This document shows positions 1 to 64,000 of a stretch of DNA of 64,000 nucleotides, piece by piece (position 1 is the first letter of the stretch; every line of letters begins with the position of its first letter). This DNA is from Streptomyces sp. yr375 (GTDB lineage: Bacteria; Actinomycetota; Actinomycetes; Streptomycetales; Streptomycetaceae): assembly GCF_900110755.1 (NCBI RefSeq), contig NZ_FOFF01000001.1:486153-550152 (forward strand), written 5' to 3'. Below the pieces are notes generated by a model. It was not told the origin of the DNA. It saw nothing but the letters and a program-made list of their open reading frames with translations, and searched no databases. The translations under genes were made by a program, and so were the position numbers.

Positions 1-2806
1 GCCGCCGCACCAGCTCGTGGAGCCGGCCGCCCGTGTCCGCGAGGAGCTGGGCGGGCGGTCCCTGCTGGGCGACCTTGCCGTTCTCCATCACGACGACCCG
101 GTCCGCGTCCATCACCGTCGACAGGCGGTGCGCGATGACGACCCGGGTGGCGTTGAGCTTGCGGGTGCTCTCGATGACCGTGCGCTGCGTCTCGTTGTCG
201 AGGGCGCTGGTCGCCTCGTCGAAGAACAGGATGCGCGGCCTGCGGATCAGCGCCTGGGCGATCATCAGCCGCTGGCGCTGGCCGCCCGACACCGACCCGC
301 TGCCCGACACGATCGTGTGCAGCCCCATCGGCATGCGCTTGATGTCCTCCGCGAGCCCCGCAAGCTCGGCGGCGGCCATCGCCTCCTCGGGCGTGTAGGC
401 GCCGGTGCCGCAGATGACGTCGAGGAGGGACCCGGTGAACGGCTGGGCGTGCTGGAGCACCACCCCGCACTGCCGGCGCACCGCCGACTGGTCGAGAGCC
501 GCGAGGTCCTGGCCGTCGTACAGCACACTGCCCGAGACCGGTTTGTCGAAGCCGATCAGGAGCCTCAGGAGCGTCGACTTGCCGCAGCCGCTCGGGCCGA
601 CGATCGCCACGAACTCGCCCGGCCGCACCTCGAAGGAGACGTCGTCGAGGACGAGGGGGCCGTCGTCGGAGTAGCGGAAGGAGAGCCGGCGGGCCTCGAG
701 CGCGCCGGTCAGCGGGCCCGGCCGGGTGTTCGCCGTACGGACCTCGGGCATCGTCTCCAGCACCGGCCGGATCTCCTCGAACAGCGGCAGCGCGGCCACC
801 GCCGACACGAACGCCCCGGTCAGCGAGGTGACGGCGGTGAGCAGCATCGTCACCGACGTGTTGAAGGTGAGGAAGTCCGCCGCCGACAGCGCGCCCCGGG
901 CCGGACCGGCCAGCAGCATGAACATCAGCAGCGAGCACAGCGGCAGGTACACCGAGCCCAGCACCGTGCTGAGGTTCTTGATCCGGCCCAGGCGCTGCTG
1001 AAGCTCCCGGCTGCGCGCGAACTGCGCCGCCCAGGCCGCGTACGCGTAGTTCTCGGCCGCCGCCACCCGCAGCTTCGGCAGCCCGCGCAGCGTTTGGAAC
1101 GCCTGGTTGTTGAGCTTGTTGGAGAGCACGATCAGCCGCCGCTGCCAGCGCACCTGCCACAGTCCGAGCGCCAGGAACACCGACGCGATGACGACCAGCA
1201 TGCCGATCGCCGCCAGCGCCATCGGCACGCTGTACCAGAGCAGCAGTCCCAGATTCATCGCGCCGACGGTGACGGACTGCACGACCGACGGGCCGAGCCC
1301 CGCCAGCAGCCGGCGGATCGCGCTGATGCCCATCGCGGCACTCGCCAGCTCGCCCGTGGAACGCTCCGCGAAGAACTTCGTCGGCAGACGCAAAAGCCGG
1401 TCCCAGACGGCCGGTTGGAGCGTCGCCTCGATCCGGCCCTCCAGCCGCAGGATGGTCATGTTCTGCAGCAGCATGAACGCCGCCGCGACCACGCCGGCCA
1501 CCATCACGGCCAGACACATCTGCGTGATCAGCCCCTGCTGCGCCTTCGGCACGAACTCGCCGAGCACCTTGCCGGTCGCGATCGGCACCAACGCCCCGAT
1601 CGCCACCGTCACCAGCCCGCTGAGCAACAGGTTCGACAGGTCGCCGCCGGTGCCGCGCATACTGAACCGCAGCAGGCCGAGCGGGCTCAACTTCCGTTCC
1701 GGCAGCGGGCGGTAGAACATCACGGCCCGCGGTTCGAACTCCTCCGCGTTGGCCTTCTCGACCGGCGTCTCCCGCCCGGTCCCGGGATGGACGCAGACGT
1801 AACCGCCGCGCCGCCACAGCAGCGCGACCGGCGCCCCGGACAGCGCCCGGTGGCCGACCAGCGGGCCCACGTCGTCCCGCCACCAGCGGCCGTCCAGGCG
1901 GACGGCCCGGGCGCGCACCCGGGAGGCGAGGGCGACCCGCTCGAGCGGGTCCAGCCGCTCGCTGTCGGCGCCCATCTGCGCGGGCTCGGCGAGGGTGATC
2001 CCGGCGGCCTGGGCGACCAGCTTGCAGGCGGCGAAGGTGGCGTCGGCGTCGGCGGACGTCGTGCGCTGCCCCGACTTCTTGCCGATCGACGCCAGCAGCG
2101 TCCGGTCGGCCTGGACGCGGACCGCCTCACCCGCCTTGATCCCGGCGGCGGTGCGCGTCTCATGGGTGGCTTCGAGCTGCTCGATCCAGCGGTCCAGCGT
2201 GGTCAGCAGCCGGTACTGCTGGTCGACCATGCTCTGCCACACCGCCGGGTCCATCAGCAGGTCGGCCGCCGCCTCCGCGCCGTACAGCGAGCCGTACTGC
2301 ACACTGCCCGGCGGCACCTGCATCCAGAACACGTCGTCGTCGGTGACCTCCGCCGCCCGCTCGGTGGCCATCGGCGCCTGGAAGAGGATGGAAAGACCGC
2401 GGCCGACGCCGAGGGCGAGCGCGTACTCCAGGGGGCTTGAAGTCGGCGGCACATACTGGGGGTTGCCGTACTCGTCGTAGGACCAGGTCTGGGTGTTCGC
2501 GGGCTGGTGCAGTTCGCGCAGCCCGATGCGGTGCACCACGCAGTCGCGCAACGGGCGGGCCACCAAGGTGTGTTGGGGTCCGGAGACCGGGCCGAGCAGC
2601 AGCGCGCCCGCCTCCAGGCGGCCCAAGTGATGCCAGTGGCCCTGCTGTTCGGCGTCCACCGCGAACAGGTCGAGCGCGCCCGCCGCGACCAGCCACAGCA
2701 CCTGCGGCCCTTCCAGGTCGAGGCGACTGAAGCCCGCGCAGTCGATCCGCGAGCCCGACTGCCCCAGCGCGGCGAGGACGACGTCGCCCTCGGGTACGAC
2801 CGTCAT
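1..2806 (-). CDS. NHLP-type peptide export ABC transporter, permease/ATPase (3' end missing)
   Basis: Second transporter of the peptide export operon. It starts at an ATG one base after the stop of the C39 transporter and runs off the window edge after about 935 codons, so nearly the whole protein is present. The first 350 or so residues are a soluble region of the kind found in the NHLP (nitrile hydratase-like leader peptide) exporters, followed by a six-helix ABC permease domain and an ATPase. Seen in the ATPase: Walker A GPSGCGKST, signature VSGGQRQRLMIAQAL, Walker B ILFFDEA and the H-loop in IAHRLS. There is no C39 domain here, so it probably pairs with its neighbour as the non-proteolytic half of the exporter. 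Family assignment is confident; the cargo is inferred from the adjacent precursor. Confidence 0.88.
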   Translation of the reverse strand, partial: MTVVPEGDVVLAALGQSGSRIDCAGFSRLDLEGPQVLWLVAAGALDLFAVDAEQQGHWHHLGRLEAGALLLGPVSGPQHTLVARPLRDCVVHRIGLRELHQPANTQTWSYDEYGNPQYVPPTSSPLEYALALGVGRGLSILFQAPMATERAAEVTDDDVFWMQVPPGSVQYGSLYGAEAAADLLMDPAVWQSMVDQQYRLLTTLDRWIEQLEATHETRTAAGIKAGEAVRVQADRTLLASIGKKSGQRTTSADADATFAACKLVAQAAGITLAEPAQMGADSERLDPLERVALASRVRARAVRLDGRWWRDDVGPLVGHRALSGAPVALLWRRGGYVCVHPGTGRETPVEKANAEEFEPRAVMFYRPLPERKLSPLGLLRFSMRGTGGDLSNLLLSGLVTVAIGALVPIATGKVLGEFVPKAQQGLITQMCLAVMVAGVVAAAFMLLQNMTILRLEGRIEATLQPAVWDRLLRLPTKFFAERSTGELASAAMGISAIRRLLAGLGPSVVQSVTVGAMNLGLLLWYSVPMALAAIGMLVVIASVFLALGLWQVRWQRRLIVLSNKLNNQAFQTLRGLPKLRVAAAENYAYAAWAAQFARSRELQQRLGRIKNLSTVLGSVYLPLCSLLMFMLLAGPARGALSAADFLTFNTSVTMLLTAVTSLTGAFVSAVAALPLFEEIRPVLETMPEVRTANTRPGPLTGALEARRLSFRYSDDGPLVLDDVSFEVRPGEFVAIVGPSGCGKSTLLRLLIGFDKPVSGSVLYDGQDLAALDQSAVRRQCGVVLQHAQPFTGSLLDVICGTGAYTPEEAMAAAELAGLAEDIKRMPMGLHTIVSGSGSVSGGQRQRLMIAQALIRRPRILFFDEATSALDNETQRTVIESTRKLNATRVVIAHRLSTVMDADRVVVMENGKVAQQGPPAQLLADTGGRLHELVRR

Positions 2807-2807
2807 C

Positions 2808-5033
2808 TCAACGCTCCCTGACCAGCGCCGCGTACGAGCCGCCGCGCGCCACCAACTCCTCGTGCCGCCCGCGCTCCACGACCGTGCCGTGCTGGAGCAC
2901 GACGATCTCGTCGCTGTCGCGCACCGTGCTCAGCCGGTGCGCGATCACCACGCACGCGCAGCCGCGCCGACGCAGGCTGTCCATCACCAACTGCTCGGTC
3001 TCCGCGTCCAGCGCGCTGGTCACCTCGTCGAGCACCAGGATGCTCGGCCGACGCACCAACGCCCGCGCGATCTCCAGGCGTTGACGCTGCCCGCCGGAGA
3101 AGTTGCGGCCGTCCTGCTCGACCCTGCTGTGGATGCCGCCGGGCCGGCGCACGACGACGTCGTACAGCGCCGCGTCCCGCAGCGCGTCGACGACGGCGTC
3201 GTCCGGGATCGACGGGTCCCACAGCGCGACGTTGTCGCGCACCGAGCCCTCGAACAGGAACACCTCCTGGTCGACGAAGGACACCGAGGACGCCAGCGCC
3301 CCGCGCGGAATGTCCTCCAGGCGCTGCCCGTCGATCCGGATCGTGCCCTCCCAGGGCGTGTACAGGCCCGAGATCAGCCGGGACACCGTCGATTTGCCGC
3401 TGCCCGAACCGCCGACCAGCGCCACCTGCCGCCCCGGGCCGACGGTCAGGTCGAAACCGGTCAACAGTGGCTTGTCCAGCGGGCTGTAGCCGAAGGTGAT
3501 GTTCTCCAGCTCGACATGACCCTGAAGCCGGCGCGTGGAGTCGTCGCCGGAGCGGCGGTCGTAGAGCGGATCGGCGCGGAAGTTCTCCACGTCCTTCAGC
3601 CGGGCCACGTCCGCCGCGAAGTCCTGGATCCGCCCCGCCACGCCGTTCAGCCGGGTCAGCGGGGCTGTGAACCGGGTGACCAGCGCCTGGAAGGCGACCA
3701 GCAGGCCCACCGAGATATGGCCCTCGATCGCCCGCATGCCGCCGATCCACAGGATGAGCGCGCTGTTGAGCGAGGCGAGCGTCGGCGCGACCACCCCCAG
3801 CCAGGCGCTCGGCACCCCCAGCCGCTGCTGCTCCTCCAGCGTGGTGGCGTGCTGCCCCGCCCACTTGCGGAAGTAGCCGTCCTCGCCGCCGGTCGCCTTC
3901 ATCGTCTCGATCAACTGCAGCCCGGTGTAAGCCGTGTTGGTCAGCCGCGCGCTGTCCGCGCGCAGCTTCGCCGTCCGGGTCGCCCGCATCCGGATGACGA
4001 TCCGCATCGCGACGATGTTCAGCAGCGCCACCCCGATACCGACATACGTCAACTGCGGGTCGTACGTGTAGAGGAGGACCGCGTACAGGACGACGACGAT
4101 CGCGTCCACGCCCGCCGACGCGAGGTCACGGGCGAGGGTCTCGGCGACCGCGTCGTTGGACTGGAGGCGCTGGACGAGGTCGGCCGGGCTGCGCTGCGAG
4201 AAGAAGGTCACCGGCAGCCGCAGCAGATGGCGCAGGAAACGGGCGCTGGAGAGCGTCGAGGAGATGATCCGGCCGTGGTGCAGGTTGGCCTGCTGGAGCC
4301 AGGTGAGCGCGACCGTGAGCGCCACACACGTGCCCATCGACGCGAACAGCACGGCCAGCAAGGACGTCTGACCCCCGATCAGGAACATGTCGATGTAGGT
4401 CCGGCTGAGCGCGGGCACCGCCGCGCCCACCAGTACCAGCAGCAGACTCGCCAGCACCGCCGCCAGCATGGTGCCCGCGGTGCCGCGCAGCCGGGCCGGC
4501 ATCGCGCCCAGCACCCCCGGCTTGCGCCCGCCCCGCTCGAAGTCCTCGCCCGGCTCCAGCACCAGCACGACACCGGTGAAGCTGCCGTCGAAGTCCTCCG
4601 TCGGCACGAACCGCCGCCCCTTGCCGGGGTCGTTGATGAACACGCCCCGGCGGCCGAAGCGCCGGCCCAGCCCCTCGTAGACGACGTAGTGGTTGAACTC
4701 CCAGAACAGGATCGCGGGCGACTTCACCTGGGCGAGGGCCGCCAGGTCCATCTGCATGCCCTTGGCCGTGAGGCCGTAACTGCGGGCCGCCTTCAGGAGG
4801 TTGCTGGCGCGCGAGCCGTCGCGGGAGACACCGCACGCGATGCGCAGCTCCTCCAGCGGGATGTGCCGGCCGTAGTGGCCGAGGACCATCGCGAGCGAGG
4901 CGGCCCCGCACTCCACGGCCTCCATCTGGAGGACGGTGGGCGTGCGCACGGTCTTCACCCGGCTCTTGGGGAGCGTGCGCCGCGGCGGCGGGGCGGCCCG
5001 CCGCCGGCTGCGGGTCTCCTCGGCGGCGCTCAC
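2808..5033 (-). CDS. NHLP-type ABC transporter with C39 leader peptidase
   Basis: Bifunctional exporter of 741 residues that should cut a double-glycine leader and move the peptide across the membrane. Domains in order: C39 cysteine peptidase (about residues 30-165), six-helix permease (about 190-470), ATPase (about 500-735). The C39 triad is visible: C42 in VECGAASLAMV, H115 in FNHYVVYEG and D135 in INDPGKG. The ATPase has GGSGSGKST (about residue 541), signature FSGGQRQRLEIARAL and Walker B ILVLDE. The GTG start overlaps the stop of the upstream HlyD-like gene (GTGA), so the two are translationally coupled. A complete C39 triad and a precursor ending its leader in SGG belong together. Confidence 0.93.
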   Translation of the reverse strand: MSAAEETRSRRRAAPPPRRTLPKSRVKTVRTPTVLQMEAVECGAASLAMVLGHYGRHIPLEELRIACGVSRDGSRASNLLKAARSYGLTAKGMQMDLAALAQVKSPAILFWEFNHYVVYEGLGRRFGRRGVFINDPGKGRRFVPTEDFDGSFTGVVLVLEPGEDFERGGRKPGVLGAMPARLRGTAGTMLAAVLASLLLVLVGAAVPALSRTYIDMFLIGGQTSLLAVLFASMGTCVALTVALTWLQQANLHHGRIISSTLSSARFLRHLLRLPVTFFSQRSPADLVQRLQSNDAVAETLARDLASAGVDAIVVVLYAVLLYTYDPQLTYVGIGVALLNIVAMRIVIRMRATRTAKLRADSARLTNTAYTGLQLIETMKATGGEDGYFRKWAGQHATTLEEQQRLGVPSAWLGVVAPTLASLNSALILWIGGMRAIEGHISVGLLVAFQALVTRFTAPLTRLNGVAGRIQDFAADVARLKDVENFRADPLYDRRSGDDSTRRLQGHVELENITFGYSPLDKPLLTGFDLTVGPGRQVALVGGSGSGKSTVSRLISGLYTPWEGTIRIDGQRLEDIPRGALASSVSFVDQEVFLFEGSVRDNVALWDPSIPDDAVVDALRDAALYDVVVRRPGGIHSRVEQDGRNFSGGQRQRLEIARALVRRPSILVLDEVTSALDAETEQLVMDSLRRRGCACVVIAHRLSTVRDSDEIVVLQHGTVVERGRHEELVARGGSYAALVRER

Positions 5034-5836
5034 GGGAGCAGCCAGTCGACGGGACGCTGGTCGGCCAGCCGGATCGAACCCGTGGCCATGGTCATGGAGG
5101 TCAGCGCGTACGGCGGCCCCTCGGCGGACGACCACCGGTAGCCGCTCTTCGTCGCCGAGGACGTGCCGAGCCGGACCAGGACCGCCACCGGGCGGCCCTC
5201 CTTCGTGAACTGCTCGCCCAACTGGCTGTCCCCGAGGAACGCGGCGATCTGCTGCGCCGACTGGGCCGTACGGTCCACCGACTTCACCTTGCCGCGCAGC
5301 ACGCCGTACTGCTGGGACGGCACGGTCTGCACGGTCAGGTCGACGGCGGCGCCGGCCGCGATGGAGCCCGCGTTCTGCGCCGGGACGTACACCGTGGCGT
5401 ACAGCGGGTCGTCGGGGCTGGCGACCTTCTCCACGGCGGCGACGTTCGCGCCGGTGGCGATGATCTGCCCGATGGTGGCGGCGAGCGCGGTGATGCGGCC
5501 CGCGGCGACCGTGCGCACCACGGCGTCGCCCCCGGCCGTGCGCACCTTCAGCACCGGGGAGTCGGCCGGCAGCCGCTGGCCCTCCTTCGCGAGGACCGCG
5601 GTGACCTGGCCCGCTGCGGGGCTCTGGAGGATGTAGCTGCCCTCGCCGTGGGTGAGGACGGCGGGCGCGTTCACCGTGGACGTGACCGAGCCGGTCACCG
5701 CCCACACGGACGCCGCCGCCATGACGACCACGGTCACGGACAGCACCAGCCAGCCCTGCGGGCGCGCGAAACGCACCGGCAGGTCGAGTTCCTCCGGTGA
5801 CTGGAGCTTGGCGAGGGCCTGTTGGCGGAACTGCAC
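5030..5836 (-). CDS. HlyD/NHLP-type membrane fusion protein of the peptide exporter
   Basis: A 268-residue periplasmic-adaptor-type protein. One membrane helix lies near residues 30-52 (the stretch GWLVLSVTVVVMAAASVWAV), followed by a biotinyl-lipoyl-like beta region (GEGSYILQSPAAGQVTAV; VVRTVAAGRITALAA), as in HlyD/EmrA adaptors and in the NHLP system secretion protein. The start is a GTG 8 bases behind GAGGGAAG. It overlaps the C39 transporter by four bases and lies downstream of the precursor gene. In a Gram-positive cell it cannot span to an outer membrane, so it probably shapes an extracytoplasmic path for the peptide. Confidence 0.85.
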   Translation of the reverse strand: MQFRQQALAKLQSPEELDLPVRFARPQGWLVLSVTVVVMAAASVWAVTGSVTSTVNAPAVLTHGEGSYILQSPAAGQVTAVLAKEGQRLPADSPVLKVRTAGGDAVVRTVAAGRITALAATIGQIIATGANVAAVEKVASPDDPLYATVYVPAQNAGSIAAGAAVDLTVQTVPSQQYGVLRGKVKSVDRTAQSAQQIAAFLGDSQLGEQFTKEGRPVAVLVRLGTSSATKSGYRWSSAEGPPYALTSMTMATGSIRLADQRPVDWLLP

Positions 5837-5872
5837 GGGACTTCCCTCGGGAGGTTCAGGGTGCCGAAGAGC

Positions 5873-5897
5873 CCCGGAGCCGGGTGCCGGCTCCGGG
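5873..5897 (-). terminator. Hairpin between precursor gene and exporter genes (probable attenuator)
   Basis: A 9-base inverted repeat (CCCGGAGCC / GGCTCCGGG, 7-base loop) lies just after the precursor stop and before the HlyD-like start. It has no T run. It would let most transcripts end after the precursor and a minority read on into the exporter. Confidence 0.5.
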
Positions 5898-5922
5898 ACT
5901 CATCGGTGTCACAAGGGCGCGA

Positions 5923-6138
5923 TCAGAGACCGGCGACCAGGTTGGTGACCGGGGCGGTGCTGAGGCCGGTGACGCCCTCGACCGTACCGACGACCGTGTT
6001 GACCAGGCCGGAGACCGGGGCGATGCCGTCCACGACACCGGTGACGGTGTTGAGGGCGTTCAGGGACAGACCGCCGGAGACGTTGTCCAGCTCGGCGTCG
6101 GAGATCTCGACGGTCTCAACCTGGGGGGTGGAGTTCAT
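5923..6138 (-). CDS. Double-glycine precursor peptide, cysteine-free repetitive core
   Basis: A 71-residue peptide. The acidic leader (residues 1-23) ends in ISDAELDNVSGG, matching the consensus of leaders cut after Gly-Gly by C39 peptidases. The predicted core (residues 24-71) is hydrophobic, rich in G, V, T and L, contains no Cys, Trp, Phe or Tyr, and is a loose two-fold repeat: LNTVTGVVDGIAPVSGL followed by VNTVVGTVEGVTGL. The ATG at 6138 was chosen because it lies 9-10 bases after GGGAAG; an in-frame ATG six codons upstream lacks a good site. It is the first gene of the export operon. With no Cys it cannot form lanthionines; similar Streptomyces genes are often labelled bacteriocin or type A2 lantipeptide. 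No modifying enzyme is adjacent inside the window. Confidence 0.8.
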   Translation of the reverse strand: MNSTPQVETVEISDAELDNVSGGLSLNALNTVTGVVDGIAPVSGLVNTVVGTVEGVTGLSTAPVTNLVAGL

Positions 6139-6631
6139 GGAGGAACTTCCCTTCACATGGATATCTCAATAAGGGGGGGAGCGGCCCCCTCTGGGGACAG
6201 ATGACGGCCGCGGCCGCCGGTGCCGAACTCCCGTTTCCGGAAGCGGTTCGGCCCCTGCGATGCGTTGGATCAAAGCAGGTATGCGGTCGGCGCAGCCACT
6301 CAATCCCCGGTCCCACCTGGGAAGTTGCGTCACGGGAACGTCAAACGGTGCTGGCTCGCCCACGCCTTGTCGGCGACTCCTTCACACCTCGGCCGGGATT
6401 CGCTCGGATGAGCGTCCTGCGCCCTCGCGGCGAATCCGACACTCCTGCCCCAACGGCACCGCCGACGCCCCCGAGTTGTGCAGAAACCTCGCGCACGGTG
6501 ACCTGCTCGGGCATGCGGTGTGCAGATTCCCTGAAGCCGGGATTCCGGCCCCCGATCTCAACGCATCGTCGCCGACCGGCTACGAACGGTGCCAATTGGG
6601 GATCGTCCGGCCGGGTGTCGTCGTCGGTACC

Positions 6632-6696
6632 GATCGGATCGATGGGATCGCGGGGATCGATCGGATGGATCTGATGGGGATCGGATCGATGGGATC
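6632..6696. repeat. GATC-rich low-complexity patch
   Basis: Nine GATC tetramers occur within 65 bases, at 6632, 6637, 6646, 6655, 6659, 6668, 6679, 6684 and 6693. They are embedded in degenerate GGATCGATGG units. This looks like an expanded simple repeat. Streptomyces does not normally use Dam methylation, so no functional claim is made. Confidence 0.75.
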
Positions 6697-6930
6697 AGGA
6701 CAACCGAACCGGCCATCGAACGCCGGAACCAAGTCGACCGCCGTGCCGTCCGCGTCGGTTCGCGGGCCCCGGGTGGTCGACAGGGCGCACGTGGCGGCGG
6801 TCTCCGGGGCCGTCGTCACCGCCCGCCCCGGGAGCCCCTCGCCCTCCCGTGTCGACCCCTGTGACCAGCGGGCACGCGGAATCGTGCGGTCCGCGTCGGG
6901 GTCTCGGCGGACAGGTGCGGAGTGGGCGCG

Positions 6931-6993
<63 letters not shown>

Positions 6994-7216
6994 CGAAGTC
7001 GCCGGAAGGGATCTTGTCGGCTTCGGCGGTCGTCATCGGCATATGGGCGATTGCTTCCGAGCGCCGAAGCCGTGGCCAGGTCATGGCCGATTCAGGGTTT
7101 AGCAAAGGAAGTTGGCAAACGCGATTGAACACATCCCGAGACCCCTGCGTACTCATGGCCAACCAGGCGCCGCTGTACGGAGCTGCCGAACCCCGGCAGC
7201 CAGACCCCGTCCCCCA

Positions 7217-7222
7217 GGAGGT
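7217..7222 (+). promoter_or_regulatory. Ribosome binding site that sets a TTG start
   Basis: AGGAGG lies 8 bases before the TTG at 7231 and is the reason that rare start codon is preferred. No ATG or GTG in the same frame has a comparable site. Confidence 0.7.
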
Positions 7223-7230
7223 CGAGTTTT

Positions 7231-8691
7231 TTGAGTCACAAGCGAGTTACGAAGCGTAAGGCCATCATCGCGGCTGGCGGTGTGGCCGCGCTCGGAGCGG
7301 CGGCCATCCTGCTTCCTCAGGCGAACGCCTCCCAGGACGGCGGCTCCAACAACGCCGCAACGGTGAAGACCCTGAAGTCGGGCGACGCCTCGGACCTCGC
7401 CTCCCAGCTCGCCGAGCTGCTCGGTGACGCCTTCGCCGGCTCGTACTACGACTCCGACGACAAGCAGTTGGTCGTCAACGTCGTGAACGTCTCCGGCGAC
7501 GACAACAACGTCATCGTGCAGGCGCAGAAGGCGGGCGCGAAGGTCCGCGAGGTCCAGAACAGCAAGGCCGAGCTCGAGGCCGCGGCCAAGACGCTGAAGA
7601 CCAAGGCGACCATCCCGGGCACTTCCTGGGCCGTCGACCCCAAGACGAACAAGATCCTCGTGACCGCCGACGCCACGGTCACCGGCTCCAAGTGGGACCA
7701 GATCGACTCGACGGTCAAGACCCTCGGCTCGGGCATGGCCACCATCAAGAAGTCGGCCGGCACCCTCAAGCCCCTCGTCTCCGGCGGCGACGCGATATTC
7801 GGCGGCGACGCGCGCTGCTCCCTCGGCTTCAACGTGACCGCCGGTGACGGCTCCCCGGCCTTCCTGACGGCCGGTCACTGCGGGGTCGCGGCCAAGCAGT
7901 GGTCCGACTCCGAGACCGGCCAGCCCATCGCCACGGTCGACCAGGCGACGTTCCCGGGTGACGGCGACTTCGCGCTTGTGAAGTACGACGACCCGAACAC
8001 GCAGGCGCCGAGCGAGGTCAACACCGGCCAGCAGACCGTTGCGATCTCCCAGGCCGCCGATGCGACGGTCGGCACGCAGGTCTTCCGGATGGGCAGCACC
8101 ACCGGTCTCAACGACGGTCAGGTCCTCGCCCTCGACGCCACCGTGAACTACCCCGAGGGCACGGTCACGGGCCTCATCCAGACCGATGTCTGCGCCGAGC
8201 CCGGCGACAGCGGCGGCTCGCTCTTCACCCAGGACGGCCAGGCGGTCGGCCTGACCTCGGGCGGCTCCGGCGACTGCACCGTCGGCGGCGAGACCTTCTT
8301 CCAGCCGGTGACCACCGCGCTGGCGGCGGTCGGCGCGACCCTCGGCGACGGCGGCGGCATCGGTGCCGGTGACGCGGTCGGCGGCGACCAGGCGGCCAAC
8401 GGCGGCCAGGCGGCCAACGGCGGCCAGGACCAGGCCGGCAACGGTGGCGAGGAGCAGGCTGCCAACGCGGGCCAGGGCGAGGCTGCCAACGGTGGCCAGG
8501 ACCAGAACGGTGGCGAGGAGCAGGCCGCCAACGCCGGCCAGGGCGAGGCCGTGAACGGCGGTCAGGCGCAGAACCAGGGCCAGGAGCAGGGTCAGGAGCA
8601 GAACCAGGGTCAGGAGCAGAACCAGGGCCAGGAGCAGAACCAGAACGGCAACGGCCTGGAAGACGGCTCGGGCCTGACCGAGTCGCACTGA
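7231..8691 (+). CDS. Secreted S1 (streptogrisin/alpha-lytic type) serine protease with Q/N/G-rich tail
   Basis: A 486-residue preproprotease. It has an N-terminal signal peptide (residues 1-33, KRKAIIAAGGVAALGAAA then ANAS), a pro-region (about 35-190), the catalytic domain (about 195-375) and a tail of about 105 residues. The triad is visible: H216 in LTAGHCG, D246 in GDGDFALVKY and S327 in PGDSGGS. Four Cys (in ARCSLG, AGHCG, DVCAEP and GDCTVG) can form the two disulfides typical of streptogrisins. The tail contains repeats such as EEQAANAGQGEA twice and runs of NQGQEQ, and no membrane anchor. A TTG start follows AGGAGG. Extracellular proteolysis is confident; the role of the tail is unknown. 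Confidence 0.92.
   Translation: MSHKRVTKRKAIIAAGGVAALGAAAILLPQANASQDGGSNNAATVKTLKSGDASDLASQLAELLGDAFAGSYYDSDDKQLVVNVVNVSGDDNNVIVQAQKAGAKVREVQNSKAELEAAAKTLKTKATIPGTSWAVDPKTNKILVTADATVTGSKWDQIDSTVKTLGSGMATIKKSAGTLKPLVSGGDAIFGGDARCSLGFNVTAGDGSPAFLTAGHCGVAAKQWSDSETGQPIATVDQATFPGDGDFALVKYDDPNTQAPSEVNTGQQTVAISQAADATVGTQVFRMGSTTGLNDGQVLALDATVNYPEGTVTGLIQTDVCAEPGDSGGSLFTQDGQAVGLTSGGSGDCTVGGETFFQPVTTALAAVGATLGDGGGIGAGDAVGGDQAANGGQAANGGQDQAGNGGEEQAANAGQGEAANGGQDQNGGEEQAANAGQGEAVNGGQAQNQGQEQGQEQNQGQEQNQGQEQNQNGNGLEDGSGLTESH
8380..8655 (+). repeat. Gln/Asn/Gly-rich repeats encoding the protease tail
   Basis: Imperfect tandem units encode QAANGGQ, EEQAANAGQGEA (twice) and NQGQEQ (several times). The DNA is repetitive as well as the protein, so unit number may vary between strains. 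Confidence 0.85.
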
Positions 8692-8787
8692 CACCGCACC
8701 GCACCGGCCGAGTCGGTCACCGCACCGATCCACACCGCGGTGACTGACTGACAGCCGACAACGCAGTACATGAACACATGAACACAT

Positions 8788-8823
8788 GAACGGTCCGATC
8801 CTCCGGCGGGGGTCGGACCGTTC
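8788..8823. terminator. Bidirectional terminator hairpin
   Basis: A perfect 11-base inverted repeat, GAACGGTCCGA / TCGGACCGTTC, with a 14-base loop. It sits between the convergent protease and phosphatase genes and can serve both. Confidence 0.75.
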
Positions 8824-8849
8824 ACGTGTCCGGCGAGGGCGGCACCGGG

Positions 8850-11204
8850 TCAGCCGTGGCCGCCGTCCGGAGCCGTCCCCGCCCGCAGCAACAGCAGCGC
8901 CACGTCGTCGATGCGCTCCTCCGCCGTCGCGTAGTGCCCCACCAACTCGTCGGCCAGCTCCTCCAGCGGCCGGTCGCCGGCCTCGCCGAGCCGCCGTCCC
9001 AGGTCGGCGATCGCGTCCTCGATGTCCACTCCCGGCGTCTCGATCAGCCCGTCCGTGTAGAGGGCGAGGACACAGCCGGGGGTGAGTTCGACCTCCGTCG
9101 TCGGATACGTCGCCGAGGCGTCGATGCCCAGCAGCGGGCCGCCCGCGAGGTCCAGGACGCGCACCCGGCCGTCCGCCCGGCGCAGCAGCGGCGGGGGATG
9201 CCCGGCCCGGGCCATCACCGCCCGCCCGTGGACCGGGTCCAGCCGCAGGTACAGACAACTGGCGAACAGTTCGGAGCCGAGGTCGATCAGCAGCCGGTTG
9301 GTGCTGCGCATGACCTCCGCGGGCTCCTGCCCGACCGTCGTGTAGGCGCGCACGGCGGTGCGGATCTGCCCCATCAGTCCGGCCGCGGTCACGTTGTGCC
9401 CCTGCACGTCCCCGATCACGGCCGCGGCGAGCGGCGGCGAGGGCACCAGGTCGTAGAAGTCCCCGCCGATCTCCATGCCCCGGGTGGCGGGCAGATAGCG
9501 GGCGGTCGCCTCGATGCCGGGCAGCGACGGCAGCGACGGCGGCAGCAGCGCCGCCTGGAGCCCGTGCGCCAACTGGTGTTTGACGTCGTACAGCAGGGCC
9601 CGGTCCAGGGCCTGTGCGATCAGCCCGGCCAGGCTGGTCAGCACCGCGCGCTCGTGCGTGGAGAAGCGGTGGGGCGCGGAGTAGGCCAGCACACACGCGC
9701 CCACCGGGCGGCCGGAGGCGATCAGCGGCAGGAACGCCCAGGCGGCGAAGCCGTCCGGGGTGGACCGCAGGGCCGGATAGAGGTGCTCCAACTGCTGCCG
9801 GGAGTCGAAGAACGCCGGGACGCCGTGCGCCACGGCCCGCGCGCCCGGTGTCGGGGCGGACAGCGGCATCCCGTCGAACCGCTCCGCGGTGTGCGGGTCG
9901 GGATACCCGTGCTGTCCGAGCACGTGCAGCCGGCCGGCCTGCGCGCCGAGCAGCATCAGGGCCTCACTGCCCACCGCCGGCGCGATCTCTTCCGCGACCA
10001 GCCCCACCACGTCGTGCACGCTCACCGTCTCGGTGAGCGCCCCGGCCAGACTCAGCGCCTGCGACATGGACACGAGCCGGGTCGGCGCGTCCCCGGCCCG
10101 GGCCTCGGACGGGCTCATCTCCGACACCGCACGGGCCCGGCTGATCCGCACGGTGAGGCCCGTGGTGCTCGGGTACAGCCGGAACGACAGCCACTCGGCG
10201 GGCGGGCGCAGCGCCACGAACGAGGTGGCGTGCTGACTGATCAGCGCGGCCCGGTAGCGCTCCTCGTAGACGGGGTCGTTCAGCCACGGCACGGCCGCCC
10301 ACAGTTGCGAGCCGAGCAGCGTCCGCACCGGGACGTCGAGCAGCTCGGACGCGGCGGCGTTGGCGAAGCCGACCCGCCCGCTGAGGTCCAGCGAGCACAG
10401 CCCGTACGGCAGCCGGGCCACCATCCGGGCCGCTTCCAGCGTGCCGAGCGTGTCGGAGACACCGCCCAGCGGGCCCGTGTCCAGCAGATCGGACTCGGCC
10501 CGCACCGAACGGTTCTGCGCCGCGGCCCGCTCCAGCCGCAGCGCGAGCCGGTCGCAGGCCGTCGTCAGCTCCCGGCGCTCCCGGTCGGACAGCTCCGGCG
10601 GGTGCGAGCCGGGCCAGGTGACGTAGACCGCGCCGTACACCCGGGACGCGGTCGCCACCGGCAGCGCTGCCAGCGCGAAGGGGTACGGCAGGACGACCGC
10701 GATCCGCGGATAGTGCAGGGCCATGTCCTCCTCGCCGCCCACCCACACCAGCCGCCGCTCACGCACCGCCTCGGCGACCGGAATCGGCGCGTTCAGCCCG
10801 ACCCGCTCCCACGGCGCCGCGAACGACCGGGGCAGCCCGGCCACCACCGCCATCTCCAACACCGCCCCACCACCCGGAAGCAGATAAACACCCCCGGAAT
10901 GCGCCTCGACGGCATCCATCATCGACGTCAACGCCAGCGAGAGCAGTGGCCGATCAACCGGTGCGCCTGCGGCCGCCGGTGCGCCTACGGACGCCGGGGC
11001 CTGCTCGGACGTCGGTGCCCCTACGGGTGTCGGGGGCTGCTCGGTCGTCGGGGCTTGTTCGGCGGGCTGGGCTTGTTCGGGGGGCTGGGTCTGTCCGGCG
11101 GCTGGCGAGCGTCCGGCCGACGGGGCTTTCCCGGCCGTCGGCGCTTGCCCGACCGCCTGGGACTGTCCGGCGGCCTGGGCCTGCCCGGACGTCTGCTCGG
11201 GCAC
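8850..11204 (-). CDS. GAF/PAS/SpoIIE-type PP2C phosphatase
   Basis: A roughly 784-residue signalling phosphatase of the RsbU/SpoIIE family, which acts on anti-sigma-factor antagonists. Residues 1-75 are a degenerate Q/A/P/G repeat linker (GQAQ, EQAP, VGAP units). A GAF-like region, a PAS domain (about 245-340, PYGLCSLDLSGRVGFANAAA), a second GAF domain (about 380-540) and the PP2C domain follow. PP2C metal ligands are seen in GGDFYDL, GDVQGHN and the C-terminal DDVALLLL; AGHPPPLL is typical of the family. No HATPase domain or membrane segment is visible. The GTG start was chosen because it lies 8 bases after GGGAGG. It is the left neighbour of the SapB cluster; a role in development is possible but not shown. 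Confidence 0.88.
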   Translation of the reverse strand: MPEQTSGQAQAAGQSQAVGQAPTAGKAPSAGRSPAAGQTQPPEQAQPAEQAPTTEQPPTPVGAPTSEQAPASVGAPAAAGAPVDRPLLSLALTSMMDAVEAHSGGVYLLPGGGAVLEMAVVAGLPRSFAAPWERVGLNAPIPVAEAVRERRLVWVGGEEDMALHYPRIAVVLPYPFALAALPVATASRVYGAVYVTWPGSHPPELSDRERRELTTACDRLALRLERAAAQNRSVRAESDLLDTGPLGGVSDTLGTLEAARMVARLPYGLCSLDLSGRVGFANAAASELLDVPVRTLLGSQLWAAVPWLNDPVYEERYRAALISQHATSFVALRPPAEWLSFRLYPSTTGLTVRISRARAVSEMSPSEARAGDAPTRLVSMSQALSLAGALTETVSVHDVVGLVAEEIAPAVGSEALMLLGAQAGRLHVLGQHGYPDPHTAERFDGMPLSAPTPGARAVAHGVPAFFDSRQQLEHLYPALRSTPDGFAAWAFLPLIASGRPVGACVLAYSAPHRFSTHERAVLTSLAGLIAQALDRALLYDVKHQLAHGLQAALLPPSLPSLPGIEATARYLPATRGMEIGGDFYDLVPSPPLAAAVIGDVQGHNVTAAGLMGQIRTAVRAYTTVGQEPAEVMRSTNRLLIDLGSELFASCLYLRLDPVHGRAVMARAGHPPPLLRRADGRVRVLDLAGGPLLGIDASATYPTTEVELTPGCVLALYTDGLIETPGVDIEDAIADLGRRLGEAGDRPLEELADELVGHYATAEERIDDVALLLLRAGTAPDGGHG

Positions 11205-11574
11205 GGCGACCACCTCCCAAGGGCGGGTCTACGGGTCACCCCGGGACGCGGGGTTCACCGGCTCGGACTCACCTGTACGTACCGGACGCCACGGCTCCGG
11301 GCCGGGTCCGGCGGAACCAAATCTGCCCTCTGGCGGCGCGACGCGCACGGCGAGCGGTGGGTTCGCCCGAGAGCCGCCGTGTACCCCGGTGGGTCATCCG
11401 CCATGCCCCCGCCCCGCCCCCTCCGCCGAAGCGCGCGACGGCGTACGAGCGCCCCGCGTGCGCCCCCGCGCCCCTTGATGGCCGGATCTTCGCGCTCAGA
11501 AACGGTCCCGGAGCCCAAGAATGGGCACGCGCTCAAGACCACGAACCGGCGTACGACGGGGTGAAGGGACGGCA
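11205..11574. promoter_or_regulatory. Divergent promoter region between phosphatase gene and ramR
   Basis: About 370 bases without a gene. It must contain the promoters for the minus-strand phosphatase and for ramR. I see no clear -35/-10 pair or known operator. Confidence 0.45.
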
Positions 11575-12180
11575 GTGATCCGGGTTCTTCTGGTGCATGA
11601 CACGTGTCTGGTCAGATCGGTCCTCGCGCAGTGGCTGTCCCGGGAACCCGACCTGAGGGTGGACGACGTGCCGTGGCGCAGCGCGGCCGGCCGCGTCGGG
11701 ACGGTGCGGCCGGACGTGTGCGCGGCGGATCTCGACTGCTCCGACACGTACGGCATCCCGCCCCTGGGCGACCTGTGCCCGCGCGGCGGACCGCCATCGC
11801 CGCGGCTGCTCGTCCTTGCCGGTGCGAACAGACCGGGCCTGCTGAAACGCGCCCTGGAGGCGGGCGCGCTCGGCTACGTCGACAAGGCGGGCAGTCCGGA
11901 ACACCTGCTGCACGGCATCCGCAAGGTCGCCCAGGGGGAACGTTTCGTCAGTGAGTCCCTGGGCTTCGGTTTCCTCAAGGCCGCCGAGATGCCGCTGACC
12001 CGCCGGGAGCTCAGCGTGTTAACCCTCGCCGCCGAGGGCGCCTCCATCGCGGAGATCGCCGGGAGCCTGCACCTGTCCCACGGGACCGTGCGCAACTACA
12101 TGGCGGCGATCACCCGCAAGACCGGCGCCCGCAACCGCGTCGACGCCATCCGCATCTCGCAGGGCCAGGGCTGGCTGTGA
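11575..12180 (+). CDS. ramR: RamR/AmfR-type response regulator of the SapB cluster
   Basis: A 201-residue NarL/FixJ-type regulator, the expected activator of the ramCSAB operon. The N-terminal receiver domain is atypical: only one acidic residue in the usual metal pocket (LLVHDT), with the likely phospho-acceptor region at PDVCAADLD (residues 47-54). K104 in YVDKAGSPEH matches the conserved receiver lysine. The C-terminal LuxR-type helix-turn-helix (about 140-195) includes TRRELSVLTLAAEG and LSHGTVRNYMAAITRKTGA. Start GTG follows GAAGGGA. Codon 149 is TTA (12019-12021), the codon read only by the bldA tRNA, so translation is probably limited to later growth. The last 162 bases overlap ramB on the other strand. 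Confidence 0.9.
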   Translation: MIRVLLVHDTCLVRSVLAQWLSREPDLRVDDVPWRSAAGRVGTVRPDVCAADLDCSDTYGIPPLGDLCPRGGPPSPRLLVLAGANRPGLLKRALEAGALGYVDKAGSPEHLLHGIRKVAQGERFVSESLGFGFLKAAEMPLTRRELSVLTLAAEGASIAEIAGSLHLSHGTVRNYMAAITRKTGARNRVDAIRISQGQGWL

Positions 12181-14175
12181 GCCGTCCCCGGCCGCACCGG
12201 CCTCGTCGGCTGCCCACTTTTCCCCGGCTGCCCAGCCGCCGACGAGATCGCGGTAGAGGGGCGAGCGCCGCACCAACTCGTCGTGCGTCCCGTACGCCGT
12301 ACGCGGCCCGTCCATGACCAGCACCCGGCCCGCCCGCCGGGCCGAGCTGATGCGGTGGGCCACCACGACCAGGGTGCCGCCCGGCCGCGCCGCGAAGGCC
12401 CGCTCGGCGCGTGCCTCCGCCTCCGGGTCCAGGTGGCAGGTCGCCTCGTCGAGGAGGGCGAGCGGAGCGGACGACAGGTACGCGCGCGTGAGCGCGATCA
12501 ACTGGCGCTCACCGGCCGACAGCGCCGCCGGGTCCACCGCGGCACCGGGTCCGCCCAGCGTGTCGAGCAGCGGGGCCAGCCCGACCGCCTCGGCCGCGGC
12601 GAGCAGTTCCTCCTCGGGGACGGGGTCCGGCCGCAGGTGCGCGAGGTTCTCGCCGAGGGTGCCGCCGAACACGTACGCCTCCTGCGGGATGAGCACGCGC
12701 TGCGCGGCGGCGGCCCCTCCCGGCACCGGCCGGCCGCAGATCCGTATCTCCCCGCGCCCCGGCACCAGCAGCCCGGCGACCAGCCCGGTCAACGTCGACT
12801 TCCCGACCCCGCTCGGGCCTACGACGGCCAGGTGGCCCCCGACGGGCAGGGCGAGCGTGAGGTCGTCGACGACGGGCGCGGAGGCGGGACCGTAGGCGAA
12901 GGTGAGGGACGTCAGGGAGAGGGCGGGCGGCGCGGAGAGCGCGGGGCTCGGCGGGGTCGCGGGGAAGGTGGGGACAGGGGGAGTGGGAGGGGGAGGGGGA
13001 GAGGGCGGATACCCGGACGTATTGCTCGGCCCCGTCGGCCCCGTCGGCACCATTGGGCCTGTCGGCCCGAACAGCTCGACCGGCTCGGTGCCTGGACGTG
13101 GTGCCGGTGTTCCGTCCGGGTCCCGGCGCCAGGCCGCCGCTGCCGCTGCCTCGCCCGGGCCGTCGGCCGGAAGGCAACCTGGCCGGCCCGCCCCTCCTGC
13201 CTCACCCGTCGCACCCGCATCGCCCCCCTCACCCGCATCGCTCGCCTCACCCCCCTCACCCCGCGGAGCAAGTCGTCGTAGGACGATCGTCAGGCGGGAG
13301 CCGCTGGTGCCCAGGCCGTGGATGAGGGCGGTCAGGGCTGGGAGGAGGGACTGGGTGAGGTAGGCGAAGGCGGCGACCAGGGCGCCGGGGGTGACGTCGT
13401 GGGCCAGGAGCCAGGGGGCGCCGGCGAGAAGCAGGACCAGCGGCAGGTGGCCGCCCAGCGCGAGGCAGGCCACGCGGGCCACGCCCCAGTGGGCCAGTGC
13501 GCGGGCCGCCCGCAGCTCGGCGTCGACGAGCGCGCCGGTGTCCGCGGCGACCCGGTCCTCCGCGCCCGCCGCCGTGACGTCCCGCAGCCCCGCACAGACG
13601 ACGCGCAGGCTCCCCGCCAGCGCCTCGTCGGCGGCGAGGAACGCCTCCTGGCGCCGCGCCAGCGGACGCAGCGTCACCGCGAACAGGCCCACCCCGGCGG
13701 CCAGCGGCGGGGCGACGAGCAGGAGCAGCGGCGGCGCGAGCGAGCCCAGACCGATCAGCGCGCCCACGGACGTGAACACGAACGAGCGCGAGACCATCAC
13801 CAGCCCCGCGAAGGCGTCCCGGGCGATCTCCACCTGCTGGGTGAGCCCCGACAACGCCTCGCCGTCCGCCTCCCGCACGCCCCGCTCCACCACCCGGGTG
13901 ACGAGCCGGTCCCGGAGCGGTTCCACCAGCGCGGCGAGCGCCCCGTACACCCGTCCGGTGCCGTACGCCCCCACGAGCACTCCGAGTCCGGCCACCGCGA
14001 GCCACCCGAGCCCCACCCCGGCCCGTCCGGCGAGGAACCCGTCGTCCAGCGCCCGCGCCAGGGCGTAGCCGAGCAGGAAGCTCTGCCCGGTCTCCAGCAC
14101 CGACCAGCCCGCGAGCCGCGCCACGACCCACCGGCGGTCGAGCAAGAAGCGCCCCCCGCGCCGCAGGCTACTCAC
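12019..14175 (-). CDS. ramB: RamB-type ABC transporter (permease-ATPase) of the SapB cluster
   Basis: A 718-residue half-transporter, partner of RamA in exporting the SapB-like peptide. Six-helix permease at about residues 15-300; ATPase at about 420-665 with GPSGVGKST, signature LSAGERQLIALTRAYL, Walker B LALLDEA and H-loop VVAHRIS. Between them lies an unusual Pro/Gly/Ala-rich linker of about 115 residues (about 305-420) with collagen-like GPTGP units and a PPSPPPPPTPP run. The GTG start lies 5 bases from the ramA stop. The C-terminal 50 or so residues lie antisense to the ramR DNA-binding region, and its TAA stop is the complement of the ramR TTA codon. Confidence 0.88.
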   Translation of the reverse strand: MSSLRRGGRFLLDRRWVVARLAGWSVLETGQSFLLGYALARALDDGFLAGRAGVGLGWLAVAGLGVLVGAYGTGRVYGALAALVEPLRDRLVTRVVERGVREADGEALSGLTQQVEIARDAFAGLVMVSRSFVFTSVGALIGLGSLAPPLLLLVAPPLAAGVGLFAVTLRPLARRQEAFLAADEALAGSLRVVCAGLRDVTAAGAEDRVAADTGALVDAELRAARALAHWGVARVACLALGGHLPLVLLLAGAPWLLAHDVTPGALVAAFAYLTQSLLPALTALIHGLGTSGSRLTIVLRRLAPRGEGGEASDAGEGGDAGATGEAGGAGRPGCLPADGPGEAAAAAAWRRDPDGTPAPRPGTEPVELFGPTGPMVPTGPTGPSNTSGYPPSPPPPPTPPVPTFPATPPSPALSAPPALSLTSLTFAYGPASAPVVDDLTLALPVGGHLAVVGPSGVGKSTLTGLVAGLLVPGRGEIRICGRPVPGGAAAAQRVLIPQEAYVFGGTLGENLAHLRPDPVPEEELLAAAEAVGLAPLLDTLGGPGAAVDPAALSAGERQLIALTRAYLSSAPLALLDEATCHLDPEAEARAERAFAARPGGTLVVVAHRISSARRAGRVLVMDGPRTAYGTHDELVRRSPLYRDLVGGWAAGEKWAADEAGAAGDGSQPALALRDADGVDAVAGAGLAGDRRHVVAHGPVGQVQAPGDLRDGGALGGEG

Positions 14176-15898
14176 GCCCCGCCCCCGCCGCCGCTCCGAA
14201 CACCGCTCGGTACTCCGGGATTCGCCACAGTTCCCGGTGCGTTCCGAGCGCCCGTACGCGGCCCCCGTCCAGCCAGGCCACGGCGTCGGCGCGGGCGGCT
14301 GTCGTGGCGCGGTGGGCGACCAGCAGCCGGGTGCCGGGCGCGGGGCCGCCGAGGACGGCCTCGGTGATCTGGTGTTCCGTCACCGTGTCGAGGCTGGAGA
14401 GGGCGTCGTCCAGGACGAGGAGTCGGCCGCCGTGGGCGAACGCGCGGGCCAGGCCCAGGCGTTGGGCCTCGCCGCCGGAGTGCGGGGCGTGCGCGCAGGG
14501 GGTGGCGTAGCCGTCCGGGAGGCGGCGGACGAAGTCGTCGGCGCGGGCCGTGCGGGCGGCCTCGCGGACCCGGGCGGGGGAGGGGCGGGAGGCGTCGGGA
14601 CCCAGGGCGATCGTGTCCTCGATGGTCGTGCCCAGCAGGGCGGGGCGGTCGAAGGCCTGGGCGATCGCCGCGCGCAGCTCGGCCCGGGAGAGGGCGGGCA
14701 GCGGGACGCCGTCCAGCAGCACCTGCCCGGCGTCCGGGTCGGCGAGCCGGCCCGCCAGCGCGGCCAGCAGCGACTTGCCCGCGCCCGAGCGGCCGACCAG
14801 GGCCAGCGTCGTCCCGCCCGGTACGACCAGGTCGACGCCGTCCAGCACCGCGCGCTCCCCGCGCCGGGCGGTCACCCCGCGCAGCTCCAGCCGTCCAGGG
14901 CCGTCCGGCGGGAGACGGCGGTCGCCGTGGACCGGAACGGGTTCGGTGCGGATCTCGCCCAGGCGGGCGGCGGCCGTCCGGGCCCGGACCAGCCCGGAGA
15001 GCTGTCCGACCAGCATGCCGACACCGGTGGCGAGGACCGCGTAGCGCGAGGCGGCGAGGACGTCGCCCGGCGACAGCCGGTGCCGGGTGAGCAGCAGCCC
15101 CGCCACGGCGACCACCCCGAGTTGCAGCAGCGGCGCGACCGCGACGGCCTGCGCGGCGGCCCGGCCCTGGACCCGCCACATGCGCAGGCCCGCCCGGGAC
15201 AGCTCGGGCAGCGGCCGCAGGATCCGCGCCGTGTCCCGGTCCGCCGTCCCGGCCGCGCGGATCGTCCGGGCACCGCCGATCGCCTGCGCGAGCGCGGCGG
15301 CGATGCGCCCCTGCGCCCGCTGGTAGTCCGCCACGCACGCCGAGGTGTCCCGGGCGAGGGAGCGCAGCAGCACGGTCAGGGCCGGGGCGCCGGTCAGCAG
15401 GACGACCACGAGCCACGGGTCGATCAGGGCCAGCGCCACCACCGCGCCGACCGGTCCGGCGAGCGCGGCCAGGAGCGCGGCGCGGGCACCCGGCGCCGCG
15501 CCGGCCTGGGCGGCGTTGCCGACGACCCGCGCGACGAGGTCCCCGGCGCCGAAGCGGGCGGTGGCCCGTGGGCCGACGGCCAGGACATGGCCGGTGATCC
15601 GGCGGCGCAGGAAGGCGGTGGTCCGGGCGTCGAGGGTGGCGGCGAGGACGGTCTCGCAGGCGTCGAGCAGGGTCAGCAGCATCACGAGGGCCGCGCAGTA
15701 CAGCACCCAGCGGGTCGGCGGGGCGTGGGCGAGCAGCAGGTCCAGGGCCCGGCCGAGGGCGGCGGGCAGCAGCAGTCCGGCGCCCGTCCCCGCCACGCCC
15801 ACCAGACACAGCGCGACACAGCGCGCGCGACTGTGCCGGGCGGCGGCGCCGAGCAGCTCACCGGTCGTCCGGTCCGTCTTCGTCCGGTCCATCCGCAT
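14168..15898 (-). CDS. ramA: RamA-type ABC transporter (permease-ATPase) of the SapB cluster
   Basis: A 576-residue half-transporter: permease at about residues 20-300, ATPase at about 335-570. Motifs: Walker A GRSGAGKS, signature HSGGEAQRLGLARAF, Walker B LLVLDDALSSLD and H-loop LVAHRAT. The residue after the Walker B Asp is Asp rather than the catalytic Glu, a mark of the degenerate site in heterodimeric exporters; RamB keeps DE there. The ATG at 15898 was chosen because GGGAGCAGG precedes it; a second ATG two codons later is possible. It overlaps the ramB start. Confidence 0.88.
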   Translation of the reverse strand: MRMDRTKTDRTTGELLGAAARHSRARCVALCLVGVAGTGAGLLLPAALGRALDLLLAHAPPTRWVLYCAALVMLLTLLDACETVLAATLDARTTAFLRRRITGHVLAVGPRATARFGAGDLVARVVGNAAQAGAAPGARAALLAALAGPVGAVVALALIDPWLVVVLLTGAPALTVLLRSLARDTSACVADYQRAQGRIAAALAQAIGGARTIRAAGTADRDTARILRPLPELSRAGLRMWRVQGRAAAQAVAVAPLLQLGVVAVAGLLLTRHRLSPGDVLAASRYAVLATGVGMLVGQLSGLVRARTAAARLGEIRTEPVPVHGDRRLPPDGPGRLELRGVTARRGERAVLDGVDLVVPGGTTLALVGRSGAGKSLLAALAGRLADPDAGQVLLDGVPLPALSRAELRAAIAQAFDRPALLGTTIEDTIALGPDASRPSPARVREAARTARADDFVRRLPDGYATPCAHAPHSGGEAQRLGLARAFAHGGRLLVLDDALSSLDTVTEHQITEAVLGGPAPGTRLLVAHRATTAARADAVAWLDGGRVRALGTHRELWRIPEYRAVFGAAAGAGRE

Positions 15899-15906
15899 CC
15901 TGCTCC

Positions 15907-15947
15907 CGCACTTCGTGGTTTCCGGGCGCACTTCGTGGTTTCCCGGG
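15907..15947 (-). repeat. 20-base direct tandem repeat in the ramS-ramA spacer
   Basis: The unit CGCACTTCGTGGTTTCCGGG (plus strand) occurs twice back to back, the second with one extra C. It ends 8 bases before the ramA start. It could be a recent slippage event or a binding site. Confidence 0.85.
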
Positions 15948-15955
15948 CGGCCGGA

Positions 15956-15999
15956 CTCCGGGCGGTCCCTCTCCCCCCTGAGGAGTGGACCGCCCGGAG
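15956..15999 (-). terminator. Hairpin after ramS (probable attenuator)
   Basis: A perfect 13-base inverted repeat, CTCCGGGCGGTCC / GGACCGCCCGGAG, around an 18-base loop, starting 21 bases after the ramS stop. It probably stops most transcripts after ramS or protects the 3' end, so that precursor is made in excess over transporter. Confidence 0.65.
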
Positions 16000-16019
16000 C
16001 GTTCAGTACGGCGGAGAGA

Positions 16020-16136
16020 TCAGAGACAGAGCAGAACGCTCGCCGCGCTGATGCAGGAGAGCAGGCTGACGGTGCTGTTGCCGCCGCCCCCGGTGTGCTC
16101 GTCGGATTCCATCGTCTGCAGGTCGAGCAGGGCCAT
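16020..16136 (-). CDS. ramS: SapB/AmfS-type class III lanthipeptide precursor
   Basis: A 38-residue precursor. The leader starts MALLDLQTME, carrying the LLDLQ motif that class III synthetases recognise. The core carries two copies of S-x-x-S-x-x-x-C: STVSLLSC (residues 21-28) and SAASVLLC (residues 30-37), one after the other, as in SapB and AmfS. These give labionin or lanthionine rings after dehydration and cyclisation. A GGGG stretch (16-19) separates leader and core. GAAAGGA sits 5 bases before the ATG. It lies between the synthetase gene and the two transporter genes, exactly the ram/amf order. The product should be a surfactant peptide that helps aerial hyphae emerge. Confidence 0.95.
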   Translation of the reverse strand: MALLDLQTMESDEHTGGGGNSTVSLLSCISAASVLLCL

Positions 16137-16218
16137 GGTGTGTCCTTTCGTCGTTTTTCCGTGTTGTCCCGTGGGGACGGGGTTGCGTCACGACTCCGTC
16201 AGGTGTGGCGGAGCCGCG

Positions 16219-18837
16219 TCATGAGGGCCGCCGGTGCGGCGGCGGGAGGAACGGCAGGTGCGCGGTGGTGCCCGCGCCGTCCGGGTCGAGAGCGGCGGCG
16301 AGGGCGAGCAGACAGCCCGCCGTGCCGGTGCCGAGGTCCATGGACAGCCGCATCATCTGGTGTCCGGGGAAGGCGAGTTGGCCCTGATAGGGCATCGCGA
16401 ACCAGCCCAGGGCGGCGATCTGTTCGGCGAGCCGGGCCGGTGTCGCGCCCGGCGCGGTGGTGCGGGCGAGGTGCAGGATCATCCCGGCGCGGCCCTGGAA
16501 GAGACCGGGCTGCGCGTAGAAGCGGGAGGTGGCGGCGATCAGGATGCCGGCCCGGGCCCGCTCGAACTCCCCGCCGGGGTCCGGGACATGGGCCAGGTGG
16601 TCGTCGAGGACCGCCCCGACCCCCACGCTCCCGTCCCCGAGATACGGCAGGGTCCGCCATCCCTCGTCGACCTCCAGCGAACCCCCGTCGCGCTCCACAC
16701 AGGCCGCCAGGTCCTGGCGCAGCGCGACCCCCGCCGCCTCCAACAGCCCCTGCTCACCGGTCAGTTCGTACTGCCGGAGCAGGAACAGCGCGGGCCCGCT
16801 CGCTCCCCGCAGCAGCCCGGCCCGCCGCCGCGGCGCGTCCGGCACCGGTTCGGCGAGTCGGCGTACGACGATGTCGGCGGCCTCGGCGGCCCGCTCGCGC
16901 AGCTCCGACTCGCCGGTCCTGCGCGCCAGTTCGCCGAGGACGAGCCCCAGTCCGGCCAGACCCCCGTGCAGGCCGGAAGAGAGGTGCTGCCACCGCTCGC
17001 GCAGGATGCCGTCGACCAGGTCAAAGGCCCGCTGCCGGTACCCGAGCAGGTCCAGGACGTGGGCGACGCCCGCGAGGCCGTCGTACAGGCCGAGCGGGGT
17101 GCCCGTCGGGGCCGGGGCGGTGTGGTCGAGGAGCCAGCGCTCGCCCTCGTCGTAGCGCTCGGCGCCGGTCGCCGCCAGCGCGTACAGCACGCCGGCCGCG
17201 CCGTGCGCGAGACCGAGGCCGCCGCCGTCGGAGAACTGGGCGACGTCCCCCGGGAAGAGCCGGTCGTCGCGCTCCGGGCTCGCCGACGCGAGGATCGCCT
17301 TGACCATCGAGTCCCGGCTGTGCGGCCAGTCCCCGGGCTCCACCCGGAAGGCGGGCGCCGACGGGACGCGCGCACCCCGCACCGGCGGCCCGCCGTGGGC
17401 GGTGTCGCGGGTGATCTCCGCGACGGCGTCGTCCAGGAACTCCCGGGGCACGTCCGGGAATTGCCGCGCGATCACCTCGGCGAGATGGGCCGCCTTGCCC
17501 CGGTCGACCACGAACAGCGTGGTCACGGGCAGGAACAGGGCGAGCCGTAAGCACGCCAGGGCGTAGCGGTCGACGTCGACGCCCCGGCGGTCGGGCGGCG
17601 CGAAGAAGCCGGGGTGCGCGACGACCTGCCGGCCGTTCTCCTCGGCCGGGGCCGCCGCCTCGAAGTCGATCAGGTACACCGACTCCTCGTCGGGCGCGAC
17701 CATGATGTTGAAGACATGCAGGTCGTTGAAGACGATCCCGCACGCGTGCACCTTCTCCACCGCCCGCTCCACCGCCCGGTGGACGCGCACCGCCCACGCC
17801 GTGTACGCGGCGACGGCCCCCGGGTCGGGGTCGGCGCACAGCAACGGGTGCCGTTCGGCGAAGAACGAGTTGAGCGGGCGTCCCGCCACGAAGTCCATGA
17901 CGAGGAAGCGGTGGTCGCCGAGCAGGAACCAGTCCCGGACCTCGGGCACCACCCCGGTCCCCGCCACCGCCTCCAGCGCCCGCTTCTCCCGCTCCAGCCG
18001 GGTGATCGCGTCCGCCCCGTCGGAGGCCAGTCCCGCGTGCGGCCGCCCCTCCTTGAGGACCACCTGCCGCCCGTCCCGGGTGTCGGTGCCGGCGTACACC
18101 CCGCCGCCGTTGGAGAAGTGCAGCGCCTTCTCGATGCGGTACGGCAGTTCGCCCACCGTCGTCGTGTTGCGCGACGCGAGGTGCGGCTCCAGGAACGGGG
18201 GCAGCGTCACCCACTCCGGGACCTGGAAGGACGGGGCCCGCCGGTCCGGCACCAGGGTGCCCGCGCCGTCCTGCACCGCCGGCACGAGCGAGCCGCGCTC
18301 GTCGACGACGTACCGGCGCGCGAACGCGCCGTAGCGGACGTAGAGCGGGCCGTCGTGCCAGCGCAGGTCGGTCAGGATGTACGGGCCCTCGAAGCCCTCC
18401 AGCAGGGCGCCCAACTCGCGCAGCACCGTGTGCAGTTGCTCGTCGTCGGACGGGTAGACGGTGACGAACTTGCCGCTGGCGTCGCGGCCCGCGTACTTGG
18501 TGTTGCGCAGGTGCAGCAGGTGCGGGCCGGGCACGAACTTGAACGGGACGCGGCGCGGCACGCAGTAGTCCCACACGATCGCCGCGATCCGGTCCGCGTT
18601 CGCCCGGGTGGCCGAGGCGTGGATCTTCCAGCCCTGGGCCGGACCCGGGGCGGGGGAGCCGTCGGCGGCGAGCGGGGTGAGCGTCAGCCAGTCACCGGTG
18701 CGCGCCGAATCCCAGCCCTCGGGGACCGGCCGGCGCGCCGTGTCGAACAGCGGCGCGCCGCCGCCCGTGCCCATCCGGTCGGGCGTCTCGTAGAAGTGCG
18801 CGTCCGCCAGCGCGTACACCTCGTACCGCTTGTCCAT
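16219..18837 (-). CDS. ramC: Class III lanthipeptide synthetase (LanKC), RamC/AmfT type
   Basis: A roughly 872-residue enzyme that phosphorylates Ser/Thr of the precursor, eliminates phosphate and cyclises with Cys. It has an N-terminal lyase region, a Ser/Thr kinase-like domain (about residues 225-480) with VVLKEGRP (ATP-binding Lys), FNDLHVFNIM (catalytic loop, about 367-376) and LIDFEAA in place of DFG, then a LanC-like cyclase domain (about 520-870) with LAHGAAGVLYALA and FQGRAGMILHL. The zinc-ligand Cys-Cys-His set of true LanC is not evident, as expected for class III. ATG follows AAGGAGGGGG. Codon 430 is TTA (17548-17550), suggesting bldA control. First gene of the ram operon. Confidence 0.94.
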   Translation of the reverse strand: MDKRYEVYALADAHFYETPDRMGTGGGAPLFDTARRPVPEGWDSARTGDWLTLTPLAADGSPAPGPAQGWKIHASATRANADRIAAIVWDYCVPRRVPFKFVPGPHLLHLRNTKYAGRDASGKFVTVYPSDDEQLHTVLRELGALLEGFEGPYILTDLRWHDGPLYVRYGAFARRYVVDERGSLVPAVQDGAGTLVPDRRAPSFQVPEWVTLPPFLEPHLASRNTTTVGELPYRIEKALHFSNGGGVYAGTDTRDGRQVVLKEGRPHAGLASDGADAITRLEREKRALEAVAGTGVVPEVRDWFLLGDHRFLVMDFVAGRPLNSFFAERHPLLCADPDPGAVAAYTAWAVRVHRAVERAVEKVHACGIVFNDLHVFNIMVAPDEESVYLIDFEAAAPAEENGRQVVAHPGFFAPPDRRGVDVDRYALACLRLALFLPVTTLFVVDRGKAAHLAEVIARQFPDVPREFLDDAVAEITRDTAHGGPPVRGARVPSAPAFRVEPGDWPHSRDSMVKAILASASPERDDRLFPGDVAQFSDGGGLGLAHGAAGVLYALAATGAERYDEGERWLLDHTAPAPTGTPLGLYDGLAGVAHVLDLLGYRQRAFDLVDGILRERWQHLSSGLHGGLAGLGLVLGELARRTGESELRERAAEAADIVVRRLAEPVPDAPRRRAGLLRGASGPALFLLRQYELTGEQGLLEAAGVALRQDLAACVERDGGSLEVDEGWRTLPYLGDGSVGVGAVLDDHLAHVPDPGGEFERARAGILIAATSRFYAQPGLFQGRAGMILHLARTTAPGATPARLAEQIAALGWFAMPYQGQLAFPGHQMMRLSMDLGTGTAGCLLALAAALDPDGAGTTAHLPFLPPPHRRPS

Positions 18838-19087
18838 GCGTCCCCCTCCTTGGCCCGGCCAAGAGACTCCCAAGCGGGCGAGGGGCGCGGACAGTCACGC
18901 CTGTCACGACATCAGTGTGCGAAACGCACGCGTAAAGACATGTTCGGCCCCTTTCGAGCACCTTCCTTCACGTCTTGCACACGATCTCCACTCGATCTCC
19001 ATCCACCCCCTCCGACCTCCATGAAACCCGGCACCGGGGACTGCATGGGGGCTGCGCGGGGACCGCCTAGGCGCTCTAATTGCGGAC
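18838..19087. promoter_or_regulatory. ramC upstream region with repeated motifs
   Basis: About 250 bases between divergent ramC and a phosphatase gene. It contains direct repeats GTCACG (18894-18899, 18903-18908; 9-base spacing) and CGATCTCCA (18982-18990, 18993-19001; 11-base spacing), and the palindrome GTGCGAAACGCAC (18917-18929). RamR is known to bind the ramC promoter as repeated sites; which of these it uses is inference. Confidence 0.4.
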
Positions 19088-21643
19088 GTGGTCAGTGAGG
19101 GTGCCGCGGAGCGCAGAACGGGACCTCTGTGTGTCGAAAACGCCCTCGAAGCGATCGCGGCCGATCCCGACTCACCCGAACGGGTGCGACGCACGCTCGA
19201 ACAGGCCCTCGTCTTCGCGGGCGCGGCCCTCGCCGCCCTCTACACGCCCGGCGCGGACGGCGAGCCGCTCCGCCTCGTCGAGTCCGCAGGCGTCCCGAGA
19301 ACGTTGTACGGGCTGCGCGACAGCTATCCGCTCGACGGCGACTCCCCGCCCGCCGCCGCCCACCGCACCGGCCGCCCGATATGGCTGGACCCGGCCGGCC
19401 TCACCGACCGCACGGAGTCCCCGCACACCCCACCCCGAAACGCCCACCTGGCCGCCCTGCCCCTGCCCAACACCCCCGGCGGCACCCTCCTCGCCCTCAC
19501 GGAACACCCCAACGGCTTCACCCCCGACAACCGCACCTGCCTGACCCTCATCACCAAAGCCCTCGCACCCCCAGCCGGGGCTGTCCCGGCCCCGGCCGGC
19601 CCTACGTCGGCCGTCCCGGCCCAGGCTCTTCCGGCCCCGGCCGCCCCCACCCCGCACATCCCCGCCCCGCACACCCCCACCCCCCTCACCACCACCGGAG
19701 ACCTGCGCCCCAGCGACTTCAAGCTGGTCCTGGATACCGGACGGGTCGAGGTCGGTGACGGGGTGTTGGAGTTGTTCGGGTTGGGTCGGGGGGAGTTCGA
19801 CGGGCGGGTGGAGACGTTGCTCGGGGTTGCCGTTCCGGAGGATCTGCCGTCGCTGATGTCCGTCGTTGACGCCGGTGATCAGGTGAGTGGCGAACGCGAG
19901 CTGGAGTTCCGGGTGTTCAGGGGCGCCGGGCCGCCGCGGTGGCTCAGGCTGCGGGGTCGGCTGCGGCCCGGTGGCGACGGTCGTGCGGCGCGGCTCGTGG
20001 GCACCGTCGCCGATGTCTCCACCCTGCGCGACGAGGTCACCGACGTCGCCCGCGTCCAGCGGCTCGCCGCCGCGCTCGCCACCACCGGCACCGTCCGCGA
20101 CGTAGGCCAGGCCGTCGTCGCCGCCCTGCGGGGGCCGCTGCGGGCCGACCGGATCGCGCTCGCCGAGCTGGAGAACGAACGGCTCGTGGTCACCGTCCTC
20201 GACCCGCCCGACCCCGAGTCGTGGCCCGCCCTGTGGCGGCAGGAGTGGCGCTCCGAGTGGCCCGACGCGCCCATGCGCACCATGCCCACCCTCGCCGCCG
20301 CCCTGCGCGAGGGCCGCGCCCGGATCTGGCCCGCCGGGGCCGCCCTGGAACCGGGCCTCGCCGAGGTCGGCCCCGGCGGCCTGGCCGTGCTGCCGCTGTC
20401 CGCCGGCGGCAGCACGGCCGGCGCCTGCCTCATCGGCTGGGACGCCCCGCACGACTTCGGCCCCGACGAACGCGCCCTGCTCACCGCCTCCGCCGGCCTC
20501 GCGGGCGAGGCCCTGACCCGGGCCCGCGCCTTCGACGCCGAGCACGAACTCGTCGGCATGCTGCAACGCCAGTTGCTTCCGCGCCGCCTGCCCCCGCTCG
20601 CCGGCGGGACCGCCGTCGCCCGCTACCTGCCCGCCACCGCGGGCCTCGAACTCGGCGGCGACTGGTACGACGTGATCCCGCTGTCCGACCACCACGTGGG
20701 CCTCGTCATCGGCGACGTCCAGGGACACAGCGCGGGCGCCGCCACCCTCATGGGCCAGATGCGCACGGCCCTGCGCGCCTACGCGACCGAGGGCCACCCG
20801 CCCGACGTGGTCGTCTCCCACGCCAACCGGCTCTTGCTGGAGCTGGAGACCGACCTCTTCGTGACCTGCTGCTACGTCGACGTCGACATGGAGGAGGGCA
20901 CCGCCTGGTGCGTACGGGCCGGGCACCCGCCGCCCGTCCTGCGGCACCCGGACGGCTCCACCGTCATCGCCGAGACCGACGGCGGCCCGCCCCTCGGCGT
21001 CGTGCCGCGGGCCGAGTTCCCGATGACCCCGCTGCGACTGCCGCCCGGCACCGTCATCGCCCTGACCACGGACGGGCTCGTCGAGTCCGCCGAACTGGAC
21101 ATCGACACCGGCCTCGCCCGGCTCGCCCACGGCCTGTCCGGCGCCGACCCCGCCCACCTCGGCCTCGTCGCCGACGCCCTGCTCGCCGGCGCCCACCGCG
21201 GCGACGACGTCGCCCTGCTCCTCATGCGCTACGACGGCATGGCCGTCACCCCGCTCCGCGAGGGCTGGACGGTGTGGCGGGTGCCCGAGGCGTCCCGGCA
21301 CGCCCGCCGCTTCACCCGGCGCACACTGCGCGCCTGGGGCGTCCCCGACACCGCGATGGACGCCGCCCTGCTCGTCGTCTCCGAACTCGTCACCAACGCC
21401 CTGACGCACACCGACGGCCGGGTCCGCCTCGACCTCACCCTGATCGAGCGACGGCTGCGCGTCGTCGTCACCGACGCCTCGCCCCGCAGCCCCGTCAAAC
21501 CGGCCGCGGTCGGCTGGCAGTCCACCGGCGGGCGCGGCATCCTCCTCGTCGAGGCGGTGTCCGCCGCGTGGGGGACGGTGCCGGTCAGCGGCGGCAAGCA
21601 GGTGTGGGGCGAGCTTCTGCTGCCGACGCAGTCGGCGCACTGA
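19088..21643 (+). CDS. GAF/PAS/SpoIIE phosphatase with C-terminal HATPase (anti-sigma-type) domain
   Basis: A roughly 851-residue multidomain signalling protein. It has an N-terminal GAF-like region (about 15-150), an Ala/Pro-rich linker (about 160-205), a PAS-like region (about 215-315), a GAF domain (about 320-480), the PP2C domain (about 490-710; GGDWYDVI, GDVQGHS, AGHPPPVL, DDVALLLM) and a HATPase domain (about 725-850; VSELVTNALTH, GRGILLVEAVS). This combination couples a phosphatase to an RsbW-like kinase/anti-sigma module. The GTG start lacks a clear ribosome site, so the N-terminus is uncertain. It is the right neighbour of the SapB cluster. Its 3' end is partly duplicated just downstream. 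Confidence 0.87.
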   Translation: MVSEGAAERRTGPLCVENALEAIAADPDSPERVRRTLEQALVFAGAALAALYTPGADGEPLRLVESAGVPRTLYGLRDSYPLDGDSPPAAAHRTGRPIWLDPAGLTDRTESPHTPPRNAHLAALPLPNTPGGTLLALTEHPNGFTPDNRTCLTLITKALAPPAGAVPAPAGPTSAVPAQALPAPAAPTPHIPAPHTPTPLTTTGDLRPSDFKLVLDTGRVEVGDGVLELFGLGRGEFDGRVETLLGVAVPEDLPSLMSVVDAGDQVSGERELEFRVFRGAGPPRWLRLRGRLRPGGDGRAARLVGTVADVSTLRDEVTDVARVQRLAAALATTGTVRDVGQAVVAALRGPLRADRIALAELENERLVVTVLDPPDPESWPALWRQEWRSEWPDAPMRTMPTLAAALREGRARIWPAGAALEPGLAEVGPGGLAVLPLSAGGSTAGACLIGWDAPHDFGPDERALLTASAGLAGEALTRARAFDAEHELVGMLQRQLLPRRLPPLAGGTAVARYLPATAGLELGGDWYDVIPLSDHHVGLVIGDVQGHSAGAATLMGQMRTALRAYATEGHPPDVVVSHANRLLLELETDLFVTCCYVDVDMEEGTAWCVRAGHPPPVLRHPDGSTVIAETDGGPPLGVVPRAEFPMTPLRLPPGTVIALTTDGLVESAELDIDTGLARLAHGLSGADPAHLGLVADALLAGAHRGDDVALLLMRYDGMAVTPLREGWTVWRVPEASRHARRFTRRTLRAWGVPDTAMDAALLVVSELVTNALTHTDGRVRLDLTLIERRLRVVVTDASPRSPVKPAAVGWQSTGGRGILLVEAVSAAWGTVPVSGGKQVWGELLLPTQSAH

Positions 21644-21861
21644 GCCAAGGCCGGCCAGAGGTGGCCGCGGACGCCGAATTCCCGCGGGCCGTCTTTCCTC
21701 GGGCCGTCCCCCGGCCGAGCGCCCCGGGCGACGGTGCCGGTCAGCGGTGGCAAGCAGGTGTGGGGCGAACTGCTGCTCGCGCACTGACCCGGCCCGAGCC
21801 CGGCCATCAGGTGGCCGGGGGCCGTCACTTTCCCCGGGCCGTGACCCGGCCGAGCGCCCGG
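21574..21861. repeat. Imperfect tandem duplication of a convergent gene junction
   Basis: The phosphatase 3' end (from 21574) reappears at 21730 as a copy that can encode TVPVSGGKQVWGELLLAH and a stop. Downstream parts also match: GGGCCGTCCCCCGGCCGAGCGCCC near 21701 and GGGCCGTGACCCGGCCGAGCGCCC near 21836. Copy 1 is about 155 bases and copy 2 about 132. Coding differences (GGC/GGT, GAG/GAA, CTT/CTG) are at third positions. Copy 2 contains the true 3' end of the convergent glycosyltransferase gene. Confidence 0.8.
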
Positions 21862-23759
21862 TACATGGCGCGGCGCAGCCCGTGGGCCAGGTGCCGGGCG
21901 CCGCCGGGCTGCGGCGCGGGCACCACCACGACGCCGTCCGGGGCGAGGTGCAGGGCGAACGGCAGCGGGTGGAAGCGGGCCCCGTCCGTGTCCGGGGTGA
22001 GGCACACCGTCGCCAGCCAGGTCCGGCCCGCCGGTCCGGTGTCCGGCAGGGCGGCCGTCAGCCGGCCGCCCGGCGACAGCGTCCCGAAGACCTCGCGCAG
22101 GTCGCCTGACCTGGCCCCGGCCAGCCGAAGCAGCACGGAGGTCGCCTCGGGCACGTAGAGCGGAAGGATCACGCCGAGACGGTCCTCGGCGACGGTGACG
22201 TCCCCGGCCGACACCCGGCCCAGGCCGAGCCGCTTGCTCGCGTGGCCGACGTCCAGCGCGAGACTCGCGTGCCGGTCGGTCCAGTACGGCAGCACCACCC
22301 GGCCCGCGACGACCCCGGCGGCCGGGGCGGGCCGGCCGTGGTGGCGGGGCGCCGGGCCCAGCCGCAGCTCCTTCGTCCAGCCGCCCAGGCCCACCCGCAC
22401 CCACACGTCCCACAGGCCCTCGCCCGGCGGGCCGCCGCTCACCGCGGTGGCGGGATCCACGGTGGCCGTCGCCCGCAGCACGAGCCGTACCCGGCTGCCG
22501 TCACCGGCCGGCACCGTCTCCCGCACCACCTCGGCCGGCTGGAAGTACTGCGCGGAACTGGTCCGCTCCCGCAGCAGCAGGTCGGGCACGGTCCGGTCGA
22601 ACCGGTCCACGGTGTCCGTGCCCAGCCAGCGCACCGCCTCCGCCATGTCCCGCGGCGGCCACTGCGGAGTGCCCCCGGCCGACGGGAAGGTCATCGGCCC
22701 GCCGTCGTGCGTGAGTTCGGCGGCGAACGCGATCCGCAGCACGCCGTCCTGCCATACGACGCCCTCCGGGTCGACGGCGAGCCCGACGCCCGCCTCCCAC
22801 TCGGCGAACGCGACGACGTCGTCGTACCGCCCGTCGGCGACCAGCGCTGCCACGACCCGCTGGGAGGGCTGCAACGCAGCCGCCACCCCCGGCCCGAACC
22901 GCTCGACGACGACCGTGTGGATCTCCTCGAACAGCTCCCTGCGATAGTCCTCCGGCAGGTCGAGGAAGCGCCGGCCGCGCAGCCGCTCGACCATCTCCAC
23001 CCGCAGCCACCGCCGGAACAGCCCGTCGCGCAGTGGCCCCGGCCCGGTGTACCGCTCGACGACGTCGAGGGCCTCCCGGAGGTTCTTGAAGTACTCTGCC
23101 GGCTCGAACCGCCGCAGGCTGATGTTCGAGGAGTCGTCCCGCCGCACGTGGTAGTAGCAGACGTAGTCGGCGAGCACGGAGACGTTGCCGGCCCGCAGAT
23201 AGGCCTCGGTGACGAAGACGTGGTCCTCCAGCCGCCGCCGCCCCTCGGGGAAGCGCAGGCCGATGCGGTCCAGGAACGCCCGGCGGACCATCTTGTGCGG
23301 GGTGAGACTGTCGATGAGCGGCGCGTTCGCGACCCCGGCGCGCGGGCGGTTCGCGCGAAACAGCTCCACCGGCACCGCGCGCCCCTTCCCGGCCATCTTG
23401 CCGACGACGACGTCCGCGTCGTTCTCGACGCCGTAGGCGTACATCCGCTCCAGCGCCTCGTCGCCGAGATGGTCGTCGTCGTCGACGAACATGACGTACT
23501 CGCCCCGGGAGGCGTCGATGCCGACGTTGCGGGGCTTGCCCGCCCAGCCGGAGTTCTCCTGGTGGATGACACGGACCCGGGAGTCCTCGGCGGCCAGCGC
23601 GTCCAGGCGGGCCGGGGTGGCGTCGGTGGAGCCGTCGTCGACGAAGATCACCTCGTACTCGTCCGGCGGGAGCGACTGCCGCAGCAGCGAGGCGACGCAG
23701 TCCTCGATGAACGAACCGGGGTTGTGGACGGGGACGATGACGCTGACCTTGACCGGCAT
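21825..23759 (-). CDS. Family 2 glycosyltransferase with C-terminal extension
   Basis: A 644-residue protein. The N-terminal GT-A domain (about 1-230) has VSVIVPVHN, FVDDGSTDATP, and the metal-binding run FVDDDDHLG (93-96). About 400 further residues contain beta-rich segments of unknown function, as in teichoic-acid-type glycosyl/glycerophosphotransferases of Streptomyces. The ATG was chosen because AGGAG lies 4 bases before it. There is no signal peptide or membrane helix. A role in making a cell wall glycopolymer is likely; donor and acceptor cannot be read from sequence. Confidence 0.82.
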   Translation of the reverse strand: MPVKVSVIVPVHNPGSFIEDCVASLLRQSLPPDEYEVIFVDDGSTDATPARLDALAAEDSRVRVIHQENSGWAGKPRNVGIDASRGEYVMFVDDDDHLGDEALERMYAYGVENDADVVVGKMAGKGRAVPVELFRANRPRAGVANAPLIDSLTPHKMVRRAFLDRIGLRFPEGRRRLEDHVFVTEAYLRAGNVSVLADYVCYYHVRRDDSSNISLRRFEPAEYFKNLREALDVVERYTGPGPLRDGLFRRWLRVEMVERLRGRRFLDLPEDYRRELFEEIHTVVVERFGPGVAAALQPSQRVVAALVADGRYDDVVAFAEWEAGVGLAVDPEGVVWQDGVLRIAFAAELTHDGGPMTFPSAGGTPQWPPRDMAEAVRWLGTDTVDRFDRTVPDLLLRERTSSAQYFQPAEVVRETVPAGDGSRVRLVLRATATVDPATAVSGGPPGEGLWDVWVRVGLGGWTKELRLGPAPRHHGRPAPAAGVVAGRVVLPYWTDRHASLALDVGHASKRLGLGRVSAGDVTVAEDRLGVILPLYVPEATSVLLRLAGARSGDLREVFGTLSPGGRLTAALPDTGPAGRTWLATVCLTPDTDGARFHPLPFALHLAPDGVVVVPAPQPGGARHLAHGLRRAMYRALGRVTARGK

Positions 23760-23935
23760 CGGGCTCCTGGCCCCCTTGCTGGATCTCGCGGAATCTCGCT
23801 GGATCGTGCTGGACACCCTGCCCCGCCCGCCCCGTGCGGGGGCGGCGGCGGGCGCGTGTGGCCCGATGCTAACCCCGCCACCGACGCCCGACCTGTCCCG
23901 GTTCGCCCGAGTCGGTGATCTCGTAGGCTGACGCC

Positions 23936-24436
23936 GTGCACCTCCTGCTGATGTCGGACACCCACCTGCCCCAGCGTGCCAGGGCGCTCCCCGCCCCGCT
24001 GCTCGACGAGCTCCCGCACGCGGACGTCGTCATCCACGCCGGGGACTGGGTCGACACCGCCACCCTCGACCTGCTGGCGAGCCGCAGCCGCCGCCTCGTC
24101 GGCGTGTACGGCAACAACGACGGTCCCGACCTGCGCGCCCGCCTGCCCGAGGTGGCGTACGCCGAGCTGGGCGGACTGCGGTTCGGCGTCGTCCACGAGA
24201 CGGGCCCCGCGCAGGGCCGCGAGGCCCGCTGCGCCGCCCGCTTCCCTGACCTGGACGTGCTGGTCTTCGGCCACAGCCACATCCCCTGGGACACCACCGC
24301 CCCCGGCGGACCACGCCTGCTCAACCCGGGCTCCCCGACCGACCGGCGCCGCCAGCCGCACCGCACCTACCTGACGGCCACCGCGTCCGACGGCCGCCTC
24401 ACGGACGTCGTCCTGCACCGGCTGCCACCACGCTGA
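23936..24436 (+). CDS. YfcE/MJ0936-type metallophosphoesterase
   Basis: A 166-residue single-domain calcineurin-like phosphodiesterase. Metal ligands are all visible: D8 and H10 in MSDTH, D37 in HAGD, N61 in GNND, H in VVHETG and the final GHSH. The length fits the YfcE family. GTG start. It is divergent from the glycosyltransferase. The substrate is unknown. Confidence 0.88.
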   Translation: MHLLLMSDTHLPQRARALPAPLLDELPHADVVIHAGDWVDTATLDLLASRSRRLVGVYGNNDGPDLRARLPEVAYAELGGLRFGVVHETGPAQGREARCAARFPDLDVLVFGHSHIPWDTTAPGGPRLLNPGSPTDRRRQPHRTYLTATASDGRLTDVVLHRLPPR

Positions 24437-24469
24437 ACGACGTGGCGTATACGGAGGGGGCAGAGAACC

Positions 24470-24504
24470 GGGCCGCTTCCGGCCGACACGGTCGGAGGCG
24501 GCCC
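24470..24504. terminator. Terminator hairpin
   Basis: An inverted repeat, GGGCCGC / GCGGCCC, with an inner GGCCGA/GGTCGG pairing. It lies between the convergent phosphoesterase and XdhC-like genes. Confidence 0.65.
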
Positions 24505-24626
24505 GGAACTTGCGAGTGTGCTTTGCCTCAACGTGCCTCCTTCCTTCGTGAGACGAAGGGAAGGACATGCATGCCTGTCCGTACCGGGCGCGTACCCCGC
24601 TGGGCGCGTCCCACACCTCCTCACGC

Positions 24627-25742
24627 TCACGCGCCGGGCTCCCGCTCCCGCCGGTGGATCGCCCCGGCCGTCGCCGTCAGCGGAGCGCCGCTGCCGCCCC
24701 ACCGCAGCGCGACGATCTCGGCGGCCACCGACACGGCCACCTCCTCGGGCGTACGGGCCCCCAGGTCCAGCCCGACCGGTGAGCGCAGCCGGGTCAGCTC
24801 ACGGTCGGTGAGCCCGGCCTCGACCAGGCGCGCACGGCGTTCGTCATGGGTACGGCGGCTGCCCATCGCCCCGATGTAGGCGGCCGGCCGGCGCAGCGCC
24901 ACCGCCAGCAGCGGCACGTCGAACTTCGGGTCGTGGGTCAGCACGCAGATCACCGTGCGCCCGTCGGTGTCCGTGCCGCTCAGATACCGGTGCGGCCAGT
25001 CCACGACGACCTCCACGCCCGGCGGGAACCGCTTCGCCGTGGCGAACAGCGGGCGGGCGTCGCACACCGTGACCCGGTAGCCGAGGAAGTCGCCGATCCG
25101 GGCCACGGCCGCCGCGTAGTCGATCGCGCCGAACACCAGCATGCGCGGCGGCGGCGCGAAGGAGTGCAGGAACACCGAGACGGCGTCCTCGCGGCGCTGG
25201 CCGCGCGGCCCGTAGTGCCGTACGCCGGTGACGCCGAGGGCGAGCTCACCGCGCGCGTCGGCGGTGACCGCCGCGTCCAGACCGGCCGTGCCCAGCGTGC
25301 CCGAGGTGCGCTCCGGCCAGACCGCCAGGGTGGCCCCGCGCGGCGCGGGGCCGTCGGTGACCGTGGCCACCGTGACCGGCTCGCGCGCGGCGACCGACCG
25401 GGCCACCGCCCCGAACGACGGGTCGAGACCGGGCGTGACCGCCCGCACGAGCACCGTGATCTCGCCGCCGCAGGTCAGCCCCACGGCGAAGGCGTCCTCG
25501 GCGCTGTAGCCGAAGGTCGCGAGCCGGGCCGCCCGGTCGGCCACGACCTCCCGGGCCAGCTCGAACACCGCGCCCTCCACACACCCCCCGGACACACTGC
25601 CCACGACCTCGTCACCGGGCCCCACCGCCATCGCGGCCCCGGGATCACGCGGCGCACTGCGACTGACGGCGACCACGGTGGCCAGCCCGAACGGCACACC
25701 GGCCGCGTACCACCCGTCCAGCACCGGCAGAATCTCGCGCAT
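24627..25742 (-). CDS. XdhC/CoxI family protein
   Basis: A 371-residue member of the XdhC/CoxI family, which assists insertion or sulfuration of molybdenum cofactor in xanthine and CO dehydrogenases. The N-terminal part has GSVSGGCVEGAVFELA, with the conserved GGC; the C-terminal Rossmann half has MLVFGAIDYAAAVARIGDFLGY and YIGAMGSRRTHDERRARL. In the usual FGAGHVA motif the residues are FGAIDYA, a small deviation. No molybdenum hydroxylase genes lie in the window, so the partner enzyme is elsewhere. ATG start; convergent with the phosphoesterase. Confidence 0.88.
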   Translation of the reverse strand: MREILPVLDGWYAAGVPFGLATVVAVSRSAPRDPGAAMAVGPGDEVVGSVSGGCVEGAVFELAREVVADRAARLATFGYSAEDAFAVGLTCGGEITVLVRAVTPGLDPSFGAVARSVAAREPVTVATVTDGPAPRGATLAVWPERTSGTLGTAGLDAAVTADARGELALGVTGVRHYGPRGQRREDAVSVFLHSFAPPPRMLVFGAIDYAAAVARIGDFLGYRVTVCDARPLFATAKRFPPGVEVVVDWPHRYLSGTDTDGRTVICVLTHDPKFDVPLLAVALRRPAAYIGAMGSRRTHDERRARLVEAGLTDRELTRLRSPVGLDLGARTPEEVAVSVAAEIVALRWGGSGAPLTATAGAIHRREREPGA

Positions 25743-25913
25743 GTTCGCACGCTAATCCGATACCGCCCGCCCCGCCGTTCCGCCGCCGGCCGCGCTGCGC
25801 CGCCCGGCGTGGCACGGAAGGGGCCGGATGGCCAACTGGGCGGACAGATACCGAACTTACTCGTGGGTCAGAAAGTATTGACGGTGTCCGGAAAGCATCG
25901 GACTGTAGTGGAC

Positions 25914-27779
25914 ATGACGAAAATTCGGGCACGTCTGCTCGCTGTCCTGGTGGTCCTGTGCGGCCTCTGTGGCTTCCTGACGGTGGCGGGCTCCCCGACC
26001 GCCACCGCGGCCGCCACGCTCCCCGGTTCCCTCCCCTTCGACGGGACGGCGCTCACGGTGTCCGGCGGCCGCTTCGTCGACGGCACCGGCCGCGAGGTCG
26101 TGCTGCGCGGCTACAACGTCTCCGGCGAGACCAAACTCGCGGAGAACAACGGCCTGCCCTTCGCCTCGGTCGCCGACGCCAAGAAGTCTGCGACGGCGCT
26201 GCGCGCCCTCGGTGGCGGCAACTCCGTCCGCTTCCTGCTCTCCTGGGCCTACGCCGAACCGGTGCGCGGCCAGGTCGACACCGCCTACCTGGCCGGCGTC
26301 ACCGACCAGATCCGCGCCTTCCTCGACGCCGGGATCCGCGTCTACCCCGACTTCCACCAGGACCTCTACTCCCGCCACCTGTTCAACACGGGAAGCTGGT
26401 ACACCGGCGACGGCGCCCCCAAGTGGGCGGTGGACCTGGGCGGTTACCCCACCGAATCCTGCGGCATCTGCTTCCTCTGGGGCCAGAACATCACCCAGAA
26501 CAACGCCGTGAAGGCCGGCCAGTACGACTTCTGGCACAACGCCTACGGCGTCCAGGACAACTTCCTCGCCACCGCCCAGCAGACCATGGCGTACGTCAAA
26601 CAGCACCTGACCGACGAGGAGTTCGCGGGCATCGTCGGCTTCGACCCCTACAACGAGCCGTACGCCGGCACCTACACCTCCAGGCAGACCAGCCGCACCT
26701 GGGAACGCGACCTGCTGTGGCCCTTCTACGTCAAGTTCCGGGCCAGGATGGACGCGGCGGGCTGGCAGGACAAGCCCGCCTTCGTCGAGCCGAACATGTT
26801 CTGGAACGGCAACGTCTCCCAGCAGGAGGGCGGCCTCCTCGACGTCGGCACACTCGGCTCCCGCTACGTCTTCAACACCCACTTCTACGACCAGAAGGCC
26901 ATCTCCGGCGTCCTGATGTGGGGCAAGGCCGAGAACGGCCAGTACGTCACCGACTTCGGCACCGTCCGCGACCGCGCGTCGGCGACCGGGACGGCGGCGA
27001 TCGTCAGCGAGTTCGGCCACCCGCTGTCCGGCACGGTCTCCGACAAGGCGCCGACCGTCCTGAAGGGCATGTACCAGGCCCTCGACTCCCGTGTGAAGGG
27101 CGTCAGTTGGTGGACCAGTCCCACCAACTCCGGTTCGGTCCTGTCCGGTTCGCAGTGGCAGTGGGACATCTACAACGGCCGCCACCACGAACTGATGAAC
27201 GACAACCCCGACAAGGTGCTCACCGCAGGCGACGCCTGGAACGACGAGGACCTCTCCGCCGTACGCCTCGACGACAGCGGCACGGTGACACTCCGTCAGG
27301 ACGCCCGGCTGCTCGACCGGATCTACCCGAGCGCCACCTCCGGCACGACCGTCGCCTTCACCTACGAGGACCGCTCCCGCGACGGCTCCACCACCCTCAC
27401 CTGGAACCCGGTCCCCAGCTCCCTGCCCAACACGGCCCAACTCGTCGGCTCCGGCCAGTACGGGCTGCTGGTGTGGCGCTCGAACGGCGGCGCCGCACCC
27501 ACCGAACTGCACCTGCCCGCCTCCTTCCCGACGGCCACCACCACGGTCGTCTCCGACCTCGGCACCGTGTACGGCCCGCCCGCCTACACGACCACCACGA
27601 AGATCGCCGCGGCCGTCGAACCGGGCGGCACGGGCAGCCGACGCCTTCTCCTCAGCACCGCCGACTCGGGCACCCTGCACTACGCCCTCGTCACCAACGG
27701 GGCCACCGCCCCCACCGCGACCCTGCTGACCGCCGCCCGCACGGAACTCTCCGCCTGGGTCGCGCAGCAGGTGGGCTGA
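25914..27779 (+). CDS. Secreted GH5-type glycoside hydrolase, endoglycoceramidase-like
   Basis: A 621-residue secreted enzyme. It has a signal peptide (about 1-34, ending ATAAA), a TIM-barrel cellulase-family domain (about 45-450) and a C-terminal beta domain (about 490-600). The acid/base E248 lies in FDPYNEPYAG and the nucleophile E366 in IVSEFGHPL. The segments LRGYNVSGETKLAENNGLPF, YPDFHQDLYSRHL and VSWWTSPTN resemble Rhodococcus endoglycoceramidases more than plant-cell-wall cellulases. The likely substrate is a glycolipid, releasing the glycan from ceramide or a similar lipid; this is inference. The ATG has only a weak ribosome site. Confidence 0.85.
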   Translation: MTKIRARLLAVLVVLCGLCGFLTVAGSPTATAAATLPGSLPFDGTALTVSGGRFVDGTGREVVLRGYNVSGETKLAENNGLPFASVADAKKSATALRALGGGNSVRFLLSWAYAEPVRGQVDTAYLAGVTDQIRAFLDAGIRVYPDFHQDLYSRHLFNTGSWYTGDGAPKWAVDLGGYPTESCGICFLWGQNITQNNAVKAGQYDFWHNAYGVQDNFLATAQQTMAYVKQHLTDEEFAGIVGFDPYNEPYAGTYTSRQTSRTWERDLLWPFYVKFRARMDAAGWQDKPAFVEPNMFWNGNVSQQEGGLLDVGTLGSRYVFNTHFYDQKAISGVLMWGKAENGQYVTDFGTVRDRASATGTAAIVSEFGHPLSGTVSDKAPTVLKGMYQALDSRVKGVSWWTSPTNSGSVLSGSQWQWDIYNGRHHELMNDNPDKVLTAGDAWNDEDLSAVRLDDSGTVTLRQDARLLDRIYPSATSGTTVAFTYEDRSRDGSTTLTWNPVPSSLPNTAQLVGSGQYGLLVWRSNGGAAPTELHLPASFPTATTTVVSDLGTVYGPPAYTTTTKIAAAVEPGGTGSRRLLLSTADSGTLHYALVTNGATAPTATLLTAARTELSAWVAQQVG

Positions 27780-27878
27780 CCAAGGCCGTTGCGCCATCGG
27801 CCGGTTGATGGATCGTCAGCTACCGAACGTCAGCTACCGTCGTCCTCGGGGGAGCGCACGGAGCGACGAGGAGGGGCA

Positions 27879-28541
27879 GTGGCGGGCAGGTTCAGGACGC
27901 CGACCGGCCGGTACGGCGGCAAGACCGCCGAACAGCGCAAGGCAGAGCGGCGCGAGAGGTTTCTCGACGCCGCGCTGCGGCTGTTCGGCGGCCCGCCCGG
28001 CTACCGCGGCACCACGGTCGCCTCCCTCAGCGAGGCGGCCGGTCTGTCGACCCGCCAGTTCTACGAGGAGTTCCGCACCCTCGAAGACGTCCTCGCGGCG
28101 CTGCACCTCCAGGTCAACGACCGGGCCGAGGAAGCGGTCGGGGCCGCCCTGGCCGCCGCGCGGGACCTGCCGCTCGCCGAGCGCGTCACCGCGATCTTCC
28201 GCGCCTACGCGGGCGACGTCACGGCCGACCCGTGCCGCATCCGGATCACCTTCGTCGAGATCGTCGGCGTCAGCCCCCGGCTGGAGGAACAGCGCCTGGC
28301 CCGCCGCGCCCACTGGGTCGACCTCATCTGCGCCGAGGCGACGGCGGCCGCCGCCCGCGGCGATGCGGCCCCCCGCGACTACCGCCTCGCGGCAGCGGCC
28401 TTCATCGGCAGCGTCAACGGCCTCCTCCACGACTGGAGCGCCGGATGGGTGGACGCGACCCTCGACGAGGTGGTCGACGAACTCGTCCGCCACCTGCTGG
28501 GCATCCTCCGACCGCAGGGATGGCTGCCCGAGGCGGCCTAA
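27879..28541 (+). CDS. TetR family regulator
   Basis: A 220-residue regulator with an N-terminal helix-turn-helix (about 22-70: ERFLDAALRLFGG, then TTVASLSEAAGLSTRQFYEEF) and a helical ligand domain. The GTG start follows GAGGAGGGG at 3 bases; upstream in-frame starts lack such a site. It lies between the GH5 hydrolase and a convergent glycosyltransferase, overlapping the latter's 3' end by four bases. The target is unknown; the hydrolase or the glycosyltransferase is plausible. Confidence 0.85.
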   Translation: MAGRFRTPTGRYGGKTAEQRKAERRERFLDAALRLFGGPPGYRGTTVASLSEAAGLSTRQFYEEFRTLEDVLAALHLQVNDRAEEAVGAALAAARDLPLAERVTAIFRAYAGDVTADPCRIRITFVEIVGVSPRLEEQRLARRAHWVDLICAEATAAAARGDAAPRDYRLAAAAFIGSVNGLLHDWSAGWVDATLDEVVDELVRHLLGILRPQGWLPEAA

Positions 28542-29821
28542 AGCCTGTCGTGTTTGTTCTTGCCGGGCCGGTCGGACGACAGCCGGGCCACCGCCGCCAC
28601 CACCCGCTCCACGCCGTTCTCCCCGCGCACCCGGGCCCCCAACTCCCGTGCCCGCTCGCGGTGTTCGGGATCGCGGGTGGCGCGGACGAGGGCGGCGGTC
28701 AGGGTGTCGGCGGTGAGGTGGCGCAGCGGGAGCGTCCTCGGGGCCACGCCGAGGGCGACCAGCCGGTCGGCCCAGAACGTCTCGTCGAACTGGATCGGCA
28801 CCGGCACGGCGGGCACCCCGGCCCGGACCCCGGCCGCCGTGGTGCCCGCGCCGCAGTGGTGGACCACCGCGGCCGTCTCCGGGAAGAGCAGCGAGTGCGG
28901 CACGTCGTCGACGGTCAGCATGTCGTCGCCGTCGGCCGCGAGGCCCGCCCAGCCGCGCTGGATCACCCCGCGCAGCCCCGCCCGCCGCAGGGCCCGCACG
29001 ATCTCGGCGCTGAGCCGCCGCGGGTCGGGCACCGTCGCGCTGCCCAGACCGACGAAGACCGGCGGCTCCCCGGCGTCGAGGAACTCCCGCACGGCGGCCG
29101 GGAGTCGGGTCTCACGGTCGTACGGCCACCAGTACCCGGTGACATCCAGTTCCGGGCGCCAGTCCCGGGGCCGGGGCACCACCAGCGGGCTGAAGCCGTG
29201 CAGGACCGGCCAGCCGCGCCGCTCCCGGTCCCGCGCCCGCAGCCCGGCGGCGCGGCGTACGGCGGGCAGCCCCAGCCGGGCCCGCACCGTCGGCAGGACG
29301 GGGGCGAAGATCTGCTCGAAAGCCACGCCGACACCGTGCCCGGCGAGCCGGTTGCCGACCGCTCCCCACGAACCGCCGCCCAGCAACGGCGGCCCGAACT
29401 CCCTTGTCGGGGCGACGGGTTGGAGATAGAGCCCGAGGCTCGGCAGGGCCAGGCCCTCGGCGATGGCGTGCCCCAGCGGCGCAACCGACGCGGACAGCAG
29501 CAGCACGTCGCTCTCCTGGGCGGCGGTCAGCAGGTCGTCGGTCATCCGCCCGACCAGCGCCCGCGCCATCCGCGCCACCCGCAGCAGTTTGCCCGGCCCG
29601 GTGGTGCTGCGGTGCAGCCCCTGACCCCGCTCGGACTCCAGCTCGGCCCGCGGATCCAGCGGCAGCGCGTGGAAGCCGACCCCCGAGCCCGTCACCAGCG
29701 GCGCGAACCGCGCATGCGTGACCAGGGTGACCTCGTGTCCCGCGCGCACCAGACCGGCGCCCAGTCCTGTGAAGGGGGCGACGTCGCCCCGGGATCCCGC
29801 CGTCATGATCGCCACTCGCAC
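28538..29821 (-). CDS. GT1-type glycosyltransferase (macrolide/sterol glucosyltransferase-like)
   Basis: A 427-residue GT-B enzyme. The N-terminal acceptor domain starts RVAIMTAGSRGDVAPFTGLG, typical of sterol 3-beta-glucosyltransferases and MGT-type enzymes. The C-terminal donor domain has FVGLGS and the nucleotide-sugar motif VVHHCGAGTTAAGVRAGVP, then PIQFDETFWADR. The GTG start at the RVAIMTAG segment is preferred; a longer form is possible. It probably glucosylates a small hydrophobic molecule, for self-protection or detoxification. Confidence 0.85.
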   Translation of the reverse strand: MRVAIMTAGSRGDVAPFTGLGAGLVRAGHEVTLVTHARFAPLVTGSGVGFHALPLDPRAELESERGQGLHRSTTGPGKLLRVARMARALVGRMTDDLLTAAQESDVLLLSASVAPLGHAIAEGLALPSLGLYLQPVAPTREFGPPLLGGGSWGAVGNRLAGHGVGVAFEQIFAPVLPTVRARLGLPAVRRAAGLRARDRERRGWPVLHGFSPLVVPRPRDWRPELDVTGYWWPYDRETRLPAAVREFLDAGEPPVFVGLGSATVPDPRRLSAEIVRALRRAGLRGVIQRGWAGLAADGDDMLTVDDVPHSLLFPETAAVVHHCGAGTTAAGVRAGVPAVPVPIQFDETFWADRLVALGVAPRTLPLRHLTADTLTAALVRATRDPEHRERARELGARVRGENGVERVVAAVARLSSDRPGKNKHDRL

Positions 29822-30086
29822 GACGCACAGTATGGCGGTGCGGAGCCGCTCGGTGGGTGAATGACCGTACGAAAACGGCCACTTCACTTCGAGTGGCGAC
29901 GGCGGGCGCGTGCCGCTCGCAGCGCCGCCCGGACCAGGGCGGCGGACACCCGTCCGCCCGCCGCGAGCGCCGGTGCCGGCGACCGGGAGCGGGCCGGCCG
30001 CGACCGTACCGGCCGCACCCCCGCCCGCACCGAGAAGGCCCAGGTCAGCCGGGAGGTGACCTGGACCCCGGCGGTCCTCCTCCCTA

Positions 30087-30122
30087 CTCGTCCCATGCCC
30101 GGCCTACTCGTCCCATGCCTGG
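30087..30122. repeat. Short tandem duplication at the end of the SnoaL-like gene
   Basis: The unit TACTCGTCCCATGCC (plus strand) occurs at 30087 and again at 30105. The second copy is the true 3' end (AWDE, stop); the first is a downstream remnant. Confidence 0.8.
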
Positions 30123-30469
30123 ATCAGCGTCTGCTCGACGATCTTTCCGTCCCGCAGGGTGATCATCGACTCGGCGAGCACGCGCACGCCGTCCGGGTAT
30201 CGGCAGGACTCGCTGTAGGCGGCGCGATCGCCCTGGACGACGCACTCCTCCAGCTTGTGGGTCATGTCCCGGCTGTAGACGTCCTCGAGCATCCGGCCGA
30301 TCTCGTCCCGGCCGTGCAGGACCTTGGGCCCGCTCGGCTGGGTGTTGTGGTCGACGACGCGTAGTTCCGCGTCGTCGGCGTAGAGCGACAGCAGTGCCGT
30401 CGCGGTGTGTCCTTCGATGCCTCTGCGCAGGGTCTCGGTGTCGAACGCGGAGCCTGCCGCGGTACCCAT
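30104..30469 (-). CDS. SnoaL/NTF2-like protein
   Basis: A 121-residue cone-fold protein: LRRGIEGHTATALLSLYADDAEL, HGRDEIGRMLEDVYS, and AYSESCRYPDGVRVLAESMITLRDGKIVEQTLIQAW are the alternating helix/strand segments of the SnoaL-like superfamily. The ATG follows AGGAGGTCACC, a near-perfect site. No catalytic Asp/His pair can be assigned. It is divergent from a small secreted protein. Function unknown. Confidence 0.8.
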   Translation of the reverse strand: MGTAAGSAFDTETLRRGIEGHTATALLSLYADDAELRVVDHNTQPSGPKVLHGRDEIGRMLEDVYSRDMTHKLEECVVQGDRAAYSESCRYPDGVRVLAESMITLRDGKIVEQTLIQAWDE

Positions 30470-30644
30470 GGTGACCTCCTCCTCCGAGAGCCGCGGCCGC
30501 GAGGGAAGGTCGGGCCGCCGGGCCCTCACCTTCGAGGCTCCTCCGTCCCGCCGGGCTCGGCAAGCGCAGCGGGCCCGCTCAGCCTGTCGGGTGAGCGCCG
30601 CCGCCCACCCGTGTCCGCGCGGCGTCCGTGGCGTTGCTGAGGGC

Positions 30645-30944
30645 ATGATCTCCACTCGACGCATCGCCGCCATCGCCGCTCTCGCCGCCGGGGTCGCGGG
30701 CCTCGCGGCACCGATGGCGAACGCGGCCGAAGCCCCGGCCGCCGCCCCGGTCAACCCGATGACCTTGCTGGACTCGCTCGCCGCGAACCAGGTTCCGGCG
30801 GAGCACCGGGCCGACCTCCCGCCGGTCTCCCGGCAACTGGGCGAGCTGAACAAGGTGAGCCAGCTCGACCAGTTGAACGAGCTGCACCAGGTCACCGACC
30901 TCGTCGCCCCCGTCACCGGGCTGCTGCCCGCGATCCAGGGCTGA
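30645..30944 (+). CDS. Small secreted protein, unknown function
   Basis: A 99-residue protein with a clear signal peptide (residues 1-28: RRIAAIAALAAGVAGLAAP, then ANAA). The mature part of about 71 residues is helical and rich in L, N, Q, V and P, with LNKVSQLDQLNELHQVTDLV and an end of VAPVTGLLPAIQG. It has no Cys, so it is not a chaplin of the disulfide type. ATG with GAGG 4 bases before. I do not recognise the family. Convergent with the siderophore operon, with a strong terminator between. Confidence 0.7.
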   Translation: MISTRRIAAIAALAAGVAGLAAPMANAAEAPAAAPVNPMTLLDSLAANQVPAEHRADLPPVSRQLGELNKVSQLDQLNELHQVTDLVAPVTGLLPAIQG

Positions 30945-30973
30945 GGCGCGCACCTCTCCCGTCTTCTCCCGCT

Positions 30974-31006
30974 GTGGGGGCCGTCCGAAGTCCGGACGGC
31001 CCCCAC
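30974..31006. terminator. Strong bidirectional terminator
   Basis: A perfect 14-base inverted repeat, GTGGGGGCCGTCCG / CGGACGGCCCCCAC, with a 5-base loop. It lies between the small secreted protein gene and the end of the siderophore operon. Confidence 0.85.
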
Positions 31007-31012
31007 ACGCGT

Positions 31013-32218
31013 TCAGCCCCCGCTGCCCGCCGGGGCCGCCCCCAGGAAGTGGAAGCCGGGGCGCGGGTGCATCAGGAAGTCGTGGTGCGAGATGTTCCAC
31101 GCGTACGCCCCCGCCAGCGAGAACGCCACCCGGTCGCCCGCCCGCAGCCCCGGCGCCGGCGCCCGCCGCGCGAGGGTGTCCTTGGGCGTGCACAGTTGCC
31201 CGGCGAGCGTGACCTCGTCGCCGCGCGCGGCGGGCCGGGGCCACGGGTGCGGCCACTCCTCGACCGGCAGTACGGCGCACGGCTGGTCGTGCCCCTTCGT
31301 CGCCGGGGTCCGCAGGTGATGCGTACCGCCCCGGACGACCGCGAACTCCTCGCCGTGACTCTCCTTCACGTCCAGCACCTCGGTGACGTACCAGCCGCAG
31401 TACACGGTCAGCGCCCGCCCCGGCTCGATGCGCAGCGTGAGCCCCGGATGGGCCTCGGCGAGCCGCGCGAGGCCTGCCCCGTACGCCGTCCAGTCGAAGA
31501 GGCGCTGCGGCGCGGCGTAGTCGACGGTCATGCCGCCCCCCACGTTCACCTCCGCGAGCGGCACCCCCAGTCCGGTGGCCCAGCCCACGATCGCCTCGGC
31601 CACCGCGAGCTGCTCCGCGGCTTCCAGCCCGCTCGCCAAGTGGGCGTGCACACCGCGCAGTTCGAGCTGCGGGTACGCCCCGTCGGCCAGCGCCCGGATC
31701 ATCGCCGCGGCGCGGTCGGGGTCCATGCCGAAGGGTGTCGGACGGCCGCCCATCGCGAGCGAGCTGCCCGCCAACGACCCGCCTTCCACGGGCAGGTTGA
31801 CGCGCGGCAGCACCGCGACGCGCCGCCCTGGCGCGTGCCGGCGCGCCAGCTCGGCCAGCACCCGCAGCTCCGACTCGCTCTCCACGTGGAACCGCTCGAC
31901 GCCCGTTGCGAGGGCGTCCGTGATCTCCTGCGGGGTCTTGCCGGGGCCGCCGAAGGCGAGCGGCCGGCCCGGCACCGCCTTGGCGACATGGGCGAGTTCG
32001 CCGCCCGAGGAGACCTCGTAGCCGTCGACGTACGGACCGAGCGCGGCGAGGATCTCCGGCTCGGGGTTGGCCTTGGCCGCGTAGTACAGCTCGACCCGCT
32101 CGGGCAACGCGGCCCGGACGGCGGCGGCATGCGCGCGCAGTTCCGCCAAGTCGTAGACGTACGCGGGGAGTTCGGAGGATGTGAGGGAGCGGGCGAGGTC
32201 GTGTACCGCCGGGGTCAT
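31013..32218 (-). CDS. PLP-dependent type III decarboxylase of the siderophore operon
   Basis: A 401-residue alanine-racemase-fold decarboxylase of the LysA/SbnH/ornithine decarboxylase group. The PLP Lys is K49 in YYAAKANPEPEIL; EVSSGGELAHV, VNVGGGM (phosphate loop), IEPGRALT and the partner-site motif CTPKDTLA are all present. As last gene of the operon it may decarboxylate a diamino acid, or a citryl-diamino acid as SbnH does in staphyloferrin B synthesis. It overlaps the preceding synthetase stop by four bases (ATGA). The substrate is inferred only. Confidence 0.87.
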   Translation of the reverse strand: MTPAVHDLARSLTSSELPAYVYDLAELRAHAAAVRAALPERVELYYAAKANPEPEILAALGPYVDGYEVSSGGELAHVAKAVPGRPLAFGGPGKTPQEITDALATGVERFHVESESELRVLAELARRHAPGRRVAVLPRVNLPVEGGSLAGSSLAMGGRPTPFGMDPDRAAAMIRALADGAYPQLELRGVHAHLASGLEAAEQLAVAEAIVGWATGLGVPLAEVNVGGGMTVDYAAPQRLFDWTAYGAGLARLAEAHPGLTLRIEPGRALTVYCGWYVTEVLDVKESHGEEFAVVRGGTHHLRTPATKGHDQPCAVLPVEEWPHPWPRPAARGDEVTLAGQLCTPKDTLARRAPAPGLRAGDRVAFSLAGAYAWNISHHDFLMHPRPGFHFLGAAPAGSGG

Positions 32219-33963
32219 CGGGTGGTGCTCCTTGTCGTGTCGCTGTCGCGCAGGACGTCCTCGGCGAGCGGGGACGGCAGCCGTACGTAGCCCGCCTCGC
32301 GGTCGGCCTTGCGCTCCCAGCGGGTCAGCAGGTTGGCCTTCGCGGGCAGCGGCACCCCGGCGAGCAGCGCGGCGAGCCGGGGCGGGCAGCCGTACCGGTC
32401 CGCGTGGCCCTGGAGGACGGCCCGTACGCGCGCCCACAGCTCGGCCTCGAGATGCGGGTGCAGGTCGGCGAGGGCCGCGAGCAGCTCGGCCACATGGTTG
32501 ACCAGCAGGCAGTACACCACCCGGTCCCAGCCGCGCTGCGCGTCGTAGGTCATCGGCTCCGCGACCTCGCGCGGCAGCGCGGCGAGGGTGTCCCGGTGGT
32601 GCTCCGGGAGCAGCTTGGTGCCCTCCAGGTCGCGGAAGAGGACCTGGGCGGGCATGCCGTCGCCGTCGACGCACACCAGCACGTTCTGCAGGTGCGGCTC
32701 CAGGACCAGGCCGTGGTCGAAGTAGGCGGCCAGCACCGGCGGGACGAGCAGGTCGAGGTAGGCCGACCACCAGGCGAGCGCCGTGTCCGGGCGGGCGTCG
32801 GGCAGCAGCCGGGAGACCTGGGCGGCGCCGGTGGGGAACTCGTCGGCGACGGCGGCGGCCAGCAGCGGAGTGGTGCCGGGGGCAAGCCTGCTGGGTAGTC
32901 CCTCGCGGACGATGACGCCGAAGCCCTCCAGCAGGTCGCGGTCCGGCGCGCCGTCCGCGCCGGGCAGGGCGAGGCTGCGGTAGGCGGGCTCGCGCAGCAC
33001 CCCGCTGCCCGGGAAGCGCTCGGCCAGGTCGGCGAGGGCCGGGGCCAGCGCGCGGGTGAGGGCGACCGCGCCGGACAGCTCGTACGTGCTGTTCTTGCGC
33101 AGGCAGTTGGTGATCCGCACGTTCAGGCTGAACTTGAGGAACGTCTCGCCGTCGTACAGCGTCCGCACCGAGGCGGTGGCGGCGAACGGGCGGCCGCCCG
33201 GACCCAGGTCCAGGACGTCGCCGCTGTCCAACGCAGCCCGCAGCAAGGGGTGTTCGCGCAGCGTCTCGTACTGCCAGGGGTGCGCGGGCAGCAGCCGGTA
33301 GCCGCCTGGCACCTCCGGGCCGAGGTCGTCGAGCGCGGCGGTCGCCCAGGGCTGCGCGCTCTCCTCGGCCACCAGCTCCGCGCGCACGGCCAGGTACCGC
33401 AGCGGGAAGGCGGCGCCCACCTCCGGCGCGTACGCCGACCAGGCGCGCGGATCTCCGGTGCGGGCCTTGGGGGTGGGGTGGAAGCGGTGCCCGAAGAGCA
33501 GCGACTGCTCGGAGTCCAGGTAGGCGGACAGGCGGTCCTCGGGCGCGTGGCCCTTGCGGGACACAGCGGCCAGCGTCGTGGTCACCGCCTCGTGGCTGGA
33601 GGCGATCTGCTCGAGGAACTCCTCGTTGCGCACCCCGGTGCGCAGCGACAGTTCGTCGTGCACGTACGCGGCCAGCCGCCGCCAGTCCACCTCCGACCAG
33701 TCGCCCTCGTCGCCCTGCTCGGCGACCGCGCCGGTGAAGCGGTGCGCGCCGAGCAGCGAGGTGCGGCGCAGCGCCACGCGCAGCAGGACCCCGCGGCGCG
33801 GCAGCCGCAGCAGGAGGCTGCCGTCGGCGACGACCGTCTGGTGCTCGGGGCCGGACACCTCGCGCAGGAGGCAGTTGACGAGGGTGTGCGCCACCGCCTC
33901 GTCGGCGGAGGGCAGGCCGGCCGGGGCGGCGGTGGCGCCGGGGGAGTCGGTCAGGGAGGGCAT
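32215..33963 (-). CDS. IucA/IucC family siderophore synthetase (second)
   Basis: A 582-residue NRPS-independent siderophore synthetase. These enzymes adenylate a carboxylate such as citrate and condense it with an amine or alcohol. Typical segments: LLPAHPWQYETLREHPLL, KFSLNVRITNCLRKNS (ATP/citrate site), EPHLQNVLVCVDG and FRDLEGTKLLPEH, then a FhuF-like C-terminal part with VKANLLTRW-type PAKANLLTRWERKAD. The start codon shares one base with the MFS stop (TGATG). The two synthetases of the operon are clearly diverged from each other, so they likely act on different carboxylates or intermediates. Confidence 0.93.
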   Translation of the reverse strand: MPSLTDSPGATAAPAGLPSADEAVAHTLVNCLLREVSGPEHQTVVADGSLLLRLPRRGVLLRVALRRTSLLGAHRFTGAVAEQGDEGDWSEVDWRRLAAYVHDELSLRTGVRNEEFLEQIASSHEAVTTTLAAVSRKGHAPEDRLSAYLDSEQSLLFGHRFHPTPKARTGDPRAWSAYAPEVGAAFPLRYLAVRAELVAEESAQPWATAALDDLGPEVPGGYRLLPAHPWQYETLREHPLLRAALDSGDVLDLGPGGRPFAATASVRTLYDGETFLKFSLNVRITNCLRKNSTYELSGAVALTRALAPALADLAERFPGSGVLREPAYRSLALPGADGAPDRDLLEGFGVIVREGLPSRLAPGTTPLLAAAVADEFPTGAAQVSRLLPDARPDTALAWWSAYLDLLVPPVLAAYFDHGLVLEPHLQNVLVCVDGDGMPAQVLFRDLEGTKLLPEHHRDTLAALPREVAEPMTYDAQRGWDRVVYCLLVNHVAELLAALADLHPHLEAELWARVRAVLQGHADRYGCPPRLAALLAGVPLPAKANLLTRWERKADREAGYVRLPSPLAEDVLRDSDTTRSTTR

Positions 33964-35174
33964 CAACGGCTCCAGCGGGTGCGCAGGGTCGGTGCGGTGA
34001 GGAGGGTCACGAGGGCGGTGACGGCGGCGGCCGCGCCGCCGGTCAGCACGGGTGCGGCCGGTCCGAAGCGGGCGCTGCCCGCCGCCGCGGCCACGCCGGC
34101 GGCGACCGCGCCGGCCTTGGAGAAGAACTCGATCGAGCCGAACAGCCCGCCGGGCGCCCGGCCCCGGGCGCAGTCGGCGGCCAGCACCGACAGCGACACC
34201 AGGCCCAGCGTGAGCCCCGCGCCGAGCAGCAGCCGTACGGCGATCAGCTCGGCCAGCGAGGCGGCGACGCCGTGTCCGGCGAGGCCGAGGGCGACACAGG
34301 TGAACCCGAGCACGACCCCGGCCCGGGGCCGGTCGCGGAACGCGGCGTGCACGGCCAGCGCCGACACCAGGTACACCAGGTGCGGCAGCGCGAACAGCAC
34401 ACCGGACAGGGTCGGAGAGGTCCCCGGCAGCCGGTCGTCGACGAGGGCGATCAGGTAGGGGAAGGAGATGACGGTGGAGAACACGAACGCGAACTCCAGG
34501 ACGTACAGGGCCCGCAGGGACACCGTGGGCGGGACCTGCGGGGCCGACTCCTCGGCCCGGTCTTCCGCCGCCCGGGCCGGCTCGGGCTCCGGCAGGGCCG
34601 CCAGCAGCAGTGCGGCCGTCAGCGGCAGGACGGCGAGCAGGGCGTACTGGCGGTGCGGCGACAGCCAGCCGGACAGCGAGCCCACCAGGATCGGCGCGGC
34701 GACCAGCGCCGCCCGCGCACTGCCCTGCATCAGGGTGAGCGCCCGGGAGAGGGCGGGCCCCTGGAGGGCCGAGCCGAGATAGCCGTTGGACGCGGCGAAC
34801 GTGCCGCCCAGGATGCCCTGGAGCACCAGCGCCAGAGTGAACGTGAGCAGCGAGTCCGCCCAGCCCGCCAGCAGGAACGACACCGCGAGCCCCAACTGCG
34901 CGCGCAGCAACAGCCGTTTGCGCCCGTAGCGGTCGGCGAGCCGCCCCCACAGCGGGGCGCCGAGCGCGCCGAACACGGTCGGCACGATGTACAGCACCCC
35001 CGCCCAGCGGGCCCCGCGGTCGCCCAACTCCGGGAGGATCTCGGTGAGATACGGCGGCAGACCCAGCGCGGCGAACGAGGCCACGAAGTAGCAGCCGGCC
35101 ACCGCGAACACCTGCGGCCGCCCGAAGCCCGGCTCCGCCGTCCGCTCCGGCTTCGGCAGGGTCCCGGCGCTCAC
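33963..35174 (-). CDS. MFS transporter, probable siderophore exporter
   Basis: A 403-residue major facilitator protein with about 12 hydrophobic segments. The conserved loop GRLADRYGRKRLLL follows the second helix. It sits between two siderophore synthetase genes with GTGA and TGATG overlaps, as exporters do in staphyloferrin-type operons. Export of the finished siderophore is the best reading. Confidence 0.86.
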   Translation of the reverse strand: MSAGTLPKPERTAEPGFGRPQVFAVAGCYFVASFAALGLPPYLTEILPELGDRGARWAGVLYIVPTVFGALGAPLWGRLADRYGRKRLLLRAQLGLAVSFLLAGWADSLLTFTLALVLQGILGGTFAASNGYLGSALQGPALSRALTLMQGSARAALVAAPILVGSLSGWLSPHRQYALLAVLPLTAALLLAALPEPEPARAAEDRAEESAPQVPPTVSLRALYVLEFAFVFSTVISFPYLIALVDDRLPGTSPTLSGVLFALPHLVYLVSALAVHAAFRDRPRAGVVLGFTCVALGLAGHGVAASLAELIAVRLLLGAGLTLGLVSLSVLAADCARGRAPGGLFGSIEFFSKAGAVAAGVAAAAGSARFGPAAPVLTGGAAAAVTALVTLLTAPTLRTRWSR

Positions 35175-36925
35175 CGTGCACCCCCGTCGTCCAGCAGGTA
35201 GTTGGGGCCGGTGGTGTAGTGCTTGTTGACGTCGGCGGCGCCCGAGCGCTCCTTGGTCAGCAGGGTCCCGGCGGTGACCATCGCCTTCACCGGCAGGTGC
35301 GGCGCGTCCAGCACCCGCTCCCGCAGCACCTCGCCGGGCTCGCCGCCCAGCCGTCCGACCGCCTCCGTGAGCCGGTCGCGGACCAGGCCCAGCAGTACGG
35401 GGAGCGGGGCGCGGCCGTGGCGCGCGAGCGCGAACGCGGGGGCCGCCGCGCACAGATGGAGGGTGATGGTGGCGAACACGTCGGCGACCGGGCCGAGGCC
35501 GGCGGTGAAGGTCCGGGCGTCGTCGAAGCCCCAGGGCTGCCCGGGCAGCACGGACTCCAGCCGGTCGGCGTCGATCCGTGGCCCGTCGTTGTCCTTGAGC
35601 AGCAGACGCGGACCGCCGGACCCGAGGATCAGCGACAGGTTCTGCTGGTGCGACTCCAGGGCGATGCCGTAGCCGAACAGGGTGGTCTGCCAGTCGAAGA
35701 GCAGTGTCAGGCAGGCGTCCAGCAGGGCGAGCGGGTCGCCGTCGTGGAAGCGGTCGGCGAGGTGGTCGATCACCAGCCCGCCGCCCGGTGCCTCGGCGAG
35801 CAGCGCGGCCAGCGGGACGACGGTGCTGTCCTCGAGACCGGCCGGGTAGCGGCGGCACAGTACCGCGAGGAGTTCGTGTCCGGCGTGCGCGTACGTCGTC
35901 TCGTCGGCGTGCAGGATCGTGTCCCGGAACCGGGTCTCGCGGTCGATCACCGCCGCCAGCAGCCGCTGTCCCGCCGCCCCGTCCACCAGGGTGCCCGGCT
36001 TGATGGACCGCTTGTTGCGCAGCCCCAACGTGGCGGTGGCCAGGGGCAGTTTGAGGTGCAGGGAGGGATCGTCGGCGACCGCGACCGTGCGCATCGACAG
36101 GGTGGGGACGACGTCGAGATGAGCCCGCTCGGCGAGGACGGCCCGGTCCGTCAGGCCGGCCGCCCGCAGGGCCTCGTCGAGCGGGGCGCCGACGGTCAAC
36201 GGGTGTACGGGCAGGGCGACATGGGTGCCGTGCAGCTCGGGCAGACCGAGCGTCTCGGGCGTGGGCCAGGAGTCCGGGAACCCGCCGGTGACGGCCTCCC
36301 GGGGCACGGCCAGCCAGCGCAGCGCGAAACGCGGGTGGAACTCCGGTGCGTAGGACCGCAGTTGTTCCTCGGCAAGCCCCGCGCGACCGCGTGCCGTCGG
36401 ATAGACGGGGTGGTCGAGGCGGGCGGCCAGCGCGTCCAGGGCGACGGCCCCGGTGAGCCCGGTCCAGTGCGCCGGGTCGGCGCCGTACCGCGCGGCGAGC
36501 CCGTCCAGGACGTCGGCGCGGGTCGCGGCGTGCAGGCGCAGCGTCTCCAGCGTCTGACGGCACTCCTCGGCGAAGGCGTCGAAGCCGCCCCGGTCGGCCG
36601 GTTCGGCCAGCGCCCGCAACGCGGCGAGCACGGCGTCGTACGAGGTCAGCGGGGTGCCGTCGGACTCGCGGACCAGGAGCGGCAGCCGCGCCTCGTACCG
36701 GCACTGGAAGCCGTCCTCGGCGACCGGGAGCAGCAGGGCGCCGGCGTCGTCCGGCACGGGCAGCCGCAGCCACGCGCCGTCCGGGCGGTGCACGAGCGCG
36801 CTGCGGGTGCGCAGGCCGACGACGTCCTCCCGCAGCAGGGCGCTCAGGATCCGGGTGAGCAGCTCGGCCTCGCAGTCCAGGGCCGGGGCGGAGGCGTGTG
36901 CGGGGGCCGGTGCCGGGGCCGTCAT
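35171..36925 (-). CDS. IucA/IucC family siderophore synthetase (first)
   Basis: A 584-residue synthetase. Seen: LPVHPLTVGAPLDEALRAAG, LSMRTVAVADDPSLHLKLPL, TLGLRNKRSIKPG, ALESHQQNLSLILG and LLKDNDGPRIDADRL (metal/ATP site), and PVKAMVTAGTLLTKE near the end. ATGA overlap with the ATP-grasp gene. It probably performs the first or second carboxylate-amine condensation. Confidence 0.93.
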   Translation of the reverse strand: MTAPAPAPAHASAPALDCEAELLTRILSALLREDVVGLRTRSALVHRPDGAWLRLPVPDDAGALLLPVAEDGFQCRYEARLPLLVRESDGTPLTSYDAVLAALRALAEPADRGGFDAFAEECRQTLETLRLHAATRADVLDGLAARYGADPAHWTGLTGAVALDALAARLDHPVYPTARGRAGLAEEQLRSYAPEFHPRFALRWLAVPREAVTGGFPDSWPTPETLGLPELHGTHVALPVHPLTVGAPLDEALRAAGLTDRAVLAERAHLDVVPTLSMRTVAVADDPSLHLKLPLATATLGLRNKRSIKPGTLVDGAAGQRLLAAVIDRETRFRDTILHADETTYAHAGHELLAVLCRRYPAGLEDSTVVPLAALLAEAPGGGLVIDHLADRFHDGDPLALLDACLTLLFDWQTTLFGYGIALESHQQNLSLILGSGGPRLLLKDNDGPRIDADRLESVLPGQPWGFDDARTFTAGLGPVADVFATITLHLCAAAPAFALARHGRAPLPVLLGLVRDRLTEAVGRLGGEPGEVLRERVLDAPHLPVKAMVTAGTLLTKERSGAADVNKHYTTGPNYLLDDGGAR

Positions 36926-38097
36926 GGCTGGATCTCCCAGCGCCGGTCCGCCAGGAAGTCCGTCGCGACGCGGTCGACCGTGGCCTGGTCGGTGCCGACG
37001 GCCCGCAGGACGCCGAGGTAGTCGCGGTTGGTCTGGTACAGCTCGTGCCGCTCGCCGGTCGGGCGCATCGAACGGTACGTCAAGTGGACGCCGTCGACGG
37101 TGAGTTCGGTGTCCTCGGGGGCGGCGGTGAGGGTTCCGGCCCGGTCCGCGCACGGGTAGTCCAGGCGGGCCGCGCCGTCGCGGCGGGCGCCGAGGTCCGC
37201 GGGGAGGGTCTCGCCGAGGTGGACGCGCAGGATGTGCTCGAAGAGCGGGATGTCCAGCAGCCGTGCGAGCAGCAGGTCGCACTGGTCGCCGATGGCCCGG
37301 TAGTTGACCTCGATGATCCGCGCCCGGCCCTCGTGCACCACGAACTCGGTGTGACAGGCCCCGAACCCGACGCCCAGCGCGTCCAGTTGGGCCAGCACCT
37401 GATCGGCGACCGGCTCCGGATGCGCCGGCACGAAGGTGAGGCGCTCCTCGATGAAGTACGGCGGCGGCGACAGCTCGGTGTGGAAGCCGCCCAGGACCTG
37501 CCGGGTGCGGCCGTCGCCGAGCGTCTCCAGGGTGTACAGCTCGCCGGGCAGGTACTCCTCGACGACCAGGGCGACGCCCGGCCGCCGCTCGAATATCTCC
37601 TTCGACCTGGTCACCAGGTCCTCCGGCCCGTCCACGAGGACGACGTCCTCGCTGGCCACGCCCTCGCGCGGCTTGACGATGCAGGGGTAGGGGGCGTCCT
37701 GCGGGGCCACCGGCTCGGTGATCACGGCCGACCACACCGTGTCCACGCCGGTCACGGCGAGCCGGCGGCGCGTCTCGGCCTTGTCCTTGCAGCGCAGCGT
37801 GGCCCGCCAGTCCTTGCCGGGCAGCTCGAAGTAGCCGGCGGCCAGCGCGGCCTGGGTCTGGAGGTGGTCGCTGTTGGTGAAGACGCCGTCCGGGCGGTGA
37901 TGCGCGGAGATCCGCGAGACGACGGCCCGGAAGTCGCGCACGTCGCACTCCAGGACATCGATGTCCGGGTACGTGCGGCGGTGCGCCTCGGGCTGGTCGG
38001 TGAGGACGGTCACGTCCAGGCCCAGGCGGGCGGCGGCGGGCAGGAAACCCTCGGTGACGGAGTCGGTCGGGTTGAGGGCGAGCAGGTACAGGCGCAT
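36922..38097 (-). CDS. ATP-grasp ligase of the siderophore operon
   Basis: A 391-residue ATP-grasp carboxylate-amine ligase. The N-terminal Rossmann-like part starts RLYLLALNPTDSVTEGFL; the ATP-grasp core has PCIVKPREGVASEDVVLV, VVEEYLPGELYTLETL and the metal ligands in ARIIEVNYRAIGDQ. Such enzymes make amide bonds via acyl phosphate. First gene of the five-gene biosynthesis operon, starting 38 bases after a strong hairpin, with GGAAG 12 bases before the ATG. Its acceptor and donor are unknown. Confidence 0.88.
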   Translation of the reverse strand: MRLYLLALNPTDSVTEGFLPAAARLGLDVTVLTDQPEAHRRTYPDIDVLECDVRDFRAVVSRISAHHRPDGVFTNSDHLQTQAALAAGYFELPGKDWRATLRCKDKAETRRRLAVTGVDTVWSAVITEPVAPQDAPYPCIVKPREGVASEDVVLVDGPEDLVTRSKEIFERRPGVALVVEEYLPGELYTLETLGDGRTRQVLGGFHTELSPPPYFIEERLTFVPAHPEPVADQVLAQLDALGVGFGACHTEFVVHEGRARIIEVNYRAIGDQCDLLLARLLDIPLFEHILRVHLGETLPADLGARRDGAARLDYPCADRAGTLTAAPEDTELTVDGVHLTYRSMRPTGERHELYQTNRDYLGVLRAVGTDQATVDRVATDFLADRRWEIQP

Positions 38098-38134
38098 GAC
38101 TGTGCGACAACTTCCGCTAGCGGGTGGGGGGTCG

Positions 38135-38182
38135 GGGGCGGACCGCCGCGGATCCCGTGCATCCGCGGAACCGGTCCGCCCC
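38135..38182 (-). terminator. Hairpin between siderophore uptake and biosynthesis genes
   Basis: A nearly continuous stem: GGGGCGGACCG / CGGTCCGCCCC outside and CCGCGGAT / ATCCGCGG inside, with a 7-base loop. It follows the binding-protein stop by 15 bases. It may be a terminator or a partial one allowing read-through into the ATP-grasp gene. Confidence 0.75.
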
Positions 38183-38197
38183 GAAGGACAGCGGCCG

Positions 38198-39217
38198 TTA
38201 CTTCGCCGGGAGGGTCACGCCGGCGGCCTTCGCCACGTCCTTGAGCATCTCCCCGGCGGCCTGGACGCCGATGCCGGACATCCACGTCTCGTCCGGCACC
38301 TCGAAGACCTTGCCGTTCTTCACGGCCGGCAGGTCCTTCCACACCGGGTTGGAGACGACCTGCTTCTTCTGGGTCTTGTCCTCGGCGTCGGCGGAGGTCA
38401 CGAAGATCAGGTCGGCGTCGGCCTGGTCGATCTGCTCGGGGCTGACGTCCTTCATGGTGACCGTGGGGTCGGTGGAGACCTGCGTCGCGGGACGCTTCAG
38501 GCCGATGTCGTTCAGGACGACACCGCTGTAGGAGTTGGTCTGGTACAGCCGCGTCGGACCGGCGATGAAGCGGACCACGGACGCGGTCGGCATGGTGCCG
38601 CCGTCCTTCGCCTTGATGGCCGCACCGAGCGCCTTGGCCCGCGTCTCGTACGCCGTGACCTTGGCCGCGGCCTCCTTCTCCAGGCCCAGCGCCTCGGCGT
38701 GGACCTTCAGGTTCTCCTTCCAGACCCCGCCGGTGGTCTCGGTGAACACGGTCGGCGCGATGGCGCTGAGCTTGTCGTAGACCTTCTCGTGCCGGACCTT
38801 GGAGGACAGGATCAGGTCGGGCTTCAGCGAGGCGATCTTCTCGAGGTTGGGCTCCAGCAGCGGGCCGACGTCCGCCGTCCCGCTCAACTCGCCCTTCAGA
38901 TAGGTCGGGAAGCCGCCCCCGGTCTTGAAGTGCGGGGCGACCGCGCCGACCGGGTCGATGCCGAGCAGGGTGACGTCGTCCAGCTCGCCGGTGTCGAGGA
39001 CGACGACCCGCTTCGGCCGGGTGGGGATCTTCACGTCGCCCATCGCGGTCTTCACGGTGCGCGGGAAACCGGCGGCGGAGGCGGCGGCCGGCTCGGCGTC
39101 GGCCTTCTTGCCGGAGGAGTCGTCACCGCAGGCGGCGAGCAGGGTCGTACCGAGGACGACGGCGAGCGGTACGGCCATCAGACGGCCGAATCCGCGCAGG
39201 GGAGAGCGCTTGGACAT
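38198..39217 (-). CDS. Iron-siderophore binding lipoprotein
   Basis: A 339-residue periplasmic-binding-fold protein. The lipobox LLAAC places the lipidated Cys at residue 30. The FecB-type fold shows RPKRVVVLDTGELDDVTLLGI, LEKIASLKPDLILSS and PEQIDQADADLIFV. Fourth gene of the uptake operon, 40 bases after the ATPase gene. It should capture the ferric form of a siderophore, most simply the one made next door. Confidence 0.92.
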   Translation of the reverse strand: MSKRSPLRGFGRLMAVPLAVVLGTTLLAACGDDSSGKKADAEPAAASAAGFPRTVKTAMGDVKIPTRPKRVVVLDTGELDDVTLLGIDPVGAVAPHFKTGGGFPTYLKGELSGTADVGPLLEPNLEKIASLKPDLILSSKVRHEKVYDKLSAIAPTVFTETTGGVWKENLKVHAEALGLEKEAAAKVTAYETRAKALGAAIKAKDGGTMPTASVVRFIAGPTRLYQTNSYSGVVLNDIGLKRPATQVSTDPTVTMKDVSPEQIDQADADLIFVTSADAEDKTQKKQVVSNPVWKDLPAVKNGKVFEVPDETWMSGIGVQAAGEMLKDVAKAAGVTLPAK

Positions 39218-39257
39218 GGAGGTCTTTCTCCTTGGGCCCCGGGACCGGGGCGTGGGT

Positions 39258-40070
39258 TCACACGGAGGCGGCGGAATGCCGTACCGCGCTGCTCTTCGGG
39301 ACGACCAGCGGGGTGCCGGTCTCCGGGTCGGGGACGACCCGGCAGTCCACCTCGAACACGGACTTGACCAGCTCCGCGTCGAGTACGTCGGCGGGCGGCC
39401 CGGCGGCGGCGAGCCGGCCGTCCTTGAGGACGACCATGTGGTCCGCGTAGCGGGCGGCCTGGCCGAGGTCGTGCAGCACCATGACGACGGTGCGGCCGGA
39501 CTCGGCGTGCAGGGACGCGACCAGGTCGAGGACGTCGAGCTGGTGGCGCAGGTCCAGGAAGGTGGTCGGCTCGTCGAGCAGCAGCAGCTCGGTGTCCTGG
39601 GCCAACGCCAGCGCGATCCAGGCGCGTTGACGCTGACCGCCGGAGAGCCGGTCCACCGGCTGGTCGCGCAGCGGCGCGGTGCCGGTGCGCTCCAGGGCCT
39701 CGTCCACGGCCCGTTGGTCGGCGGCCGACCAGGGGCTCAGCAGCCGCTGGTGCGGATACCGGCCGAGCCGGACGAGCGCCTCGACGGTGATCGCCTCCGG
39801 TGTGACCGGCTGCTGCGGCAGCAGGCCCAGACGGCGGGCCAGCGCGCGGGCGGGCATGGCGTGGATGTCCGCGCCGTCCAGCGCGACCGTGCCGGCGGCG
39901 GGCGCGAGGAGCCGGCTCAGACCCCTCAACAGGGTGGACTTCCCACAGGCGTTGGGGCCGACGATGGCGGTCACCGCGCCGCCGGGCAGCGTCAGGTCGA
40001 GCCCGTCGACGACGAGCCGGTCGCCGTAGCGCAGGTCGAGGCCCTGCGTGGTGAGTTGGTTGTGGGTCAT
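39258..40070 (-). CDS. Iron-siderophore ABC transporter ATPase
   Basis: A 270-residue FepC/FecE-type ATPase. Walker A GPNACGKST, Q-loop LLPQQ, signature LSGGQRQRAWIALALAQ, Walker B LLLLDEPTTFLD and H-loop VLHDLGQAARY are all intact. ATGA overlap with the upstream permease. Confidence 0.95.
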   Translation of the reverse strand: MTHNQLTTQGLDLRYGDRLVVDGLDLTLPGGAVTAIVGPNACGKSTLLRGLSRLLAPAAGTVALDGADIHAMPARALARRLGLLPQQPVTPEAITVEALVRLGRYPHQRLLSPWSAADQRAVDEALERTGTAPLRDQPVDRLSGGQRQRAWIALALAQDTELLLLDEPTTFLDLRHQLDVLDLVASLHAESGRTVVMVLHDLGQAARYADHMVVLKDGRLAAAGPPADVLDAELVKSVFEVDCRVVPDPETGTPLVVPKSSAVRHSAASV

Positions 40071-41119
40071 CCGTGACTCCTTTGGACGGGCGAGCTCTGA
40101 CGCAGCATCAGCACCAGCAGCCAGGGCGCGCCGAGCGTGGCGGTGACCGCGCCGACCGGGAGGCCCTCGACCGGCAGCAGGTGCTGGACCACCAGGTCGG
40201 AGGCGAGGAGCAGCACCGCGCCGGTGAGACCGGCCAGCGCCAGGGAGACGGCCGTCGGCGGCCCGGTGAGGAACCGCACGACGTGCGGCACGGCGAGCGC
40301 CACGAACGTCACCGGGCCCGCGAGCGCCGCGGCCAGCGAGGCCAGCACGACCGCCACGACCAGGAGGCGGAGGCGGGCGTGGGAGGTGCGCAGTCCGAGG
40401 GCGCCCGCCGAGTCGTCCCCGAGGTCCAGGACCGCGAGGCTGCGGTGCAGGGCGAACGCGGCGGCCAGCGCGAGCAGCATGGCGGCGCCCGCTCCCCACA
40501 CCTCCGTCCAGGTCCGCCCGTACACCGAACCGGTCGTCCACTGGAGGGCGGAACCGGCGAGTTCGGCGGGGAAGCGCACGATCATCAGGTTCACGGCGGC
40601 GGCCAGCGCCGCCTGCACGGCGAGTCCGGTCAGGACCAGCCGGGTGACCGCGAGCCCGGAGCGCCAGCCGAACACGCCGAGGAGCAGCGCGGCGAGCAGG
40701 CCGCCGGACAGCGCGCCGACCGGGATCAGCGTCTGGGTGGCGCCCGCGGCGATCAGCGCGACCGCGCCGAGCGACGCCCCGCCGGTCACGCCCATCACGT
40801 CGGGCGAGGCCAGCGGGTTGCGGAACAGCCGTTGCAGGACGCACCCGGCGACCCCGAGCCCGGCCCCGGCGACGATGGCGGCCACCGCGCGCGGCGCGCG
40901 GAACTGCTGGATCACCAGTACATCCCCGGAGTCCCCGAGTCCGACCAGCGCGCGCAGCGCGGTCCCGGCCGGGATGCTCATCTCACCCGTCGTCAGGGAG
41001 ACGGTGAGCAGCGTGAACAGGGCGGCGATGCCGATGAGCGCGAACAGCAGGACCCGGCGGCGGACGCGGCCCCGGGAGGTGGCCGCCTTGGGCGGGGAGA
41101 GCAGCGACGCGGCGGTCAT
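40067..41119 (-). CDS. FecCD-family siderophore permease (second)
   Basis: A 350-residue permease with about 9-10 membrane segments. The family motif RAPRAVAAIVAGAGLGVAG, then LQRLFRNPLASPDVMGVTGGASLGAV, and late AGPVTFVALAVPHVVR identify FecCD. ATGA overlap with the first permease. Confidence 0.94.
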   Translation of the reverse strand: MTAASLLSPPKAATSRGRVRRRVLLFALIGIAALFTLLTVSLTTGEMSIPAGTALRALVGLGDSGDVLVIQQFRAPRAVAAIVAGAGLGVAGCVLQRLFRNPLASPDVMGVTGGASLGAVALIAAGATQTLIPVGALSGGLLAALLLGVFGWRSGLAVTRLVLTGLAVQAALAAAVNLMIVRFPAELAGSALQWTTGSVYGRTWTEVWGAGAAMLLALAAAFALHRSLAVLDLGDDSAGALGLRTSHARLRLLVVAVVLASLAAALAGPVTFVALAVPHVVRFLTGPPTAVSLALAGLTGAVLLLASDLVVQHLLPVEGLPVGAVTATLGAPWLLVLMLRQSSPVQRSHG

Positions 41120-42144
41120 CGGGCCACCTTCCGGGCGAGCAGCGCCAGCAGCGGGGCGCCGAGGAACGCGGTCACGATGCCGACCTCCAGTTCGGACGGC
41201 CGGATCACCAGCCGGCCCAGGATGTCGGCGGACAGGAGCAGCAGCGGTCCCGCGACGAGACAGCCGGGCACCAGCAGCCGGTGGTCGCCGCCGAGCAGGG
41301 GCCGTACGAGGTGGGGGGCGGCCAGTCCGATGAAGGCGACCGGTCCGGCCACGGCGACCGCCGATCCGGCGAGCAGGACGACCGCGATGCCGCTCGCCAG
41401 CCGGATCCGGGTCACCGGCACACCGAGCGCCTGCGCCGAATCGTCGCCCAGGGCAAGGGTGTTGAGCGCGGGGGAGACGGCCAGGGCGAGGAGCAGCCCG
41501 AGCACGAGCGTCGGCAGGACCGGCCACAGCACGTCGAAGGGGCGATCCGCGAGGGACCCGGCGAGCCAGAACCGCGCCTCGTCCAGCGTGCGCTGGTTGA
41601 GCAGCATCACCGCCGACGTCCAGGACAGCAGCACGAGTTGGAGCACGGTGCCGCCAAGTGCCAGGCGTACGGGGTCGATGTCCCCGGCGCGCCGGGAGAG
41701 AGCCTGCGCGAAGAGGGCCGCGCCCGCGGCGCCGGCGAAGGCGAACCACACGTACTCGACGGGGCTGTCGAGCCTCAGCGCGTAGATCGCGACCACCACC
41801 GAAAAACCGGCGCCCGCGTTGATCCCGAGCGTGGTCGGGTCGGCGAGGGGGTTGCGTGTGACGCCCTGGGCGACCGCCCCGGCGACGCCCAGCGCTGCGC
41901 CCACGGCGAGTCCGATGACCGTGCGCGGCAGCCGCAGGCCGGTCACCACGAGCGCGTCTCTCCCGTGGGCGTCGCCGAACAGCGCGTCGGCCACGGTGGA
42001 CAGGGGCACCGAACGCGCGCCGAGCGCGAGGCTCAACGCGGTGCACAGCACCAGGGCACCGATGCCGGTGAGGAAGAGGGAGACATGCCGCAGGGCACGG
42101 GAGGGCACACCCGTGGGCAGCGCGTCCTGTCGGGTCGCAGTCAC
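41116..42144 (-). CDS. FecCD-family siderophore permease (first)
   Basis: A 342-residue permease, first gene of the uptake operon. LRLPRTVIGLAVGAALGVAG, GVTRNPLADPTTLGINAGAG and AGPVAFIGLAAPHLVRPLLGG are FecCD hallmarks. The GTG start has no ribosome site; it lies 12 bases from an iron box that probably overlaps the -10 region, so the mRNA may be leaderless or nearly so. Confidence 0.94.
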   Translation of the reverse strand: MTATRQDALPTGVPSRALRHVSLFLTGIGALVLCTALSLALGARSVPLSTVADALFGDAHGRDALVVTGLRLPRTVIGLAVGAALGVAGAVAQGVTRNPLADPTTLGINAGAGFSVVVAIYALRLDSPVEYVWFAFAGAAGAALFAQALSRRAGDIDPVRLALGGTVLQLVLLSWTSAVMLLNQRTLDEARFWLAGSLADRPFDVLWPVLPTLVLGLLLALAVSPALNTLALGDDSAQALGVPVTRIRLASGIAVVLLAGSAVAVAGPVAFIGLAAPHLVRPLLGGDHRLLVPGCLVAGPLLLLSADILGRLVIRPSELEVGIVTAFLGAPLLALLARKVAR

Positions 42145-42155
42145 AAGGTGTGAGC

Positions 42156-42174
42156 TTAGGTTAGGCTTCCTTTA
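42156..42174 (-). promoter_or_regulatory. Iron box (DmdR/IdeR operator) of the siderophore uptake operon
   Basis: TTAGGTTAGGCTTCCTTTA is close to the 19-base DmdR/IdeR consensus TTAGGTTAGGCTnnCCTAA. It lies directly before the permease start. Iron-loaded DmdR1 would repress here. Confidence 0.88.
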
Positions 42175-42265
42175 GTTTTCAACCGGCTGTGCGGTGTATG
42201 TGATCCTCACATCAAATGGGTCGCGCCGCGGAATCCCGTGTGATCATTTTCCTCGCCGCACCCAC

Positions 42266-42284
42266 TAAGGTAAGGCTTACTTGA
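42266..42284 (+). promoter_or_regulatory. Iron box (DmdR/IdeR operator) of the FhuF-like reductase gene
   Basis: TAAGGTAAGGCTTACTTGA matches the DmdR/IdeR consensus in its core (AGGnnAGGCTnAC). It lies 37 bases before the reductase start and 92 bases from the other iron box. Confidence 0.85.
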
Positions 42285-42320
42285 TCTCGCTGTGGCGGAG
42301 TGCCGAGTAAGGAAGTGCCG

Positions 42321-43136
42321 ATGCCCGTGACCCTGGAGACCCGTGCCCTCGGTGACGTGTACCGGCGGCTGACCGGCCTCTGCGACGTCCTGGCCGTCGA
42401 CGTGCTCGATGTGACGGACGGTCGGACAGGCGTCACCGCTGTGGATCTGACGAAGGACCAGGAGATCCTGGACGCCTTCGTCGACGCCGAGGCCGACCGC
42501 ATCCGCGACCGGCACGGCGCCGCCGTACCCCGGCATGTGGCCGCCTCCCGCGCCCTGCACGACTACGCCTGGTCCGTCGCCCTGCTGACCAGCGGACCCT
42601 GGTACCTGGAGCGCACGGTGCCCCGGATCCGGCTCGAGGACATCGGGCTCGACCTCGCCACGGGCGCCTACACGATCACGCCCCGCGCGGACCTCGCCCG
42701 CCTCGCCGGGGCCCCGCAGACCGGCCGGCCCGGGGTCCGCACGGTCCCGCACGAGGAGGCGCTGCGCGCCGAGTTGCGCTCCGCCGTCACCGACCACATG
42801 GCGCCCCTCCTGGCCGCGCTCGCCCCGGTCGCGCGGCGCGGCTCGCGCGCCCTGTGGGGCATGGTGGGCGACGACCTCGTCTCCGGCCTGTGGTACCTGG
42901 GCCGGGTCCTCGGCAGCGAGGAGGACGGGATGCGCGCGGCCACCGCCGTACTCCCGGACGGCCTGTCCCCGTACCCGGCCGGGGCCGACTTCCGGTACCT
43001 CACGGACGAACACGGCGGCCGGCACGCCACGCGTACCCGCAGCGGCTGCTGCATGTTCTACGCCGTCAAGTCGGCCGAGGCCTGCCTGACCTGCCCCCGC
43101 ACGACCGACGCCGAACGCCTGCGACGGCTCGCCTAG
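42321..43136 (+). CDS. FhuF-like (2Fe-2S) ferric-siderophore reductase
   Basis: A 271-residue protein ending in the FhuF cluster motif: C243-C244, ten residues, C255, two residues, C258 (CCMFYAVKSAEACLTC). FhuF proteins reduce iron in ferric siderophores after uptake. ATG was chosen after AAGGAAG at 5 bases, dropping seven upstream residues. Divergent from the uptake operon and with its own iron box, so iron control is expected. Confidence 0.9.
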   Translation: MPVTLETRALGDVYRRLTGLCDVLAVDVLDVTDGRTGVTAVDLTKDQEILDAFVDAEADRIRDRHGAAVPRHVAASRALHDYAWSVALLTSGPWYLERTVPRIRLEDIGLDLATGAYTITPRADLARLAGAPQTGRPGVRTVPHEEALRAELRSAVTDHMAPLLAALAPVARRGSRALWGMVGDDLVSGLWYLGRVLGSEEDGMRAATAVLPDGLSPYPAGADFRYLTDEHGGRHATRTRSGCCMFYAVKSAEACLTCPRTTDAERLRRLA

Positions 43137-43182
43137 CGTCTGCCCCGATCGTGCGCACCCGCGAACCCGAACCGCCGCCCGT

Positions 43183-44940
43183 TCACTCCACCGTCGACAG
43201 GAACTGGGTCGCCGCCAGCTCCGCGTAGAGCGGGTCGCCCGCCACGAGTTGACGGTGCGTGCCCACCGCGCGGACCCGGCCCGCGTCCATGACGACGATC
43301 CGGTCGGCCATCGTCACCGTCGACAACCGGTGCGCGACGACCAGCACGGTGGTCGTCCGGGCGACGTCCGCGACGGTGTCGCGCAGTGCCGCCTCGTTCA
43401 CCGCGTCCAGTTGGGACGTCGCCTCGTCGAGCAGGAGCAGCCGTGGCCGGCGCAGCAGGGCGCGGGCGATGGCCACGCGCTGGCGCTCACCGCCCGACAG
43501 CTTCGTCCCCCGGTGCCCGACCAGCGTGTCCAGCCCCTGCGGCAGCCGTTCGACCAAGGCGTCGAGACGGGTCGTCTTCAGCACCCGCCGCACCGTGTCG
43601 TCGTCCGCCTCCGCGTTCCCCAGCAGCAGGTTGTCGTGCAGCGAGCCCGACAGCACGGGCGCGTCCTGCTCCACGTAACCGATGGCGGAGCGCAGGTGGG
43701 ACAGCTCCCAGTCGTCGAGGTCACGGCCGTCGACGGTGATCGTGCCGGACTCGGGGTCGTAGAACCGCTCGATCAGCGAGAACACCGTGGTCTTGCCCGC
43801 GCCCGACGGCCCGACGAACGCGGTCATGCCCCGGGCCGGCACGTCGAACGTCACCCCGTGGTGGACGTACGGCAGGTCGTCGGCGTACCGGAAACGGACG
43901 TCGGTGAAGGCGAGCGAGGCCGGTTCGGCGGCGGGGGAGGGCAGCGGCGCGGGGCGGGACGCCGCCGGCTCGGCGGGCAGGTGCAGCGCCTCCTGGATCC
44001 GGCTCAGGGCGGCGGAACCCGTCTGGTACTGGGTGACCGCGCCGACGACCTCCTGGATCGGCGACATCAGATAGAAGACGTACAGCAGGAACGCCACCAG
44101 CGTGCCGACCTCGATCGCGCCCGTCGCGACCCGCGCCCCGCCCACCGCGAGGACGGTGATGAACGCGGTCTGCATCGCCAGCCCCGCCGTGTTGCCCGCG
44201 GCGGCCGTCCACTTGGCGGCGCGCACGCTCTGCCGCCAGGACTCCTCGGCCGCCGTGTGCAGCGCCGCCTCCTCACGGTGCTCGGCGCCCGACGCCTTCA
44301 CCGTGCGCAACGCGCCCAGCACCCGTTCCAGCGAGGCCCCCATCACTCCGACCGCGTCCTGCGCGCGCCTGCTCGCGCGGTTGATGCGCGGCACGATCAC
44401 CCCGAGGACGGTCCCCGCGCACACGATCACGGCCAGCGTGACCCCCAGCAGCACCGGGTCCACCAGGCCCATCATCACGACCGTGGCGACCAGCGTCACA
44501 CCGCCGGTGCCGAGGCCGACCAGCGACTCGGTGGTGACCGCGCGCAGCAGCGTCGTGTCGGAGGTGATGCGGGCCATCAGGTCACCGGGCTCGCTGCGGT
44601 CCACGGCCGGGATCCGCAGCCGCAGCAGATACGAGGACAGCGTCCGCCGGGCACCGAGCACCACCGACTCCGCCGTGCGCTGCAACATGTACGAACCCAG
44701 CGCGCCCAGCACCGAGTTGGCGACCACCAGCGCGGTCAGCGCCAGCAACGCGCCGGTTATCGCCCGGTCGTGGCCCAGGTCGTCGATCAACCCCCGTGCC
44801 ACCAGCGGCAGAAGCAGCCCGGTGGCGCCCGTGACGAGCGACAGCGCCGCACCCGCCAGCAGAGCCCGGCGGTGCGGCCGCACATAGTCGAGCAACAGCC
44901 GCCACGGGGGCCGGCCGCCGACGGTCTCTGCGATGGTCAC
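43183..44940 (-). CDS. Multidrug/lipid-type ABC exporter (fused permease-ATPase)
   Basis: A 585-residue homodimer-type exporter: six membrane helices (about 20-310), ATPase (about 345-580). Walker [10 protein letters not shown], signature [16 protein letters not shown], Walker [13 protein letters not shown] and H-loop VVAHRLS are intact. GTG start with AGGAG 4 bases before. Adjacent to the iron island but convergent with the reductase gene, so export of siderophore is possible but not shown. Confidence 0.9.
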
Positions 44941-45099
44941 GGGGCTCCTCGGGGGGTCGGCCGGTCGGAGCCCTCAGGCTACGTCGGCCCCCGCCCGCGC
45001 AGCCGCGCCATTTCGTGCAAATGATCACCTGCCCTTACTGATCAGTTGCGATTAGGGTCGAGGGGGACGGGGGAGCCGCAGAAGGAAGGGTGAAACACC

Positions 45100-46188
45100 A
45101 TGGCGCAGGAAGTACGCGGTGTCATCGCACCGGGCAAGAACGAGCCGGTACGGGTCGAGACGATCGTGATCCCCGACCCCGGCCCCGGGGAGGCCGTGGT
45201 GCAGATCCAGGCCTGTGGGGTCTGCCACACCGACCTGCACTACAAGCAGGGCGGCATCAACGACGACTTCCCGTTCCTGCTCGGCCACGAGGCCGCGGGC
45301 GTGGTCGAGTCGGTGGGCGAGGGCGTCACGGACGTCGCGCCCGGGGACTTCGTCATCCTGAACTGGCGCGCGGTCTGCGGGCGGTGCCGCGCCTGCCTGC
45401 GGGGCAAGCCCTGGTACTGCTTCGACACGCACAACGCCAAGCAGAAGATGACGCTCGCCTCGACGGGCCAGGAGCTCTCCCCGGCCCTCGGCATCGGCGC
45501 GTTCGCCGAGAAGACGCTCGTCGCGGCCGGACAGTGCACGAAGGTCGACGCGTCCGTGTCGGCCGCCGTCGCCGGGCTGCTGGGCTGTGGCGTGATGGCC
45601 GGCATCGGCGCGGCGATCAACACCGGCAACGTCGGCCGCGGCGACACGGTCGCCGTCATCGGCTGCGGCGGAGTGGGCGACGCGGCGATCGCCGGGTCGA
45701 ACCTGGCGGGCGCGGCGAAGATCATCGCCGTCGACATCGACGACACCAAGCTGGCCACGGCCCGCAAGATGGGCGCCACGCACACCGTCAACTCGCGCGA
45801 GACCGACGCGGTCGAGGCGATCCGTGAGCTGACCGGCGGCTTCGGCGCCGATGTCGTCATCGAGGCGGTCGGCCGCCCGGAGACCTACCGGCAGGCGTTC
45901 TACGCCCGTGACCTCGCCGGCACGGTCGTCCTGGTCGGCGTGCCCACCCCGGAGATGAAGCTCGAACTGCCCCTCCAGGACGTCTTCGGACGCGGCGGAT
46001 CCCTGAAGTCGTCCTGGTACGGCGACTGCCTGCCCTCCCGCGACTTCCCGATGCTGATCGACCTGCACCTGCAAGGCCGCCTGGACCTCGGGGCGTTCGT
46101 GACCGAGACCATCCAACTCGACGAGATCGAGAAGGCGTTCGACAAGATGCACCACGGCGACGTGCTGCGTTCGGTGGTGGTGCTGTGA
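45100..46188 (+). CDS. S-(hydroxymethyl)mycothiol dehydrogenase
   Basis: A 362-residue zinc alcohol dehydrogenase of the mycothiol-dependent formaldehyde dehydrogenase type. Catalytic zinc: C39 with H63 and E64 ([16 protein letters not shown]). Structural zinc: C93, C96, C99 and C107. NAD-binding loop [12 protein letters not shown]. Near-identical N-terminus to actinobacterial MscR/AdhE2 proteins. ATG with GAAGG upstream. It oxidises the formaldehyde-mycothiol adduct. The next gene overlaps it. Confidence 0.93.
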
Positions 46189-46817
46189 TGACCGCGCGCG
46201 TCGAACACCTCGTCACCTCCGGCCAGTTCAGCCTCGACGGCGGCACCTGGGACGTCGACAACAACGTGTGGATCGTCGGCGACGACCACGAGGCCGTCGT
46301 CATCGATGCCGCGCACGACGCCGACGCCATCCTCGCCGCCGTGGGCGACCGCAGACTGACGGCCGTCGTCTGCACCCACGCCCACAACGACCACGTCTCC
46401 GCCGCGCCGGCCCTCGCCGCCGCCACCGGCGCCAAGATCTGGCTGCACCCCGACGATCTGCCGCTGTGGAAGCTCACGCATCCCGACCGCGAGCCCGACG
46501 CCCACCTGGCCGACGGCCAGGTCATCGAGGTCGCCGGCACCGACCTGACCGTCCTGCACACCCCCGGGCACGCGCCCGGCGCGGTCTGCCTGTACGCCCC
46601 CGGGCTCGGCGTGCTCTTCACCGGCGACACCCTCTTCCACGGCGGCCCCGGCGCCACCGGCCGCTCCTACTCCCACTTCCCGACGATCATCACGTCCATC
46701 AGGGACCGGCTGCTCGCCCTGCCGCCCGAGACGAAGGTGCTCACCGGCCACGGCGACGCGACGACCATCGGCGCGGAGGCACCCCACCTGGAGGAATGGA
46801 TCGCCCGCGGCCACTGA
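46188..46817 (+). CDS. Metallo-beta-lactamase-fold hydrolase linked to formaldehyde detoxification
   Basis: A 209-residue glyoxalase-II-like hydrolase. Metal-binding THAHNDHV, then TPGHAPGA, FTGDTLF and a final TGHGDATTI. Its ATG shares a base with the dehydrogenase stop; a GTG one codon earlier is also possible. Coupling to the dehydrogenase suggests hydrolysis of S-formylmycothiol to formate and mycothiol. Beta-lactam hydrolysis is unlikely in this setting. Confidence 0.9.
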   Translation: MTARVEHLVTSGQFSLDGGTWDVDNNVWIVGDDHEAVVIDAAHDADAILAAVGDRRLTAVVCTHAHNDHVSAAPALAAATGAKIWLHPDDLPLWKLTHPDREPDAHLADGQVIEVAGTDLTVLHTPGHAPGAVCLYAPGLGVLFTGDTLFHGGPGATGRSYSHFPTIITSIRDRLLALPPETKVLTGHGDATTIGAEAPHLEEWIARGH

Positions 46818-46956
46818 CCGGACCCGCGGCCACCGGACCGCACCCGCGCCGGGTTCTGCGCCCGGCCGGGTGAGAGCCGCCGAAAGGCGACAGGAGATGT
46901 CCGGCTTTCCGGGGACCCTCGTGGGACACCACTCGCACGAGGCAGGGAGGCCGGAC

Positions 46957-47871
46957 ATGTCAGGGCCGCTGGAGGGCAGGACCGCACTGGTCGCGGGGGC
47001 GACCCGGGGCGCGGGGCGCGGGATCGCCGTGGAACTGGGGGCGGCCGGCGCCACCGTCTACGTGAGCGGACGCACCACCCGCGACCGGCGCTCCGAATAC
47101 GACCGGCCCGAGACCATCGAGGACACCGCCGACCTGGTCACCGAGGCGGGCGGGCACGGCATCGCCGTCCCCACCGACCACCTCGACCCCGCACAGGTCC
47201 GCACCCTCGTCGACCGCATCGCCGCCGAGCAGGGCCGCCTCGACGTCCTCGTCAACGACATCTGGGGCGGTGAGACCCTCTTCGAGTGGGACGCCACGGT
47301 CTGGGAGCACGACCTCGACAACGGACTGCGGATGCTGCGCCTCGGCGTCGAGACCCACGCCGTCACCAGCCACCACGCCCTCCCGCTGCTGCTGCGCAAC
47401 CCGGGCGGCCTGGTCGTCGAGATGACCGACGGGACCGCCGAGTACAACCGCGACACCTACCGCGTGAACTTCTTCTACGACCTCGCCAAGGCGTCCGTCC
47501 TGCGCATGGCCTTCGCCCTCGGCCACGAACTCGGCCCGCGCGGCGCCACCGCCGTCGCGCTCACCCCCGGCTGGCTGCGCTCGGAGCTGATGCTCGAGCA
47601 GTTCGGGGTCCGCGAGGACAACTGGCGCGACGCCCTCGAACGCGTCCCCCACTTCGCCATCTCGGAGACCCCCCGCTACGTCGGCCGCGCCGTCGCCGCC
47701 CTCGCCGCCGACCCCGACGTCGCCCGCCACAACGGACGGTCCCTCTCCAGCGGCGGCCTCGCCCCGGTGTACGGCTTCACCGACCTCGACGGCAGCCGCC
47801 CGGACGCCTGGCGCTACCTCGTCGAGGTCCAGGACGCGGGAAAGCCGGCCGACCCGACGGGCTACCGCTGA
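46957..47871 (+). CDS. Short-chain dehydrogenase/reductase
   Basis: A 304-residue SDR. Cofactor loop VAGATRGAGRGIA; the second motif is DVLVNDIWGGE in place of NNAG. The catalytic region is unusual: the YxxxK Tyr-Lys is probably FFYDLAKASV. Start ATG 6 bases after GGGAGG. The deviation at NNAG is a feature of a subfamily often annotated simply as SDR oxidoreductase. Substrate unknown. Confidence 0.85.
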   Translation: MSGPLEGRTALVAGATRGAGRGIAVELGAAGATVYVSGRTTRDRRSEYDRPETIEDTADLVTEAGGHGIAVPTDHLDPAQVRTLVDRIAAEQGRLDVLVNDIWGGETLFEWDATVWEHDLDNGLRMLRLGVETHAVTSHHALPLLLRNPGGLVVEMTDGTAEYNRDTYRVNFFYDLAKASVLRMAFALGHELGPRGATAVALTPGWLRSELMLEQFGVREDNWRDALERVPHFAISETPRYVGRAVAALAADPDVARHNGRSLSSGGLAPVYGFTDLDGSRPDAWRYLVEVQDAGKPADPTGYR

Positions 47872-48047
47872 GCGCGGCCGCGCAACTCCCGGCGGGCTCC
47901 GGGCTGTTCGGCACCGGTGTGGACGACGTCCTCGACGGACAGGAAGTTCACTGTTTCGTCACAGCTTGGGCGGTACTACAACCGCGACCCCCGTACGCCG
48001 GTCTAGGTTGACGAGATCGCCGTAAACGGGCCAGGGAGAGGGCAGTC

Positions 48048-48743
48048 ATGGGGGACATACGCAGACGAGGGGCCGTCGTGCTCGGGGTCACCGGCCTGGT
48101 GGCGCCGCTGACACTCGCGCTGGGCGCGGCTCCGGCGCAGGCCGCGAGCTGTACGACGCAGGCCGGGCCGTACCAGAAGCAGGTGGAGAAGTTCCTCGGC
48201 CGGCTCGTCGACGGCCGGCAGTCGACCGCCGACTGCAAGGCCGTCCAGGCCTTCCAGAACAAGCACGGCATCACCCCGAACATCGGCTACGCCGGGCCTG
48301 TCACCTGGGGTGTGATGGACCTCATGAACAAGCAGAAGGCGGTGGGCAACAAGCCCAACAAGGCCGGCGCCTGCCCGACCAACAAGGGCCGCATCGCCTG
48401 CGTCAACCTCACCCTCCAGCTCAGTTGGATCCAGGACGGCAGCAGGCTCGTCTACGGGCCCGTCCCGGTCCGCACCGGCCGCGACGGGTACGAGACCCGC
48501 ACCGGTCTGAAGAAGATCTACTGGCGGCACATCGATCACGTCTCGACGATCTACAACGTGCCGATGCCCTACAGCCAGTTCTTCGACGGCGGCCAGGCCT
48601 TCCACTCGGTCGGTCTCAGCATGTGGAACCCGCCGGGCTCGCACGGCTGCGTCAACATGACCACCACGACCGCCAAGAAGTACTGGTCGCTGCTGAAGAA
48701 CGGCGACGACGTCTTCGTCTACGGCCGCAAGCCGGGCACCTGA
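48048..48743 (+). CDS. Secreted L,D-transpeptidase with peptidoglycan-binding region
   Basis: A 231-residue secreted protein. Signal peptide at residues 1-33 (ending AQAAS), a peptidoglycan-binding-like region (about 38-95, CKAVQAFQNKHGITPN and GPVTWGVMD) and a YkuD catalytic domain (about 110-228) with the active-site Cys in SHGCVNM and the preceding His in AFHSVGLS. It makes 3-3 cross-links or attaches proteins in the cell wall. Confidence 0.9.
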   Translation: MGDIRRRGAVVLGVTGLVAPLTLALGAAPAQAASCTTQAGPYQKQVEKFLGRLVDGRQSTADCKAVQAFQNKHGITPNIGYAGPVTWGVMDLMNKQKAVGNKPNKAGACPTNKGRIACVNLTLQLSWIQDGSRLVYGPVPVRTGRDGYETRTGLKKIYWRHIDHVSTIYNVPMPYSQFFDGGQAFHSVGLSMWNPPGSHGCVNMTTTTAKKYWSLLKNGDDVFVYGRKPGT

Positions 48744-48873
48744 GCGCACCCTGGCAGGGTGAAGAGGGCCACGGGGGTTGACAGATCGACGTGATCAGTA
48801 ACACGTCCGTTTTGTCCGGTACGTTCGTGATGACTCACGTGGCCTTCACCGGGGACGCCGTAAGATTCACACC

Positions 48874-49044
48874 ATGTCCACCACTGTTGAATCACTCTCC
48901 GAGCGATCGGCCGCGGAGGTCAACGAGGAGATCAGGGCCCTGTGGCTCCGGTCCGGCGGGACACTGAGTGTCGAGCAGCGCGAGGAATATCGGCGGCTCG
49001 TCCTGGAGTGGGCCGCCGCGCCCCAGCCGGTCGAAGCGGCCTGA
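48874..49044 (+). CDS. Small conserved-looking protein of 56 residues
   Basis: A short gene beginning MSTTVESLSERSAAEVNE and ending PQPVEAA, predicted as two amphipathic helices (VNEEIRALWLRSG and VEQREEYRRLVLEWAAA). It has no signal peptide, Cys or membrane segment. It is followed 40 bases later by a textbook terminator, which supports it being real. No clear ribosome site is present. A TAAGAT element ends about 8 bases before the ATG, so the transcript may be leaderless. I do not know its function. Confidence 0.7.
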   Translation: MSTTVESLSERSAAEVNEEIRALWLRSGGTLSVEQREEYRRLVLEWAAAPQPVEAA

Positions 49045-49084
49045 CCGACGCTCCCGAGAACCGCCGAGCCTCCCCTACCGAAGC

Positions 49085-49109
49085 GGGCACCCTGACCGGG
49101 TGCCCTTTT
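49085..49109 (+). terminator. Intrinsic terminator
   Basis: GGGCACCC / GGGTGCCC with a 5-base loop followed by TTTT. It terminates the small gene. Confidence 0.85.
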
Positions 49110-49146
49110 CGCTGTCCGGGGCCTGCTGCCTGCCGGGGGGCGGGTC

Positions 49147-50544
49147 CTAGCCCCACGTCGCCGAGTAGTGCCGCTGGTAGGCCTTGCGGTCCTGTTCGGC
49201 GCGGATGTAGCGGGCCGCGACGAAGGCGACCATGCTGCCCGCGATGACCAGCAGACCGGGGCCGACGTTGCGGGGGTCGGTGAGCCGGGAGGCGAGCGTC
49301 ACACCGGCGTCGGTGCTCGTCACCGGGGTGGTCGAGCCCGGCGAGGCGTCGCCCGGGGAGAGCGCCGCCTCGGAGGAGGCGGTCGGCTGGGGGGCGTCGG
49401 ACGCCGTGGGATCGGTGCCCTGCTTGTTGGCGTCGGACGGCGCGGCCACGATCAGCGTCACACCGAGCTGGGCGAGCGCCTTCGTCACCGGCTGGAAGAA
49501 CGTCGTACCGCCCGTCTTGCAGTCGCCGCTGCCGCCCGAGGTGATGCCGAGGGCGACGCCCTCGGAGAACATCGGGCCGCCGCTGTCGCCCGGTTCGGCG
49601 CACACGTTCGTCTCGATGAGCCCGCCGACCGTGCCCTCCGGGTAGTTGACGGTCGCGTCGAGGCCGGTGACCTCGCCGTCGTGCAGCCCGCTGGTGCTGC
49701 CGCTGCGGAACACCCGCTGGCCGACGGCCGCGTCACCGGTGCCCGTGATCCGCACTCCGTTGCCGTTGCCGATCGCCACCACGTCGGCGCCGGCGCCCGC
49801 CTTGCCGCTCGCGTACTGCACCAGCGAGAAGTCACTGCCGGGGAAGTTGGAGTTGACCGTCTGGCCGACCTGCTGCTTGGCCTGGTTGTCCGCGAACCAG
49901 GTCGAACCGGTGGGCCCGCAGTGCCCGGCGGTGAGGATGAAGTCGTTCGATCCGTTGGTCACGTTGTAGCCGGCCGAACAGCGACCGCCCGTCGACAGGA
50001 TCGGCTGCGCGCCGTTGATCCGGGTGGTGAACTTCCCGGTGGTGCGCTCCATGCGCACGAAGCTGCCGATGCCGGTGGCGGTCTTCGTCAACCGCGACCA
50101 GTCGGAGGCCGACACCGTGGTGTCCGCCTGCACGATCACCTGGTTCGTCCGGTAGTCCATCACCCAGGCCGTGCCGGGCACCGTGGGCGCCGAACGCAGC
50201 GTCGCCGCAGCCGACTTGAGCTCGTTCATGCTGTGCGACACCACCTTTGCCTCGGCGCCCGCCGACCGCACGGCGTCCGCCGTCTGCGCGTCGGTGACCG
50301 CCACGACCGGTCGCCCCTCCGCGTTCAGCCAGGTGCCCGCCGTACGCCCGGTGCCGAGCTTCGCGACGAGCGCCGCCCCCGGATTGGTGACGACCGACTC
50401 CGCCTTGCTGCGTGGCCCCGCCGACGCGGCAGGTGGTTCGCTCGCCATGGCCGCCTGCGTGACCATGACCCCTCCCAGGAGGAGTCCGCCGACGGCCGCC
50501 AGCCGCGTCACTCGCCGGACGGTCCGTCGTCGTACGTGCCTCAT
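49147..50544 (-). CDS. Membrane-anchored S1 (streptogrisin-type) serine protease
   Basis: A 465-residue protease. Signal peptide at about 1-35 (RRVTRLAAVGGLLLGGVMV), pro-region to about 185, catalytic domain about 185-370. Triad: H208 in LTAGHCG, D in PGSDFSLVQY and S321 in PGDSGGP. A Ser/Thr/Pro/Ala-rich stalk (about 375-430) leads to a C-terminal helix (GPGLLVIAGSMVAFVAARYI) and a charged tail, so the enzyme is tethered at the cell surface. Same family as the protease at 7.2 kb, which lacks the anchor. Confidence 0.92.
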   Translation of the reverse strand: MRHVRRRTVRRVTRLAAVGGLLLGGVMVTQAAMASEPPAASAGPRSKAESVVTNPGAALVAKLGTGRTAGTWLNAEGRPVVAVTDAQTADAVRSAGAEAKVVSHSMNELKSAAATLRSAPTVPGTAWVMDYRTNQVIVQADTTVSASDWSRLTKTATGIGSFVRMERTTGKFTTRINGAQPILSTGGRCSAGYNVTNGSNDFILTAGHCGPTGSTWFADNQAKQQVGQTVNSNFPGSDFSLVQYASGKAGAGADVVAIGNGNGVRITGTGDAAVGQRVFRSGSTSGLHDGEVTGLDATVNYPEGTVGGLIETNVCAEPGDSGGPMFSEGVALGITSGGSGDCKTGGTTFFQPVTKALAQLGVTLIVAAPSDANKQGTDPTASDAPQPTASSEAALSPGDASPGSTTPVTSTDAGVTLASRLTDPRNVGPGLLVIAGSMVAFVAARYIRAEQDRKAYQRHYSATWG

Positions 50545-50747
50545 GCATGGCTCCCGAAACCCGAACGCGCGGCCTCAACACCGCGGGGCCCTCCGGTCAT
50601 TGAGCGCCCTCACCGTCCATACGTGCCGCGACCCGGCAGCGTTCAGCCCGGAAGTGATCACATCTGGCGGAGGGCCCGGCGCGGCGCGGCCGAGTTGTCG
50701 CGTTCGCATGATCCCAGGTCACGCCACGGCCCCCTATCTTGTGCCCC

Positions 50748-51929
50748 ATGACCACGACCCCGCACGAGACGCCCCGCGAACCGAACCCCTTGCAGGCCCT
50801 CACCCTCGACCGGCTCCGCCGCCGGACCAGCATGAAGTGGCGCACCCACCCGGCCGACGTACTGCCGCTGTGGGTCGCGGAGATGGACGTACCCCTCGCC
50901 GAGCCGGTCGTCCGCGCGGTGACGGACGCCCTCGCGCTCGGCGACACCGGCTATCCGGCCGGTACGGCCTACGCCGAGGCGCTGGCCGGGTTCGCCTCGC
51001 GGCGGTGGGGGTGGGACGGGCTCGCCGTCGAGCGGACGGCGATCGTGCCCGACGTGATGCTGGGCGTCGTCGAGATGCTGAGACTGGTCACCGGGCCCGG
51101 CGACCCGGTGGTCGTCAACCCGCCCGTGTATCCGCCGTTCTTCCCGTTCGTCGAGCACCTGGACCGGCGGATCGTCGAAGCGCCCCTCGACGCCGGCGGA
51201 CGGCTCGACCTCGACGCGCTGGAGTCGGCGTACCGGCGGGCGGTCGCCGGCGGCTCTCGCGCCGCGCACCTGCTGTGCAGCCCGCACAACCCCACCGGCA
51301 CCGTGCACACGGCCCGGGAGCTGACGGCGCTCGCCGCGCTCGCCGGGCGGTACGGCGTCCGGGTGGTCGCCGACGAGATCCACGCCCCGCTCACCGCCCC
51401 CGGCGTCGACTTCGTGCCCTACCTCGCCGTCCCCGGCGCGGAGAACGGCCTGTCGCTCATGTCGGCGTCCAAGGGGTGGAACCTGGCCGGGCTCAAGGCC
51501 GCCCTGGCCGTCGCGGGCCCCGCCGCGGCCGCCGACCTGGCCCTGCTGCCCGAGGAGGTCGGCCACGGGCCCAGTCACGTCGGCGTCCTCGCCCACACCG
51601 CCGCCCTGCGCGAGGGCACGGCCTGGCTGGACGCCCTGCTGGCCGGTCTGGACGACAACCGACGCCTGCTCACCGCCCTCCTGGCCGAGCACCTCCCCGG
51701 CGTCGGGTACCGGCCGGGCCAGGCGACCTACCTCGCCTGGCTCGACTGCCGGGCGCTGGACCTCGGCGACGATCCGGCCGCGGTCTTCCTGGAGCGCGGC
51801 CGGGTCGCCCTCAGCTCCGGGCCGGACTTCGGCACGGGCGGCGCCGGGCACGTCCGCCTGAACCTGGCCACCTCGCCGGAGATCCTCACCGAGGGCGTAC
51901 GACGGATGGCGGCGGCCGTCATGTCTTGA
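50748..51929 (+). CDS. MalY/PatB-type PLP aminotransferase (C-S lyase)
   Basis: A 393-residue fold-type I PLP enzyme. [29 protein letters not shown] and the PLP Lys in [12 protein letters not shown] are typical of the MalY/PatB cystathionine beta-lyase subgroup. The start MTTTPHET was preferred over one three codons upstream. Divergent from the protease. Likely beta-lyase on a sulfur amino acid or adduct. Confidence 0.9.
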
Positions 51930-52015
51930 CATGCGGTGGAGAGGATTCGTAGCTTGGGCGCTCCTATCTAGATTCGTGAAGTGTGTTCACGGATGTGACT
52001 GGAGGTGGTCGGGGC

Positions 52016-53263
52016 GTGCGCACCCGTATCCGGGAACTGATCGTCACGCCCATCGTCTTCTCCGACCCTCCGCTGCTCAACTCCAACGGCGTCCACGAGC
52101 CGCTCGCCCTGCGCGTGATCCTCCAACTCGTGCTGGAGGACGGCACGGTGGGGCTCGGCGAGTCGACGGGCGGCGCGGTGCGGCTGGAACGGCTCGAGAT
52201 CGCCGCGCGGACCGTCGTAGGGCTCGACGTGTTCGACACCACCGCCGTCTCCGCCGCGATCGACGCCGCCCTGCTGCCGACCGTGCCCGGCTCCCACGAG
52301 CGCGGCTGGACCGTCTCGGCCGTCGAGGTCGCCTGCCTGGACGCCCAGGGCAAGCTGCTCGACCGGCCCGTCTGCGATCTGCTCGGCGGCCGGGTGCGCG
52401 ACTTTGTGCCGTTCGCCGCCTACCTCTTCTACAAGTGGGCCGAACACCCCGCCCTCGACGGCCGCCCGGCCATCGGCGACGACTGGCCCGAGGCCCTCGA
52501 CCCGGCCGGGATCGTCGAACAGGCCCGGCTGATGCAGGAGCGGTACGGCTTCCGCTCGTTCAAGCTCAAGGGCGGCGTCTTCCCGCCGGACGACGAGATC
52601 GCCGCCATCGAGGCGCTCGCCGAGGCCTTCCCCGGCCAGCCCCTGCGGCTGGACCCCAACACGGCGTGGTCGGTGGGGACTTCGACGTACGTGGCGCGCC
52701 GACTCGACGGCGTACTGGAGTACTTGGAGGACCCGACCGCGACCATCGAGGGCATGGCGGCGGTCGCGAAGGACTCGCCGCTGCCGCTGGCCACCAACAT
52801 GTGCGTGGTCGCCTGGGAACACCTGCGGCCGGCGATCGAGCAGCACGCGATCCAGGTCCTCCTCACCGACCACCACTACTGGGGCGGACTACGCCGCACC
52901 CGTGAACTGGCCGCTGTCTGCGAGGCGTTCGGCATCGCCCTGTCCATGCACTCCAACTCGCACCTGGGCATCAGCCTCGCCGCCATGACCCATGTCGCCG
53001 CGGCCATCCCGAACCTCGACCACTCCTGCGACACGCACTACCCGTGGAACAGCGCCGACGACGTGATCGTCCCCGGCGTTCTGGAGGTGGCGGACGGCGC
53101 GGTGCGGGTGCCGACCGGGCCGGGCCTCGGAGTCGAGCTGGACCACGACGCCCTCGACCGCCTGCACCGCCGCTACCTCGACTCGGGAATGAGCCGCCGC
53201 GACGACACCGGGTACATGCGGCGGATCCGGCCCGACTACGAGCTGCGGCTGCCGAGGTGGTGA
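52016..53263 (+). CDS. Glucarate dehydratase (enolase superfamily)
   Basis: A roughly 415-residue enolase-superfamily enzyme. The catalytic K-x-K lies in SFKLKGGVF, metal ligands in LRLDPNTAW and VLEYLEDP, NMCVV follows, and the second base lies in SMHSNSHLGISLA. These match glucarate dehydratase, which removes water from D-glucarate to give 5-keto-4-deoxyglucarate. GTG start after GGAGG at 10 bases; a start 33 bases earlier is possible. No other hexarate catabolic genes are adjacent. Confidence 0.9.
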   Translation: MRTRIRELIVTPIVFSDPPLLNSNGVHEPLALRVILQLVLEDGTVGLGESTGGAVRLERLEIAARTVVGLDVFDTTAVSAAIDAALLPTVPGSHERGWTVSAVEVACLDAQGKLLDRPVCDLLGGRVRDFVPFAAYLFYKWAEHPALDGRPAIGDDWPEALDPAGIVEQARLMQERYGFRSFKLKGGVFPPDDEIAAIEALAEAFPGQPLRLDPNTAWSVGTSTYVARRLDGVLEYLEDPTATIEGMAAVAKDSPLPLATNMCVVAWEHLRPAIEQHAIQVLLTDHHYWGGLRRTRELAAVCEAFGIALSMHSNSHLGISLAAMTHVAAAIPNLDHSCDTHYPWNSADDVIVPGVLEVADGAVRVPTGPGLGVELDHDALDRLHRRYLDSGMSRRDDTGYMRRIRPDYELRLPRW

Positions 53264-53289
53264 CCGGCGCCGCTGCCTAGACTGCGGGC

Positions 53290-53685
53290 ATGGATGACGC
53301 GGGTACGGACGGCAAGGCGCTTGATCGGCTGGCGGCGGGGAAGTACCTGCTGATCACCAGCTACCGGAAGAACGGAACCGGGGTCGCCACCCCGGTGTGG
53401 GTGGTGCGGGACGGGGCCGCGCTCGGCGTCTGGTCGGTCGCCGAGTCCTGGAAGGTGAAGCGCATCCGGGCCCGCGGCGACGTCCTCGTCGGCCCGTGCG
53501 ACGTGCGCGGCAGGCCGACGGGCGAGCAGATCCCCGCCACCGCCGAGATCTGCGACGCCGAGACCACCGCCCGCTACCGCACACTGCTCGCCCGCAAGTA
53601 CGGCATCGCCGGCCGCCTCACCCTGCTCGGCAGCCGACTGCGCCGGGGCCTGGACGGGACCGTCGGGATCCGCATCACTTTGTGA
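53290..53685 (+). CDS. PPOX-class, probably F420-dependent, oxidoreductase
   Basis: A 131-residue split-barrel flavin/F420 protein: LAAGKYLLITSYRKNGTGVATPVWVV and VAESWKVKRIRARGDVLVGPCDVRG are signatures of the PPOX class F420-dependent family. ATG start. Substrate unknown. Confidence 0.85.
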   Translation: MDDAGTDGKALDRLAAGKYLLITSYRKNGTGVATPVWVVRDGAALGVWSVAESWKVKRIRARGDVLVGPCDVRGRPTGEQIPATAEICDAETTARYRTLLARKYGIAGRLTLLGSRLRRGLDGTVGIRITL

Positions 53686-53787
53686 GCGGGCAGGGGCTGT
53701 GAGCGGGCGGAGGGTATGTGGAAGATAGGGGGCGCGGACCGCGCGGCCCACGCCCCCTCATGTCTTCCTGCCTTCCTGCCCCGCGGG

Positions 53788-56559
53788 TTACGGCGCGTCC
53801 AGGACCGTTCCCGTCAGGATCGGCTGGTCCGGTAGCGGGTCGGCGTTGTCGTCGGTCAGCGTGAGGCGCATCGACTCGGTCGGCTCGGCCACCTCGTCCG
53901 GCACCGTCCGTACGGTGAAGTCGGTGCCGTCGGTACCGGCCGGGACGGTCATCCAGACCCACAGGCTGGTCTTGGACAGCGGGCGCTCCGGGTCGGGCAG
54001 CTCACCGGCGTAGTCCAGCAGCCACTGCGGGTCCACGTCCTTCGTGGACAGCTCGGCGCCGTCGGTGACCGGGAGCACCAGGACCGGCTGCCAGAGGTCC
54101 ACGTCGGCGGCCTCGGAGAGGGAGATCTGCCAGCTCAGCGCCCCGCCCTCGGTCACGCGGTCCGTGACGGGCGTCAGCGTGACCTTCGGTGCGGGGTCGT
54201 CGTTCTGCGCCGTGACGCCGCCCTTGTACGAGCCGACGACCGCGCCGCGCACGGCCTTCACGAGGAGGTTCTGCTCCTCGTCGTAGCCGAAGCGGGTGTC
54301 GCCCTTCACATCCATCGCCACGTCGATCGGGGTGCCGCCGGGCCGGACCGGGACCACCTTCTCCGTGGCCTCGCCGGTCGCCTGGTCGATGACGTAGAAG
54401 CGGGCCGTGCCCTTGCCGTGGCCGGACACCTGGACCGGGACGTGGTAAGTGCGGGTGCCGGAGTCGCCCTCCTTGACCGTGATGCGGCCGATGTCGACGC
54501 GCGGCAGCGCCGCCGCCCGCACCGCCGGCGTGCCGGGGGCCCAGCCCCAGGCGTCCATCAGCCAGGCCTGCCCGGACCCCGAACGCGGGGTCAGTTCAAG
54601 GGACTTGACGTGCCTGAGGTCGAGCCGGGCGCGGCCGGCGGCGGTCAGCGGGACGCGCAGTTCGCGGGCCCAGTAGGAGGCGGTGCGGGAGGAGCCAGGC
54701 AGCCCGTCCACGGTGACCTGGCCGAGCCCGGCGCGGCGACCGGCGGTGTCGGTGACGGACACGTCCAGCGTGGTGCCGGTGGTGTTCGGCGGTACGAACA
54801 CGCGCAGCGCCAGGCTCTTGGCCCCGGCGAGGGAGACGGGCGCGGTGGAGGTGATCTTCGCCGGGGTGCCCGGCGTGGACCACTTCAGCGCGACCGCGCT
54901 CTTGCCGGAGTCGTTCTCCAGGTCCCAGTACTGGAAGTGCGGGGACCTGCCCTCGGCGTCGTTGTCCAGACACGACCTGGCCAGGTCGGAGTCGGCCCAG
55001 CACACCCGGCCGCCGGTCACCTCGACTCCGCCGTCGGGCACGAAACCGCCCGTGCGGCGGGCGCCGACCGCGTGCGTCAGGACGCGGGCCGGGTCGGCGG
55101 AGGGGGCCCGCAGTCCGGTGCCGTCGAGCAGCGGGCGCACCCGGTCGTCGCCGCCCACGAACAGTTGGGCCGCGGCGGCGATGTAGGTGGCGCCGGCCTG
55201 GTGCTGCTGGTCGGCGGTCAGCCGGGTCGCCGCGCCTGTGGAGCACACCGGGTCGGGTTGCTCCGGGTCCTCGAAGAAGTCGTCGAAGGAGGGCGCCACG
55301 GACTTGCCCGGCGTCCACTCGGTGTTGAAGAAGTTGTGGTTGGCGCCGACGACGTAGACGGCGCTGTGCAGGGCGCTGCCGTTGCTGATGCCGCGGGTGC
55401 CGTCGAGGTACGTCTCGCCCTCGAGGTCGGAGACGTCGCCGTCGCAGCCGGGCAGGATGGTCGTGGACGGGACGTCGGCGACCGGATTCTGGCCGAAGAT
55501 GGTCGGTCCGATGAGGACGGTGCCGCGGATCTTCCAGCGGACCGGGCCGTGGTAGCCGTCCTGCGCGGCGGGCGCCGGGTAAAGGCTGTCCAGCGCCGCC
55601 CGGTTGACGCCCTCGCCGCCGCGCGAGTGGCCGATCAGCAGGACGCGGGAGAGGTCGGCCTTCGCCGCGTCGGGCACCGTCGCCGGGGCGGCGGCCGGGT
55701 GGGCGGCCCAGTCGGCCCACTTGGCGAGGTGCTGCCGGACCAGCGAGGAACGGGCCTGCGCGCCGGCGTCGTCGAGGGTCCCGTCCTGGCCGTTGACGCC
55801 GTTCGCCGAGATCGACACCGTCACATAGCCCTGGGAGGCCAGGAGTTGCTGGTCCTTCAGGTAACCCTTATAGCTAGGGATCGACTTCATGCCCGCCGGG
55901 CAGGGCCAGGAGATGTCGGGCTCGTCGCTGCCCGGCGTGTAGCAGGTGGTGTGCCGGCCGTGCAGGAACAGTGCGAGCGGCCGCTTGCCGGTGACGCCCT
56001 TGGGCGCGACCACCACGGCCTGCATCTCGACGGGCTCCGGCAGGCCCGGTAACTTCACCGGGGCCAGGGCGTATTCGCCGCTGACCGTGCGGTACGCGCC
56101 CGGCTTGCCGGGGTCCACGGAGTTGGCGGGCGCGGCGGCCGGGGGCCGCCCGGGGGCGAGTGAACGCCGCTTGCCGGTGGCCGAGTTGTCGGCGGGCGCG
56201 TCCAGCCGACGGCCGCTCGCCTGTACTTGGAGGTCCGTCAGGGGGGTGTCGCCGACCTGGTCGAGGGAGAGCCGGAACGTGCGGCCGTCCTTCCCCGCCC
56301 TCGGTACGCCGAGCAGCCGGTCGCCCGCGTGGAACTCCACGCGGGCGTCGCCGACGGGCACGGGCTTGGGCGACCGCCACACCAGCTCACGCGCGTCGCC
56401 CGCCCCGGCGACCTGCCACCCCGGCGGCAGTGCGCTGTCGGTGGCGGCGGCCAACGGCCTTGTCCCGGAAGGTTGTTGTGCTTGTGCCAGTCCCGGTGTT
56501 CCCGCCAGGGCCGCGAGTGCGGCCACAGCGGTGACACCTATGCGCCGGGCACGGATCAA
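53788..56559 (-). CDS. Large secreted alpha/beta hydrolase with C-terminal Calx-beta-like region
   Basis: A roughly 923-residue secreted protein. Signal peptide with RARR and AVAALAALAGTPGLAQAQ; alpha/beta hydrolase domain (about 150-480) with ALFLHGRHTTCY (oxyanion region) and nucleophile Ser in IGHSRGGEG; beta-sandwich regions follow; the last 230 residues (IGRITVKEGDSGTRTYHVPV, then VTLTPVTDRVTEGGALSWQI) look like Calx-beta repeats. The TTG at 56559 was chosen because GAGGAG lies 7 bases before it; a TTG five codons upstream has no site. Possibly an esterase or dienelactone-hydrolase-like enzyme acting on polymers; function not assigned. Confidence 0.83.
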   Translation of the reverse strand: MIRARRIGVTAVAALAALAGTPGLAQAQQPSGTRPLAAATDSALPPGWQVAGAGDARELVWRSPKPVPVGDARVEFHAGDRLLGVPRAGKDGRTFRLSLDQVGDTPLTDLQVQASGRRLDAPADNSATGKRRSLAPGRPPAAAPANSVDPGKPGAYRTVSGEYALAPVKLPGLPEPVEMQAVVVAPKGVTGKRPLALFLHGRHTTCYTPGSDEPDISWPCPAGMKSIPSYKGYLKDQQLLASQGYVTVSISANGVNGQDGTLDDAGAQARSSLVRQHLAKWADWAAHPAAAPATVPDAAKADLSRVLLIGHSRGGEGVNRAALDSLYPAPAAQDGYHGPVRWKIRGTVLIGPTIFGQNPVADVPSTTILPGCDGDVSDLEGETYLDGTRGISNGSALHSAVYVVGANHNFFNTEWTPGKSVAPSFDDFFEDPEQPDPVCSTGAATRLTADQQHQAGATYIAAAAQLFVGGDDRVRPLLDGTGLRAPSADPARVLTHAVGARRTGGFVPDGGVEVTGGRVCWADSDLARSCLDNDAEGRSPHFQYWDLENDSGKSAVALKWSTPGTPAKITSTAPVSLAGAKSLALRVFVPPNTTGTTLDVSVTDTAGRRAGLGQVTVDGLPGSSRTASYWARELRVPLTAAGRARLDLRHVKSLELTPRSGSGQAWLMDAWGWAPGTPAVRAAALPRVDIGRITVKEGDSGTRTYHVPVQVSGHGKGTARFYVIDQATGEATEKVVPVRPGGTPIDVAMDVKGDTRFGYDEEQNLLVKAVRGAVVGSYKGGVTAQNDDPAPKVTLTPVTDRVTEGGALSWQISLSEAADVDLWQPVLVLPVTDGAELSTKDVDPQWLLDYAGELPDPERPLSKTSLWVWMTVPAGTDGTDFTVRTVPDEVAEPTESMRLTLTDDNADPLPDQPILTGTVLDAP

Positions 56560-56764
56560 GGGTCCACTCCTCAACAGTCGGAGCGTGGGAGCCCCCTCCG
56601 TACCGGGAGCCCCTCACGCCCCGAAGGAACCCGAAACGGCACCTGTGGGTTGCCTGTGCCGGCGGACTCTGCCCGAGCATGACAAGAAACCGGCCAGTCG
56701 GCGGGTCGCGGTCGCGGTCGGGTCCGGGCGCGGGGTCGGGGCCCGGGGTCGCCCGAGCGCCGTC

Positions 56765-57181
56765 CTAGTGCCAGCCCCGGTAGGGCTCGTCGAGCAGTTG
56801 GAAGACCGGCTCGCCCCGTACCGGGTCCTTGACCGTGGACAGCCGGACGCGGTCGCCGCTGTGGATCGCGATGAGCGGGCCCGTGACCCGGCCCCGGACG
56901 ACGAACCCCTCGGCCATCTCGACCAGCGACACGTTGCGCGCGGCGGGGGTGTTGCGGTGCACCACCGTGGCGTGCCGGATCGTCCCGGTGCCCGCGCTGC
57001 TCTCGGTGCGCAGGTCGCTGCCCTGGCACACCGGGCACAGCAGCCGCTGGTACATGGCGGTGCCGCACCAGGTGCAGCGCTGGAAGAGGATCGTGTCGCC
57101 GTCGACGGCCCTGCGGTCGAGGACGCCCGCCGCCGCGCCGCCGGCGGCCTGCTGGACGGCGTTTCCTGGGTGGTGGTACAC
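56765..57181 (-). CDS. Zn-ribbon/OB-fold (DUF35-type) protein
   Basis: A 138-residue protein with a rubredoxin-like zinc ribbon (LFQRCTWCGTAMYQRLLCPVCQGSD, about residues 32-56) and an OB fold (about 60-130). In actinobacteria these proteins accompany thiolases in acyl-CoA and steroid metabolism. The GTG at 57181 follows GGGAG at 9 bases; a longer form from 57262 is possible. Downstream of a TetR gene on the same strand. No thiolase gene is next to it. Confidence 0.75.
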   Translation of the reverse strand: MYHHPGNAVQQAAGGAAAGVLDRRAVDGDTILFQRCTWCGTAMYQRLLCPVCQGSDLRTESSAGTGTIRHATVVHRNTPAARNVSLVEMAEGFVVRGRVTGPLIAIHSGDRVRLSTVKDPVRGEPVFQLLDEPYRGWH

Positions 57182-57293
57182 GCGGGTCAACTCCCTGCAC
57201 TCGGCCGGAATCCACGTGCGCGGCTCGCCGTGCCACCGTGCACGCCCCACACCGTATGACACTCAGTGCCACGCGTAAAGGCACTGCGTACCC

Positions 57294-58124
57294 CTATTTC
57301 ACCCCTTTGTTTCGGACCCCTGCCCCTGAGGAATCCGGTCCCGGCGGGATCCGGTCCCGGCCGAGCGTGGTCTCGATCTCCTGCACCACCCGCCACAGGG
57401 GCGCTCCGCGACGGGACACGACCACGACGACGTCCTCCGCCCACCCGTCGGCGGGCGGCGCCGACACCGCCACGGCCGCCGGCGCCGCCGGACCGGTCGG
57501 GGTGGTCGTAGCGCCGGCCGGAGCGGTCGGGGCCGTGCCGAACGCCGACTGGACATAGCTCAGCGCGTGGTCGACGGTCGCGCCCGCGTCGCCCCGGCCG
57601 TCCGAACGCAGCCAGGAACGCAGCGCGTTGTTGTGGGCGGCGACGACCGCGGCGGCGATCACGTCGGCGTGCAGGTGGCCGTCGGGACGGCCGGTGAAGC
57701 GGCTCCGGAGATACTCGGCGAGGGCGCGCTCGTAGCGCCACACCACCGACAGTTCGTACGCGCGCAGCCCGGGCACCCGCTTGGTGAGCCGGTAGCGCTG
57801 CACGGAGAAGGAGGGGTTCTCCGCGTACATCAGCAGCACCAGCCGGGCGGCGTCGCAGACCCGCCGCACCGGCTCCGCGTCCGCCTCGCTCGCGGCGAGG
57901 AAGGCGGTCATGTCGGTCAGGCACCGCTCGTGGTCGGGGAAGACCACGTCCTCCTTGGAGGGGAAGTAGCGGAAGAAGGACCGCCGGCCGACCCCCGCGA
58001 GCGCCACGATCTCGTCGACGGTGGTCTGCTCGTAGCCCCGCTCCAGGAACAGCCGGAAGGCCGCCGCGGCCAGGGCGTCCCGCATGGGAGGCTTGGCCTC
58101 CGCCGCTTTTCGAGTGCCGCTCAT
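57294..58124 (-). CDS. TetR family regulator with C-terminal extension
   Basis: A 276-residue regulator. The helix-turn-helix (about 16-62) includes AAFRLFLERGYEQTTVDEIVALAGVGRRSFFRYFPSKEDV, of which the recognition helix GRRSFFRYF is typical. The ligand domain runs to about 200, then an Ala/Pro/Thr-rich linker (APTAPAGATTTPTGPAAPAA) and an extra segment of about 60 residues not usual in the family. It may control itself and the Zn-ribbon gene. Confidence 0.87.
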   Translation of the reverse strand: MSGTRKAAEAKPPMRDALAAAAFRLFLERGYEQTTVDEIVALAGVGRRSFFRYFPSKEDVVFPDHERCLTDMTAFLAASEADAEPVRRVCDAARLVLLMYAENPSFSVQRYRLTKRVPGLRAYELSVVWRYERALAEYLRSRFTGRPDGHLHADVIAAAVVAAHNNALRSWLRSDGRGDAGATVDHALSYVQSAFGTAPTAPAGATTTPTGPAAPAAVAVSAPPADGWAEDVVVVVSRRGAPLWRVVQEIETTLGRDRIPPGPDSSGAGVRNKGVK

Positions 58125-58156
58125 GGTCGGGAACGTAACACCCGAGCGGCACCGAT

Positions 58157-58200
58157 GGCACTCGGTTCCCTCCGTAGGGGGAACCGAGTGCCCCCTACGG
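58157..58200. promoter_or_regulatory. Two overlapping, mutually exclusive inverted repeats
   Basis: Hairpin A: GGCACTCGGTTCCC (58157-58170) with GGGAACCGAGTGCC (58179-58192), 14 perfect pairs. Hairpin B: CCGTAGGGGG (58172-58181) with CCCCCTACGG (58191-58200), 10 perfect pairs. They share 58172-58192 and cannot form together. They lie between the folD stop and the TetR start. They may be a folD terminator, TetR operators, or both. Confidence 0.8.
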
Positions 58201-58215
58201 GGTGCTGGGCCGGCC

Positions 58216-59064
58216 TCAGATCCGCTCCGCCGCCTCCACCACGTTGGTCAGCAGCATCGCCCGGGTCATCGGGCCCACCCCGCCGATCGGCGGCGCGAAG
58301 GAACCGGCGATGTCGCTCACGTCCGGGTGGACGTCGCCGAGGATGCCCTCGACCGTGCGCGTCAGGCCCACGGACAGCACGGTCGCGCCGGGCTTGATCC
58401 AGTCGGGCCTGACCATGTGCGCCACGCCCGCCGCGGCCACCACCACGTCCGCCTCGCGGGCGTGCGCGGCGGTGTCCTGGGTGGCCTCGTGGCACAGGGT
58501 CACCGTGGCGTGCTCGGTGCTGCGGGTCAGCATCAGGCCCAGCGGCCGGCCCACGGTGACCCCGCAGCCGATGACGCAGAACTGCTGGCCGGTGATCGCC
58601 ACGTGGTTGCGGCGCAGCAGGTCGATGATGCCGCGCGGGGTGCAGGGCAGCGGACCCGGGATGCCGAGCACCAGCCGGCCCAGGTTGGTCGGGTGGAGCC
58701 CGTCGGCGTCCTTGACCGGGTCGATCAGCTCCAGCACGGCATGGGTGTCGATCTGGGCGGGGAGCGGAAGCTGCACGATGAAGCCGGTGCACGCCGGGTC
58801 GGCGTTGAGCCGCAGCACGGCGGCCTCGACATCGGCCTGCGAGGCGTCGGCGGGCAGCTCGACCCGGATCGAGGCGATGCCGACCTGCGCGCAGTCGCGG
58901 TGCTTGCCGCCCACGTAGGAACGGCTGCCCGCGTCGTCGCCGACGAGGATCGTGCCCAGCCCCGGAGTGATGCCGCGCTCCTTCAACGCCTGGACGCGGA
59001 GGGCGAGTTCGCTCTTGATGTCGGCCGCGGCTGCCTTGCCGTCGAGAAGTGTTGCGGTGGTCAC
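58216..59064 (-). CDS. folD: Bifunctional methylenetetrahydrofolate dehydrogenase/cyclohydrolase
   Basis: A 282-residue FolD. The catalytic Lys lies in [10 protein letters not shown] (K in YVxxK), followed by [40 protein letters not shown] and the terminal [15 protein letters not shown]. The nucleotide loop is [14 protein letters not shown] where GRSxxVGxP is more common. The GTG start lacks a strong ribosome site. Interconverts methylene-, methenyl- and formyl-tetrahydrofolate in one-carbon metabolism. Confidence 0.95.
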
Positions 59065-59295
59065 GGGAGTCGACGAGCCCTTCAGGAGGAAAAACGACGG
59101 TCCTGTCATCGTACGGCCCGCTCGTCCACCGCCGCCCAGGAGTCCCTTCCCGCCCCTCCCCGCCCCCGCCCGCCGGGGCCGTCCCGCCCGGGGCACGGCG
59201 CACCCTCTGACGTAACCTTTCCGCACCTCACACGCCCCACGCGCCCCACGCACACCCTGCACTCCGCCGACAGCCGCAGCCGCCAGGAGATCCGT

Positions 59296-60123
59296 ATGCC
59301 CGCCGCCCGCCCCCGGCTCCTCTATGTCACGGATCTCTCCTACCCCGCCCGTGGCCGCCGGTACTGCGACGAGGACGTGTTCCTCACCTCCCGGCTGCGC
59401 GCGGACTTCGACCTGGCCCTGTGCCATCCGAAGGACGCCGCCGCCCTGATGCACGCCTTCGACGGCGTCGTCGTCCGCAACAGCGGCCCGGTGCTGGGCT
59501 ACCTGAAGGAGTACGAGGCCTTCCGGGAGCGCGCGCTGCACGACGGCGTACGCGTCTACAACCCGCTCACCGGGCGCGCCGACATGGCGGGCAAGCAGTA
59601 CCTCCTCGACCTGAGCGCCGAGGGGTTCCCGGTCATCCCGACCGTCGACCGCGCCGAGGATCTGCACCGCCTGCCCGAGTCCGACCGGTACGTGGTCAAG
59701 CCCAAGCTCGGCGCGGACTCCATAGGCCTGCGGATCGTCGCACCCGACGCCCTCGCCGCCCTGGCCGACGGCTCGGTCCTGCTCCAGCCGTGCGTCGACT
59801 TCGCCTACGAGGTCTCCTTCGTCTACGTCGACCACGACTTCCAGTACGCCGTGTACGCCCCGGACCCCGACCGCCGCTGGCAGCTCCAGCCGTACCAACC
59901 CGCTGTACGGGACCTGGAGTTCGCCCGTCGCTTCGTCGACTGGAACGGTCTCGCCCACGGCATCCAGCGCGTCGACGCCTGCCGCGCCCCCGACGGCGAA
60001 CTGCTGCTGGTGGAGCTGGAGGACCTCAACCCGTATCTGTCCCTGGACGCCCTCGACGACGCCGGGCAGGACGCCTTCGTCGCCGCGACGACCCGCTCCC
60101 TGCACCGCTTCCTCGCGCACTGA
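59296..60123 (+). CDS. RimK-like ATP-grasp protein
   Basis: A 275-residue ATP-grasp domain protein: [32 protein letters not shown] (substrate/hinge), [16 protein letters not shown] (ATP Lys) and [13 protein letters not shown] (metal ligands). It resembles small glutathione-synthetase-type ligases. ATG after CAGGAGA. Upstream of a peptidoglycan-binding membrane protein on the same strand. Substrate unknown. Confidence 0.83.
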
Positions 60124-60179
60124 ACCCGGCGGCCCGCCCGCCCGTATCTCTCCGGGGGACTCACGGGAGGGAGACGAGC

Positions 60180-61043
60180 GTGCCGACACGGGACGAATCC
60201 GGACAGCCGCACGACCGCGCGGTGGTGGAGCCCATCCGGGTCCTGCGACCGCGCAACACCGACGCCCTCGCGGAGCTGTTCCGCGAGATGACCGAGCTGA
60301 CCCAGGACACCGACTCCTACGAGGCGATCTCCCTGCCGGTCGAGCGGGCGGTGGACGAGGCGCCGACGGAGGAGTTCCCGCCGGTGGGCCAGGGCACGCC
60401 CGCCACGCTGCTGCCACGCGACGACCGCGACTGGGCCAGCGAGCGCCCGCGCCCCGCGGCCATGCCGGGCCCGGCCACGAGCGGGTCCCCGAGCAGGGCC
60501 GCGAACAAGCCCGTGGGCAGGCCCAAGAACAGGCCCACGGGCACGCCCACGAACAGGCCTGCGAGCAGGGCCGACGCCAGAAGCGCGGCGCGTGCCGACT
60601 CCGGTGCCGGCCGACGCCGAGCGGCGATCACGATCGGCGTGTGCGCGGCGGCGCTCGTCGGCTTCGCCTGCGCGCTCCTGCTGCCGGGCCGGGGCGGCGA
60701 GGCCTCCGCGGAGACACCCGCGCCGACCGCCACCCAGGCCGCCACGCCGACCGCCGCGCCCACCGCCGCCGCGCCCACCGCCGCCGCGCCCGCCGACCCC
60801 GACGGAACCGGCACCCTCCGGGAGGGAGACAGCGGCCCCGAGGTCCTCGACCTCCAGAAGCGCCTGCTGCGCATCCCGGACGTGTACGCCAAGGGCCCCA
60901 CCGACGGCCGCTACGACACCGTCCTGACCGCGGCCGTGGCCCGTTTCCAGCTCTGGTACGGCATCCGCGGCGACGAGAGCGGCGTCTACGGCAACGACAC
61001 CCGCCGCGACCTGGAGTCCCGCACCGGCGCGGGCGACGACTGA
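60180..61043 (+). CDS. Membrane-anchored peptidoglycan-binding protein
   Basis: A 287-residue protein: N-terminal cytoplasmic part (about 1-140) with short basic repeats ([19 protein letters not shown]), one membrane helix (about 143-165, [23 protein letters not shown]), a Thr/Ala/Pro stalk, and a PG_binding_1-like domain at the end ([17 protein letters not shown] and [18 protein letters not shown]). GTG start after GGGAGGGAG. Its last eight codons and stop are duplicated at 61229. Confidence 0.83.
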
Positions 61044-61433
61044 GGGAGGGCCGCTACCGCTCCAGCGGCACCCGGATGTCGAGCACGCACACGTCGTCGC
61101 GGCCCTCGGGGTCCAGCATCGTGCCGAGTAGCCGGTCCAGTGGGGCCCGGCCGGCCGTGCCGCGGTGGGCGGCGACCCGGGCGAGCCGCTTCAGGCCCCG
61201 GTCGATGCTCTCGGCGGGCCGTTCGACCCGCACCGGCGCGGGCGACGACTGAGGGCCGCTACCGCTCCAGTGGCACCCGGATGTCGAGTACGCACACGTC
61301 GTCGCGGCCCTCGGGGTCGAGCATCGTGCCGAGCAGCCGGTCCAGTGGGGCCCGGCCGGCCGTGCCGCGGTGGGCGGCGACCCGGGCGAGCCGCTCCAGG
61401 CCCCGGTCGATGCTCTCGGCGGGCCGTTCGACC
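61020..61433. repeat. Tandem duplication of about 207 bases at a convergent gene junction
   Basis: Copy 1 (61020-61228) and copy 2 (61229-61433) each carry the 3' end of the peptidoglycan-binding gene followed by the antisense 3' end of a SpoIIE-type phosphatase gene. They differ by a 4-base insertion in copy 1 and five substitutions; four of the five are third-position synonymous in the phosphatase frame. Confidence 0.93.
61054..61228 (-). pseudogene. Remnant of the phosphatase 3' end (duplicated)
   Basis: The reading frame encodes about 57 residues matching the phosphatase C-terminus (for example LDRLLGTMLDPEGRDDVCVL) and the same end VPLER. Only one residue differs (GLK for GLE). No start of its own. 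Confidence 0.85.
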
Positions 61434-63634
61434 AGGCCGTCGGTGTAGAGGAGGAGGCGGTCGCCGGGTTCCAGGCGGAGCTCCGCCTCCTCGTAGCGAG
61501 GTGTGTCGGTCGCGCCGAGCAGGACCCCGGTGGGGCGGTCCAGACAGCGCGCCGCACCGCCGCGTACCAGCAGCGGCGGCGGATGACCGGCCTGCGCCCA
61601 CTTCAGGAGCCGTTCGGCCGGGCTGTAGCGGGCCAGGACCATGGTCGCCGAGCCGTGCGGGTCGCGGGAGTGCAGCAGCAGCGCGTTGAGCCGGGTGAGC
61701 GCCCCCGTCAGCGACGAACCGGTGATGATCATGCCCTTGGCGGTGAACCGCAGCAGGGCCATCGAGGCGACGGCGCCGATGCCGTGCCCGGCGACGTCGC
61801 CGACCACGAACAGGGCGTCGCCGTCGGGCAGTTCGATGGCGCTGAACCAGTCGCCGCCGACGCTGAGGCCGGACTGCGCGGGCAGGTAGGCGATGTCGAC
61901 GCGCAGCCCGGCCAGCCGCACGGGCTGCTTCGGCAGCGGCAGCAGCGCGTCCTGCAACCGGGCCGCGACCGTGCGCTCGGCCTGGAGCACGCCGTGCTGG
62001 GTGAGGATCGCCCGCTCGCTGGCGACGAGCGCGAGTTCGGCGCTGCGCTGCGCGGTCAGGTCCTGGACGAAGCCGTGCACCTCGACGGGCGCGCCGTCGA
62101 CGTCCGCGACCGCCTCGGCGACCACCCGCAGATGCCGGATGCCGTCCCGGGTGACGATCCGGAACGGCACGTCGCACGGCTGCCCGCCGCGCACCAGCTC
62201 CCCGACGGCACGCACCAGCACGGGCACGTCCTCCGGCAGGGCGAGGCGGGGGAAGCGGGCGAGCGGGACGACGCCGTGGGCGGGATCCCGCTCGAAGATG
62301 GTGAAGACCTGGGTGGACCAGTTCGCCTCGCCGGTGACCAGGTTCCAGGTCGCCCAGCCCAGGTTGCCCAGCCGCTGCACGTCCGCCAGCCGCTGTTCCT
62401 GCCGGTCGGAGGGGTCGTGCCGGACCCAGCTCACGACCAGCCCGTCGCCCAGCCGCGCCGCCCGCGCCGAGTACGTGGCCAGCTCGCTCACCCCGGCCAC
62501 CACCTGCTGCCGGGCGAACGGCTCGCCCTCGTACGGCCCTTCGCCGGACAGAGTGTCCAGGCAGCCCTGCCAGAGCGGCTCGTCGGCGATCTCCGGCCGG
62601 CACTCCAGCAGCCGCAGACCGACCAGTTCGCGCCCGCTGCGGCCCACGGTGTCGGAGGTCAGGCCGGTCGCGGCGTCGATGCGGAAGTCCTCGACGCTCC
62701 CCGACGGGGAGCGCAGCGGGGCGAGCAGCACGGCGGCGACCGGCAGCCGGTCGAACACCGTCTGCACGGCGTCCGCGGCCGCCCCCGCCGTAGGAGTGCG
62801 CCGGGCGGCGAACGCTCGCAGCGGGCCCGCGCACAACCGGGCCACGGCCAGCAGGCGGTCCCGGACGTCGGGCGGGAAGACGCCCTCGCGGCGGCGCAGG
62901 ACGCCGAGCGCGACGTCGGCCGTGTCCCCGGTCGCCACGGGCAGCCAGGCGCGTGACCCCCACCGCTCGGGCGGGTCCCCGATCAGCAGGTACCGCTTCG
63001 CGTCCGCGCGGGGGTCCTCCAGCCAGCGCGGCTCGCCGGTGTCCAGGACGTCCAGCGCGGCGATCCCGCCGAGCGGCGGCACCCGGCTCCACTGCGCGGC
63101 GAGCGTGTCGTCGAGGCCGGCGTGCCCTACGAGTTCCAGTCCGCCGGCGGGCAGCCGCGCGTAGATCAGCACGGCGTCGGCGCCCACGTCCGGGGCGAGC
63201 CGGTCGAGCAGGCACCGGGCGAGTTCGTGCGGGGTGCCGACGCGCACGAGGGCCCGGCCCAGACCGCCGAGCACGTCGGCGGCGCTCTCGCCGACCGCCG
63301 GCGCGGGCACGACCGCCCAGGTGGACGCGTCGGGCGCAGTCGGCTCCGGATCGGTGCGGGGGGCCGGGGCGAGGGCGCCGAGGAGGATCCAGCACTCCTC
63401 CAGCAGGGTGCGCCGCGCGCTCTTGGCCCGCCGCAGCAGCTCCTCCTGCGCGGCGTCCGGCGAGCAGCCGAGCTGCGCCATCACCGCGCCCTTGGCGCGC
63501 TCCACCACGGCCGAGGTCGCCGCGAGATCCTGGAGCCGGTCCAACTCCGCGCGCTGGCGCGCCACGACCCGGGTCAGCGCCGCCAGGTCGGGCACGCCGC
63601 CGGACTGCGCGGGCAGGGCGGGTTCGCTCGTCAC
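61259..63634 (-). CDS. ANTAR-GAF-PAS-SpoIIE phosphatase
   Basis: A roughly 791-residue signalling phosphatase. An N-terminal ANTAR-like three-helix region (about 15-75, QRAELDRLQDLAATSAVVERAKGAVMAQLGCSPDAAQEELLRRA) normally binds RNA in antiterminators. GAF (about 110-270), two PAS-like regions (about 280-400 and 415-540, the second with FRIVTRDGIRHLRVVAEAV) and PP2C (about 575-790; GGDWFSAIE, GDVAGHGIGA, AGHPPPLLV, DDVCVLDI) follow. The GTG start has only a weak site. Likely acts on an anti-sigma-factor antagonist. Confidence 0.87.
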   Translation of the reverse strand: MTSEPALPAQSGGVPDLAALTRVVARQRAELDRLQDLAATSAVVERAKGAVMAQLGCSPDAAQEELLRRAKSARRTLLEECWILLGALAPAPRTDPEPTAPDASTWAVVPAPAVGESAADVLGGLGRALVRVGTPHELARCLLDRLAPDVGADAVLIYARLPAGGLELVGHAGLDDTLAAQWSRVPPLGGIAALDVLDTGEPRWLEDPRADAKRYLLIGDPPERWGSRAWLPVATGDTADVALGVLRRREGVFPPDVRDRLLAVARLCAGPLRAFAARRTPTAGAAADAVQTVFDRLPVAAVLLAPLRSPSGSVEDFRIDAATGLTSDTVGRSGRELVGLRLLECRPEIADEPLWQGCLDTLSGEGPYEGEPFARQQVVAGVSELATYSARAARLGDGLVVSWVRHDPSDRQEQRLADVQRLGNLGWATWNLVTGEANWSTQVFTIFERDPAHGVVPLARFPRLALPEDVPVLVRAVGELVRGGQPCDVPFRIVTRDGIRHLRVVAEAVADVDGAPVEVHGFVQDLTAQRSAELALVASERAILTQHGVLQAERTVAARLQDALLPLPKQPVRLAGLRVDIAYLPAQSGLSVGGDWFSAIELPDGDALFVVGDVAGHGIGAVASMALLRFTAKGMIITGSSLTGALTRLNALLLHSRDPHGSATMVLARYSPAERLLKWAQAGHPPPLLVRGGAARCLDRPTGVLLGATDTPRYEEAELRLEPGDRLLLYTDGLVERPAESIDRGLERLARVAAHRGTAGRAPLDRLLGTMLDPEGRDDVCVLDIRVPLER

Positions 63635-63734
63635 GCCTCGAGCATGGCACACCGACCCGGGATCGATCGGGGTCTTACGGCGACGCCCCGGCCAGGCCCG
63701 ATGCCGGTCGGGGCGGTGGCGCGGATCGCCTCGT

Positions 63735-64000
63735 TCAGCGCCCGGAGCCGTGCTCCACGAGGGCCTGGGTGACCGCGCGGACGCTGCGGGCGATGTGCTG
63801 CAACTGCATGACCTCGGCCGCGTACATCTTGATCGTGTGCTCGATGACCGACTCCGGCAGACCGAGCCGGGGCAGGTCGGCGCGGGCCGTCTGCAGCGCG
63901 GTGCGGGCCACCCGGACCTCGTTCTGCACCTGGATCTGCGCATGGCGGGCGAGCAGCACCGGGTGGCGCAGCAGCGCGGGGTAGCTCGCGTAGCGCGCGG
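63735..64000 (-). CDS. C-terminal part of an unrecognised protein (5' end missing)
   Basis: Eighty-seven residues are visible before the stop; the gene continues past the window edge. The segment is helical and polar (LLARHAQIQVQNEVRVARTA, then VIEHTIKMYAAEVMQLQHIA). No motif is recognised. Confidence 0.65.
   Translation of the reverse strand, partial: ARYASYPALLRHPVLLARHAQIQVQNEVRVARTALQTARADLPRLGLPESVIEHTIKMYAAEVMQLQHIARSVRAVTQALVEHGSGR

Follow-up and report, generated by a model that had tools for sequence, protein, structure and literature searches.

Can the position of a single codon be held by two genes at once? At positions 12019–12021 of the 64,000-nucleotide stretch of DNA analysed here (the window), from the soil bacterium Streptomyces sp. 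yr375, the plus strand reads TTA in frame as codon 149 (leucine) of ramR, and the same three bases on the minus strand are TAA, the stop codon of ramB. This reading, made in the initial annotation, is exact in the sequence, as is the 162-base convergent overlap (12019–12180) that ends at the TTA codon. The surrounding locus is a ram/amf class III lanthipeptide cluster by its gene content, because ramA, a ramS precursor gene and ramC lie beside ramR and ramB (matches to NF038151, NF033212, ABC_tran twice, GerE and Response_reg); the gene names are assigned by resemblance to such clusters. ramR (amfR; 11575–12180, plus strand) encodes a predicted response-regulator/LuxR-type activator of 201 amino acids, recognized from its open reading frame, its Pfam Response_reg and GerE matches and its orthologues, with a GTG start at 11575 and a stop at 12178–12180. 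The other four genes lie on the minus strand: ramB (12019–14175, an open reading frame of 718 amino acids) and ramA (14168–15931), both predicted ABC exporter subunits with ABC_tran matches; ramS (16020–16136), a predicted SapB/AmfS-type class III lanthipeptide precursor of 38 amino acids (NF033212, 4.8e-17, 61.8 bits); and ramC (16219–18873), a predicted class III lanthionine synthetase (NF038151, 1157.9 bits). The content of ramC, ramS, ramA and ramB with a convergent ramR is the same as in other ram/amf (SapB/AmfS) clusters, which differ just in how ramB ends, long- and short-ramB clusters both occurring.

The ramB and ramR frames are codon-aligned across the overlap, with the last 53 sense codons of ramB and its stop antisense to ramR. 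In this phase ramB can stop within ramR only opposite TTA (giving TAA), CTA (TAG) or TCA (TGA), so a ramB stop on a rare codon is expected mechanically. Orientation and phase are ordinary for prokaryotic convergent overlaps: phase 123:321, which by our own reading of PMC2174442 is the codon-aligned phase of ramB/ramR, accounts for 33% of convergent overlaps of at least five bases in Table 3 of that paper. Without its stop, the ramB of the window would run on for 162 further codons, beyond the ramR start.

We compared 294 rows of ramR and its flanking sequence, taken from Streptomyces and further genera of its family, 34 of which are duplicates with identical sequence around the ramR stop, leaving 260 distinct loci; the named relatives are nearly all Streptomyces. 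A first search matched 205 of 392 genomes, and all 150 places among the matches listed were taken; a later search contributed 30 loci, some already in the set, and 40 further listed places taken by choice, most of the weaker ones being left out. The first set comprised 206 loci (190 with ramB), to which 54 distinct loci were added afterwards. The locus of the window is included in the counts, and the later sets omit three paralogues (L002, L003 and L005), L004, and L006, which is the window again. We called a locus long when the ramB frame stays open in the aligned phase for at least 130 bases into ramR, short when it ends near the ramR stop, and mid when ramB is intermediate or in another phase; what separates long from short is the sequence beginning at about ramR codon 160, and the stop site itself plays no part in it. 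By these definitions 142 loci are long, 89 short and 5 mid, 3 have only a distant ramB match and 21 have no detectable ramB. The last two groups, the 21 including some at contig ends, stand outside the tree and the tests, which cover the 236 loci with a convergent ramB (142 long, 94 short or mid). The gene tree was built from the parts of RamR and RamB outside the overlap; it is a quick, unrooted tree with long branches and no bootstrap. In three long loci that are counted (L118, L159 and L266), internal stops interrupt the last 300 ramB codons, marking broken genes or assembly errors, and L015 is classed as long although its ramB stop precedes the site. A plasmid record with a similar ramB carries no gene annotation at that place.

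A sequence error or a loss of the ramB stop private to this strain, which would dissolve the link, was ruled out: 77 of the 142 long loci, the window included, end ramB with TAA at the same ramR codon. A further 3 use TAG at CTA149, 53 use TGA at TCA150, 5 stop at codon 146 and 4 elsewhere. A stop-complement codon at ramR codon 146 (TTA or CTA), 149 (TTA or CTA) or 150 (TCA), a five-codon span corresponding to 12010–12024 in the window, is thus present in 138 of 142 long loci, compared with 9 of 94 short or mid loci. Among 18 supported, independent contrasts on the tree, a mean of 12.4 changed in the expected way, 5.6 showed no difference and 0.0 went the opposite way (median p 0.0005); the first set alone gave 15 contrasts (12.4, 2.6 and 0). 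On the tree, ramB switched between long and not-long at least 25 times. As the stop site was defined after inspection of the first set, the 54 loci added later bear on it separately: the stop-site codon occurs in 22 of the 23 long loci among them and in 4 of the 25 short ones (Fisher p 1.1e-8, uncorrected for relatedness), the remaining six comprising five without detectable ramB, three of which have a stop-site codon, and one with a distant match. The comparison therefore shows that the stop site follows ramB read-through, and suggests that evolution keeps a ramB stop at ramR codons 146–150; conservation of one five-codon site, as seen across these loci, is more than the codon-aligned geometry predicts.

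The co-occurrence of the ramR TTA with the ramB stop is likewise borne out, with TTA149 in 79 of 142 long loci and 3 of 94 short or frame-shifted ones. The ramB stop is TAA in 81 of the 142 long loci and in a single one of the 89 short loci, and the rarer codons point the same way: CTA149, which keeps the ramB stop, occurs in three loci, all long, and TTG149, which loses it, in five that are either short or mid (without correction for relatedness, Fisher p 0.018). The initial annotation had described the two constraints as locked together. That idea appears largely right, in that TTA149 tracks read-through and two long loci without it, L010 and L142, run further (overlaps of 225 and 288 bases) while adjoining TTA149 loci in the tree; but the link looks like a flexible five-codon stop window rather than a rigid lock, as 61 of 142 long loci stop instead at TCA150, CTA149 or TTA/CTA146. 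Site states changed at least 19 times among long loci alone, counting 'none' and TTA149 with TCA150 as states. Exceptions exist on both sides: four long loci lack the stop site (L010, L015, L142 and L295), nine short or shifted loci retain a stop-site codon, and so do 8 of the 21 loci without detectable ramB, which are outside the tests (5 TCA150, 2 TTA149, 1 TTA146).

These distributions bear on whether the arrangement is neutral, an early ramB stop having been lost so that the frame ran through the stop-poor antisense strand of a high-GC gene to a chance rare codon, with a valueless tail and TTA149 kept for bldA alone. The geometry would be mechanical on such an account, and long convergent overlaps are often spurious: 124 of 178 above 60 bp were judged misannotations in PMC2478687, as far as that paper is accessible, the other 54 being possibly true and mostly conserved in very close species only. 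Neutral read-through is nevertheless already strained. Where ramB does not read through, TTA149 and TCA150 are each found in just 3 of 94 loci, and TCA150, which has no bldA meaning, behaves like TTA149, with 6.9 contrasts changing the same way as long ramB and 0.2 the opposite way (median p 0.016). The type of stop also varies while its place stays within the five codons. Together with the stronger synonymous constraint in long loci described next, this makes a neutral origin unlikely in our estimate.

If the ramB tail is under selection, ramR should change less freely at synonymous sites where it is overlapped. In tree-disjoint pairs, the median ratio of synonymous difference in the overlap to that in the ramB core was 0.587 for the long pairs (n = 67) and 0.89 for the short ones (n = 35; p 1.6e-6; one of 103 pairs had too few sites), whereas the control ratio of upstream ramR to ramB core did not differ between long and short (p 0.86). 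The first set alone gave 0.59 and 0.93 (57 and 27 pairs, p 7e-6; control p 0.98), and its effect persisted without leucine and serine codons (0.62 and 0.98). It was present among loci sharing at least 70% identity with the window (48 and 9 pairs, p 0.001), weaker below 70% identity (17 and 26 pairs, p 0.048), and present when TCA150 loci were set against short ones (23 and 39 pairs, p 0.008); it was not replicated in the newly added loci by themselves, which are few and more distant (10 and 9 pairs, p 0.60 and 0.21). Along ramR, the long-to-short ratio of synonymous difference was 0.81, 0.60, 0.68 and 0.60 in the overlap, 0.80 at codons −54 to −65 and 0.94 to 1.06 beyond, so the border of the constraint at the ramB stop is not sharp. 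Comparison thus shows ramR synonymous sites in the overlap to be constrained where ramB reads through. Furthermore, of the ramR-synonymous changes in the overlap, 229 of 362 in long loci altered the antisense residue radically, as did 225 of 313 in short ones (p 0.021), with no such difference upstream (p 0.81). Because this reduction of ramR synonymous change in the overlap is confined to loci with a read-through ramB, the C-terminal ramB tail (12022–12180, minus strand, antisense to the ramR helix-turn-helix) looks selected and dual-coded. Read-through ramB is also found in distant orthologues, in 142 of 260 loci and, among rows from other genera of the family, in 12 of the 26 on the tree, and the signature expected of purifying selection on the second frame appears in the full comparison, although the newly added subset alone did not show it; both are consistent with a true long convergent overlap.

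Constraint on synonymous sites might instead reflect a conserved nucleotide-level element, such as a terminator, an antisense RNA duplex or an RNA structure of the overlapping 3′ ends, with both the stop and that constraint as by-products. The constraint does cover the whole overlap, convergent transcripts could pair, and overlap ramR third positions shift from G to C in long loci, unlike those of the control region (uncorrected for relatedness). Yet the codons involved (TAA or TAG at 149, TGA at 150, TAA or TAG at 146) have nothing in common except that each ends the ramB frame. Scans for terminators, promoters and Rfam families found nothing: 11300–12500 has no terminator-like site, and no Rfam family reached its gathering score anywhere in the window. 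Moreover, codon preference has no single direction across sites, GCC being favoured over GCG at some while GTG is favoured over GTC and GGG over GGC at others, as a preference for particular residues predicts. Depending on the site, the preferred overlap codons yield Asp over Tyr, Gly over Arg and Pro over Ala on the antisense strand (140 long and 88 short loci, uncorrected for relatedness). We regard a nucleotide-level element as improbable, even more so than neutral read-through. At ramR codon 194 (12154–12156), ATA isoleucine occurs in 43 of 88 short-ramB and 11 of 140 long-ramB loci.

Basic and aromatic residues are scarcer in the tail encoded by long loci than in the corresponding frame of short loci (140 and 88 loci, uncorrected for relatedness); in the control region net charge differs too (p 1e-6) and aromatic content does not (p 0.48). 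An AlphaFold model based on 22 aligned sequences placed the ATP-binding part with good confidence and gave pLDDT below 50 for residues 229–300 of the modelled segment, which makes a disordered tail likely. We infer that the tail is translated and is useful, or at least harmless, as a disordered non-basic extension. It must be dispensable somewhere, since 89 short loci do without it. Read-through further into ramR would presumably be costly. For the 116 first-set long loci that end at the site, the run-on in the absence of that stop would have a median of 123.5 codons, and in 48 it would go beyond the ramR start. The membrane part and the ATP-binding part of ramB are separated by a long proline-, glycine- and alanine-rich stretch of low complexity at about residues 300–415 (window about 12930–13275, minus strand).

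What remains is whether the TTA at this place also answers a demand of ramR itself. According to the literature on TTA control, the bldA tRNA is the only tRNA for UUA. With the ramB core of the same first-set loci as background, TTA makes up 124 of 4,758 leucine codons of ramR outside codons 146, 149 and 150, and 5 of 10,491 in the ramB core, which makes it about 50 times commoner in ramR. CTA (27 and 48 among the same leucine codons) and TCA (82 of 2,534 and 135 of 3,551 serine codons) have similar shares in the two. TTA is thus specifically enriched in ramR by this comparison while CTA and TCA are not, so a separate bldA-type demand for TTA on ramR is real. Neither demand accounts for TTA149 alone. 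A ramB stop with no bldA role was rejected, as TTA but not CTA shows enrichment elsewhere in ramR, and TTA149 outnumbers CTA149 by 79 to 3 in long loci; a bldA codon alone was rejected as well, given how seldom TTA149 occurs where ramB does not read through.

At least one TTA is present in 209 of 260 ramR genes, and codon 149 is its most frequent position. Nor is the link rigid on the ramR side, where a TTA often stands at other positions, in 43 of 63 long loci without TTA149 and 70 of 94 short or mid loci. TTA elsewhere is found in 29 of 82 loci with TTA149 and 112 of 154 without it, a difference that falls short of significance when tested by independent contrasts (median p 0.125). In the window, TTA149 is the sole TTA of ramR, the in-frame TTA by which bldA-dependent genes are recognized; the dependence itself is putative, and decoding of the ramR UUA in Streptomyces sp. 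yr375 would be bldA-dependent. ramC contains a single TTA too (codon 442 of the open reading frame, 17548–17550), a second possible bldA-dependent step of the cluster, and loss of the ramR TTA therefore need not free the cluster from bldA.

The distribution of the two main stops suggests an order of events. Among the 26 tree rows from other genera of the family, 12 combine a long ramB with TCA150; the other 14 are short, 2 of them having TCA150. As other genera carry TCA150 and none has TTA149, TGA over TCA150 is probably the older form of the ramB stop, an order proposed on an unrooted tree. TTA149 may then have arisen in Streptomyces, one codon further on for ramB, taken over as the stop and let TCA150 drift; both codons are present in L011 and L144.

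Taken together, we consider it probable that ramB/ramR is a true long convergent coding overlap with a selected tail, a stop kept in ramR codons 146–150, and TTA149 meeting both the bldA and the stop demand. Under this model the ramB frame would pass the transporter core and continue for about 50 codons antisense to the ramR helix-turn-helix, the extension being ended by a stop held within those codons, probably first as a TGA over the serine codon TCA150. In a large Streptomyces group TTA149, wanted in ramR because, we propose, the developmental tRNA bldA reads it, would double as the TAA stop of ramB, one trinucleotide serving two demands.

Compared with other convergent overlaps, ramB/ramR is mostly 159–171 bases long, spans several genera, has a dual-coding signature and has a stop that changes type but rarely place. 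Set against what is accessible of PMC2478687 and PMC2174442, it is unusual in length and breadth and not new in kind. Searches of open-licence PMC papers listed none on this overlap, and the main text of PMC13380574, a recent paper on a similar cluster, does not contain the word 'overlap'. The frequency of TTA in ramR orthologues is already reported (7 of 12 genomes in Table 2 of PMC4255298) and agrees with ours; the accessible parts of that paper differ in not mentioning a TTA position that doubles as the stop of a convergent exporter gene. The distinction matters, as conserved TTA codons serve as an argument for bldA control of Streptomyces genes. Given that the most frequent TTA position of ramR is also a stop on the opposite strand, that position has a second cause to be separated from bldA, and the conservation of TTA149 is confounded with the antisense stop. 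More tentatively, and leaning somewhat against it ourselves, we suggest that the position of the bldA TTA in ramR was set from the opposite strand by the exporter gene's need for a stop, coupling developmental translation of the activator to termination of the last gene of its target operon, and that other conserved TTA codons may in some cases be antisense stops too. As a natural experiment on long antisense coding overlap, the ramB/ramR pair is well sampled, and the cluster to which it belongs serves aerial growth.

Two minor observations concern the window outside the cluster. A run of 62 G residues lies amid otherwise normal sequence at 6932–6993, possibly an assembly or sequencing artefact, and a serine-protease-like open reading frame at 7231–8691 (a single weak match, below the cut-off) has a long repetitive C-terminal tail rich in glutamine, asparagine and glycine.
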